From: a virus
IMG/VR virus record: IMGVR_UViG_3300033153_008680
Span: 1-38,042 of that record
Reading direction: 5' to 3' (one strand)
Length of the DNA: 38,042 nt
In this document: positions 1-38,042 of the stretch, one piece after another
How the letters are laid out: every line of letters begins with the position of its first letter
How positions within the stretch are numbered: position 1 is the stretch's first letter
Made by a program: the position numbers and the translations under genes
The notes under the pieces: generated by a model
What the model saw: the letters and a program-made list of their open reading frames with translations, nothing else
Databases searched by the model: none
What the model was told of the DNA's origin: nothing

Positions 1-280
1 AAGTGGACCAGCTAAAAACAACGCGCAAGATTAGCATGGTGTCAGATGTATTATTAACAAGCAGCACAAAATCGGGCACGACCTCTACAGTAAAAGAATA
101 ATTAAAATTTGAACTTTGTGAAAGCGCGAACCCGTCGCCCGCCCCGTCGATATATTCAACCGTATAATTACCGGCCTGGTAATTATAGACTGAATAACTG
201 ACAGTATACTCCGGGGGGTCATACTCGTAACCCTCGCACCCGATAAAAACAAACAGTAAAGCAGCAATTAAATTTTTCAT
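1..280 (-). CDS. Lipoprotein, 5' part (continues at 37981-38042 across the window ends)
   Basis: The gene reads leftward from ATG at 280 and is still open at base 1. It begins with Lys after Met, a hydrophobic stretch and a lipobox-like FIGC, so Cys15 is the predicted lipidated residue. The mature part is beta-rich with many Tyr, Asn and Ser (YEYDPPEYTVSYSVYNYQAG). The ATG overlaps the stop of the upstream 59-aa gene (ATGA) and a GGAG lies just before it. If the window ends are joined, the frame continues for about 20 codons to a TAA at 37981, giving a product of about 113 residues. Probably an envelope lipoprotein expressed early; a role in superinfection exclusion is possible but is only inference. 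Confidence 0.75.
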   Translation of the reverse strand, partial: MKNLIAALLFVFIGCEGYEYDPPEYTVSYSVYNYQAGNYTVEYIDGAGDGFALSQSSNFNYSFTVEVVPDFVLLVNNTSDTMLILRVVFSWST

Positions 281-456
281 GTTAAATACTCCATGTAGGT
301 TAATGGGCCAGACACTTTAAAAATCTGGCCGTCCTTCATTTTAAAAACTATCTTGTCACCCTCGCAGTGTGAGTCTGCAATGTCTTTTGATTTTAAAAAC
401 TTCATATATTCTTTTTGTTTTCTTTTATTGCTCGCCTCGTATGGATCTTTTTTCAT
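277..456 (-). CDS. Small conserved-position hypothetical protein (59 aa)
   Basis: The reading frame begins MKKDPYEASNKRKQKEYM and ends GPLTYMEYLT, 59 residues. The N-terminal third is Lys/Arg/Glu rich and probably helical; the rest looks like a small beta unit (KIVFKMKDGQIFKV). The SD AAAGAGGT lies upstream within a 42-bp segment that is duplicated at the end of the polymerase gene. The stop overlaps the lipoprotein start by ATGA, which supports it as a real operon member. I do not recognise a family. Confidence 0.7.
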   Translation of the reverse strand: MKKDPYEASNKRKQKEYMKFLKSKDIADSHCEGDKIVFKMKDGQIFKVSGPLTYMEYLT

Positions 457-490
457 TTGTGCTACCTCTTTGATATTTCACTTTCTGTCA
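449..490. repeat. 42-bp direct repeat, copy A
   Basis: Bases 449-490 match 1085-1126 at 41 of 42 positions in the same orientation. On the minus strand the repeat carries the SD AAAGAGGT and the start of the following gene. In the other copy the same bases encode the last residues of the DNA polymerase. The two copies flank the adenine methyltransferase gene. Confidence 0.9.
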
Positions 491-1027
491 TTATACTTCA
501 TTACCCCACGCATCCCAGCCTGGTGTTTCTTGCCTTGCAAAAAGCTCTATCCGCGGGACATTACCTATTATAGACACAATTTTTTCTTTTATACTTTCGG
601 GTTTTTTTGAATGTTTTTCACGTTGGCTATGTATAACTGAGTGCACGTTTCGGATAAGCGGCTTAAATCTAAAAGGCTTATCTTTTACGCCAATTAGGCA
701 AATTTCGGTGTTTTGTCTTGTATAGTAACCCATACCCCACGAAGGATTACCCCTTTTATCTGTTTTTACCCAGTTAAACCCTAAACCATAATAGTTGAAA
801 TCCCACGCGGCTATAGTGTCGAGCCCTTGCGCTAAGCGCGGGAAAGTAACCCACAAAAATAATATAGACTGCTTAGCACTAATATTTTTTACGGGTAGCG
901 CTTTTATTTCTTCTATGTCCATTGTCGAATAATGGCTAGAAACTACCCGGCTACCCGTCCCGCTTTCCCTATACTTCCAGGGCGGGTCTGCATATATGAT
1001 CTGATATTTTTTGTCTGGAAATTCCAC
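491..1027 (-). CDS. MT-A70 family DNA N6-adenine methyltransferase
   Basis: A 178-residue protein with the MT-A70 catalytic motif DPPW at residues 14-17 (YADPPWKY). This is followed by a SAM-pocket pattern typical of phage members of the family (NISAKQSILFLWVTFP, then GFNWVKTDK and GMGYYTRQNTE). It should transfer a methyl group from SAM to N6 of adenine in DNA. Phages commonly use such enzymes against host restriction. The start is a GTG at 1027, overlapping the TAG of a 21-codon ORF upstream (TAGTG); the DPPW motif is so close to the start that no later start is possible. The gene is bracketed by a 42-bp direct repeat, suggesting it may have been acquired. Confidence 0.93.
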   Translation of the reverse strand: MEFPDKKYQIIYADPPWKYRESGTGSRVVSSHYSTMDIEEIKALPVKNISAKQSILFLWVTFPRLAQGLDTIAAWDFNYYGLGFNWVKTDKRGNPSWGMGYYTRQNTEICLIGVKDKPFRFKPLIRNVHSVIHSQREKHSKKPESIKEKIVSIIGNVPRIELFARQETPGWDAWGNEV

Positions 1028-1092
1028 TACTTTTCCCCCAGCATTATTATTTTTTTTTCAAATTCTTTTACATCAAATTCAAGATTTTTCAT
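1027..1092 (-). CDS. 21-residue micro-ORF coupling polymerase and methyltransferase
   Basis: ATG at 1092 overlaps the polymerase stop as ATGA, and the TAG at 1027-1029 overlaps the methyltransferase GTG as TAGTG. The peptide (MKNLEFDVKEFEKKIIMLGE and one more Lys) is highly charged and probably helical. It has the SD AAAGAGGT, which lies inside the polymerase 3' end. Tight coupling at both ends argues for translation, perhaps as a coupler for the GTG-started methyltransferase. No function is recognised. Confidence 0.5.
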   Translation of the reverse strand: MKNLEFDVKEFEKKIIMLGEK

Positions 1093-1126
1093 TTGTGATA
1101 CCTCTTTGATATTTCACTTTCTGTCA
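1085..1126. repeat. 42-bp direct repeat, copy B (polymerase 3' end)
   Basis: This copy overlaps the last codons of the DNA polymerase (TESEISKRYHK) and its stop. It is 41/42 identical to 449-490, where the same bases are non-coding leader. Copy B is therefore the probable parent of the duplication. Confidence 0.9.
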
Positions 1127-3005
1127 GCAACGGAAAGCCCGGCAGCCACGCGGGCGCCGTGTTCATAATCTTGTCAAACTTTACCCGCGCGGCCTTTGCC
1201 GTGGCGGTTTTAATCTGGCATAGTATTTCATCGTGACAATGTAATACAGGGTTTAATTCCTGCTTATCGCATTCAAGCATACATTCAACCAGTATATCCC
1301 GACACATTGCCTGCGTGACGTTTTCAGCAAGCAGGCCGCCCCATATTCTGACCCGCCGGTTTTGTGAGTGGTTCCAATAGCTCGCCCCCTGGCCGTCGAT
1401 TTTAACGTTATGATAATACAACCAGCGCCCTGAGGGTAAAAGAATTTTAACGTAATTGTTTTCCCCCTTGACGGTTAAATATTTCCCGGTCTTAATTTCT
1501 TTTTTTGCTTTTCGCCCACCCCAGGCAGCCATAAAAGCCCGGTTTAATTCGTACCAAAAATTGACAATCTCAGTATATTTCCCCCGGTAAGTTTTCACAA
1601 TATCCGAGGCAACGCGCTCGTCTTCAGGCAAACCATAACCGGCCATCATTGCAGTAATACCCCCGACCCCCGCACCGTACCCGCAGGATAAAATCCCAAC
1701 CTTTCCAACCGTCCGGGCCTTGTCCGATTTCTTTACTTTCGCCGGGTCCAGGTTATAAATGGTCGCGCCCATTGAGATATACACATCAACACCGCGGGCA
1801 AAGTCTTTGATTAAATCATCTTGACCGGCCAGGTACGCAATGCCCCGCGCCTCGATTGCGGCAAAGTCACCGATTAAAAAAGTTTCCCCCGCGGGGGCTT
1901 TTATTAAACCGGGTAAAATGGTTTTACCCGCCTGGATAATTTCAGGGTATGGCATTTTATCATTCAGCCCTTTTATGGCCGCGTCGATTTCCTTTGTACT
2001 CGTTTTTGTTTTTGGCAGGTTATGGGGTTGAAACCCCGCCCCGGACCACCGTCCGGTGTGCGCGCCGAAGTAGCGTAAAAAGTACCGGATCTTATTATCA
2101 GGCGACAAGGCTATTTTTAAAGTGCTATATTTCTTGACGCTCGCCTTTGCTAAAAATTGACGTAATTCCAGCACCCGCACCGCCTGGGGGTGTGCTTGTA
2201 TTTTCTTATTATTAAAAGCGGCCTCTACGGTAAGGGCTTTCAAATCGGGGAGCTTTACCCCGATTTTAGAAAAATACTCTTTCATTTGGTTACCGCTGCG
2301 CGTGTTTACTCCTATTTTTTCCGCTTCTTTTTCCGCCCGCGCGGTTGCCGTTTCAAAGAGTTTTAAAAACTTATTCAGGGCGGCAACGTCCACGGGCAGG
2401 CCTTTTACATTCTGCTTAAAATCGAGCTCAAACACTTCCCGCTCCAGGGGCCCGTTGGATAAGCCTTTTAAAACTTCATAACATTGACTATCTGCCAGCA
2501 CGTCCGCACGGCAATAATCAAACATTAAATTTTTATCCTCGCCTTTTAACTCGCGAAAATACTTTATCTGCTTTTTTTTATCTGTCACGGGCTTACTGTA
2601 TTTATTGATTAAACCCTTGCCCGCGTCTAATTTCTGCTGGGCAACCCCCAGGGCCGCGGCCCCTTTTTCAAGCGAGCCGGGCAACCCCACGCATAAAGAC
2701 AGGGCGCGGGTACATATCCAGCGGGTGGGCTCGGCCATAAAATCGGGAAACCCATACCGCGGGATAAGTATATTTTTTATCATAGCATACTCAAAAAGCG
2801 CATACCGGGCGACGTACCCCGCGGGCGTTTTAAATGTATCGGGCACGGGGTCGCCGGGATACCACCCCACCGCGTCAGGCATGTCAGGTGTTTTATAGTA
2901 CATACAAAAAATATCTGTACTGGTATCCTCAGCGTACCGCCACGCCCCCGCCTTTGTCAAGTCAACCATTGACCGGGTTTCAAAGTCAAGATTTATCGTT
3001 GTCAT
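1089..3005 (-). CDS. Family A DNA polymerase with 3'-5' exonuclease domain
   Basis: A 638-residue replicative polymerase. The N-terminal DEDD exonuclease domain shows Exo I (LDFETRS, Asp7/Glu9), an Exo II-like region (YALFEYAMIK, about 68-77) and Exo III (YCRADVLAD, about 164-172). The polymerase domain shows GRWSGAGFQPHNLPK (about 318), motif A GDFAAIEARG (about 379), motif B ARTVGKVGILSCGYGAG (about 430-446) and motif C HDEI (about 591). It should extend primers on phage DNA with proofreading. There is no 5' nuclease domain, as usual for phage members of this branch. The start has a strong SD (GGAGGGG) and overlaps the upstream gene by ATGA. It works with the primase-helicase and SSB encoded on the other strand. 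Confidence 0.96.
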   Translation of the reverse strand: MTTINLDFETRSMVDLTKAGAWRYAEDTSTDIFCMYYKTPDMPDAVGWYPGDPVPDTFKTPAGYVARYALFEYAMIKNILIPRYGFPDFMAEPTRWICTRALSLCVGLPGSLEKGAAALGVAQQKLDAGKGLINKYSKPVTDKKKQIKYFRELKGEDKNLMFDYCRADVLADSQCYEVLKGLSNGPLEREVFELDFKQNVKGLPVDVAALNKFLKLFETATARAEKEAEKIGVNTRSGNQMKEYFSKIGVKLPDLKALTVEAAFNNKKIQAHPQAVRVLELRQFLAKASVKKYSTLKIALSPDNKIRYFLRYFGAHTGRWSGAGFQPHNLPKTKTSTKEIDAAIKGLNDKMPYPEIIQAGKTILPGLIKAPAGETFLIGDFAAIEARGIAYLAGQDDLIKDFARGVDVYISMGATIYNLDPAKVKKSDKARTVGKVGILSCGYGAGVGGITAMMAGYGLPEDERVASDIVKTYRGKYTEIVNFWYELNRAFMAAWGGRKAKKEIKTGKYLTVKGENNYVKILLPSGRWLYYHNVKIDGQGASYWNHSQNRRVRIWGGLLAENVTQAMCRDILVECMLECDKQELNPVLHCHDEILCQIKTATAKAARVKFDKIMNTAPAWLPGFPLLTESEISKRYHK

Positions 3006-3469
3006 TTCAACCCCTCCAGACTAAAAGTTTTCCCCTTGAACTCTTCCGGGCAGTCGTGCCAGACTGGAACATCTTTGTCATATGTTTGATTCTCATAAGG
3101 CAAAAATGAACTCGACCCATCAGAACCAAATTGTATATGAGTAGCCCATTCAGGCACCATGTCGAACGGCCCGCCGATTGGTTTATATAGTTTATCCACA
3201 GCGTATAAATATTTGTCATCTTTCTCAACAATGCGAACATAATCAATGTTATTTTTAACGACCATCCCCGGCACTACCCACCACGGCTTTACACTCTCCG
3301 GCTGTTTAAGTGACTCACCGCAGAAAGGGCAGAACCCTATCGTCAAACAATCAAATTGTGCTATATAAAATTCTTTTTCCGCGTTTATGCCTATTTCACA
3401 ATGTTCAATTTCAAGATCCATAGTCTCACACGGTACAAACTCGCCTTTATTGTAGTGACATTTATCCAT
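3002..3469 (-). CDS. Hypothetical protein with a CPFCGE zinc-knuckle motif
   Basis: A 155-residue protein. The N-terminal half has several Cys residues (including C4 and C14) and ends in a CPFCGES knuckle typical of small phage zinc-ribbon proteins (Restriction alleviation/Lar-like fold is one possibility). The C-terminal half is rich in aromatic residues (KPWWVVPGMVVKNNIDYVRI) and may be a separate beta domain. The 3' end overlaps the polymerase start by four bases, and the start lies inside the 3' end of the next gene upstream. Function unknown. Confidence 0.7.
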   Translation of the reverse strand: MDKCHYNKGEFVPCETMDLEIEHCEIGINAEKEFYIAQFDCLTIGFCPFCGESLKQPESVKPWWVVPGMVVKNNIDYVRIVEKDDKYLYAVDKLYKPIGGPFDMVPEWATHIQFGSDGSSSFLPYENQTYDKDVPVWHDCPEEFKGKTFSLEGLK

Positions 3470-3731
3470 TTAAAGACGCCTCTGCTGCTTTGATTGCAAT
3501 CTGTACATCAACTAAAGTGTGCAATGCTGGGTCTTTTGTGCCTTTATCAGGTAACCTTATATACCCGTTTTCAACTCCATTTTCGATAAAACATCTTGTA
3601 GCCTTCAACGCCTCAACACACTGTTCAAATGGGATTTCTGTTTCTATGTAGCCTTCAATGCAGCCTGTTTGGCATTTTCTATCTTGCTTATCAGAACAAT
3701 GATACAACGGGCATTTTTTATACACTTTCAT
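3462..3731 (-). CDS. Cysteine-rich hypothetical protein (89 aa)
   Basis: The first 25 residues hold four Cys (KKCPLYHCSDKQDRKCQTGC), suggesting a metal-binding knot. The remainder is helical (FEQCVEALKATRCFIENGVE, then TLVDVQIAIKAAEASL). A GAGGTG SD precedes the ATG. The frame overlaps both neighbours, consistent with a tightly packed operon. I do not recognise the family. Confidence 0.65.
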   Translation of the reverse strand: MKVYKKCPLYHCSDKQDRKCQTGCIEGYIETEIPFEQCVEALKATRCFIENGVENGYIRLPDKGTKDPALHTLVDVQIAIKAAEASLNG

Positions 3732-3897
3732 TTTTTAACACCTCAATATCTTTTATTGGTACGACCCAACCCAGGGCGGCGCCGTCAAGACGCACAACCG
3801 CCGCGGGGCCGTGAATGGGGTGCGTATCTATCAGCATTAAAACAACCGCCCGCGTTTTATACCCTTTAATTTTTACCCGGTCGCCTTGCTTTATCAT
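3718..3897 (-). CDS. Small KOW/SH3-like protein (59 aa)
   Basis: The frame [20 protein letters not shown] ... PIKDIEVLKNESV is 59 residues. The opening GDRVKIKG and the short alternating beta pattern (AAVVRLDGAALGWVVPI) suggest a small SH3/KOW-type barrel. Its ATG overlaps the stop of the membrane-anchored gene upstream (ATGA), and its stop overlaps the next gene by 14 bases. The neighbour at 3894-4169 carries the same kind of domain, so these may be related by duplication. Function unknown. Confidence 0.65.
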   Translation of the reverse strand: MIKQGDRVKIKGYKTRAVVLMLIDTHPIHGPAAVVRLDGAALGWVVPIKDIEVLKNESV

Positions 3898-4169
3898 AAC
3901 ACGACCAACTCAGAGGCAGAAAAGTGCCACGCGGGGCCGTCCTCGACCTTGACAAGATAGTGTTTATGCTTATCAATATCAATAACGATACCGCGCGCGC
4001 CCACCGCTTCGCGCATTTCACGCACCCAGCTATCAGAGTCATAGGGCCCCCGGATATAAACCAGATCGCCCACGGTTGGGCAGTCCAGGGCCCCGCGTTC
4101 CTTTTGCAAGATTAAATATATTATGATAAAAGTAACGATAAAAACAAGAGTATAGATTATAATATTCAT
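3894..4169 (-). CDS. Membrane-anchored SH3/KOW-like protein (91 aa)
   Basis: Residues 3-22 form one hydrophobic segment ([20 protein letters not shown]), followed by a positive residue, which fits an N-terminal anchor. The rest is a small beta domain beginning [11 protein letters not shown], with [19 protein letters not shown] and a final ASELVVL, which resembles KOW/SH3-like folds. The SD AAAGGTG precedes the ATG, and the ATG overlaps the stop of the pentapeptide gene. No family is recognised. Confidence 0.7.
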
Positions 4170-4576
4170 TTTAACACCTTTAGCATGTCCATATAGTTTT
4201 TATACTCGGCTGTTTGTTCTTCAGTGTAATCTTCTGACAGCCCAATTTGTTGATATGAGTCAAGCCACTCGTCAAGACTGTAAACATGACACCCGATTCT
4301 TAATTCGTTTATTTCTTTATTATACTGTAAAACGTGCCGGGAGCCGTAAATTATTATTACAGCGCCTCTCAAATTAGTGTCTATCAAATCAGCGCCTCTC
4401 AAATCAGCGCCTCTCAAATCAGCGCCTCTCAAATCAGCGCATCTCAAATTAGCGCCTCTCAAATTAGCGCCTCTCAAATTAGCGCCTCTATTTTTTTCAA
4501 GGCACTCTTTAATCGACTCATATTCACTGCTTAAAATGGCATTACCGCCAAAGCTATTTTTTATTTCTAATTTCAT
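4166..4576 (-). CDS. Pentapeptide-repeat phage protein (136 aa)
   Basis: Residues about 30-72 are A(N/D)LRG-type pentapeptides, eight or nine in tandem, with the central Leu that builds a right-handed quadrilateral beta helix. The C-terminal part ([20 protein letters not shown], then [15 protein letters not shown]) is a domain often seen after such repeats in phage proteins. I chose ATG 4576 because AGGGGGAAAAG lies just before it; a longer frame would run into the upstream gene. Some pentapeptide proteins mimic DNA and bind topoisomerase. The array here is short, so that role is only a possibility. Confidence 0.8.
4364..4490. repeat. 15-bp tandem repeat coding pentapeptides
   Basis: The unit on the plus strand is gcgcctctcaaatca with a t/c variant, repeated about eight times. 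Near-identity at the DNA level means the array expanded recently by slippage or unequal exchange, so copy number may differ between isolates. Confidence 0.9.
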
Positions 4577-4586
4577 TCTTTTCCCC

Positions 4587-5726
4587 CTATGAAATTTTAT
4601 TGAACGGCTGCTCACGTTCAACGAGTTTTTTTATTTTTGGCGAGTCATAAAGATCCGCGATATTTTCTTTACCCGCCAGCTTTTCCATTTGTGCGGGTGT
4701 TTTCAAGTCGCGGGGTTTATACATATCGTCGCCCAAAAAAGAGAGTTTTTTCTCAGCGTCTTTTTTGTCTATCCAGCGACGGTGACCGCTGGAAAGTGCA
4801 ACAGTGAGCAGATCAAAGGGTGCGCCCGTCCCGATACGATCAAACAGAACACCCTCGACAGCCTTAAAATATGTTTCAACCAGGGGTTTTAATAGGTAAA
4901 GTTTTTCAAGCTCGCCCGTGGCAATGTCAACAGGGGCCGCGGGGGCATCGAGAAAACTTTTTGCAAAGTCAACGCGGGCGGCCAGGGCGGGGCATACCAA
5001 AACCGCACGGCAGAAACGACAATGCTCACCGGCGGTCTGGGTGTTTATGTTTTCTTTTATCCGGCTAACCCGTGAAGCTATTAAATGGCTCGCGGAGTGC
5101 CGAGCGAAGCCGGAAAGTACAACAACCTTTTCCGGGTCGTTGTAGTAGTTAGGCTGTACAATGTGCATATTTATATAAAAAGGCTTTTCTTTATCTATAC
5201 CGGAATTGACGAGCCATAAAAGGGCGCCGTATTCGATCTGCAACCCGGCGCTTTCTGAATAATCAAAGTTACCCGTTTTCAGGTCCATGAAGTCAAGATA
5301 TACGGCGTCTTTTGTTTCCGTAACAATTGCGCTGTCAGCCTTTGCCACGCAATCAAAGCCGTCAATTTCTGCCCTGAATTTTTCTTCTATTATATAAGAA
5401 GTCTTGCCCTTATATTTTTTATGCGCGCGGGCTATTTTTTTATAATGTTTCTGGTAATGCTTGACCGCGTTTTCTGCCCGGTCCCAGTCTGCCGAACCTT
5501 TTATAAAACCCGCGTCTTTTAACCATTTAGAGACCGCGCCGGGTTTTACCCCCTGCTTGAACTCTTTAACAAGTAGATCCTCAGCGATATCATGGACTTT
5601 TGTCCCGAAGGTTGCCGCCTCGGTAAAAGGTCTATACTGTAATTCTTCGGGGGTTGACTGTTCCAGACGCAGGGAGCCGGGGCAGTTTGTAGCGCGGTGG
5701 ATGCCGCTTGCTTGTAATTTAATCAT
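4587..5726 (-). CDS. Cas4/RecB-like PD-(D/E)XK nuclease (DUF2800 type)
   Basis: A 379-residue protein. The nuclease core is visible as [20 protein letters not shown] (about 123-142) followed by DFMDLKTGN, which supplies the D and E/D-x-K residues. Cys15 ([10 protein letters not shown]) plus a C-terminal C-X2-C-X5-C ([13 protein letters not shown]) match the four-Cys iron-sulfur cluster pattern of AddB/Cas4-like nucleases. This is the architecture of the phage DUF2800 family. It probably acts in recombination or DNA end processing next to the phage polymerase and SSB. Its ATG overlaps the upstream stop by ATGA. Confidence 0.88.
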
Positions 5727-6109
5727 TGTCGGCCTCTCATTTTTAAGATGTATTCTTTTACGAGCATCTGATTTTCTGTCACAGCCCCGTCATAACCCCC
5801 CGCAGAGAAAAGGCGCCCCTTTTTTGCTCGCGCTTTTAGCGCGTCAAGGGTGGTTTCTTCGGGGTCAAATTGACCCTCAAAGCCATAACAGGAGCAGTGG
5901 CTTCCGTGAACCTCATACAGCCTTCGGGCTTTTTTAAGCAGGAAAAAGGAAGAGGAATCACACCCGTAATCGCCCACGCTTTCGTAAGCAATTAAAATCT
6001 TGTATCCGGCTAAGTCAACAAAGCCCCCGCCCTCGGGGTTATAGCTTACCATAATATGCTTTTTAATCTCTTCAATAGTACACTTGTTTAAATCCGCTAA
6101 CGCTAACAT
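5723..6109 (-). CDS. Conserved phage hypothetical protein, first gene of the leftward operon
   Basis: A 128-residue soluble protein. The central segment RRLYEVHGSHCSCYGFEGQF with following DPEETTLDAL is a well-conserved signature among phage hypotheticals, and its Cys/His residues could bind metal. As the first gene after the divergent promoter (SD AAGGATAAAAG before ATG) it should be among the earliest expressed. Its biochemical role is unknown to me. Confidence 0.75.
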   Translation of the reverse strand: MLALADLNKCTIEEIKKHIMVSYNPEGGGFVDLAGYKILIAYESVGDYGCDSSSFFLLKKARRLYEVHGSHCSCYGFEGQFDPEETTLDALKARAKKGRLFSAGGYDGAVTENQMLVKEYILKMRGRQ

Positions 6110-6143
6110 ATCTTTTATCCTTTATTAGATTTTTATAAATCAG

Positions 6144-6172
6144 AAAATACACCCATATAGAAAAGCTGTCAA
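6144..6172 (-). promoter_or_regulatory. Leftward early promoter
   Basis: On the minus strand, TTGACA (6172-6167) is followed by exactly 17 bases and TATTTT (6149-6144). The -35 box is perfect, the spacing is ideal and the -10 matches 4 of 6. It points at the operon starting at 6109. The -35 lies inside the left arm of the 18-bp inverted repeat. Confidence 0.75.
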
Positions 6173-6219
6173 CCCCTTTTCAGAAAAATTTAAAAAAAAT
6201 CCTGAAAAGGGGTTGACAG
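6166..6219. promoter_or_regulatory. Perfect 18-bp inverted repeat shared by divergent promoters
   Basis: Left arm 6166-6183 (CTGTCAACCCCTTTTCAG) is the exact reverse complement of right arm 6202-6219, with an 18-base A/T-rich spacer. Each arm contains an outward-facing TTGACA. A dimeric regulator binding the arms, or a cruciform, would cover both -35 boxes and switch both operons together. Confidence 0.9.
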
Positions 6220-6239
6220 TATGGGCTTTCTACTATTAA
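6213..6239 (+). promoter_or_regulatory. Rightward early promoter
   Basis: TTGACA at 6213-6218 lies in the right arm of the inverted repeat. The best -10 is TATTAA at 6234-6239 (spacer 15) or TTAAGA at 6236-6241 (spacer 17), so the -10 is weaker than on the other side. It would drive the SSB gene at 6286 and, with readthrough, the replication genes. Confidence 0.6.
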
Positions 6240-6285
6240 GATGTTTTCAATTAACAAATATTATAAATTTATAGAGAGGTTTTAA

Positions 6286-6948
6286 ATGGCTAAAAACAAG
6301 AATGCGTTTTTTATTGGTGACTTAAAGGAAGGTCAATTTGTCGGGTATCGTCTGGCCTTTGCGCCGAACCTGGCCGAAGCTCGCGGATTTAATGAAGAGG
6401 ACAACCGCAAATTTGACGTTACGGTACTTATTCCCAAAACAGATAAAGCGGGCATCAAAAGAATCAAAGATGCTATCAACGGGGCTATTGATAAAACTGA
6501 TTGGAGCGCGGCGGCAAAGACTCAGGTTAAAAAAACTGCATGGGATTTCGACGCCTATAATGATTATTGTATCATGAAGGACGGCGACGCAAAAAACGAG
6601 CGGGCGAAGGACGAAGAGAAAACCGAGTACACCCAGCGGGACGGACACTACACACTAAAAGCTACCAGAAAGGAAAGTTTTGGCCCCCCGACGGTGGTAG
6701 ATAAAGACGCCGAACCTATACCCGGAATCGAACTAAAAGGCGCGATTCAATCGGGGTACTGGGTCAATGTATCGGCAAACGTTTACTGCTATGACTTCAA
6801 CGGCAAAAAAGGCGTTTCTCTTCAATTTGACGCAGTGCAGTTAGTAAAAGAGGGCGAGATTTTCGGGCAGTCTAACCCCTTTGAAGCCATCGACATTGAG
6901 GCCGAAGTGGTAGAAACGGAAAGCGCAGAAAGCCCATTTAATGAGTAA
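6286..6948 (+). CDS. DUF2815-type single-strand DNA-binding protein
   Basis: A 220-residue protein with the hallmarks of the phage DUF2815 group: an N-terminal beta segment (FVGYRLAFAPNLAEA), a middle region with KFDVTVLIPK, and a C-terminal GYWVNVSANVYCYDFNGKKG ... VSLQFDAVQLVKEGE. The end is acidic and finishes ESPFNE, like the partner-recruiting tails of SSB and T7 gp2.5. It should coat single-stranded DNA and recruit polymerase or nuclease. It has a strong SD (AGAGAGG). A strong terminator directly follows, so this gene is probably expressed at a higher level than those downstream. Confidence 0.87.
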   Translation: MAKNKNAFFIGDLKEGQFVGYRLAFAPNLAEARGFNEEDNRKFDVTVLIPKTDKAGIKRIKDAINGAIDKTDWSAAAKTQVKKTAWDFDAYNDYCIMKDGDAKNERAKDEEKTEYTQRDGHYTLKATRKESFGPPTVVDKDAEPIPGIELKGAIQSGYWVNVSANVYCYDFNGKKGVSLQFDAVQLVKEGEIFGQSNPFEAIDIEAEVVETESAESPFNE

Positions 6949-6976
6949 TATTTTTCTTCTCCTGATTTGATGTTTA

Positions 6977-7011
6977 CCCGTGGGGCCCTATGAGCCCCAC
7001 GGGAATTTTTT
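6977..7011 (+). terminator. Intrinsic terminator after the SSB gene
   Basis: Stem CCCGTGGGGC (6977-6986), 7-base loop, GCCCCACGGG (6994-7003), then AATTTTTT. It is a perfect 10-bp G/C-rich stem with a six-T run. No promoter is obvious before the next gene, so downstream expression depends on readthrough or antitermination. Confidence 0.92.
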
Positions 7012-7026
7012 ACAAAGGAAAACAAA

Positions 7027-7230
7027 ATGAAAACAGCGCGAAGTATTCACGCGTATCTAACCGAAGAAGAACACGAACAGGTTGACCGTACAATTGAAAA
7101 ATTGCGGACGGTAGGCAAGGGCGCGGCAAAAATTAACAAAGGCGACGTCGGTGCTGCCCTTTTAATGGTAGCAATTGAGGACATAAATTTTATTGCAAAG
7201 GTCCGGGCATACCTGACCACGGGGGAATAA
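7027..7230 (+). CDS. Small hypothetical protein, possible ribbon-helix-helix
   Basis: A 67-residue protein. It starts with a short basic strand (KTARSIHAYL), then a charged helix (TEEEHEQVDRTIEKLRTVG) and a second helix (KGDVGAALLMVAIED). That order resembles small ribbon-helix-helix DNA-binding proteins, though I cannot confirm it. It has an AAAGGA SD and its stop overlaps the next start (TAATG). If it binds DNA it is a candidate ligand for the divergent inverted repeat. Confidence 0.65.
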   Translation: MKTARSIHAYLTEEEHEQVDRTIEKLRTVGKGAAKINKGDVGAALLMVAIEDINFIAKVRAYLTTGE

Positions 7231-7676
7231 TGGCTTTTAAAAACCGTCACGGGGTTTTCGTAACTAAAACGATAAAACAAGTATTTGAACAAAACCCCGT
7301 AGAGTTTGGGAAACCCGGACCTGCGCCAAAGCCGTTTTTATGCCCCGCGCTAAAAGACGCGGGTGAGACTATAGAAGAAACCCTTGAACGGTGGGGCAAA
7401 AAGTACGGGGACAAAGCCTATTTTAAAAGCCCCGAGGCCCTTTGCACCATAGGGACCCGCTGGAGCCAGAACGACCCCTATAAAAGTATAATGGAGAATA
7501 GAAAAATGGAAAAACCAACCACTCTACAAATAAAAGAAGTAGAAAACGGCTTTACCGTAGAAGCGGGCTGTAAAATATTTGTGTTTGAAAACCTTAAAAG
7601 CCTGACCGCGGCCCTTACTCTTTTCTATACGGACTATGAAAAGGCCTATAAAAAGTATGTAAAAGAGGCCGAGTAA
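7230..7676 (+). CDS. Hypothetical protein (148 aa)
   Basis: The N-terminal two thirds is mixed and basic (KNRHGVFVTKTIKQVFEQN, GKPGPAPKPF). The last 55 residues form a separate beta-helical module starting near Met93 (TTLQIKEVENGFTVEAGCKI, then LTAALTLFYTDYEKAYKKYV). It overlaps both neighbours by one base (TAATG). An internal ATG with an upstream GGAGA could give a shorter C-terminal product. Function unknown. Confidence 0.7.
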   Translation: MAFKNRHGVFVTKTIKQVFEQNPVEFGKPGPAPKPFLCPALKDAGETIEETLERWGKKYGDKAYFKSPEALCTIGTRWSQNDPYKSIMENRKMEKPTTLQIKEVENGFTVEAGCKIFVFENLKSLTAALTLFYTDYEKAYKKYVKEAE

Positions 7677-7852
7677 TGCCCCAGGATAAAGAAAGTTATA
7701 TGTCTTTATTAAATGACATGATCACAGATAATACGTATAACCACGCGGCGCCTTTTTTAAAATCAGTACGGGCCCGGCTAAAAGAAAACGGGTCGATCAC
7801 AGAAAAGCAACAAAAAGCTATTTTTAATATTTATGAAAAGGGGGCTATATGA
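7676..7852 (+). CDS. Small hypothetical protein (58 aa)
   Basis: The frame MPQDKESYMSLLNDMITDNT to NIYEKGAI is 58 residues, mostly helical and charged. The segment LKENGSITEKQQKAIFNI resembles the helical pattern of small phage proteins that pack against DNA-processing enzymes, but no family can be named. It is coupled to both neighbours (TAATG and ATATGA). Confidence 0.65.
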   Translation: MPQDKESYMSLLNDMITDNTYNHAAPFLKSVRARLKENGSITEKQQKAIFNIYEKGAI

Positions 7853-8028
7853 AGAACCAACACACAAAAGCAGCTATACTATTATATCAATACGAGCTGG
7901 CGCTTTTAGCCATTCATAAGTTTAAACCCGACGAGCTGGCCACAATTAAAGAGAAAGCGATTGAGAAATTTAGGTCAGACCCCGCTTTTCGCCACACGGT
8001 TTGTAGCATAGTGGACGCCCTAAAATGA
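7849..8028 (+). CDS. Small helical hypothetical protein (59 aa)
   Basis: The frame MKNQHTKAAILLYQYELALL to SIVDALK is 59 residues and looks fully alpha-helical. The start overlaps the upstream stop by ATGA, and its own stop overlaps the next start by ATGA. No family is recognised. Confidence 0.65.
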   Translation: MKNQHTKAAILLYQYELALLAIHKFKPDELATIKEKAIEKFRSDPAFRHTVCSIVDALK

Positions 8029-8231
8029 CAATACATTATACAAACGAACACGGGCGCGCGCTATGCAACCACGCGGGATTCTATTCCAGCCGTACAAAGG
8101 ACCCGGACGCCGTGACGTGCCGGTCATGCATGAAAGCCCTGGCCGGTGAGGCGGCACGCGTCCGAGAGCGCGAGAGTTGGGGAGAAACAAACCGCGAGGG
8201 GTCAACCGGATATCGGACAGGGAGTAATTAA
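8025..8231 (+). CDS. Small zinc-finger-like hypothetical protein (68 aa)
   Basis: Cys and His residues are spaced as in a zinc-binding unit: ALCNHAGFY and, about 20 residues on, VTCRSCMKALAG. The C-terminal tail is Arg/Glu/Gly rich and probably disordered (EAARVRERESWGETNREGST). It overlaps the upstream gene by ATGA. It resembles the short phage proteins that sit before HNH or helicase genes; function unknown. Confidence 0.65.
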   Translation: MTIHYTNEHGRALCNHAGFYSSRTKDPDAVTCRSCMKALAGEAARVRERESWGETNREGSTGYRTGSN

Positions 8232-8232
8232 A

Positions 8233-8733
8233 ATGAAGGTAAAAATAAATACCTATTTAGTAGCTTTATCGCAAAATAAATTTGCTCAGGTAGACCCCGA
8301 GGGCTGGGAAAAAGTAAAGGCTTTTAAGTGGAGCTACGCGGTCACTGGATACGCAGTACGCAGTCATCGGGATAAAAAAACAAAAGAAAAGCAAGTAATA
8401 ACAATGCACCGAGTTTTATTAAACGCCAAAAAGGGTCAAGTATCTGACCATATTAACGGGGATAAATTAGATAACAATTTTTCTAATTTGCGAATATGCA
8501 CACAAAGTGAGAACGTAAAAAATCGGACGGGGGTCAATAGAACATCAAAATATAAAGGGGTATCCTGGGAAAAAAGACGCAACAAGTGGCTCGCCAATAT
8601 AAGCAGCGATGAAAAACGTATCTACTTAGGCCAATACGAGACAGAAAAAAACGCGGCCTTAGCCTACGATAAAGGGGCTTTAAAATACCATAAAACTTTC
8701 GCGCGCTTAAATTTCCCGGAGAGTATTAAATAA
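8233..8733 (+). CDS. HNH homing endonuclease with AP2 domain
   Basis: A 166-residue protein. An HNH_3-type nuclease core spans about residues 58-95 (MHRVLLNAKKGQVSDHINGD, then LDNNFSNLRICTQSENVKNR). It is followed by an AP2-like DNA-binding domain (SKYKGVSWEKRRNKWLANI, then YLGQYETEKNAALAYDKGAL). This is the standard HNH-AP2 free-standing homing endonuclease of phages. I chose ATG 8233 because GGGAGTAATTAAA precedes it and the alternative longer frame lies inside the upstream gene. It sits directly before the helicase with no gap, as if it had inserted into an existing small-gene/helicase junction. Confidence 0.92.
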   Translation: MKVKINTYLVALSQNKFAQVDPEGWEKVKAFKWSYAVTGYAVRSHRDKKTKEKQVITMHRVLLNAKKGQVSDHINGDKLDNNFSNLRICTQSENVKNRTGVNRTSKYKGVSWEKRRNKWLANISSDEKRIYLGQYETEKNAALAYDKGALKYHKTFARLNFPESIK

Positions 8734-10116
8734 ATGCCAACATTACACGAAGGCCAAGTGCTGGCAGAAACCCATATTTTAAAAGCGCTCACAAAATACA
8801 AGGGCTTTTTACTTGCGGATTGTCCGGGCTATGGTAAAACCGCAGTCTCAATAGCTATAAGTAAAAAAGCGCTGTCTAAGGGCCCTATTTTAATTATTGC
8901 CCCCGCTTATATCGTGCTGAATTGGTTTGATGAGTTAATTTTATGGGGCGTAAAAAAGAAAGATATATGTATCATAGATAGTACAAAACAGATACTAAGC
9001 GAAGCAAATTATTATATCGTATCGTATAATATGGCTGCATATATTGACCGGACCAGGGGCGCGGACGGGCGCCCGATAAAAAAGCCGGGGCTTATATTTC
9101 AACAGCTTTACCGTATGGAGTGGGGGTTGCTAATATGTGACGAAGGGCACGCATTGAAAACCCCAGGGACCCAGCGTACCCGGCTTATTGCCGGCACGGG
9201 AAACAATAAAAAAACTAACCTGTATAACCGAGCCTACAAAGTTTTATTGCTTACCGGGACACCCTTAATAAATCGGATAGATGAATTATATAACCTGATA
9301 ATAAAAATAGCCCCGGAAATATTTAATAATATAAGCCGTATGGATTACATATTGCACTTTGCCGGGCATATTGAGTCTACACCCTGGGGGATAAAGCACA
9401 AAGGGGTCAAAAATGCCGATGAATTGAAAGCCTTAATCGCCCCGGTTATGCTTGCCCGGGCCAGTATTGAGGGCCTGCCGGACCGGGTTGACAGGCCGAT
9501 ACCTTTAAAGATTCACGGGAAAGACTTGACTAACTTTATAAAACAGGAAGAAGATTTTATAACCCGGCACGGCCTGACCGCGGCAAACCTTGACAGCCTG
9601 CAAAAAGTACAGGATATTGAAGGGCCCACGATTGCAGAAATAAGACAGCAAACCGCGCTTTATAAAATACCGGCGGTTATGTCAGCCCTGGGTGATGCCT
9701 GGGAGAAAGAGGAGAATTTAGTCGTTGGGGTATATCATCGGGCGGTACAAATTGCGGTAAAAAATGAGATTGAAAAGAAGTTTCCCGGAAAACGGCTTGC
9801 TATTATTAACGGGGGAGTAGATAAAAAGAAGCGCCACGCAATAATAAAAGCATACCAGGCCGGGGAAATTGACTGCTTGCTGACTACAATAAGCGCAATG
9901 AGGGAAGGGGTCAACGTGACCCGCGGATTCTCTCTTTTTATAGTAGAGTTTCCCTGGACCCCGGCAGAATTAGAACAATATATAGCGCGGGTCCACCGGA
10001 AGGGGCAAAAAAATATAGTGTATGTCCATTATTTCTTTTTCAAAGGTGGTATTGATAAAATTATGATGCAGTGCCTCAAGGGAAAAGAAAGAATGATAAA
10101 AAAAATAATGACTTAA
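8734..10116 (+). CDS. SNF2-like superfamily 2 DNA helicase/ATPase
   Basis: A 460-residue two-lobe ATPase. Motif I is ADCPGYGKT (about 28-36), motif II is CDEGH (135-139), motif III is LLTGTP (about 172-177). The C-terminal lobe shows GVYHRAVQ, LAIINGGVDKKKRHAIIKAY, TTISAMREGVNV and motif VI QYIARVHRKGQ. This is the compact phage SNF2-type translocase that works in replication or recombination. Motif I has CPGYGKT instead of the common EMGLGKT and motif II is DEGH rather than DEAH, but key Lys, Asp and Glu are kept. It begins right after the HNH stop. Confidence 0.93.
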   Translation: MPTLHEGQVLAETHILKALTKYKGFLLADCPGYGKTAVSIAISKKALSKGPILIIAPAYIVLNWFDELILWGVKKKDICIIDSTKQILSEANYYIVSYNMAAYIDRTRGADGRPIKKPGLIFQQLYRMEWGLLICDEGHALKTPGTQRTRLIAGTGNNKKTNLYNRAYKVLLLTGTPLINRIDELYNLIIKIAPEIFNNISRMDYILHFAGHIESTPWGIKHKGVKNADELKALIAPVMLARASIEGLPDRVDRPIPLKIHGKDLTNFIKQEEDFITRHGLTAANLDSLQKVQDIEGPTIAEIRQQTALYKIPAVMSALGDAWEKEENLVVGVYHRAVQIAVKNEIEKKFPGKRLAIINGGVDKKKRHAIIKAYQAGEIDCLLTTISAMREGVNVTRGFSLFIVEFPWTPAELEQYIARVHRKGQKNIVYVHYFFFKGGIDKIMMQCLKGKERMIKKIMT

Positions 10117-10132
10117 CGGAGAAGAAAAGAAA

Positions 10133-10318
10133 ATGAAAACAATACACAAAATAAAAATCTTTTATGACGGCGCGGACTCAATGGAAGCAGATGCCAACCA
10201 TTTTTTAGCGTCTCTTGATAAAGAGCACATAAAAGCCGTGACTTTCTGTCCTGGGCCGCGGGTGCAGTCTCAAAACGCGATATTGATACACTATACCGAG
10301 TATGTAGAGGGCCATTAA
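10133..10318 (+). CDS. Small hypothetical protein (61 aa)
   Basis: A short alpha/beta protein (KTIHKIKIFYDGADSMEADA, then HIKAVTFCPGPRVQSQNAIL). It has a good SD (CGGAGAAGAAAAG) and lies between helicase and deformylase genes in a compact operon. No family is recognised. Confidence 0.6.
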   Translation: MKTIHKIKIFYDGADSMEADANHFLASLDKEHIKAVTFCPGPRVQSQNAILIHYTEYVEGH

Positions 10319-10319
10319 A

Positions 10320-10514
10320 ATGAACACTATTACATTTAAGCTATTTGACGAGGATTTAGAACCGGCCTATACGGAGCATGATATTTTCTTGACTGAGCAG
10401 GGTTATATTTATCTTAATGGTGTAATGCCTGAAAACCGAGTGCCCGAAGAGTTTTTAAAAGGTATGTTTTTAGAAATTACCGTCGGTGCTGCATGTTTTC
10501 GGGTTGCGCTATGA
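10320..10514 (+). CDS. Small hypothetical protein (64 aa)
   Basis: A beta-rich protein starting MNTITFKLFDEDLEPAYTEH. It starts one base after the previous stop and overlaps the deformylase start by ATGA, so translation is probably coupled. Function unknown. Confidence 0.6.
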   Translation: MNTITFKLFDEDLEPAYTEHDIFLTEQGYIYLNGVMPENRVPEEFLKGMFLEITVGAACFRVAL

Positions 10515-10963
10515 AATTTAAAATAATACCAAACGAGCAAACACCCGCGGTAATTTACCCGGAAACAGCCGAAGGGCTAATAAGAGAAAACTTCCTTTTA
10601 TACTGTAAATTTTTACCCTTCGCCCGGCGGCAGCATAACTGCGTGGGGCTGGCGGCCAACCAGGTGAGGGTTGACGGGGCCCGGATTATGGCCCCCTTTT
10701 TTGCTATTCAAGAAACCCATTTTTGGGATATTGTAATTTATCCGAAAATTGAGAAATACGAGGGGGCGCCAGAGATAAAAACAGAGGCTTGTCTAACCTG
10801 GTTAGGCAAAAAGCTACAGGCCCCCCGCTGGCCTGTTATACAGGTTAGTTACTACAAACTAAACGGGCAGCGGGTACGGGAGCGCGTCGCGGGCTTTAAA
10901 GCGCAAATATGGCAACACGAATACGATCATCTTACCGGCGTAAAAGAAAATATAATAGACTAA
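10511..10963 (+). CDS. def: Phage peptide deformylase
   Basis: A 150-residue metalloenzyme with all three deformylase motifs in order: CVGLAANQ (44-51), EACL (92-95) and HEYDH (136-140). Predicted metal ligands are Cys94, His136 and His140; Glu137 is the catalytic base and Gln51 is present. It should remove the formyl group from new N-terminal Met. Motif 2 reads EACLTW instead of the bacterial EGCLS, and the protein stops about ten residues after HEYDH. It therefore lacks the C-terminal helix of bacterial enzymes, as in the minimal deformylases known from marine phages. I chose ATG 10511 because it overlaps the upstream stop by ATGA. Confidence 0.92.
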   Translation: MKFKIIPNEQTPAVIYPETAEGLIRENFLLYCKFLPFARRQHNCVGLAANQVRVDGARIMAPFFAIQETHFWDIVIYPKIEKYEGAPEIKTEACLTWLGKKLQAPRWPVIQVSYYKLNGQRVRERVAGFKAQIWQHEYDHLTGVKENIID

Positions 10964-10979
10964 TAGAAGAGGGGGAAAA

Positions 10980-11183
10980 ATGAAAAAATTAACCGTCCTT
11001 TTTGTAGGCCTTTGCTTTTTTGGGTGCGCAAGAAAAACAAGCGCGCCGTCCTTTGGGATAGAAAAAAAATGCCTGGAAGGGCATATTTATTTTATAGTTA
11101 CTTACTACGGGCACGGGAAACTTGCTTTAAAAGTAGACGATAACGGAAAGCCCATAAAATGCAGAGCGGGAGAAGAAAAATAA
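10980..11183 (+). CDS. Small lipoprotein (67 aa)
   Basis: The N terminus MKKLTVLFVGLCFFGCARKT is a lipoprotein signal peptide with lipobox FFGC, so Cys16 would be lipidated. The mature part is about 50 residues with one more pair of Cys (KKCLEGHIYFIV, KPIKCRAG). The SD is strong (AGAGGGGG), and the stop touches the primase-helicase ATG. A lipoprotein amid replication genes suggests an early envelope function such as superinfection exclusion; that is inference. Confidence 0.8.
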   Translation: MKKLTVLFVGLCFFGCARKTSAPSFGIEKKCLEGHIYFIVTYYGHGKLALKVDDNGKPIKCRAGEEK

Positions 11184-13271
11184 ATGGATAAATTAACCGG
11201 GCTTTTTATTCAACAGCTTTACAACGGCGAGAAAATAACATTTCGAGCCATACAGGAAAACGGGACGGGAAAAGAAAACAAGGTCACTCATGGCGAATAC
11301 AATCAAAAATTCATAGACTATTACAACGACAAGGGCTGCGGGATCTTTATACTACCCAACCATACAGGGAGCGTATCGACAAAGGACGCGGATATTTCCC
11401 GATTCAATGCCGTATTTATTGATATTGACGATGATAAACTTCCGGCCTATTTTCCCGTCGAGCCCTCGGCTATTATCTCGCGGGACGACAACCAGGGCCA
11501 CCATGTATACTGGTTCCTGCACCCTACCGAGGACGGGGCGACATGGAAAACAGCGCAAGAATTATTGATACAAGTCTATCAGTCCGATGCCGCGATAAAA
11601 AACCCGGCCCGCTTAATGAGACTGCCAGGCACGGTCAACCAGAAACCGAAGCGCAACGGGCAGACCTACCAGGTCCGTAAATTAACAAGTAACGTCTATG
11701 ACTTAAATGACATCATTATCGGCCATACAGACAATAAAAAAATCATTAAAAACCTGAGAAAAGACGAACACCCCCGAATATTTAAAAACCTGGGCGCGGA
11801 TAAAGGCCAGCGCCATGCGGCTTTAATCCGATTGGTTACCCGTATGCACGCCCTCGGCTTTTCTGAGGACGGTATATTTAAGGAACTGCAATACGTTAAT
11901 AAACATTATTTTGATTCAGAATACACCGAGGATACACTTAAACAAAAAGTAGGGGCCAGGCAATACGCGCGCAGTAAAAAGGGCGACGAACGCATAGAAG
12001 AAATTGAAAAAGAACTTGCCCGGCAAGAAACCGTGCGCGAAGCCCTGGCCGATTGGTACTATATACAGACCGGAAATTATTTTGTGCATACCGGGAGTCT
12101 GGATATCGAGCGGACGCGCGAGGGTATAAACGCGGCTTTTTCTAATATAGCAGACCTGGGAAATGTCGTTCACTATGCTTTTTTACATAACCTGATAAAA
12201 CAGGCCGAGCGGGTCATATACGAGCCGGGAAAAGAGAAAATATGTCCCGGCCCCGCGGGGTTGCCCCTGCTTAATATCTGGAAAGATGACGCGATAAAAC
12301 CAGATGACACACCTGAGCAATGGTTTATAGACCATATCAAATACTTAATGTCAGGGGTTGAAAGTGAGCACTTTATTGACTGGTTGGCCTACGCCGTCCA
12401 GAACCCTGGAAAAAAGATAATGCATGCTTTTTTAATTATCGGCGGCCAGGGCATTGGAAAAAGCATAATGTTCTATCTTTTCAAGCAGCTTTTCGGCCCC
12501 AGCAACGCAAAGGCCCCCCATAACGAGGGGTTGTCTGACAAATATACTAAATGGGCGAAGCACTGCCGGTTCTGCTTAATCAATGAATTGAAACAGGACG
12601 GGAATCATAATTTCTACAACGCAATAAAGCCCTTTATTACTGAGGATGAAATTGAAATACGGGAAATGTACCGGGACCCCTACACCATACGCAATACAAT
12701 GAACATACTAGCTTTTTCTAACGATGAGTCACCCATACGGCTGGAAGAATACGACCGACGGTGGTACGTTATAAAGAGCACAGCAACGCGAAAACCGGAC
12801 GCATATTATAAAAAATTTATCGATATGTGCGATAAAAACGCCGGGGGCGTGCTGCGTTTTCTCCTGGCCCGTGATTTATCGGTCTTTAATCCCGGAAAAG
12901 TACCAGAAAACACCGAGGCAAAAAGCTTTATTATTGATCAGAGTAAGTCAGACTATGAGTTATGGCTCCGGGAGCAGATAGAAAGTAAAAATAAAATGTT
13001 TGAATATGATATTATAAGCATAGCGGACATCATGGCCGAACTACCGTTGCAATTTCGGACGCGATTTGTGACCAGTAAAGGGACGGCAAAGCTATTGAGA
13101 AAATATGGAGCCGTGAAAATCGACCAGTCAATGAAAATCAATGGCGATATGCGCAAATTTTGGGTCATACGCGACAAAGACAAGTATATACCCGACATTG
13201 ACGCGGGTAAAATACTCGAAACAGTAAAAAAGATGTATGCTGACAGCGCGGAAGGGCCGATAATACAGTAA
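11184..13271 (+). CDS. Primase-helicase (AEP-type primase plus D5-like SF3 helicase)
   Basis: A 695-residue fusion. The N-terminal primase domain has FIDIDDD (residues 78-84; Asp80/Asp82 are candidate metal ligands) and SRDDNQGHHVYWFL (99-112), which contains the conserved His/Tyr-Trp of RepB/AEP-type primases. A linker follows from about 170 to 300. The C-terminal helicase has Walker A IIGGQGIGKS (about 417-426), a Walker B-like CLINELKQDG and a sensor region LAFSNDESPIRLEEYDRRWY. It should unwind DNA and prime synthesis for the family A polymerase. The non-coding segment after the gene is a candidate origin. Confidence 0.92.
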   Translation: MDKLTGLFIQQLYNGEKITFRAIQENGTGKENKVTHGEYNQKFIDYYNDKGCGIFILPNHTGSVSTKDADISRFNAVFIDIDDDKLPAYFPVEPSAIISRDDNQGHHVYWFLHPTEDGATWKTAQELLIQVYQSDAAIKNPARLMRLPGTVNQKPKRNGQTYQVRKLTSNVYDLNDIIIGHTDNKKIIKNLRKDEHPRIFKNLGADKGQRHAALIRLVTRMHALGFSEDGIFKELQYVNKHYFDSEYTEDTLKQKVGARQYARSKKGDERIEEIEKELARQETVREALADWYYIQTGNYFVHTGSLDIERTREGINAAFSNIADLGNVVHYAFLHNLIKQAERVIYEPGKEKICPGPAGLPLLNIWKDDAIKPDDTPEQWFIDHIKYLMSGVESEHFIDWLAYAVQNPGKKIMHAFLIIGGQGIGKSIMFYLFKQLFGPSNAKAPHNEGLSDKYTKWAKHCRFCLINELKQDGNHNFYNAIKPFITEDEIEIREMYRDPYTIRNTMNILAFSNDESPIRLEEYDRRWYVIKSTATRKPDAYYKKFIDMCDKNAGGVLRFLLARDLSVFNPGKVPENTEAKSFIIDQSKSDYELWLREQIESKNKMFEYDIISIADIMAELPLQFRTRFVTSKGTAKLLRKYGAVKIDQSMKINGDMRKFWVIRDKDKYIPDIDAGKILETVKKMYADSAEGPIIQ

Positions 13272-13448
13272 TATAGTGGTAAAAGGCGATAACTGTAAAC
13301 TAAAGAGGGTACAAAACAAACCGCTTATAACCTACTATACCCCCAACTCTTAAGATATACCTATACTACTTTATCCCTAGGAATAAGTATATCAATATAG
13401 TTTACAGTTTTAGGCTTTTGCTCTAATACCGGATAAAAGGAGAAGAAA
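13272..13448. other. Non-coding segment with nested inverted repeats (candidate origin or control region)
   Basis: This 177-bp A/T-rich gap holds no gene. Arms 13291-13302 (AACTGTAAACTA) and 13398-13409 are exact reverse complements 95 bp apart. Between them, TTATCCCTAGGAATAA (13371-13386) is a palindrome with one mismatched pair, beside short repeats of cctatac/cctactatac. Each outer arm contains an outward TTTACA box. On the plus strand a TCTAAT follows after 15 bases (13422-13427); on the minus strand TATATT follows after 18 bases (13275-13270). Position next to the primase-helicase favours an origin; a bidirectional operator is the alternative. Confidence 0.55.
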
Positions 13449-13796
13449 ATGAGAAAATACTGGTATGACTTACCTTATCAATACCGATTAAGGCAGAAAA
13501 ACAAGGCTATTCGTCAAGCCTGTAAGGAGTTTGACCGTGAAAAGGCGGCACTTGACCCCGCGGGGGCTGATTATATCCTGCTTTTGGTCTCAGTATCTTT
13601 GTTTTTTAAGGTCCGTATTGAGGGGATTGCCCGGCAGCCGGTCTATAGAACGGGAAAAAAGCCCCGCGGGCAGGCTATTACCATTAACCAGGGCGTTTTA
13701 AAAAGTAATATTAACTATTCTGAGGCGGTAGAGGCAGGCGGGGTAAAATTAAATATTGATGGCAAAGATATTTTTAAGCGGGGGTCAAATGGCTAA
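13449..13796 (+). CDS. Hypothetical protein (115 aa)
   Basis: The N-terminal 37 residues are very basic and aromatic (RKYWYDLPYQYRLRQKNKAI). A hydrophobic stretch follows (ADYILLLVSVSLFFKVRI), then a polar beta region. The hydrophobic part could be a membrane helix or a buried strand. The SD AAAAGGAGAAG is strong. This is the first gene after the candidate origin. No family is recognised. Confidence 0.65.
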   Translation: MRKYWYDLPYQYRLRQKNKAIRQACKEFDREKAALDPAGADYILLLVSVSLFFKVRIEGIARQPVYRTGKKPRGQAITINQGVLKSNINYSEAVEAGGVKLNIDGKDIFKRGSNG

Positions 13797-13995
13797 AAAG
13801 ATAAATATTGCTTTACTTATAACGCTGATAGCGGTACTTTTAACCGTATGGAATACTGTTTTAACGCTCCATGTATGCGCCCGCCTGGATGGGGGCGAGT
13901 GGCGTATTGATCATATAGAGGCGGGATTTTCCAGGATAATAAACACGCTGCAAACTATAGATACCAGGGGGGAATTGATATGGAAAAAACCGTAA
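13789..13995 (+). CDS. Single-pass membrane protein (68 aa)
   Basis: Residues 4-30 are hydrophobic (INIALLITLIAVLLTVWNTV and onward), after a short MAKK start, giving an N-in anchor with a 40-residue outer tail. I chose ATG 13789 because GGGGGT precedes it and it overlaps the upstream stop. Small phage membrane proteins at this position can be holin-like, but the lysis genes are elsewhere, so its role is open. Confidence 0.7.
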   Translation: MAKKINIALLITLIAVLLTVWNTVLTLHVCARLDGGEWRIDHIEAGFSRIINTLQTIDTRGELIWKKP

Positions 13996-14276
13996 TGATG
14001 TCATATACTGAGCATCAATGCTTAATACGCGCGAAGTTGTGCGCGTTAAAATTGGAGTACCGGGGCTTTTATGATTCAGGTGAGCCGTATGTAATAACAG
14101 AGTTTAAAGCGTGCGATAACGCGGGTCAGGTGAAAGACGAGATTTTAAAATATTGGACTACCGAGCGAGAGTGGACCGAAATCGAGCGCAAGCATTTACT
14201 TGAGGATATAGCCGAGTTAAAAGCAGAAGTTAAAAGACTGAAAAATAAAAAGTGGTGGCGGGTATGGCAACGATAG
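13980..14276 (+). CDS. Coiled-coil hypothetical protein (98 aa)
   Basis: The N-terminal half is alpha/beta with Cys14 and Cys21 (CLIRAKLCALKLEYRGFY). The C-terminal part is a long charged helix (EIERKHLLEDIAELKAEVKR) that would form a coiled coil, and the end is basic and Trp-rich (KNKKWWRVWQR). It overlaps the membrane-protein gene by 16 bases and the terminase small subunit by 13. It could assist packaging, given its position, but no family is recognised. Confidence 0.65.
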   Translation: MEKTVMMSYTEHQCLIRAKLCALKLEYRGFYDSGEPYVITEFKACDNAGQVKDEILKYWTTEREWTEIERKHLLEDIAELKAEVKRLKNKKWWRVWQR

Positions 14277-14857
14277 TAGATAAATCCTGGAGCGTGCTGG
14301 GGGTTACCCCCGAAGAGTTGGAGTCTTTTGATATATCTGATCAGCATAAATGTTTTGCGTATCATTATGTGCTCGGTGTTGACAAGGGCAGGTTTAATGC
14401 AGGTGAGGCGGCTCGTAAAGCTGGTTACAGTAAAAAAAACAATGCCGCGGATGTTACGGCCACCCGTATGCTTAGAAATATTGAATTGAAGCGCTTCATA
14501 GGCTTTATTACATTTAAGCAGCTCGCGCCATTAAAGGATAAATTTAGAGCTGAAATAATAGAGCGCGGGCTTGCTATAATTAACGCGGATATCTCTGAAT
14601 ACTTAAACCCGAACGGCACATTATCTTTTACTGAGTGGCAAGAAGTAGACAGCCGCCCGGTTAAGGGTATTACGCAATTATCAAGCGGGAAATTTAGAGT
14701 TGACTTGTACGACCCCAAAGAATGGACCGCTATAATCGACAAATATATGGACCTGGCGGCAAAGGCGGACTTGACCGTGACAATTAAAAAAGAATCGGAT
14801 CTTGACAGCCTGACAGACGAGCAATTGCTCGATTATATGGAGCGAAAAAAGGAATAA
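14264..14857 (+). CDS. terS: Terminase small subunit
   Basis: A 197-residue protein. The region KGRFNAGEAARKAGYSKKNN followed by TRMLRNIELKRFI is the winged/HTH DNA-recognition part of the Terminase_2 family. A central region and a C-terminal acidic helix (LDSLTDEQLLDYMERKKE) complete it; the tail likely contacts the large subunit or portal. It recognises phage DNA and starts packaging. I prefer ATG 14264 over a GTG four codons earlier. One short gene separates it from terL. Confidence 0.9.
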   Translation: MATIVDKSWSVLGVTPEELESFDISDQHKCFAYHYVLGVDKGRFNAGEAARKAGYSKKNNAADVTATRMLRNIELKRFIGFITFKQLAPLKDKFRAEIIERGLAIINADISEYLNPNGTLSFTEWQEVDSRPVKGITQLSSGKFRVDLYDPKEWTAIIDKYMDLAAKADLTVTIKKESDLDSLTDEQLLDYMERKKE

Positions 14858-14879
14858 ATAAATAAAAATGAGGTGCTTT

Positions 14880-15059
14880 ATGAAAGTGAATTTTAAGTTT
14901 AATAATGGCGAGGTTGTTATTAACCGCCATAACAAGGCGGGGTTTGTTTCTATGTGCGCGGTACAGGAAGGTGAGCTTAACCCGTCCTATTATGTTAAAT
15001 ATGAGACAAGTGAAGGCTGGGAGCAAGAAGAAAATTTGAGGGGCAAAGACGAGCTATAA
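14880..15059 (+). CDS. Small SH3-like protein between terS and terL (59 aa)
   Basis: The frame MKVNFKFNNGEVVINRHNKA to RGKDEL is 59 residues. The pattern FNNGEVVI, GFVSMCAVQEG, SYYVKYET, EGWEQEENL fits a small beta barrel. I chose ATG 14880 because GAGGTG lies before it; an ATG four codons earlier is inside that SD. The stop overlaps the terL start (TAATG). It resembles in fold the KOW-like proteins at 3718-4169. Function unknown. Confidence 0.65.
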   Translation: MKVNFKFNNGEVVINRHNKAGFVSMCAVQEGELNPSYYVKYETSEGWEQEENLRGKDEL

Positions 15060-16555
15060 TGCCCCCTGAAATTGACATTGACCTACCCGCGGCGGCGCGT
15101 GCTGAATGGGCTTTTCGACAGCTGGCCCGCCGCCAGGTAGGGTATTTTATAAAGTACACATATCCGAAGTACTCCTTGACCCCCTTCCATACGGTATATA
15201 ATAAAATTCTGACGCTTTACGCGAAAGGTATTATTAAGAAGTTAATAATTACCGTCCCGCCGCAGCACGGGAAATCAATTAGTTCAACCCGGAGCTTGCC
15301 CGCCTTTATGCTGGGCCATAACCCTGAGTTAAGGGTTGCCGTTGTATCCTATTCTACTGATAAGGCCCGCCGGTTTGGCCGGCAGATCCGCGGGGTAATG
15401 GGTAGCGAGGAGTATGCAAGGCTTTTTCCTGGTACAAAATTACCCGAACCGCGGGACACGACCTATACAAACAGCTCCGATATAGTCGATATATTAGGGG
15501 GCCCGGAAAAAGGGAATCTGTTCTTGACCGGGCGCGGCGGGGGCCTGACCGGCGACCCCGTGGACATTTTAATAATGGACGACATGTATAAAAACGCCAG
15601 CGAGGCAAACAGTCCGGTAATAAGGCAAAATATCATAGACTGGTATAATATGGTTGGGGATTCCCGCCTGCATAATGATTCGCAGCAGCTAATAGTTTTT
15701 ACCCGCTGGCATGATCAGGACCTGGTCGGGTATATACAAAAAACTGAGGGCGTCACGTTATTAGAAAGCAACGAACAGCTCGCCAATATAGATCCTGATA
15801 ACTGGTATATGATAAATTTTGAGGCCCTGAAAGAATCAGACCCCACGGAGTTGGACCCCAGGGCCGAGGGTGAGGCGCTATTCCCGGAAAAGCACAGCGC
15901 TAAAAAGTTAGGCAAGACTAAGAAAAGACTTTTACAGGGCGACGCGGAAAATTGGCGTTGTTTATACCAGGGCGACCCGCGGCCCATAACAGGCCTATTA
16001 TACGGCCAGGGCTTTAAAGAGTATGAGAAAACGCCCGAAGATATAATTGAACGTCTGGCCTTTGTTGACGTGGCTGATAAGGGGAAAGACTGGCTATGCG
16101 CTATTGCCGGCGATAAAGGGGCCGATAATTTTATATACCTGAAAGATGTATATTATACACCGGACCCCGGAGACGTGACCGAACAGGCAACCGCTACATT
16201 TTTAATCAGTAATAATGTAGACCGGGCGGTCATTGAGAGCAATGCCGGGGGCTCATTTTTTGCGCGCAATGTCGAGCGGATACTCAGGGAGCGGGGCAGC
16301 ACTTGTATTATCGAGCCTCGGTGGGAAGGCAGCAACAAAGAAAGCCGTATAATTACCGGGGCCGCCTCGGTTATGCGTACCGTTTTAATGCCTATTAACT
16401 GGGCGGGCAGGTTCCCGGCCTTTGCGGGCGACATACTGGGGTTTCGGAAACTGTTTGGGGCAAACACCCGCGACGATGCACCGGACGCGCTACAGGGCTT
16501 ATATACGGCGTCCGGGCTCGGTGGGGGCATGGACTTTATAGTTGAAGTGGTTTAA
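15059..16555 (+). CDS. terL: Terminase large subunit
   Basis: A 498-residue packaging motor. The ATPase has Walker A TVPPQHGKS (65-73), Walker B DILIMDD (168-174) and the coupling segment LIVFTRWHDQDLVG. The RNase H-like nuclease shows AFVDVADKGKDW (first Asp), RAVIESNAGG (Glu) and DDAPDALQGLY (last Asp). It cuts concatemers and drives DNA into the prohead through the portal. The TAA overlaps the stop of the convergent gene at 16552, so nothing separates the two transcripts. Confidence 0.97.
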   Translation: MPPEIDIDLPAAARAEWAFRQLARRQVGYFIKYTYPKYSLTPFHTVYNKILTLYAKGIIKKLIITVPPQHGKSISSTRSLPAFMLGHNPELRVAVVSYSTDKARRFGRQIRGVMGSEEYARLFPGTKLPEPRDTTYTNSSDIVDILGGPEKGNLFLTGRGGGLTGDPVDILIMDDMYKNASEANSPVIRQNIIDWYNMVGDSRLHNDSQQLIVFTRWHDQDLVGYIQKTEGVTLLESNEQLANIDPDNWYMINFEALKESDPTELDPRAEGEALFPEKHSAKKLGKTKKRLLQGDAENWRCLYQGDPRPITGLLYGQGFKEYEKTPEDIIERLAFVDVADKGKDWLCAIAGDKGADNFIYLKDVYYTPDPGDVTEQATATFLISNNVDRAVIESNAGGSFFARNVERILRERGSTCIIEPRWEGSNKESRIITGAASVMRTVLMPINWAGRFPAFAGDILGFRKLFGANTRDDAPDALQGLYTASGLGGGMDFIVEVV

Positions 16556-16926
16556 AGTCTTTTAATGCTGACGCTTTCGGAATAGTAGCCGTTTGATGAT
16601 CCATACCATCGGAGGGTGACGGTTCCTTTTATTGTTGATATAATATAGAATGACCAGGTAAATGATTCCTGGTATTCTGGTATTCTAACGCCTTTGGGGT
16701 TGCTGTCTATATTTATTCTTTCCGAGGCCTCAATAATAGGGGTGTTTAGTAAGTCGAGTAAATCACCTATTATTTCTTCTATAGAGACGGTCTCGCAGCA
16801 GCTTTGTTCATGGTGCATTAAATAGCGGGCCCCCGTGTTGCATATAAAGAGTATTTCTTCTTTATCGGCTGACACATCTATTTTAGTTAGTGTTTTTCCT
16901 ACCAAGCTTTTTAGTTGGTTATCCAC
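16552..16926 (-). CDS. Conserved phage protein (DUF7448-like), last gene of the inverted cassette
   Basis: A 124-residue protein. Signature segments are MHHEQSCCETVSIEEIIGDL, SFTWSFYIISTIKGTVTLRW and YGSSNGYYSESV. These match a widespread phage family that I believe is DUF7448; the name is from memory. It is probably a beta-sandwich with conserved His-His and Cys-Cys. The start is GTG at 16926 behind GAGGTAAAGC. It reads against terL with overlapping stop codons. Function unknown for the whole family. Confidence 0.8.
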   Translation of the reverse strand: MDNQLKSLVGKTLTKIDVSADKEEILFICNTGARYLMHHEQSCCETVSIEEIIGDLLDLLNTPIIEASERINIDSNPKGVRIPEYQESFTWSFYIISTIKGTVTLRWYGSSNGYYSESVSIKRL

Positions 16927-16950
16927 GAGCTTTACCTCATTTTTATTTTT

Positions 16951-17166
16951 TTAATCTACGTATAAATGTAAAATTGTACCCTCGCGGTGTGTGCAGAACC
17001 CCGCTTGTATTGCCTGCTCCCTCATGTATCTTAAGGGGTTATTTGTCTTTGCCATGTCTATCTTTATTGATTTCTGCCCCCTGTTTACGGCTAACATAAA
17101 TTCTGGATCTTTTGAGGCCTTTTCAAGCGCCTTTTTTACGGCGCTGGTTTTATCTTTTGTTGTCAT
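16951..17166 (-). CDS. Small hypothetical protein of the inverted cassette (71 aa)
   Basis: The N-terminal half is a charged helix (KTSAVKKALEKASKDPEF). The second half resembles a short alpha/beta unit (KSIKIDMAKTNNPLRYMREQ, then GTILHLYVD). I chose ATG 17166, as AAGAGG lies 8-9 bases before it; a TTG three codons upstream is possible. It overlaps the XRE gene's 3' end. No family is recognised; its place right after the regulator would suit a partner or effector protein. Confidence 0.65.
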   Translation of the reverse strand: MTTKDKTSAVKKALEKASKDPEFMLAVNRGQKSIKIDMAKTNNPLRYMREQAIQAGFCTHREGTILHLYVD

Positions 17167-17368
17167 TATCGTCAACCTCTTGCATTATTTTAATCATACG
17201 CTCTATGCTCCAACGTGTGCGCCCGGCCATAAAGGCTGATATCTCAGGCTGTTTTGTCCCTATTGCCTCAGCGGCCTTTGTTTGATCCGGGAAGGTTTTA
17301 ATGTATATTTTTACTTCCTCGGTGAGTATGGCCCGCAGGCGCGTTAATTTATCGGTTGTTATTGTCAT
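17150..17368 (-). CDS. XRE-type helix-turn-helix regulator (72 aa)
   Basis: Residues about 27-62 (DQTKAAEAIGTKQPEISAFM, then AGRTRWSIERMIKIMQ) match the HTH of the small Cro/HigA2-like XRE class: helix 2 ends in AIGTKQPEIS and is followed by the fourth helix. It should bind an inverted repeat as a dimer. The best candidate is the 8-bp-arm repeat inside the cassette promoter at 17996-18017, which would give autorepression. Its ATG overlaps the upstream stop by ATGA. It may be the antitoxin-like or repressor member of this cassette. Confidence 0.85.
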   Translation of the reverse strand: MTITTDKLTRLRAILTEEVKIYIKTFPDQTKAAEAIGTKQPEISAFMAGRTRWSIERMIKIMQEVDDNDNKR

Positions 17369-17955
17369 AGGGCCCCCAACACTTTTTTAATCTGTTTTAT
17401 CTGCCCTGACTCTGCGGCTGACCCTGCGGCGGACTCTGCGGCTGACCCTGCGGCTGCGGCTGACCCTGCGGCTGACCCTGCGGCTGCGGCTGACCCTGCG
17501 GCTGACCCTGCGGCGGACTCTGCGGCTGACCCTGCGGCTGACCCTGCGGCTGACCATGCGGCTGACCGTGCGGCTGACTCTGCGGCTGACTCTGCGGCTG
17601 ACCGTGCGGCTGACCGTGCGGCTGACAAATCATCATCAGTGGCTTTGCCTTTCATCCATTGCTTTTTAATCTTGATCGCTTTCCAGCTATCGGGATGTGG
17701 TTCTCTACCGGCTTTGCGTTCGTCTTTCAATGCCTTTTCTGCGAACTTTACAGCCAGTTCATGCAATTTCATTTTGGGTATAATCTCAGGTCTGAGAACT
17801 AACCATATAATGTCGTTCTTTGGGGCCTTACTGTCGAGTATATCAATTACAGACATTCTTTTATCGAGTCCGCAATCAATACGCATTTGTTCAAGTTCTT
17901 CTCCGTCGTAACATGGGTCAAATTTAAGAATTTGTTCAATTGTTAGAGTTTTCAT
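17365..17955 (-). CDS. Ser-Ala-Ala-X repeat protein (putative immunity-like phage family)
   Basis: A 196-residue protein. Residues 1-110 form an ordered domain: KMKLHELAVKFAEKALKD and SWKAIKIKKQWMKGKATDDD resemble the helical N-terminal region of phage proteins often labelled putative immunity protein, which also end in Ala-rich repeats. Residues 111 to about 182 consist of 17 SAA(R/E/W/G) units, two of them carrying a two-residue insert. The last 14 residues are KQIKKVLGAL-type basic. The SD AGGAG lies 8 bases before ATG. It is the first gene of the cassette. Biochemical function is unknown. Confidence 0.8.
   Translation of the reverse strand: MKTLTIEQILKFDPCYDGEELEQMRIDCGLDKRMSVIDILDSKAPKNDIIWLVLRPEIIPKMKLHELAVKFAEKALKDERKAGREPHPDSWKAIKIKKQWMKGKATDDDLSAARSAARSAAESAAESAARSAAWSAAGSAAGSAAESAAGSAAGSAAAAGSAAGSAAAAGSAAESAAGSAAESGQIKQIKKVLGAL
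17405..17625. repeat. 12-bp tandem repeat encoding SAAX
   Basis: The plus-strand unit is ctgaccctgcgg with variants (ctgactctgcgg, ctgaccgtgcgg, cggactctgcgg), about 17 copies with two 6-base insertions. The near-identical units mean recent expansion, and the length is a multiple of three throughout so the frame is kept. Confidence 0.93.
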
Positions 17956-17995
17956 TTTTTTTCTCCTGTTTGCTTTTCTCTTTGTTAATAAATAT

Positions 17996-18024
17996 AATAT
18001 AAGACATCACTTATATTCTGTCAA
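17996..18024 (-). promoter_or_regulatory. Promoter and operator of the inverted cassette
   Basis: On the minus strand, TTGACA (18024-18019), a 17-base spacer and TATATT (18001-17996) form a near-consensus promoter. The spacer plus -10 contain a perfect inverted repeat AATATAAG-N6-CTTATATT (17996-18017), so a bound dimer would block RNA polymerase. The XRE regulator two genes down is the obvious candidate ligand. Confidence 0.85.
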
Positions 18025-18061
18025 GCCTTTTCCTTTAAAAGTGAATTTTTTTATTTAAGTA

Positions 18062-18088
18062 TTGACTTTTTAACTGAATACCTATTCA
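18062..18088 (+). promoter_or_regulatory. Possible portal promoter with palindrome
   Basis: TTGACT at 18062-18067 is followed after 15 bases by TATTCA (18083-18088). That box is half of a perfect palindrome TGAATA-CC-TATTCA (18075-18088). Transcription from it would begin within a few bases of the portal ATG at 18099. No SD is visible before that ATG. Confidence 0.4.
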
Positions 18089-18098
18089 TTTATTATAT

Positions 18099-19391
18099 AT
18101 GAAAATACCTTTCACGTCTCTCGAAATTAAATCCATACGAACAGTTGATTTGGCCAACGATATTGGCGAGGCTGCTTTAATGGGCCTCTCCAATGGCGCG
18201 CCCTTGCATATATACCCCCGGCAGGCTTACGCAATGGCTGAAAGAAACATGGACCTGGGGAAAGCGGTTGGCGATATTGCCGCGAGTATAGCAGCATTAA
18301 AAAAGGGTCTGACTGATGGGGAAGAACTTCTCTTCGGCGATCCATTAACCACGCTATTAAACAGGCCCCGCGGCGGTACTACCGGCCCGCAGTTTTGGCT
18401 CAGCTTGGTTGAATCGTTTCTCTTGACTAATGAGGCGTGGATTATAGCCCGCGGGCAGTTTTACCGCGAGCCCCTGGAGCTGCTTAATATTCGGCCCTAT
18501 GATATAGAGATAGATTTTAACACGTCCGACGGTTTGCCGAACTATATACGCACCATGTCGAACCGCGACCGGCGATATTATTACAGGCAAGAAATAGACG
18601 GGCAATACCGCTATATTGATAAATCGGGCCTGAATGAACTTATTCCCGTTATTGGGCAAACGTCCCTGGTTGACGGTTGGCGGGGTCGGTCGGTCCTTGC
18701 AAAACTATTTTATGATATTGAAATGTCAAGCGACGGAAAGCGCCATAATGTTTCCATGCTTAAAAATGGTATGCGGACCACGGGCATATTGTCACCCAGT
18801 AGCGCCCCCGGACCGGGGCAAACCTGGCCCCCGGATGCCATAACAAAATTAACCGAGAAATTGAGAACTTTTAACCAGGGCGCGGGCAATGCAGGAAATA
18901 TAATTGCAACGAATATCCCTATGAAGGTTGACGGCCTTAATCAGTCGAATAAAGACATGGATTTTTTGAACCTCTTGCAAGTGTCGAGGGAATCCATATA
19001 TAATCTCTTTTCTTTCCCCCTTCCCCTGGTACTATCCGACGCCATGACACTTGACAATTACACGGTCGCCCAGCAAGCCTACTACACCGAAGCGGTTTTT
19101 CCAGTTTATAACATTATAGCCGCGGGATTATATGAAGCCTTTGCGCCACGGTTTGGTCTCGATGAGACAACCAGCCTGTCATTTTCTGAGGCCGATATTG
19201 AAGCATTAAGGCCCGTCCGGGTTGCCTCGATGGAGAAATTAAAGCTATCCGAGGCGGTCAGTATAAACGAGATACGTAAATCCGGCGGCTATGGGCCTGA
19301 CCCCGTGGGTGACGTTACTCTTGTCAGTGCGGGCAAATTGCCCTTGACGGTTGTGGCTGACCCGCTGGCGCTGCCCGAGGTTGACGAATGA
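18099..19391 (+). CDS. Portal protein (HK97 type)
   Basis: A 430-residue protein. Typical portal segments are DPLTTLLNRPRGGTTGPQFW, SFLLTNEAWIIARGQ, LNIRPYDIEI, VIGQTSLVDGWRGRSVL and NLFSFPLPLVLSDAMTLDNY (the last near residue 305-324). It forms the dodecameric ring at the head vertex through which terminase drives DNA. The ATG at 18099 has no SD; an ATG at 18180 (codon 28) has GGCGAGG before it and is the alternative start. It is the first gene after the inverted cassette. Confidence 0.92.
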   Translation: MKIPFTSLEIKSIRTVDLANDIGEAALMGLSNGAPLHIYPRQAYAMAERNMDLGKAVGDIAASIAALKKGLTDGEELLFGDPLTTLLNRPRGGTTGPQFWLSLVESFLLTNEAWIIARGQFYREPLELLNIRPYDIEIDFNTSDGLPNYIRTMSNRDRRYYYRQEIDGQYRYIDKSGLNELIPVIGQTSLVDGWRGRSVLAKLFYDIEMSSDGKRHNVSMLKNGMRTTGILSPSSAPGPGQTWPPDAITKLTEKLRTFNQGAGNAGNIIATNIPMKVDGLNQSNKDMDFLNLLQVSRESIYNLFSFPLPLVLSDAMTLDNYTVAQQAYYTEAVFPVYNIIAAGLYEAFAPRFGLDETTSLSFSEADIEALRPVRVASMEKLKLSEAVSINEIRKSGGYGPDPVGDVTLVSAGKLPLTVVADPLALPEVDE

Positions 19392-20359
19392 CACCGGCAG
19401 CCCAGGCAAATAGAGCACTAAAAAATAAGATTACCAGCGAGCGCTGGTATCGAAAAAACCTTGCCCGCTGGATTGCCGAGGTTGTAAGTAATTATAGAAT
19501 CGGGCAGACCGTGGTTGACCCTGACAGTGTGCCGGTTTTGCATGATGTACTCAGAACCGGATATAATAAAGCTATAAAAGACTTAACAACAATAGACATA
19601 CGAGAATTTAAAGCGGGCGGCCTGGGGGTTGCGATTGTAGGCGGGACCGATGAATTGTTAAACACGGCGAGCCGTAATATTTCTGCCGTTATGCTGGGTG
19701 AGTATCAACTAAGGCTCGGCACGATAACCCCTGAGATAAGCAAAACAGCCTCAAAACATATACAAAGAGTGTCGGCCCTGGCCGTAACTGAGCAATGGAG
19801 CCAACGGCAGGCCGACGCGGCACTTTTTAACTATCTAAAAAGTCAGCGCCTTGTTATTGCCCTGACAGAAAGTCAATGGGTTGTAGAGGCGGGCAGGCGG
19901 GCAACGGTTGTCTCAATATCGGACCCCCTGGGAAATACGATAGAGCAGATAGTGGACCTGATAGAAGCCGGCGACATAAATGCAGCAAAGAAATTATCAA
20001 AGCAGGTCATGAAGCTATCAAAATTACCCACGGGAATAAATCAGGCCCGTGTAATAGGCGCGGTCAGCGACGCCGGGCGGGTATCACTCACTACACCGCT
20101 GGTGCAGGGCCGAACGATTGCAAACCTGCGGGCCCACGCGGAAAGGTTGGGCGGGGAAACTAAAGGCTGGCAACCGATAGGCGATAGCCATACAAGGGAA
20201 ACACATTTTCAAGCGGGCGCGGAATATCTAGCGAACCCGATACCTATTGAACAGCCCTTTGTAGTTGGCGGCCAGTTAATGCAACACCCGGGCGACGGGT
20301 CACTTGGCGCGACGCTTAATGAGGTTATAAATTGCCGATGCGCGGCAATATATTTTTAA
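19388..20359 (+). CDS. Minor head / head morphogenesis protein (Mu F / SPP1 gp7-like)
   Basis: A 323-residue helical protein with a C-terminal module typical of this family: GWQPIGDSHTRETHFQAGAE, IPIEQPFVVGG, then MQHPGDGSLGATLNEVINCR and CAAIYF. It probably binds the portal inside the prohead and may be ejected with DNA. Its ATG overlaps the portal stop (ATGA). The family role is inferred from other phages. Confidence 0.85.
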   Translation: MTPAAQANRALKNKITSERWYRKNLARWIAEVVSNYRIGQTVVDPDSVPVLHDVLRTGYNKAIKDLTTIDIREFKAGGLGVAIVGGTDELLNTASRNISAVMLGEYQLRLGTITPEISKTASKHIQRVSALAVTEQWSQRQADAALFNYLKSQRLVIALTESQWVVEAGRRATVVSISDPLGNTIEQIVDLIEAGDINAAKKLSKQVMKLSKLPTGINQARVIGAVSDAGRVSLTTPLVQGRTIANLRAHAERLGGETKGWQPIGDSHTRETHFQAGAEYLANPIPIEQPFVVGGQLMQHPGDGSLGATLNEVINCRCAAIYF

Positions 20360-20372
20360 CAGGTGAAAAGCT

Positions 20373-21347
20373 ATGCAAAATAATTTTAGTATTGATTACA
20401 ATTTTGAAATAAAAGAAACCGAAGAGGCCGACGGCTTTTTCTACTTCGACGGCTACGGGTCTACAAAGGATCTTGACCTCGTTAATGATATTGTCGAGCC
20501 CACGGCTTTTAATGAGTCTATAAAGCGCGGATTGCCAAAAATGTTATGGCAGCATAACCGAGACGAGCCGATAGGTGTATATATTTCAGCCGTCCCGGAT
20601 AGTAAGGGCCTTAAGGTCCGGGGGAAAATGCCCCTTGACGATACTTTTGTAAGCGGTCGTGTAATACCTCAGCTAAAAGCCGGGAGTGTTGACGCGCTTT
20701 CAATTGGGTTTAGAATTAAGCGCTCAGAGTGGGACCAAGAGCGGGGAATCAGAACGATAAAAGAAGCAGATTTACACGAGGTTTCACTTGTTACCTTTCC
20801 GGCAAACCCCGCGGCGAGAGTGACCGGATTAAAGGGCCTTAAAGACTGGGCTGAAGTGGCGCCCATCGTACTAACTATAAAAGACGTAAAGCCTGGCGTT
20901 TTCGCCCCGTTTACTCATCGCTGGGAAACAGAGAAAGCCGCGGAAAGAATGGGGCTTTCTGAAAGCGCGGGAAATATTAGTGATATGATAGGCGGGAAAA
21001 AGTTTTATGTACCGCGGGCAATATTCGCCCTTCGGGTTGCTATAGACAAGGGCCTTTATATAGAAGAAAGCGGCGCATTAAAAGAAAAAGTCAATCTACT
21101 ATATGAAGGGCTTGAATTACCTGCACCCTTTGAAGGTGAGAAAAGCCGGGCCTATTGCAAAACAGAATTAAAAAACTTACTTACGGGTGACTTGCTTTTT
21201 GTTATCCGGTATAAAGAGCTGTCAAAAGATGCGGCCGATTACGTTGTACGGGCGGTGCTTGCCGTTGATAAAGGTGAGAATCCCGACGCTGAGAACGCGC
21301 TGGCCGGGCTAATTGATACGCTTAAAAAATTCAAAGAGGTAAAATAA
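20373..21347 (+). CDS. HK97 prohead protease with a C-terminal extension
   Basis: A 324-residue protein. The protease (about residues 1-165) has the HK97 U9/S78 pattern: MLWQHNRDEPIG with the catalytic His, GSVDALSIGFR with the Ser region, and LHEVSLVTFPANPAARV. It should cleave the capsid N-terminal segment and itself. The remaining 160 residues (from APIVLTIKDVKPG; VPRAIFALRVAIDKGLYIEE, SRAYCKTELKNLLTGDLLF) are a second domain beyond the usual length of about 180-230. This may be an internal scaffold or another maturation factor. Confidence 0.9.
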   Translation: MQNNFSIDYNFEIKETEEADGFFYFDGYGSTKDLDLVNDIVEPTAFNESIKRGLPKMLWQHNRDEPIGVYISAVPDSKGLKVRGKMPLDDTFVSGRVIPQLKAGSVDALSIGFRIKRSEWDQERGIRTIKEADLHEVSLVTFPANPAARVTGLKGLKDWAEVAPIVLTIKDVKPGVFAPFTHRWETEKAAERMGLSESAGNISDMIGGKKFYVPRAIFALRVAIDKGLYIEESGALKEKVNLLYEGLELPAPFEGEKSRAYCKTELKNLLTGDLLFVIRYKELSKDAADYVVRAVLAVDKGENPDAENALAGLIDTLKKFKEVK

Positions 21348-21348
21348 T

Positions 21349-22641
21349 ATGTCAGAAAATATTGACGTAATGGTTGACGAGGTAAAAGAACTCGTCTCCC
21401 AGTTACAAAAAAAGCATGAAGAGAATGCCGGGGCCACGTCCGAAGAAGTGGAAAAGATGAAAGAGGCCGCGGGCGTTATATCTGAAAAGATTTCAGATAT
21501 GAATGTTAAGCTTGACGCTGAGACAACGGCCCGCGAAGAGCTTGAGCTTTCTATGGCACGCATTAAAGAAAGCGGCAGCACCGACGGCGACGTCAAGAGT
21601 AATCCAGAATATTTAAAGGGTTTTACTTCTTATCTTAAGGGGCAGGTTGCGATAGGCGCCGAGATAGTAGAAGAAGAATTTAAAAATCTGGTAAATGCCA
21701 ACGCGGGAGTTGATGTATCCGACCAGGGTATGATTACACTAAAAGCCCTTTTAGTTGGGTCGAACCCGGACGGCGGGTATTTTGTACCAGTTGAACGGTT
21801 GACCCCTTTTTCAACTCGTATGTTTGAAACTTCGCCTATGAGATCCCTCGCTACCGTTATAAGTGCGAGTTCTGAGGCGATTGAGATTGTGCTTGACGAT
21901 GATCAGGCAGATAGTGGCTGGGTCGGTGAGCTTGACGCGCGAACAGAAACCGACACCCCCCAGGTTGGAATTATTACAATTCCGATACATGAACAGTATG
22001 CAGAACCCAAGGCGACCCAAAAGGTCCTTGACGATGCAGCTATCAATATTGACGCATGGCTTACCGGGAAAATTGCCGACAAATTCGCACGAACCGAGAA
22101 TACAGCCTTTGTCAATGGTACGGGCGTGAAACAGCCTACTGGTTTTATGACTTACGCAAACTGGGCAGCCGTTGGCACTTATCAGCGGGATAGACTGGAA
22201 ACCCTGACAGCTACAGGAACCGCGGGCGCGCTTGACGCGTCTGACGACCTTATTAGCCTACAAGGGGCCCTGCTTGAAGCGTATCAGGCCAACGCTACCT
22301 GGACGGGTAACCGGGAAACATGGACAGACATCATGACCATGAAGGACGGTAACGACAATTACCTGCTTAATCTTGCAACCATGTTTCAGGACGGCACTAA
22401 AATGCGCCTACTTGGAAAGCCCTTTGTCATTTTTTCTGACATGGCCGACGTTGCAGCCGCTGCGGTGCCTCTAGCATACGGAGACTTTCGCGAAGGTTAC
22501 ACCATTGCCGACCGTATTGGAATCAGAGTTTTAAGGGACCCTTTTACTTCAAAGGGTTATGTAAAATTTTACACTACAAAGAGAGTCGGCGGGGCGCTTA
22601 CAAGCTACCAGTCAATCAAAAGACTCTTAATCAATTCATAG
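21349..22641 (+). CDS. Major capsid protein (HK97 fold)
   Basis: A 430-residue protein. The first 75 residues are a coiled coil (VDEVKELVSQLQKKHEENAG, then KLDAETTAREELELSMARIK) that acts as the scaffold-like delta domain and is expected to be removed by the protease. The rest has HK97 features: GGYFVPVERLTPFSTRMFET, VGIITIPIHEQYAEPKATQK, NTAFVNGTGVKQPTGFM and a final TTKRVGGALTSYQSIKRLLI. It forms the head shell. An AGAGG SD stands before the ATG. Confidence 0.95.
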   Translation: MSENIDVMVDEVKELVSQLQKKHEENAGATSEEVEKMKEAAGVISEKISDMNVKLDAETTAREELELSMARIKESGSTDGDVKSNPEYLKGFTSYLKGQVAIGAEIVEEEFKNLVNANAGVDVSDQGMITLKALLVGSNPDGGYFVPVERLTPFSTRMFETSPMRSLATVISASSEAIEIVLDDDQADSGWVGELDARTETDTPQVGIITIPIHEQYAEPKATQKVLDDAAINIDAWLTGKIADKFARTENTAFVNGTGVKQPTGFMTYANWAAVGTYQRDRLETLTATGTAGALDASDDLISLQGALLEAYQANATWTGNRETWTDIMTMKDGNDNYLLNLATMFQDGTKMRLLGKPFVIFSDMADVAAAAVPLAYGDFREGYTIADRIGIRVLRDPFTSKGYVKFYTTKRVGGALTSYQSIKRLLINS

Positions 22642-22655
22642 GGGGTAATTGAATA

Positions 22656-23090
22656 ATGCAAAGAGATTACGAAAGTATAATTCTGGTGACCGACATTGAC
22701 TCGATTGCTATTGTCGCAAGTGCGCCGGTTACTACACTGGGCACGGCTTTAGATACTCAGGGACTCCGCGGGCTTGTCTTCGCCGGGGAACCTGACGAGG
22801 CAATCAGCACCGACGTTGCACACTGGGCGATTTATGAGTGTGACGAGTCAGGCGGTACTTACACCGTGGTCGATGATAGTAAATATCTGCCGACCGATGG
22901 GGCGCGTTTAATTACTGACGTGACCGGCGGGTTTATTAACAAATTTGCCGCGACCAGTACAAAAAGATATATCAAGCCGGCGGTTATTCCGACAACCATT
23001 GCCGACGATATCACTTTTTCTGTCACGGTTATTAAGTTTCCTGAACTTGTAGATGCTGGGGATCTTGGTCCCGCGGACGCATTGCCTTAA
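22656..23090 (+). CDS. Probable head-associated structural protein (144 aa)
   Basis: A beta-rich, Cys-poor protein (YESIILVTDIDSIAIVASAP, HWAIYECDESGGTYTVVDDS, TSTKRYIKPAVIPTTIADD). Its place between the capsid gene and a terminator, with a strong SD (AGGGGGT), means it is likely made in high amounts like the capsid. A decoration or capsid-stabilising protein is the best guess. I do not recognise a family. Confidence 0.7.
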   Translation: MQRDYESIILVTDIDSIAIVASAPVTTLGTALDTQGLRGLVFAGEPDEAISTDVAHWAIYECDESGGTYTVVDDSKYLPTDGARLITDVTGGFINKFAATSTKRYIKPAVIPTTIADDITFSVTVIKFPELVDAGDLGPADALP

Positions 23091-23110
23091 GCCTTAAAAT
23101 TTAGCTAATT

Positions 23111-23146
23111 AAAAAGGGCCCGTCTCATACGGGCGGGCCTTTTTAT
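23111..23146 (+). terminator. Intrinsic terminator after the capsid genes
   Basis: An A5 run, GGGCCCGT, a short loop CTCAT, ACGGGCGGGCC and a T5 run form a strong G/C hairpin flanked by A and T tracts. It separates capsid from tail genes and would give a surplus of capsid mRNA over downstream mRNA. Confidence 0.88.
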
Positions 23147-23160
23147 TTCATGGGGGAAAT

Positions 23161-23406
23161 ATGGCAGCAACCGAACACAAAGCGATACCTGAGGGGGCCT
23201 GGACTGAGGTCACGGACGCGAGTTGTCTTTTTCAAGTGACCAGCCGGGACTCAATAAAGATAACCGAGGCGGCAACCCTGCCGACGGATCAGAGCGAGTA
23301 TAAGCTCGCCCTATACGGCGAGATGTATTCTTTCACCGCGGACAGTACTAAATTATATGCATATAGCGACGGGGAACCGGCGCGTGTAGCTTTTGAGGCG
23401 GTATAA
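23161..23406 (+). CDS. Small beta-rich virion-type protein (81 aa)
   Basis: A short protein (MAATEHKAIPEGAWTEVTDA, then SEYKLALYGEMYSFTADSTK) with alternating polar and hydrophobic residues typical of beta barrels. It has a GGGGG SD right after the terminator. It sits in a run of four small beta-rich genes between capsid and connector genes, so a role on the head or as a fibre base is likely; no family is recognised. Confidence 0.65.
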   Translation: MAATEHKAIPEGAWTEVTDASCLFQVTSRDSIKITEAATLPTDQSEYKLALYGEMYSFTADSTKLYAYSDGEPARVAFEAV

Positions 23407-23407
23407 T

Positions 23408-23965
23408 ATGACAATTGGTACAAGCCCCAACGGTCCCGGAAGCGGGGATTTTGTTCGCGTCCGGTATGATGATTTTTTAATGCCCGCAACAACTACGCGA
23501 CGGGGGGCCTTGAGTAAACCGGATTTTGATTATACTGAGTTAGGGCTTTTATTCCCTCAAAATGACGACTCGGAAAAAACATATAGCGTAGTACAAATGT
23601 CGCACGCTAAAAAGATGGATACTGCTTTAAGGCCGCATATTCACTATATACAAGATGAAGCCGAAATACCCGTTTTCAAACTTGACTATAGGTTTTATAA
23701 CAATGGGGCGACAGTGCCCGGATCATGGACAACTATTTCAACCGCGGACGGATCGGGCGCGGCTTTCGCTTATACCAGCGGGTCCATTATGCAGATTTTA
23801 ACTTTCCCAACGATTGCCGCCCCCACGGGGGAAACGGTCAGCGCTAATATAGATGTAATTTTTTACCGTGACGATAATGTCGTATCCGGGGATGTGCTTT
23901 TAAAATACCTTGATTTTCACTATGAAATAAACGACGCTGGCAGCCGGCAGGAGTATGTAAAATGA
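23408..23965 (+). CDS. Virion structural protein, unknown (185 aa)
   Basis: A beta-rich protein. The segment MDTALRPHIHYIQDEAEIPV, followed by FKLDYRFYNNGATVPGSW, is distinctive: alternating strands with a HxH pattern, similar in style to phage head or tail-associated beta-sandwich proteins. I chose ATG 23408 behind GAGGCGG; an earlier in-frame start would overlap the previous gene. Its stop overlaps the next ATG. Confidence 0.7.
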   Translation: MTIGTSPNGPGSGDFVRVRYDDFLMPATTTRRGALSKPDFDYTELGLLFPQNDDSEKTYSVVQMSHAKKMDTALRPHIHYIQDEAEIPVFKLDYRFYNNGATVPGSWTTISTADGSGAAFAYTSGSIMQILTFPTIAAPTGETVSANIDVIFYRDDNVVSGDVLLKYLDFHYEINDAGSRQEYVK

Positions 23966-24519
23966 CAATTGCACCGGGAAACGCTGCATTAAATAGTTTT
24001 GGGTCAACTATAACCCTGGACACGTTTAATAATCGTGTGTTCAGCCATGAAGTGTTCGGGATAAGCAAGCGTTTTACTATTGCTGCGGGCGCCGTTATGA
24101 ATATCGTTATTGACCCGACCGAAAACGGCACTTTTCTGAAAAGCACTTTTGTCTTTTTACCCCTTTCCATAAGCGCGCACGGGGGCGGCCCGGTAAATAT
24201 AGACATATACGCGGGAACTGATAGTGACGCGGATGGCACGGAGTGGGTCGCTACAGATAGAAACTTTATCGGCCCGGTTACACCTCACACGGTTGTACGA
24301 CATAACCCTACTATAAACACGGCGGGTGTATTGTCGCCTGTAGAGGACCGGATTGAATCGGCGGCGGGGGTGGGGGTACACGCGGATACTGGGGGTCAGG
24401 TAAAAGGTGATTTTCTTTTTGTCCCGCGCTCTGATATTCGTTATATGGTAAGGTTGACAAATACCGACGTAACAAACCCGGCTACCGGGGTTTTTGCTTT
24501 TAATTATTTTGAAGTATAA
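23962..24519 (+). CDS. Virion structural protein, unknown (185 aa)
   Basis: A Gly/Thr/Asp-rich beta protein (GSTITLDTFNNRVFSHEVFG, LSISAHGGGPVNIDIYAGTD, PRSDIRYMVRLTNTDVTNPA). It has the same length as its neighbour and overlaps it by ATGA; the two may form a hetero-oligomer. It is likely a head-decoration or head-fibre protein, by position only. Confidence 0.68.
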   Translation: MTIAPGNAALNSFGSTITLDTFNNRVFSHEVFGISKRFTIAAGAVMNIVIDPTENGTFLKSTFVFLPLSISAHGGGPVNIDIYAGTDSDADGTEWVATDRNFIGPVTPHTVVRHNPTINTAGVLSPVEDRIESAAGVGVHADTGGQVKGDFLFVPRSDIRYMVRLTNTDVTNPATGVFAFNYFEV

Positions 24520-24523
24520 ACAG

Positions 24524-24537
24524 CCGGGGCGACCCGG
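24524..24537 (+). other. Short hairpin with GCGA tetraloop
   Basis: CCGGG-GCGA-CCCGG lies just after the stop of the preceding gene. It is a compact stem with a GNRA loop. There is no T run after it, so it is probably not an intrinsic terminator; an RNA-processing or stability role is possible. Confidence 0.4.
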
Positions 24538-24587
24538 TACAAGTAAAGGGTGTAAAAAGTGCTTAATAGAAAAAGGGCGGCCATATT

Positions 24588-24824
24588 ATGGGATTTGTTT
24601 TTGATGAGAATATATTCATTTATCGCGTGTTGTTGTTTCTTGCTGGCGTTATTTTTGCCGAACTTCGCAGAATCCGACGCGACCACGCACAAACAGCCCG
24701 CACGGTCTACACCCTTAAGGGAGCACATGAAGCCCGACACGGAAAAGTTGAAGAAAAAGAAGCCTGCACCGTGCCCGACAACGGGGGCGCTTGCCCTGAG
24801 AGAAAAGGCGGTTTAGATGAGTAA
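24588..24824 (+). CDS. Small membrane-anchored protein (78 aa)
   Basis: The N terminus has one hydrophobic segment (ENIFIYRVLLFLAGVIFAEL) and then a basic, polar tail with Cys residues. I prefer this frame over an overlapping GTG-started frame because it has an ATG behind GGGCGG and ends with an 8-base overlap of the next gene (ATGAGTAA). It could also be a non-membrane structural peptide. Function unknown. Confidence 0.55.
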   Translation: MGFVFDENIFIYRVLLFLAGVIFAELRRIRRDHAQTARTVYTLKGAHEARHGKVEEKEACTVPDNGGACPERKGGLDE

Positions 24825-25626
24825 GCAATTTATTACCCTGGCCGACGTTAAAATCAATAATACCTATACATATTATCGAATAGTCGCGCCAACGATAGCC
24901 GAGAAAGCCCCTACATATACCAACGGGGAGACCTGGCTAGATACCGTTACCGGGTACAGTTACGAATTGACCGAACAGGTCGGCGGGACCTGGACACAAA
25001 TTGAAATTGACCTTGACAATAAGATAAATTATATACAAGGCTCGGTTTTTAAAACAGTAATAAATTACCTGGGAAACTATTTTACCGTGTCCCGCGTACT
25101 TAATTACTACGGCACTTATAAAACCGGATGGCCTACCAGCTTTACCCGTCAAGATGCGTATATCTTGACCCAGTACGAAAGCGCCTACTCCTCAAATACT
25201 TTTGACGCTGCGGGAAAAACTATAACTATTGATATCGATGCTTTATATGGGTCATTGACTGATACCTTTGCCGCGGGTGATACTGTTCTTGTATCCGGGA
25301 CGCGTCGAAATAATGGATATTATACACTTGCTACCGTGGCCGCGGGCGTGCTCACTGTTTCCGAAGCCCTGGCCGATGAAGTCGCGCCCTCATTTCTATT
25401 TTTCGTTGACGTGCCCGCCGCTTTTACTCAATTGCTTGGTAAATTAGTTTGGTATGATCTTTATACACGGGCGAGCGTGGGCGGGTTAAAATCCGAGCGT
25501 GTGGGCACGTATTCTTTCACCGTGCAAGACGCTGACACGGCCTTGGGGTATCCGTCCGATATTACCGGCGGGCTTTCTGCTTATCTAAACGTGATAGGCG
25601 AAGGGGTGAGTTATTTTGTTAACTGA
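24817..25626 (+). CDS. Probable head-tail connector / adaptor-region protein (269 aa)
   Basis: The N-terminal 80 residues contain a small beta module (APTYTNGETWLDTVTGYSYE). A longer region follows with LGNYFTVSRVLNYYGTYKTG and a central beta domain around TITIDIDALYGSLTDTFAAG, then TVLVSGTRRNNGYYTLATV. By position it is between head genes and the head-closure gene, where the connector adaptor is expected, but the family signature is not clear and the protein is longer than usual adaptors. Inserted beta domains may explain that. Confidence 0.62.
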   Translation: MSKQFITLADVKINNTYTYYRIVAPTIAEKAPTYTNGETWLDTVTGYSYELTEQVGGTWTQIEIDLDNKINYIQGSVFKTVINYLGNYFTVSRVLNYYGTYKTGWPTSFTRQDAYILTQYESAYSSNTFDAAGKTITIDIDALYGSLTDTFAAGDTVLVSGTRRNNGYYTLATVAAGVLTVSEALADEVAPSFLFFVDVPAAFTQLLGKLVWYDLYTRASVGGLKSERVGTYSFTVQDADTALGYPSDITGGLSAYLNVIGEGVSYFVN

Positions 25627-25933
25627 TTACTATACACCGTATACGCTATATAATAATAGCGCGGGCATTGACGATACGGCGTCCACGGCGTGGGTGTTAC
25701 AAGGTACATACCAGGGCTTTATTCAGCCCGTTGGCGGGGGCGAGGCCTACCGGGACGGGAAAAGCGGTGAGCAGGGCACGCATAGACTTTATACCGCGGT
25801 GAGCGTTTCCGCGAGTTACGGCGATAAAGTAACATGGCAGGGGCAGACTTTTAAAGTCCTGTACAGCATACAACCGGCCGGGATAAGCAGCCGGTCAAGG
25901 CATAAAGAAATTTTACTCGGGTTGTTTGAATAG
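25616..25933 (+). CDS. Head-closure (stopper) protein
   Basis: A 105-residue beta protein. The C-terminal part VSVSASYGDKVTWQGQTFKV followed by YSIQPAGISSRSRHKEILL is typical of head-tail stopper proteins. The start is a TTG at 25616 behind AAGGGGTGAG; the frame overlaps the previous gene by 11 bases. It seals the head after DNA packaging and joins head to tail. Confidence 0.78.
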   Translation: MLTDYYTPYTLYNNSAGIDDTASTAWVLQGTYQGFIQPVGGGEAYRDGKSGEQGTHRLYTAVSVSASYGDKVTWQGQTFKVLYSIQPAGISSRSRHKEILLGLFE

Positions 25934-26301
25934 TGGCGAATATAAAAGTACAAATAAACCTGAATATGAAAAAATACGGGCTGACCTTTGCCGACCGTAT
26001 GGCCCAGCTTGCTGCTGCCGAGGTAGTGACAAAGGCCCGGCAGTATGTCGCGAAGGACACAAAGGCCCTGGTAACAAGTATACAAATCGAACCGACGCTT
26101 TCCAGTTTTGCCCATTACACGCCCATTGCAGAAACCGAGTATGCGAGGGCCCAGGAGTGGGGGCGCCCGGATCTTAAAAATTATACTTATACACCATATA
26201 TGAGGCCCGCGGCGAAGTGGGCCGGGCAGTCGGCGCAAATGCAGAAATATATCAAGCGGGCCGAAGAGGCCGCGCTCAGAATTGCAAAGGTTAGCAAATG
26301 A
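25933..26301 (+). CDS. HK97 gp10-like neck/tail-completion protein
   Basis: A 122-residue protein. The pattern of a long helix (FADRMAQLAAAEVVTKARQY), then VTSIQIEPTLSSFAHYTPIA, ETEYARAQEWG and YMRPAAKWAGQSAQMQKYI is typical of HK97 gp10-type neck proteins. The GTG start overlaps the previous stop (TAGTG). It should act during head-tail joining. Confidence 0.82.
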   Translation: MANIKVQINLNMKKYGLTFADRMAQLAAAEVVTKARQYVAKDTKALVTSIQIEPTLSSFAHYTPIAETEYARAQEWGRPDLKNYTYTPYMRPAAKWAGQSAQMQKYIKRAEEAALRIAKVSK

Positions 26302-26702
26302 CACCGGACCAGATAATATATACCCATATAAAAGACAACCTGACTTATACCGGGGCTTTTAGGTATGGCAACGCGAAGGGCAGCGAGGCGCCCTATATTA
26401 TTATGCTGAAAGTTGCCGACCTGGAAACCCCTGATACTTTATGTGTCGATTATGGCGACCAGGGCGAGGCCCTTTTTCAGTTTTCAGCTTATACCGAGGG
26501 GGGAACCCTGGCGATACAAGAATATTTGCAAGCCTTTAAAATTCAGGTTGCAGACTTGAAAGGCACGCTTGGCGCGGGGGCGAACCTTTTACAAATATGG
26601 TATAATGAGACCGGCGGCGTTAGGTTATTAAACGACGGGCAGAGCACTGAGGTGATTTGGGGCGCAATATTTGAAACTACATTAAGGTGGCGGTATGTAT
26701 AA
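26298..26702 (+). CDS. Tail terminator protein
   Basis: A 134-residue protein: TPDQIIYTHIKDNLTYTGAF at the start, ALFQFSAYTEGGTLAIQEYL in the middle and a strand-rich end. This is the size and pattern of the DUF3168/gpU-like tail terminators that cap the tail tube. It overlaps the neck gene by ATGA. Confidence 0.78.
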   Translation: MTPDQIIYTHIKDNLTYTGAFRYGNAKGSEAPYIIMLKVADLETPDTLCVDYGDQGEALFQFSAYTEGGTLAIQEYLQAFKIQVADLKGTLGAGANLLQIWYNETGGVRLLNDGQSTEVIWGAIFETTLRWRYV

Positions 26703-26877
26703 TAAAGAAAGCGAAAAGAAATTGATTTGTAAAGAATGCAAAGGTGAAAATTTCCGTGGCGTTCGTGAGAATCACGAGCTGACCGGCTACAAATGCGTAA
26801 GATGCGGGGAAGTTTCCCCGCTTAAAAAATCAGCCTTTAAAAAGCGGGCTGAAATACAAGAAAATAGCGAGGTTTAA
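26695..26877 (+). CDS. Small zinc-ribbon protein (60 aa)
   Basis: Two CxxC knuckles are visible: LICKECKGENF and YKCVRCGEVSP, 18 residues apart, enough for a zinc ribbon. The tail is Lys-rich. It lies between tail terminator and tail tube genes and overlaps the former by 8 bases. Small zinc ribbons at this site are uncommon; it may be a regulator or a structural cofactor. Confidence 0.7.
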   Translation: MYNKESEKKLICKECKGENFRGVRENHELTGYKCVRCGEVSPLKKSAFKKRAEIQENSEV

Positions 26878-26879
26878 TT

Positions 26880-27596
26880 ATGGCTTTTTTAGGAAACGGC
26901 GCCCGCTTTACGGGTGATGATGGTTTTGGTAAAGACGTAGCTTTTGGGGCTGAGGTGACGGGAGACGCGGCAACACCACTTCCCGTTGGTTCGTATGTAG
27001 TGATTGCCGTGGCGGTAATTAGTACTCTACCGGGTAACACTACGGGGACCGCGATTGGCGTGGGTGACGTTTTAATCGTTGACGCCCTGGCGGCAATAAC
27101 CCCGGCGGTGGGTGATGATCTTGTCACGCTTACCCTGACAGATAAGTGTGATCTTGCATCGTGGTCAATGGAATTTACAAAGGAAGAAATCGACGTAACG
27201 GTGTTATGTGACGCCATCAAAAAATATCGAACAGGTAAGGCTGATATGTCCGGGGCACTCGAAGGAATTTTTGTGGCCGGGTCTACTGATAAAGTAGATG
27301 GCGACCTGCAAGAATTTATCGATGTTGTAAGGCAAGACGGTGATACTAACTGGGACCGTTACGAACAACAAGAAGAAATTAAACTCGGTTTCTTTTATGT
27401 CAATAATGACGCCACCTTGGCCGATGAAATGTTCGTTGTCTCACCTTACCAGGCTTTTGGTATGAAGCTCGGCGGGGAAATGGGGAGCGCTCAGAGCTTT
27501 TCAAGCTCATTCAGATTCGCGCCTCTGGTTTACACGTCCGTGGCGGGTGTTGATGTAGCTATTCAGCCGACCTTCCATCGGGTAAGCGCAGCGTAA
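26880..27596 (+). CDS. Major tail tube protein
   Basis: A 238-residue protein. Its typical tail-tube part includes CDLASWSMEFTKEEIDVTVL, CDAIKKYRTGKADMSGALEG and FVVSPYQAFGMKLGGEMGS. It should assemble into the tube whose length is set by the tape measure. The SD GAGG precedes the ATG. It lies directly before the tail chaperones. Confidence 0.85.
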   Translation: MAFLGNGARFTGDDGFGKDVAFGAEVTGDAATPLPVGSYVVIAVAVISTLPGNTTGTAIGVGDVLIVDALAAITPAVGDDLVTLTLTDKCDLASWSMEFTKEEIDVTVLCDAIKKYRTGKADMSGALEGIFVAGSTDKVDGDLQEFIDVVRQDGDTNWDRYEQQEEIKLGFFYVNNDATLADEMFVVSPYQAFGMKLGGEMGSAQSFSSSFRFAPLVYTSVAGVDVAIQPTFHRVSAA

Positions 27597-27628
27597 AAAT
27601 ACTTTTATAGAAATGAGGGAAAATAAAA

Positions 27629-28006
27629 ATGATAATAACAGTAAACAGTAAAAATGAATACAAATTTTACCCTGCAATCGGGGGAGAGAACGACGCGCTA
27701 ACACTAGACAGAAAATTTTGTGTGGTATTGCGTCGCCTCTCTCCGGTTATGCATTCGGGTAAATGGGCGAACATTGACGCGGAAAGCGGGAAGGTAGATA
27801 TTGATATTACCGCGCGAGTACGCGTGCATATTGTAAGGCTTGAAAACGCCCCGACCCTGACAGACGAGAACGGCAACGCCTGGGAGTTGACGATTGAGGA
27901 TCTAACCGGCGCGCAGTACCCGGAATTATACCCGGTTATTAGCCAGATTAACGATGAGTTAAGCCGGTTCGATGAACAGGCCTCAGGGGTAGACGAAAAA
28001 AAATAG
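27629..28006 (+). CDS. Tail assembly chaperone (gpG-like)
   Basis: A 125-residue protein with KNEYKFYPAIGG, KVDIDITARVRVHIVRLENA and TIEDLTGAQYPELYPVISQI, located between tail tube and tape measure genes. It ends in GVDEKK at the A8 run 27996-28003, where a -1 shift is predicted. It should coat the tape measure before tube assembly. Confidence 0.8.
   Translation: MIITVNSKNEYKFYPAIGGENDALTLDRKFCVVLRRLSPVMHSGKWANIDAESGKVDIDITARVRVHIVRLENAPTLTDENGNAWELTIEDLTGAQYPELYPVISQINDELSRFDEQASGVDEKK
27996..28003 (+). promoter_or_regulatory. Probable -1 programmed frameshift site
   Basis: Eight A bases (GAA AAA AAA TAG in frame 0) give the slippery heptamer A-AAA-AAA directly before the stop. The -1 frame is open through this point to the next ORF and stays open from an upstream TGA near 27970. 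A shift gives a fusion of about 239 residues (125 + 114). Confidence 0.75.
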
Positions 28007-28026
28007 TTGCCGCTTTTCATCTTGTT

Positions 28027-28347
28027 ATGGAAGGAAAAGCGGCGCGCGTGATACGGCCTGAACTATTGGACCGCTGGCACGTTGTAGGGAAGGGAGCGGA
28101 CCCGGTTTTAATATGTAAAAAAAGCGAGCTTGCCGGGTTATTTTCCCCCTTGTTTTATCAGGTCTTTGAAGTATGGAATTATTTTCATGCGGGGTTTGGG
28201 TTGCCGGGGGGCTTACCCTGGGACGAGCTCGACCCGATTTTATGCAAATTGATAAATTGTATTGAGGCCCATTATCAAACCAATTTCAGCACGGCAGGGG
28301 CTCAATTACAATACACGGAAGCACAAATGAGGCAGGGGCGACAATGA
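28027..28347 (+). CDS. Tail assembly chaperone, frameshift extension (gpT-like)
   Basis: A 106-residue reading from ATG 28027; the same frame is open back to 28003, and bases 28003-28026 encode IVAAFHLV. No SD is obvious at that ATG. The helical domain WHVVGKGADPVLICKKSELA, WNYFHAGFGLPGGLPWDELD and AQLQYTEAQMRQ fits a T domain made mainly as the gpGT fusion. The stop overlaps the tape measure start. Confidence 0.75.
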   Translation: MEGKAARVIRPELLDRWHVVGKGADPVLICKKSELAGLFSPLFYQVFEVWNYFHAGFGLPGGLPWDELDPILCKLINCIEAHYQTNFSTAGAQLQYTEAQMRQGRQ

Positions 28348-30806
28348 CCGAAGCGGCAAGAATAACCATACCAGTCAGCACCGACGCCGCGAAGGCGGCA
28401 AAGGATTTAAACAAGCTGGATAAATCCCTGGGCCAGAATGCACAGAGCGCAAAGGGCGCTGACCGGGCTTTCAAGGCCTTGAAAGGCGTGCTTATCGGCG
28501 CGGGTATTATCGGCGCTTTTAAAATGCTTTCTTCTGCGGTCAGTGAAAACAACCGTCTTTTTGCCGTACAGGAAAAAGCAGAGCGGAAACTTGCCGCGAT
28601 TGTAAAAGCTACGGGGAAAGCTGCGGGCTATTCAGCCAAAGAGATGCAAGCCCAGGCGGCAGCCTTGCAAAAAGTCACGACCTTTGGCGATGAAGTTGTC
28701 ATGGAAGGACAGGCCATCATTGCGACATTTAAAGGTATACAGGGCGAGGCTTTCCAGCGTACCACCGAGATGGCCCTTGACCTTTCCGCAGCCTTTGGCC
28801 AGGACTTGAAAAGCTCAGCCATTCAGCTTGGTAAAGCCCTAGAGGACCCGACAACCGGACTAACTGCATTAAAAAGAATAGGGGTATCTTTTACCGAAGC
28901 GCAAAAAGCACAAATAAAAGCAATGCAGGAAGCCGGCGACGTTGCCGGGGCCCAGGGTATTATTTTAGATACTCTTGAGGGTCAGGTGGGCGGGGTCGCG
29001 CGAGCCTTTGCCGATTCGTCAAGCGGGCAGATAGCGCAGTTTTCAAATGCTTTTGGCGATCTGCGCGAACAGATGGGCGGTTTTTCTACCAGTATACTTG
29101 CCGGGTTGGTCCCGGCTTTTACCCGGTTAATAAACGCGCTGTCAAATAGTAAAGTAATTTTACCTGGTATTGCTGCAATGTTTAAACTTGTCGCGGGGGT
29201 AATAGGTGGTTTTGCGAAGGCCGTTGCCTTTGCCGTCGAGGCCGTCGAAGAGATAGGGCGACAGGTAGCGGTAAAAGACCAGGCAAAGCAAATTGATAAA
29301 TTAAGAAATAGTATTGCCGCTATGGCTGCGGAGCGGGGCAAAGATAAAACGCTCACCGCAACGTATACCCGACAAATAACAAAGGCAAAAATAGCACTCA
29401 ATAAGCTGCTAATAACTCAGCGCAAATCGGCGCTATTGAGTCAAGAGGATTATTTGTCGGACGTGGTGCGGAATCAAGCGTCTTTTGGCTCTCAGCTTGG
29501 GACCACCGCGCAACAACTCGCGAAGTATAATCAAAAAATAGCTATAATGCGCGCACGCTTGCAAGCAATAAAAAAAGCGCAGGATGGCACAAATGTGGCG
29601 CTCGCCCAGGAAGCCGCCGGGATACGGCGGGGTATAAAATACTGGGCCGCACGGGCAGCGTCGGAAAAACACGCCACCGGGGTAGCTATAAAGGGTGGTA
29701 CGCAAAATATTGGCCTTATCAAACAGCAGACCGCCCTACGGGATAAGCAAGTTGCCGGGGTGAAAGCGCTACAACTAGAAAACGATAAATTAAAAGCGTC
29801 CCTTGGCGGGGTAACTAAAAATATTGACCTGAGTGTCGGGGGCCTGCCAGATCTTGAAAAAGCAAAAACCACGCTTGAAGATATACGGCGCATGCTCGCG
29901 GACAGCGGCGACATACAACAGGCCATACGGTTACAGAATACGGCTTTTGTCGAACAGGTACGTCTTGCAAAGGGCGCGGGGCTTTCTACCGTCGCCCTGA
30001 CTCGTTTTCAGGGACAGCAAAAATTAGAACTTATTCGGGGTTTTCTCCAGCAGTCAACTCAACTAGAGGGCGCGGGCATTGACCAGCGCCGGGCAGCGCT
30101 TACCCAGCAGTACGCAGAAATTGAAAAGCTGCAAACTCTCAGCCAGGATCAACGCCTTGAAGCCCAGCGCGTATTTAATGAGCAATCGGATATATTAGAT
30201 CAAGAACGTTTTGCCTCAATAGCAGCCGGGGCCCAACAGATAGCCGGTATAGCCAACGGGATTATAGGCCTGGGGCAAGCGGTGAGTCAGTACCGTCAAG
30301 CGCAAATGAAAGCGGAAATTTCTGCAATGGAGCAACGCGGAGCCTCGTCCGAAGAGATAGCGCAAAAAGAGCGCGAGCTCGCACGGAAAGCGGCGCGGGA
30401 TCAAAAGAAATTTGGTATATTTTCAACTATAGTTGATACTGCGGTGGGCGTGACAAAGGCCTTTGCAACCCTGCCGATATGGGCGGCCATACCCGCGGCC
30501 ATTTTAATAGCCGCAAAGGGCGCAGTACAAACCGCCGCTATCTCAGCAACACCCCTTCCCGCGGCCCAGTTTGGTGGGTCCTTTACGGTACCCCCTGGCA
30601 ATCAGGCCGACAGTGGATTACTACGAGTCAATCAGGGCGAGACCGCCGAAGTTAAGCCCGTCCGGGATAGCGGGGGCGGCGACAAGGGCCAGGTCATACA
30701 GATCGGCGGTCAGGATTTTGAGGGCTATATCACTGATATAGTTAATCGAAAATTCAGCGCGGGTGATATACAAGTTAGGCGAAAAGGGGCCATAAAAACA
30801 GCATGA
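28344..30806 (+). CDS. Tape measure protein
   Basis: An 820-residue protein, Ala-rich and mainly helical. Near the N terminus is a hydrophobic stretch (GVLIGAGIIGAFKMLSSAV, about 48-66). Other hydrophobic zones are about 265-295 (ILPGIAAMFKLVAGVIGGFA) and about 713-735 (AIPAAILIAAKGAVQTAAIS). Coiled-coil stretches occur in the middle and late parts. The segment AFGQDLKSSAIQLGKALEDP and following TTGLTALKRIG is a known marker of this family. At about 1.5 angstrom per residue the tail would be about 120 nm. Confidence 0.93.
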   Translation: MTEAARITIPVSTDAAKAAKDLNKLDKSLGQNAQSAKGADRAFKALKGVLIGAGIIGAFKMLSSAVSENNRLFAVQEKAERKLAAIVKATGKAAGYSAKEMQAQAAALQKVTTFGDEVVMEGQAIIATFKGIQGEAFQRTTEMALDLSAAFGQDLKSSAIQLGKALEDPTTGLTALKRIGVSFTEAQKAQIKAMQEAGDVAGAQGIILDTLEGQVGGVARAFADSSSGQIAQFSNAFGDLREQMGGFSTSILAGLVPAFTRLINALSNSKVILPGIAAMFKLVAGVIGGFAKAVAFAVEAVEEIGRQVAVKDQAKQIDKLRNSIAAMAAERGKDKTLTATYTRQITKAKIALNKLLITQRKSALLSQEDYLSDVVRNQASFGSQLGTTAQQLAKYNQKIAIMRARLQAIKKAQDGTNVALAQEAAGIRRGIKYWAARAASEKHATGVAIKGGTQNIGLIKQQTALRDKQVAGVKALQLENDKLKASLGGVTKNIDLSVGGLPDLEKAKTTLEDIRRMLADSGDIQQAIRLQNTAFVEQVRLAKGAGLSTVALTRFQGQQKLELIRGFLQQSTQLEGAGIDQRRAALTQQYAEIEKLQTLSQDQRLEAQRVFNEQSDILDQERFASIAAGAQQIAGIANGIIGLGQAVSQYRQAQMKAEISAMEQRGASSEEIAQKERELARKAARDQKKFGIFSTIVDTAVGVTKAFATLPIWAAIPAAILIAAKGAVQTAAISATPLPAAQFGGSFTVPPGNQADSGLLRVNQGETAEVKPVRDSGGGDKGQVIQIGGQDFEGYITDIVNRKFSAGDIQVRRKGAIKTA

Positions 30807-31594
30807 AAATAGGTAAAAATACTTTAATCACCGTGGCAAATACGACGGTAACGGAAAGCGCAACGGCTGAGTTAAACCGGGACGCGGAAAATTTACTTGA
30901 CCCTAACAGCCTTGTTTTGTGGCAAGTCGAGGGGGCGAGTGAAACCGCGCTCTATGAATTTGCCCCACCCATTGCCCCCGATATGGTCGCCCTTTTTAAT
31001 ATCGAGGTTGACAGCGCTATACAAATTGACGTGTATAGCGCATACCCTGGGACAATAAGCGACACGGTAACCGTGACCACGGCAAACCTGCGGGGCCTGG
31101 ACGCATATAATATATATCTTGACGTAACAGCCGCGACAATTGAGGCGATAAAGATAACGGTAACCGGCACGGGGGCCACGTCCCTGTCAAGTGCCGGCTG
31201 GCTATGGGCGGGGGAAGTTATCAACTTCGGGTGCGCCGAAGAGATGCAGCCCTTCGACCACGCGAACGACGCCGCGACAATAACAAGAAGCAACGCGGTA
31301 GACACAAACCCCTCGTATTTATACCAGACTTATAATATCACGCTGAAAAAAGAAGCGGGTTATGAGGAGTTAAGAACAAAAACGCGGGCCCTGCTTGTCG
31401 AGGGCTACACCGTGCCCCGGCCTTATTTAATAAATGAGCCTTTTCTCACTACTCCTGAAATTTTACTCGGAATTTTAGACAGCGGGAAAATAGGTTATGA
31501 TGCCTTTTATATGAAAGATGAAACCGGCGAGGACTTCGCCGCTCAAGTGACAATAGGAATAAGGGAAACAACGGGGGCTGTAAATGTCGATTGA
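30803..31594 (+). CDS. Distal tail/baseplate protein (263 aa)
   Basis: A beta-rich N-terminal half (GKNTLITVANTTVTESATAE, NIEVDSAIQIDVYSAYPGTI) and a C-terminal half containing GEVINFGCAEEMQPFDHAND, YQTYNITLKKEAGYEELRTK and YDAFYMKDETGEDFAAQVTI. Position directly after the tape measure and general pattern suit a distal tail protein, with a carbohydrate-binding-like N-terminal beta domain. It overlaps the tape measure by ATGA. Confidence 0.7.
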   Translation: MKIGKNTLITVANTTVTESATAELNRDAENLLDPNSLVLWQVEGASETALYEFAPPIAPDMVALFNIEVDSAIQIDVYSAYPGTISDTVTVTTANLRGLDAYNIYLDVTAATIEAIKITVTGTGATSLSSAGWLWAGEVINFGCAEEMQPFDHANDAATITRSNAVDTNPSYLYQTYNITLKKEAGYEELRTKTRALLVEGYTVPRPYLINEPFLTTPEILLGILDSGKIGYDAFYMKDETGEDFAAQVTIGIRETTGAVNVD

Positions 31595-32846
31595 CCAGTT
31601 AAATAGTTACCTACCAGGGCAAAACTTAAACAACCTGGCGAACAATGTAGATTATAACTCGCTGGGCATGGATTTTACACAAATAAGCTCGCCCTTTACC
31701 GGGAGCCCCGCGACGGTATCCGTCGCAATCGGGTCAATGTGGGAACTTAACGGCAATCGGTATGTAATAAACACCGCCGCCGCTACCTTCGCCCTTGCAA
31801 GTGCAACAGATAACTATATCACATATAATGAGAGTACCGGCTTTTCTTCGGCGGCGACCACGGGCGCCTGGTCGGCAGTCAAGCAAGGGTTTTACCAGGC
31901 CGACGGAATAACGCGCACCCTGCACTGGTATATCGAAGAAGAGACAGAAACTATATTAAGACAAACCGCGGACAGTTACGAGGGAGTTTTAAAAAGCGTG
32001 CACGGGGTTACTGATGGCATGATAGGGATTTTTGGGCCGGATGAGAAAATGCAAGATATTATATTTGCTAATAGTATATATTGCGCGGTCGGGTTGGGGG
32101 GTAATATATACACCTCACCGGATGGCCTGACCTGGACGAGCCGAACAAGCGGGACAGGCTCGGATTTATACAGTATTGCCTACGGTGCAGGGCTTTTTGT
32201 CGCCGTGGGGGGCTCGACTACTTATTATACGTCAGCGGACGGGGTAACCTGGGCAGCGCGCGCGGGTAATTTAATCGCTTCGTGTGTAATTTTTGGCGGG
32301 GGCTATTTTTTAACCGCGGGATTTAACGGTTGCCGATATTCAGCCGACGGGATAAATTGGAGTACTGCAACGACAGTTTCAGATTTTCAAACCGCCGCAT
32401 ATAGTGATACCCTGGGGCTTTATGTAATCGGTGGTACTGGGATCGGCGCCGGAACTATTTATTCGTCTCCTGATTTAACAACCTGGGCCGATCGCTCGCC
32501 GAGTACTGACTTTGTTACGTGTCTCGGGTGGTATGAAGGCTTATTTTTTGGCTACGCTTATACCGCGGCTAACGCATATACTATCTATTCAGCAGATGGC
32601 ATAGCCTGGACGCTTGCTAGCAGTGCCCCGGCAGGTACTTTTTGCTATAAAGGGCGCGGGGGGTCTGGCTTGTTTATTATCGGCGACCTTGTGTCAAGGG
32701 ACGGGAAGTCATTTTCTCGCTGGGGGTCCGACGCGAATAATGTTTCTGTGACCTACCCCCATGATGGCTATTTTTATACGACCGGCGGCGCCTTTGTGGG
32801 GGCCGCAGACTTCGGCCTTATTTCCCGCGGTCGGTATCTAGCTTAA
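31584..32846 (+). CDS. Beta-propeller-like tail protein (candidate adhesin)
   Basis: A 420-residue protein. After an N-terminal tail-attachment part (about 1-165) it has about six blades with the pattern Y-S/T-x-D-G-x-x-W: IYTSPDGLTWTSR, YYTSADGVTWAAR, RYSADGINWSTA, IYSSPDLTTWADR, YSADGIAWTLA, and a last SRDGKSFSRWG. These alternate with strands such as YSIAYGAGLFVAVGG. The motif is like BNR/sialidase Asp-boxes, and a propeller is expected. It is likely a receptor- or glycan-binding tail component; enzymatic activity cannot be inferred. Confidence 0.75.
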   Translation: MSIDQLNSYLPGQNLNNLANNVDYNSLGMDFTQISSPFTGSPATVSVAIGSMWELNGNRYVINTAAATFALASATDNYITYNESTGFSSAATTGAWSAVKQGFYQADGITRTLHWYIEEETETILRQTADSYEGVLKSVHGVTDGMIGIFGPDEKMQDIIFANSIYCAVGLGGNIYTSPDGLTWTSRTSGTGSDLYSIAYGAGLFVAVGGSTTYYTSADGVTWAARAGNLIASCVIFGGGYFLTAGFNGCRYSADGINWSTATTVSDFQTAAYSDTLGLYVIGGTGIGAGTIYSSPDLTTWADRSPSTDFVTCLGWYEGLFFGYAYTAANAYTIYSADGIAWTLASSAPAGTFCYKGRGGSGLFIIGDLVSRDGKSFSRWGSDANNVSVTYPHDGYFYTTGGAFVGAADFGLISRGRYLA

Positions 32847-34702
32847 TGATACTTTTAACAAAACAAGGGCGACAAATTGATGTGCCCCGGCTCCATGCTT
32901 TTAAGTCGGGCGTGTGGTCTTTTCAATTTTATGGCGATACTACATATACAGATCCCTTTGATTCGTCTGTATGGAACTGGGAAAATGTCAATAATGATTT
33001 ACTTGAGGTCCTGGGCGTCACATATAACGGGCGCCCCCTTACTCCTACTTTATCCCTTGCCGATTGTACCGCCTTGCAGGGGTCTTTTTACTGGGACGAT
33101 ACGAACGGGTATTTATATGTAAACTGGCCCGCGTCGTGGGGTGATTGGGCAATCGGGCGGGATATAACTTCATATAGTGAATTGTATGCCGGGTATGCAA
33201 GCGGGTATAGTAAGACCAGCAAGAATTATTTTGACGGGCTTTTCTACGAACCCATATTGACCGGAATGTCGGGGCTTGCAAAAAAAGCGGACCTTACAAA
33301 GCTGGGTTTAATTTCCTTCGGTGAATCGTCTTTCACTCTCACAAACGAGGGCGGGCGGTTTGATAAGTATAGTGACACCGAGGCAATCGGGACCGCGGCC
33401 CAGTTTTTTTATATCGAGCATGAAGCTATAACCATTGATACAACAGATCAAATTTTTACGGGCACTCAATACGGATATAAAAACGACAGATCGAAAATAC
33501 AGATAAATGTAATAGAAAACAGTCTTTATCAAAATAAACCAGTATGTCAAAATACCGTTACCCTGGCCGAATACCCCGACGCGGGCGACCGAAAAGGTAA
33601 ATTTTTACCTGTGGCATGGGGCAAAATGGACAAAGGGATTTTAATCCCGGTAAATGCCGGGGCCCTGGAAACGTCAAGCAGCGGCACGGCAACGCTATTA
33701 CTTGCCGACCCAGCGCACGGGCCCTTGACCGCGGTTACTGCAATATATAACGACGAGGGCGACACGGTAAGCATTTTAAGCACTGACCTGAACGCCTGCA
33801 CCGTAACAGTGACAAAACCCGCGGATGTCGCCCCCTCGGCCCTTGACGGGTACACCTGGGAAGGTCAGGGCTATACACTGACCGGGACATATAATAACGG
33901 CCTTGACATTATCCGGGATGCGTTTTTTAAGCTCGCCGGTATCCCTTTTATAGAATCGACCTTCGACCGGGGGCAGTGGATACGGGAAACCCTCGACAAT
34001 ACCGAGTCAATTGGAATCAGTATTCAATCAGATAAAGGCTTTATTGAGGAGCTTGTCGAGCCTATTACTACCAGCTTACAAGGTATAGTTGATATACTGG
34101 GTGACGGTCGAATAAGTTACCGCACCCGCGACGATAGCGCACCGGTATCTTATACGGTTGAGCAGTACCAGCAAACGAACGAGCCGGCACTTGACGAGAA
34201 AGCCGACGAGATAGTCAGCGAAGTACTTATCCAATACGCGCCGAACTTTAAAGATCCTGAAAATGAGTACAAGAGTTTTACCTATATCGACGAACGGTCG
34301 AAGGTCATAAAAGATTACGGGCTTGACCGGCGCGAGCCATTAAGCCCGGTCGAGACTGTTTTAACCGATGAGGGCGACGCCGAAGCCCTGGCCGTTAAAT
34401 TGATGGACACATCAAACCAGGGCGAGACCCGCCCCGCGGTCCAGAAAGCGCGGATAAAAAAGGATCTTGCTGTATTTGATATTATTGGGCTTGACGTGGG
34501 GCGATATAATGTAGCCGATTATTTATATGGTGAGGTGTTAAACATCGAGCCGGATTATATAGGCAATCGGGAAAAATATATCATACGGGCCATTGACGGG
34601 GCCGACGCTAATATTTTACTGTATCACCAGGGCCGTATTCTCGGGACTGCGCTTTACGGCACCCCGTTGTCAGGGTATACCAGAATCAGGGAGAGTTTAT
34701 AA
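32846..34702 (+). CDS. Tail hub / central baseplate protein
   Basis: A 618-residue protein. Parts such as KADLTKLGLISFGESSFTLT, FFYIEHEAITIDTTDQIFTG, GLDIIRDAFFKLAGIPFIES and VSEVLIQYAPNFKDPENEYK fit a gp27-like hub in a siphophage tail. It follows the propeller protein with a TAATG overlap and precedes the fibre. It forms the base of the tail and carries receptor-binding parts. Confidence 0.72.
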   Translation: MILLTKQGRQIDVPRLHAFKSGVWSFQFYGDTTYTDPFDSSVWNWENVNNDLLEVLGVTYNGRPLTPTLSLADCTALQGSFYWDDTNGYLYVNWPASWGDWAIGRDITSYSELYAGYASGYSKTSKNYFDGLFYEPILTGMSGLAKKADLTKLGLISFGESSFTLTNEGGRFDKYSDTEAIGTAAQFFYIEHEAITIDTTDQIFTGTQYGYKNDRSKIQINVIENSLYQNKPVCQNTVTLAEYPDAGDRKGKFLPVAWGKMDKGILIPVNAGALETSSSGTATLLLADPAHGPLTAVTAIYNDEGDTVSILSTDLNACTVTVTKPADVAPSALDGYTWEGQGYTLTGTYNNGLDIIRDAFFKLAGIPFIESTFDRGQWIRETLDNTESIGISIQSDKGFIEELVEPITTSLQGIVDILGDGRISYRTRDDSAPVSYTVEQYQQTNEPALDEKADEIVSEVLIQYAPNFKDPENEYKSFTYIDERSKVIKDYGLDRREPLSPVETVLTDEGDAEALAVKLMDTSNQGETRPAVQKARIKKDLAVFDIIGLDVGRYNVADYLYGEVLNIEPDYIGNREKYIIRAIDGADANILLYHQGRILGTALYGTPLSGYTRIRESL

Positions 34703-34703
34703 A

Positions 34704-35966
34704 ATGAGTTTGACAACCTTATACGATTTTAATTTTGCAACGCCGCCCACGATTACACGGGAATTATACAACACCGTCGGCAGCGCGGCCTTTTACTTAG
34801 GCAATTACGGCGAGGCTTTTACCGGCGGGACCGATTTTGAGATCTGGAGCGCCGCGGTTGCGGGCACCCAGTTAGTCGAAAACGTCGATTATATAATCAG
34901 TCAGAACGACGCGCGGGGTGATATTTTTTACAGCAACCAGTCAAGCGTTACCCTTTATAGTGACGTTACTATATTAAATGCGACATACCAAACGGGTAAT
35001 ATTTATATCACATACAAGGACTACGGCACATATTACAGTACCGGGGTAATTAACAATTTACAGGCGCAAATTTCCGCGCTGGGTTCCCCGGTTAACGCGA
35101 TAAGTAAAAGCGCCGATTATACGATACTCGACGCGGACCTGGACGGCTATATCGAGTTGACCGTATTTGTTAACCCCTCAGACGGGGAGGTTACTATAAC
35201 CCTGCCCACGCTGGCCGACAATCAGGGAAAGAAAATCCGGGTTACCGCGTCCGCGCTTGGGGGGAAAGTAACAATTGACGGAGAGGGCGCGGAGACTGTT
35301 AACGGCGAATCCGAATGGTATTTAACTAGCGACGGTGATTATTTAGTCTGCACAGCCTACACGACGGAGTGGAAAATATTAAATTATTCGGCCTCGTATG
35401 ACACAGGATGGATTAACTGTAACGATTGGTCAAACAGACGTTTAGGCACCCCACAGGTTGCCTATGATAATTTATCTGGTACTTTTACCGTGGGCGAAGT
35501 CGTTACCGAGTCGACAAGCGGAAATACTGGAATAATACAATGGAACTCCGGTTCAGAGTTAATCATTAAAAGCGTAACGGGCTCCGGGGTGTGGACGAAT
35601 AACAGAACACTAACCGGGGCAACGTCCGGGGCAACGGCACTGGTAAATGAAGGCAGCGGGTCAACTAAGAATATAAACTCCCTGCTTTACCATGATTTTG
35701 TAAACGCGACGGAAACCGAACTTGTTATAAGACTTACCTTGTCAGAAGATAAGACGAAAGGGAACTCATATTTTTACGGGTATTCTAATGTCAATTCTGA
35801 CGGGTCGGTAGAGTATGGGACTAATATGAAGGGGTCAAGTACTCTTGGTGCTTTTTCTGTTCAAACGGGGGGCCACGGGGTGCTGTATTATGACACCAAC
35901 GGTAACGGGGTAGCAATAGCATCACAGAATTGGTATTATAAAGTCTTAGTACAGTATAAAATTTAA
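34704..35966 (+). CDS. Tail fibre / receptor-binding protein
   Basis: A 420-residue protein made of beta modules. The region NAISKSADYTILDADLDGYI followed by TLPTLADNQGKKIRVTASAL is a frequent phage fibre module. GTFTVGEVVTESTSGNTGII with GATSGATALVN is another common one. The C terminus (GHGVLYYDTNGNGVAIASQN) probably forms the receptor-binding tip. The true start is ATG 34704 just after the hub stop; the longer frame lies in the hub gene. Confidence 0.78.
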   Translation: MSLTTLYDFNFATPPTITRELYNTVGSAAFYLGNYGEAFTGGTDFEIWSAAVAGTQLVENVDYIISQNDARGDIFYSNQSSVTLYSDVTILNATYQTGNIYITYKDYGTYYSTGVINNLQAQISALGSPVNAISKSADYTILDADLDGYIELTVFVNPSDGEVTITLPTLADNQGKKIRVTASALGGKVTIDGEGAETVNGESEWYLTSDGDYLVCTAYTTEWKILNYSASYDTGWINCNDWSNRRLGTPQVAYDNLSGTFTVGEVVTESTSGNTGIIQWNSGSELIIKSVTGSGVWTNNRTLTGATSGATALVNEGSGSTKNINSLLYHDFVNATETELVIRLTLSEDKTKGNSYFYGYSNVNSDGSVEYGTNMKGSSTLGAFSVQTGGHGVLYYDTNGNGVAIASQNWYYKVLVQYKI

Positions 35967-36040
35967 CCGGATTTTTCAAAAGTTTAACGGGGCATAAAGA
36001 CGTAGAATCAGCAGTATAAAAATATTATGGCGGGGCTCAC

Positions 36041-36277
36041 GTGGACATAAAAAATAGACTAATACATGCTTGCATCGGCGCGCTTTTTATACCGTTTTAT
36101 TTTTTGGCGCCCTGGTTGCCCGTGCCCCTGTCTTTACTTTGCGGCGTGTGCGTAGAGATATGGCAATATTATTTTAAAGACGGGCGGGTCTTAAAATTAT
36201 ATGATAGAATACCGGACGCGCTGAGTTATACTACATTAAATTTCGTCTTTATCGGGGTAATGTATGCCAGTAAGTAG
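36041..36277 (+). CDS. Holin candidate (78 aa)
   Basis: Two to three hydrophobic segments (LIHACIGALFIPFYFLAPWL, PLSLLCGVCVEIWQYYF, TLNFVFIGVMYA). The start is GTG at 36041 behind GCGGGG. It overlaps the endolysin gene by 14 bases. The position just before the endolysin and the small membrane nature suggest it forms the membrane lesion for lysis; no sequence family is recognised. Confidence 0.65.
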   Translation: MDIKNRLIHACIGALFIPFYFLAPWLPVPLSLLCGVCVEIWQYYFKDGRVLKLYDRIPDALSYTTLNFVFIGVMYASK

Positions 36278-36689
36278 AGCGCCGCAGCTTATCACATCAA
36301 AGTACGGGCCCCGCTGGGGCGGCTTTCACCGCGGGGTTGACCTGCGGACACGGGACGCGGAAAGCTGGGCGCCATGTGAAATAATAGCCCCGGAGCGGGT
36401 CGAGATAATAAGAAAAGTATATCAAAAAAAATGGGGTTATACTATAGTTGTACGGGGGCTCGATAGCGGGTATAAATTAAAATTTACACATGTAAAGCCT
36501 GATATTGACGTAAAGCCGGGGCGGGTTTTTTTACCCGGTGAGACGCTGGGCGCGCCCCTCGTTACTGAGTACATGCGAGAAAAAAACTACGGCGAGCACT
36601 TACATTTTGAGACATGGCTAAAAGGGACACCGAGAAACCCGATTAAATATTTTAATAAAAAAGGAATTGATTATGAATACAAAAAATGA
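36264..36689 (+). CDS. M23-family endolysin (LytM-like endopeptidase)
   Basis: A 141-residue single-domain peptidase. The Zn motif HxxxD is FHRGVD (His22, Asp26), and the HxH motif is EHLHFE (His112, His114), with KFTHVKP (His76) as an extra conserved His. It cleaves peptide cross-links of peptidoglycan. It has no signal peptide, so release by a holin is expected. The domain is minimal, with no separate wall-binding part. Confidence 0.9.
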   Translation: MPVSRAPQLITSKYGPRWGGFHRGVDLRTRDAESWAPCEIIAPERVEIIRKVYQKKWGYTIVVRGLDSGYKLKFTHVKPDIDVKPGRVFLPGETLGAPLVTEYMREKNYGEHLHFETWLKGTPRNPIKYFNKKGIDYEYKK

Positions 36690-36888
36690 GGGCGCAATTA
36701 TTACCGGGATTAAAAAGCTATCTGGTTTTGTAAAAGCGGGCGGCGCGCCTTTCTGGCGATTGCTCGCCCTGGTTGTTGTCGTGGGCCTTTTTGTCGTGTT
36801 GGGCCTGGCCGCTTTCAAGGGGTGCGAGTGGACGGGGAAAAATTCACACTTGAAAATAAAATCAGCGCCCCGGACGGTGATACAATGA
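36673..36888 (+). CDS. Membrane protein, i-spanin or second holin candidate (71 aa)
   Basis: A 71-residue protein. Residues about 29-50 (WRLLALVVVVGLFVVLGLAA) form one membrane segment after a basic start. The tail behind it is only about 20 residues, short for a classical i-spanin. I chose ATG 36673 with AAGGA before it; it overlaps the endolysin by 17 bases and the lipoprotein gene by ATGA. Confidence 0.68.
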   Translation: MNTKNEGAIITGIKKLSGFVKAGGAPFWRLLALVVVVGLFVVLGLAAFKGCEWTGKNSHLKIKSAPRTVIQ

Positions 36889-37205
36889 AAAAACTAACAC
36901 CCTTTTTAATACTTGCCGTCTTGTCAAGCTGCGGGACATGCAAGGGTAAATTTGAACCCGTGATTGTGCCGGGGTGGACAGATGAATGCAACGCTATGGC
37001 CACGATAGGAAAAATGGAATATTATGATGAAGAGAAAAAGCTCGCCGCCCTTGCCATACCCTTTTGCTTTAAGTCGATAAAGCGTAAAGATTGCAGGCGG
37101 CAGCACTTCGGAGTCAATAAGGAAACTGGAATAATAAACCCGGTTAATTATGGCGCGGCGGCGAAGTATAGAGATTATACTCAGTGTATGGCAGAAAAAG
37201 ATTAA
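36885..37205 (+). CDS. Lipoprotein, o-spanin candidate (106 aa)
   Basis: Signal peptide MKKLTPFLILAVLSSCGTC with lipobox LSSC (Cys16). The mature part has eight more Cys or polar pairs (DECNAMAT, IPFCFKSIKRKDCRRQHFG, YTQCMAEKD) and is probably disulfide-stabilised, as expected of a periplasm-facing protein. Immediately after the inner-membrane candidate gene, the pair could form a spanin system; a surface-exclusion lipoprotein is another option. Confidence 0.75.
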   Translation: MKKLTPFLILAVLSSCGTCKGKFEPVIVPGWTDECNAMATIGKMEYYDEEKKLAALAIPFCFKSIKRKDCRRQHFGVNKETGIINPVNYGAAAKYRDYTQCMAEKD

Positions 37206-37206
37206 A

Positions 37207-37614
37207 CTATTCCGCGACATACCCCAGCAGTAAAAGCGCAGGGAGTAGCCCGGCCAGGTTTATATACCGCCCGCGCTCCCAGGTTAACACATACTCGCAG
37301 CCCTCTATAATACCGTCCCGGTCAATCGGCTGAAACCTGACAGCCCGGCAATGCTTCGCACCTTCGGGCATAAAAAATGAGGCAACAAAACAATAAGCCG
37401 ACCCGCTTGCGCGCTTTAAATAATTAAGCTGGTCAACCTCTAACCCGTTGCCCTGTATTTTGAACTCAATAATAAAACCGTGATGGCGCCAGAAAGCGAA
37501 AACGTCAAGTCGCTTATAGCCGCCGAAGGTGTCACCGAGTTTTTCCCATACCACGCCGGGGGCCTCTCGCTTTATCTGTTTGGTTAATTCTTGTAATAAT
37601 TTTCTTTCTGTCAT
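37207..37614 (-). CDS. VRR-NUC-like PD-(D/E)XK nuclease
   Basis: A 135-residue protein. Catalytic pattern: RLDVFAF (Asp37), IIEFK (Glu50, Lys52) and DQLNYL (Gln62), which is the D...ExK...Q arrangement of VRR-NUC and Holliday-junction-resolvase-like nucleases. It likely cuts branched DNA during replication or packaging. It is the last gene of the leftward operon, and its stop lies one base from the stop of the convergent lipoprotein gene. Confidence 0.83.
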   Translation of the reverse strand: MTERKLLQELTKQIKREAPGVVWEKLGDTFGGYKRLDVFAFWRHHGFIIEFKIQGNGLEVDQLNYLKRASGSAYCFVASFFMPEGAKHCRAVRFQPIDRDGIIEGCEYVLTWERGRYINLAGLLPALLLLGYVAE

Positions 37615-37639
37615 TGTTTACCTCTATGTGACATAAGCC

Positions 37640-37942
37640 TTATTTTGTCTCTTTAAGTTTGTCGTACAGTAATTTTGCAGTTTCTTCGAGAGAAAATTTA
37701 TTGTCAAATTCCTCTTTTACTGCTTCATAAAAAACATCGCACGATACCCCGTCATTAGCGTATTCATGCATATCAAGCATGTCTACTAACTCGTCACAAT
37801 GTGCATGAGTTCTCCATGTATAAAGGGTATCATCTTTTACATTCTGGTAATTATATTTATCGCCTTTCTTTATTTCACCACCGCAAAAATCACAGGTATA
37901 ATCTTTTGAGGCTTTTCGGTTTCCGCTGTCAATCAGTTCCAT
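37640..37942 (-). CDS. Small zinc-finger-like phage protein (100 aa)
   Basis: The N-terminal motif SKDYTCDFCGGEIKKGDKYN followed at about 45 by THAHC gives four possible metal ligands, typical of small phage proteins. The rest is helical and acidic (DELVDMLDMHEYAND, SLEETAKLLYDKL). It has the best SD in the region (AAGGAGGAAGT). Function unknown. Confidence 0.7.
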   Translation of the reverse strand: MELIDSGNRKASKDYTCDFCGGEIKKGDKYNYQNVKDDTLYTWRTHAHCDELVDMLDMHEYANDGVSCDVFYEAVKEEFDNKFSLEETAKLLYDKLKETK

Positions 37943-37980
37943 ACTTCCTCCTTATAAGACATAATGTTCCTTTTGTCGCC

Positions 37981-38042
37981 TTAATTAAACCTTTCGATAA
38001 TCCCGGTTTCCCCTGCCTCTACAACCTTGTAATATTCAACAG
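37981..38042 (-). CDS. Lipoprotein, 3' part (partner of 1-280)
   Basis: The minus strand from 38042 reads VEYYKVVEAGETGIIERFN and then TAA at 37981-37983, with no start inside the window. Joined to base 1, its frame is exactly that of the truncated lipoprotein gene: the last base of one end and the first two of the other form TCT (Ser). The beta-rich composition continues smoothly across the joint. Confidence 0.65.
   Translation of the reverse strand, partial: VEYYKVVEAGETGIIERFN

Follow-up and report, generated by a model that had tools for sequence, protein, structure and literature searches.

The divergent region and its inverted repeat

Replication genes in the window (the whole stretch of 38,042 nucleotides of viral DNA analysed here) lie on both strands, and a gap of 176 bp is the sole gap that separates those read leftward from those read rightward. 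The leftward unit, on the minus strand, opens with a gene for a 128-aa protein (5723-6109), whose PHROG relatives have no clear function, and includes genes for a DUF2800/phage exonuclease (exo; 4587-5726, phrog_69), a family A DNA polymerase (pol; 1089-3005, phrog_17), and an MT-A70 methyltransferase. The rightward unit, on the plus strand, begins with the gene for an Enc34-type ssDNA-binding protein (ssb; 6286-6948, PF10991/phrog_112) and also encodes an SNF2-type helicase and a VapE-like primase. Shine-Dalgarno-like leaders precede the first genes of both units. An HNH endonuclease with an AP2 domain, likely a homing endonuclease, is encoded inside the rightward replication unit (8146-8733), and a peptide deformylase-like protein is also phage-encoded (10493-10963). 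The second rightward protein (7027-7230, 67 aa) resembled a ribbon-helix-helix regulator by eye, an assignment that was rejected for want of family support and on a poor structural model.

The gap contains a perfect inverted repeat with 18-bp arms at 6166-6183 and 6202-6219, complementary at 18 of 18 positions (100%). The left arm is CTGTCAACCCCTTTTCAG on the top strand; read leftward, on the minus strand, it presents the operator-like module CTGAAAAGGGGTTGACAG, with a -35 hexamer TTGACA at 6172-6167. The right arm presents the identical 18-bp module read rightward on the plus strand, with TTGACA at 6213-6218. Between them lies an 18-nt spacer (6184-6201; AAAAATTTAAAAAAAATC), to which no strand is assigned and which is A/T at 17 of its 18 positions, with two A-tracts. 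The first-pass annotation had described a perfect 18-bp repeat with an A/T-rich 18-base loop and an outward TTGACA in each arm, and these particulars are confirmed.

The same annotation had called the repeat unusually perfect, an impression borne out by comparison with resampled sequence. No other perfect inverted repeat in the 38 kb window has arms of at least 12 bp separated by at most 60 nt. When the intergenic region was resampled 5000 times under a Markov model, perfect arms reached 14 bp at most, and 60 resamples of the whole window gave the same maximum. The 18-bp repeat is far above chance expectation. Given both -35 hexamers, the probability that the 12 aligned non-hexamer arm positions match by chance is about 8e-7 at local composition. 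Among 1.3 Mb from 91 phage loci there are 16 perfect repeats of at least 14 bp, none of which has TTGACA inside (0/16). Arm identity ends sharply at the arm boundaries, where flanking similarity falls near background, and the internal dyad of a single arm is marginal (5 of 9 pairs, counted by hand). The arm ends form a LexA-like CTG-N12-CAG; the Escherichia coli LexA site is CTG-N10-CAG, and the candidate was discarded for its wrong spacing. Rfam and tRNA scans were empty. That the repeat arose by chance, or is a transcribed terminator-like hairpin, is barely credible: the presence of a hairpin, and nothing further, speaks for this explanation, but the repeat is far longer than those in shuffled sequence, its loop is 18 nt, and the predicted transcripts both start outside it. 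It does not have the form of an intrinsic terminator, a transcribed hairpin in which a short loop is followed by a T run.

Predicted promoters and a third copy of the module

Each outward -35 hexamer is accompanied by a -10-like hexamer with 4 of 6 matches: leftward, TATTTT at 6144-6149 (minus strand), 17 bp from TTGACA; rightward, TAAGAT at 6237-6242 (plus strand), 18 bp from TTGACA. The divergent gap thus holds outward -35/-10 pairs with the 16-18 bp spacing expected of a divergent sigma70-type promoter pair, and sites of the TTGACA-16..18-TAnnnT type number 6 in the window against 0.8 expected. The element had been bounded at 6144-6241, of which the left end stands and the right end is one base short, since the rightward -10 finishes at 6242. 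These predicted features support the proposal of divergent promoters between the exo/pol genes on the left and the ssb/helicase/primase genes on the right, and the repeat would carry two outward, putatively early promoters. Predicted transcription starts fall near 6137 and 6249, 112 bp apart and both outside the repeat; given these starts, the -55 edges of two polymerases would meet at the dyad. The A/T spacer, which lies upstream of both -35 boxes, is possibly a shared UP element. Judged against the promoter consensus, arm identity extends well beyond the predicted promoter elements, with GGGG, CTG, and a trailing G also common to both arms, and GGGG precedes TTGACA in only 1 of 27 strong promoters of relatives' loci.

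Downstream of ssb, a strong intrinsic-terminator-like hairpin (6977-7003, plus strand; 10-bp stem, AATTTTTT tail, -22.7 kcal/mol) begins 29 bp past the gene and before the next rightward gene, and no good promoter was seen between the hairpin and that gene. Because the rightward unit meets this hairpin directly 3′ of ssb, simultaneous switching of both halves of the replication gene set, as first proposed, is not given, and the claim is weakened. For the same reasons ssb may be the main gene served by the rightward promoter, the remaining genes being reached by readthrough or antitermination; the arrangement suggests a separate ssb transcript supplemented in one of these ways.

A third, solitary copy of the module, P3, lies on the minus strand at 17996-18031 (AAAAGGCTTGACAG; module core at 18031-18018), where TTGACA and a -10 hexamer TATATT, 17 bp apart, form the predicted promoter of a leftward gene cassette. 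In the window the pattern AAAAGG-N1..3-TTGACAG has exactly three occurrences, namely the two arms and P3. None turned up in 100 shuffles, a figure that overstates the strength of the pattern, which was picked after the sites were seen, and 1.75 Mb of phage loci from elsewhere likewise contains none. Each of the three copies is located at an intergenic sigma70-like promoter, in the same orientation relative to transcription. Compared with the arms, P3 has a one-base difference in length as well as substitutions, and the wider P3 sequence shows no significant similarity to either arm promoter. The repeat is therefore probably two copies of an asymmetric module comprising an upstream box plus the -35, each oriented with its own promoter, and not a palindromic device. 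An asymmetric module placed at divergent promoters must yield an inverted repeat, and no function of the symmetry itself has to be assumed; and since a third, solitary copy sits at another promoter, the symmetry is probably a by-product.

The first-pass annotation had offered a cruciform transition as a switch. Divergent transcription concentrates negative supercoils between promoters, and this supercoiling could extrude the repeat, hide both -35 boxes and lower both units. The perfect 18-bp arms give a strong single-strand DNA fold, and extrusion would be energetically favourable below about sigma -0.025 to -0.03 in a 5 kb domain by a rough estimate from textbook constants. The spacer argues the other way: at 18 nt it is far above the usual cruciform loops of 3-6 nt and outside the 0-8 bp range within which repeats are screened as cruciform-forming (PMC6060812). 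Since the entire spacer must melt before extrusion (PMC3834812), A/T melting competes with it. A cruciform, which would need an 18-nt loop, is thermodynamically borderline and kinetically unlikely. A solitary module copy such as P3 cannot act by extrusion. A switch that lowers both units in this manner is very unlikely; extrusion would bury both -35 boxes and not activate them. Even more improbable is that the symmetry itself is functional, the extruded repeat being a self-limiting, protein-free switch that balances both replication units.

It is likewise highly improbable that the repeat belongs to a replication origin, acting there as an initiator site or as a hairpin. Divergent replication genes flank it on both sides and the cumulative GC skew has its minimum at about 6 kb, but the change in gene strand accounts for the skew change, no direct-repeat families (iterons) were found in 5700-6700, the arms coincide exactly with the -35 boxes, and the third copy is far from the replication genes.

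Gene order in relatives and outward pairs in other phages

Wherever both genes were detected in a relative's locus, exo lies ahead of ssb in the same orientation (144 of 144), and pol and ssb are co-oriented in 145 of 145, although many of these loci are near-duplicates and the independent cases are fewer than 144 and 145. The placement of exo and ssb on opposite strands in the window is unusual because of this uniform co-orientation. Gene order suggests that ssb has moved across the promoter region, where it seems to have its own predicted promoter and terminator; this is the rarest feature of the locus and interrupts an order of genes that the relatives found otherwise keep constant. Neither a divergent exo/ssb arrangement nor a similar repeat was found in the 160 loci from pol and ssb alignment searches (0/160), no near relatives were found by DNA search or by single-sequence search with ssb or exo, and the exact two-arm 28-base pattern is absent from 84,980 genomes.

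Relatives of the structural genes point in several directions. For the terminase (15059-16555), the nearest relatives are an IMG/VR contig (47%) and Rikenellaceae prophages (46%), the latter matches having come from a query biased to Bacteroidales; portal and capsid have relatives other than those of the terminase, and the genome may be a mosaic. A Bacteroidota host, suggested by the Rikenellaceae matches, is not favoured: Bacteroidota-type promoters are at background, and Shine-Dalgarno cores, which precede 24 of 43 genes against a 7% background, count against it. One terminase relative (contig L027, 46-47% identity) is without detectable exo, ssb, or pol and without an outward TTGACA pair. 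Just upstream of its late genes the same contig carries, at 340-413, a perfect inverted repeat with 19-bp arms and a 36-nt loop, unrelated in sequence.

A looser outward pair, TGTCAACCCC-N12..42-GGGGTTGACA, is present in 24 viral contigs, which we grouped into about 8 families, compared with 2 contigs for the inward pair. Good -10 boxes are found on one or both sides in several of these contigs, and back-to-back promoters of this predicted type recur among phages. The flanking genes, which include a helicase gene (L004) and an HTH_17 gene (L012), are mostly not regulators, and the outward-pair families therefore do not confirm operators. No other case of 18-bp arms at two promoters was found among them, the 18-bp arms in L009 and L015 being without -10 boxes. 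In an unrelated contig, L032, the exact 18 bp is present a single time, where it lies at a promoter that has a perfect TATAAT. In L115 (17060-17142), two copies of TGTAAACTTTCTCTGT lie 31 bp apart and are closely followed by an inverted one, an operator-like arrangement.

Several of these observations are compatible with constitutive back-to-back promoters, in which a preferred -35 and its context would have been duplicated in inverted orientation when ssb moved, with no dedicated regulator. The displacement of ssb relative to all 144 relatives, its organization as a promoter-ssb-terminator unit, the identity of the arms with no similarity outside them, and the single occurrence of the same 18 bp at the TATAAT promoter of L032 all favour this explanation. 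A pure duplication should carry its flanks, yet identity stops exactly at the arms; the retained bases include positions that sigma70 does not use; and the third copy lies at the promoter of a cassette that encodes an HTH protein. We regard constitutive promoters as possible but rather unlikely.

A candidate regulator and known phage switches

The cassette downstream of P3 (16552-17955) is read leftward between terminase and portal, has its own predicted promoter, and contains genes for an Ala/Ser/Gly-repeat protein, a probable HTH protein, a 74-aa protein with a TTG start, and a DUF7448 protein. The HTH protein (17150-17368, minus strand, 72 aa) is probably of the XRE type, on the evidence of a profile match to phrog_2339 (E=4.9e-7); its match to HTH_3 (PF01381; E=0.002, 18.4 bits) falls below the Pfam cut-off of 23. 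Single-sequence AlphaFold models of it were poor, and a fold search was empty. No other HTH match came from the scan, which covered the early and small proteins and part of the structural proteins, and this protein is the best candidate for a common, autoregulated repressor of the three modules. DNA binding is also possible for the terminase small subunit and for the HNH-AP2 endonuclease.

The explanation that we hold to be on balance probable is a back-to-back pair of sigma70-type promoters in which each -35 falls within the asymmetric module. Host RNA polymerase would transcribe outward from them, reading the exonuclease/polymerase unit to the left and ssb to the right. Both promoters would share the A/T spacer as an UP element, with two polymerases just fitting at the dyad. 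A phage protein, most likely the XRE-type HTH protein of the P3 cassette, would cover the -35 boxes and repress both promoters, and would also shut down its own promoter at P3. The sequence features, the module copies and the HTH similarity are directly established, and from them we infer promoter activity, binding, repression and timing. The earlier suggestion of one regulator for both promoters is plausible on this evidence, given the identical module over both -35 boxes, and it is the simultaneity of switching that has lost ground.

Such control would have precedents. The lambdoid OL/OR regions combine a small HTH regulator (CI/Cro), divergent or paired early promoters, and operators over promoter elements, the operators being tandem near-palindromes that adjoin the repressor gene. 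The proposed control is alike in its small HTH regulator and in operators over elements of early promoters, but there would be one largely asymmetric copy per promoter in place of multiple palindromic operators, and the HTH gene is 11 kb away. The pLS20 conjugation switch (PMC4207663) places divergent promoters under one regulator, as proposed here, whereas its promoters overlap and involve DNA looping and the present ones do not overlap. In phage phi29, protein p4 has sites over the -35 of the early promoters A2c and A2b and represses both; the sites are imperfect inverted repeats, CTTTTT-15-AAAATG, and p4 also activates the late promoter A3 (PMC3100819). The likeness lies in one phage protein over the -35 boxes of two early promoters, but the p4 consensus over the -35 is absent from 6110-6285, and no match to a p4-like protein was found among the proteins scanned, a kind of scan that small proteins can escape. 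Repressor sites of L5-type phages are asymmetric, with an orientation that follows transcription; some lie in promoters, and more than 20 sites of 13 bp are present (PMC9283540). The asymmetry and orientation of the module (3 of 3 copies aligned with transcription) resemble these operators, but here there are three core copies, all at predicted promoters, as against more than 20 sites genome-wide, and the sole HTH candidate has 72 aa whereas the L5-type repressor is a two-domain monomer of about 180 aa. Because defining tests of both the p4 and the L5 families failed, the locus is assigned to neither; by analogy, its mode of action would come closest to that of phi29 p4, in which the site for a phage repressor covers the -35 at each of two early promoters.

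The locus is most likely a neat instance of a type of phage switch that is already well known, rather than a novel device. Early control in this uncultivated phage can be drawn as a compact, testable scheme of three -35-overlapping modules and one candidate regulator. What looks like a striking 'palindrome' between divergent genes can be no more than a single asymmetric promoter module present in two copies, which is a caution against taking inverted repeats for structural switches.
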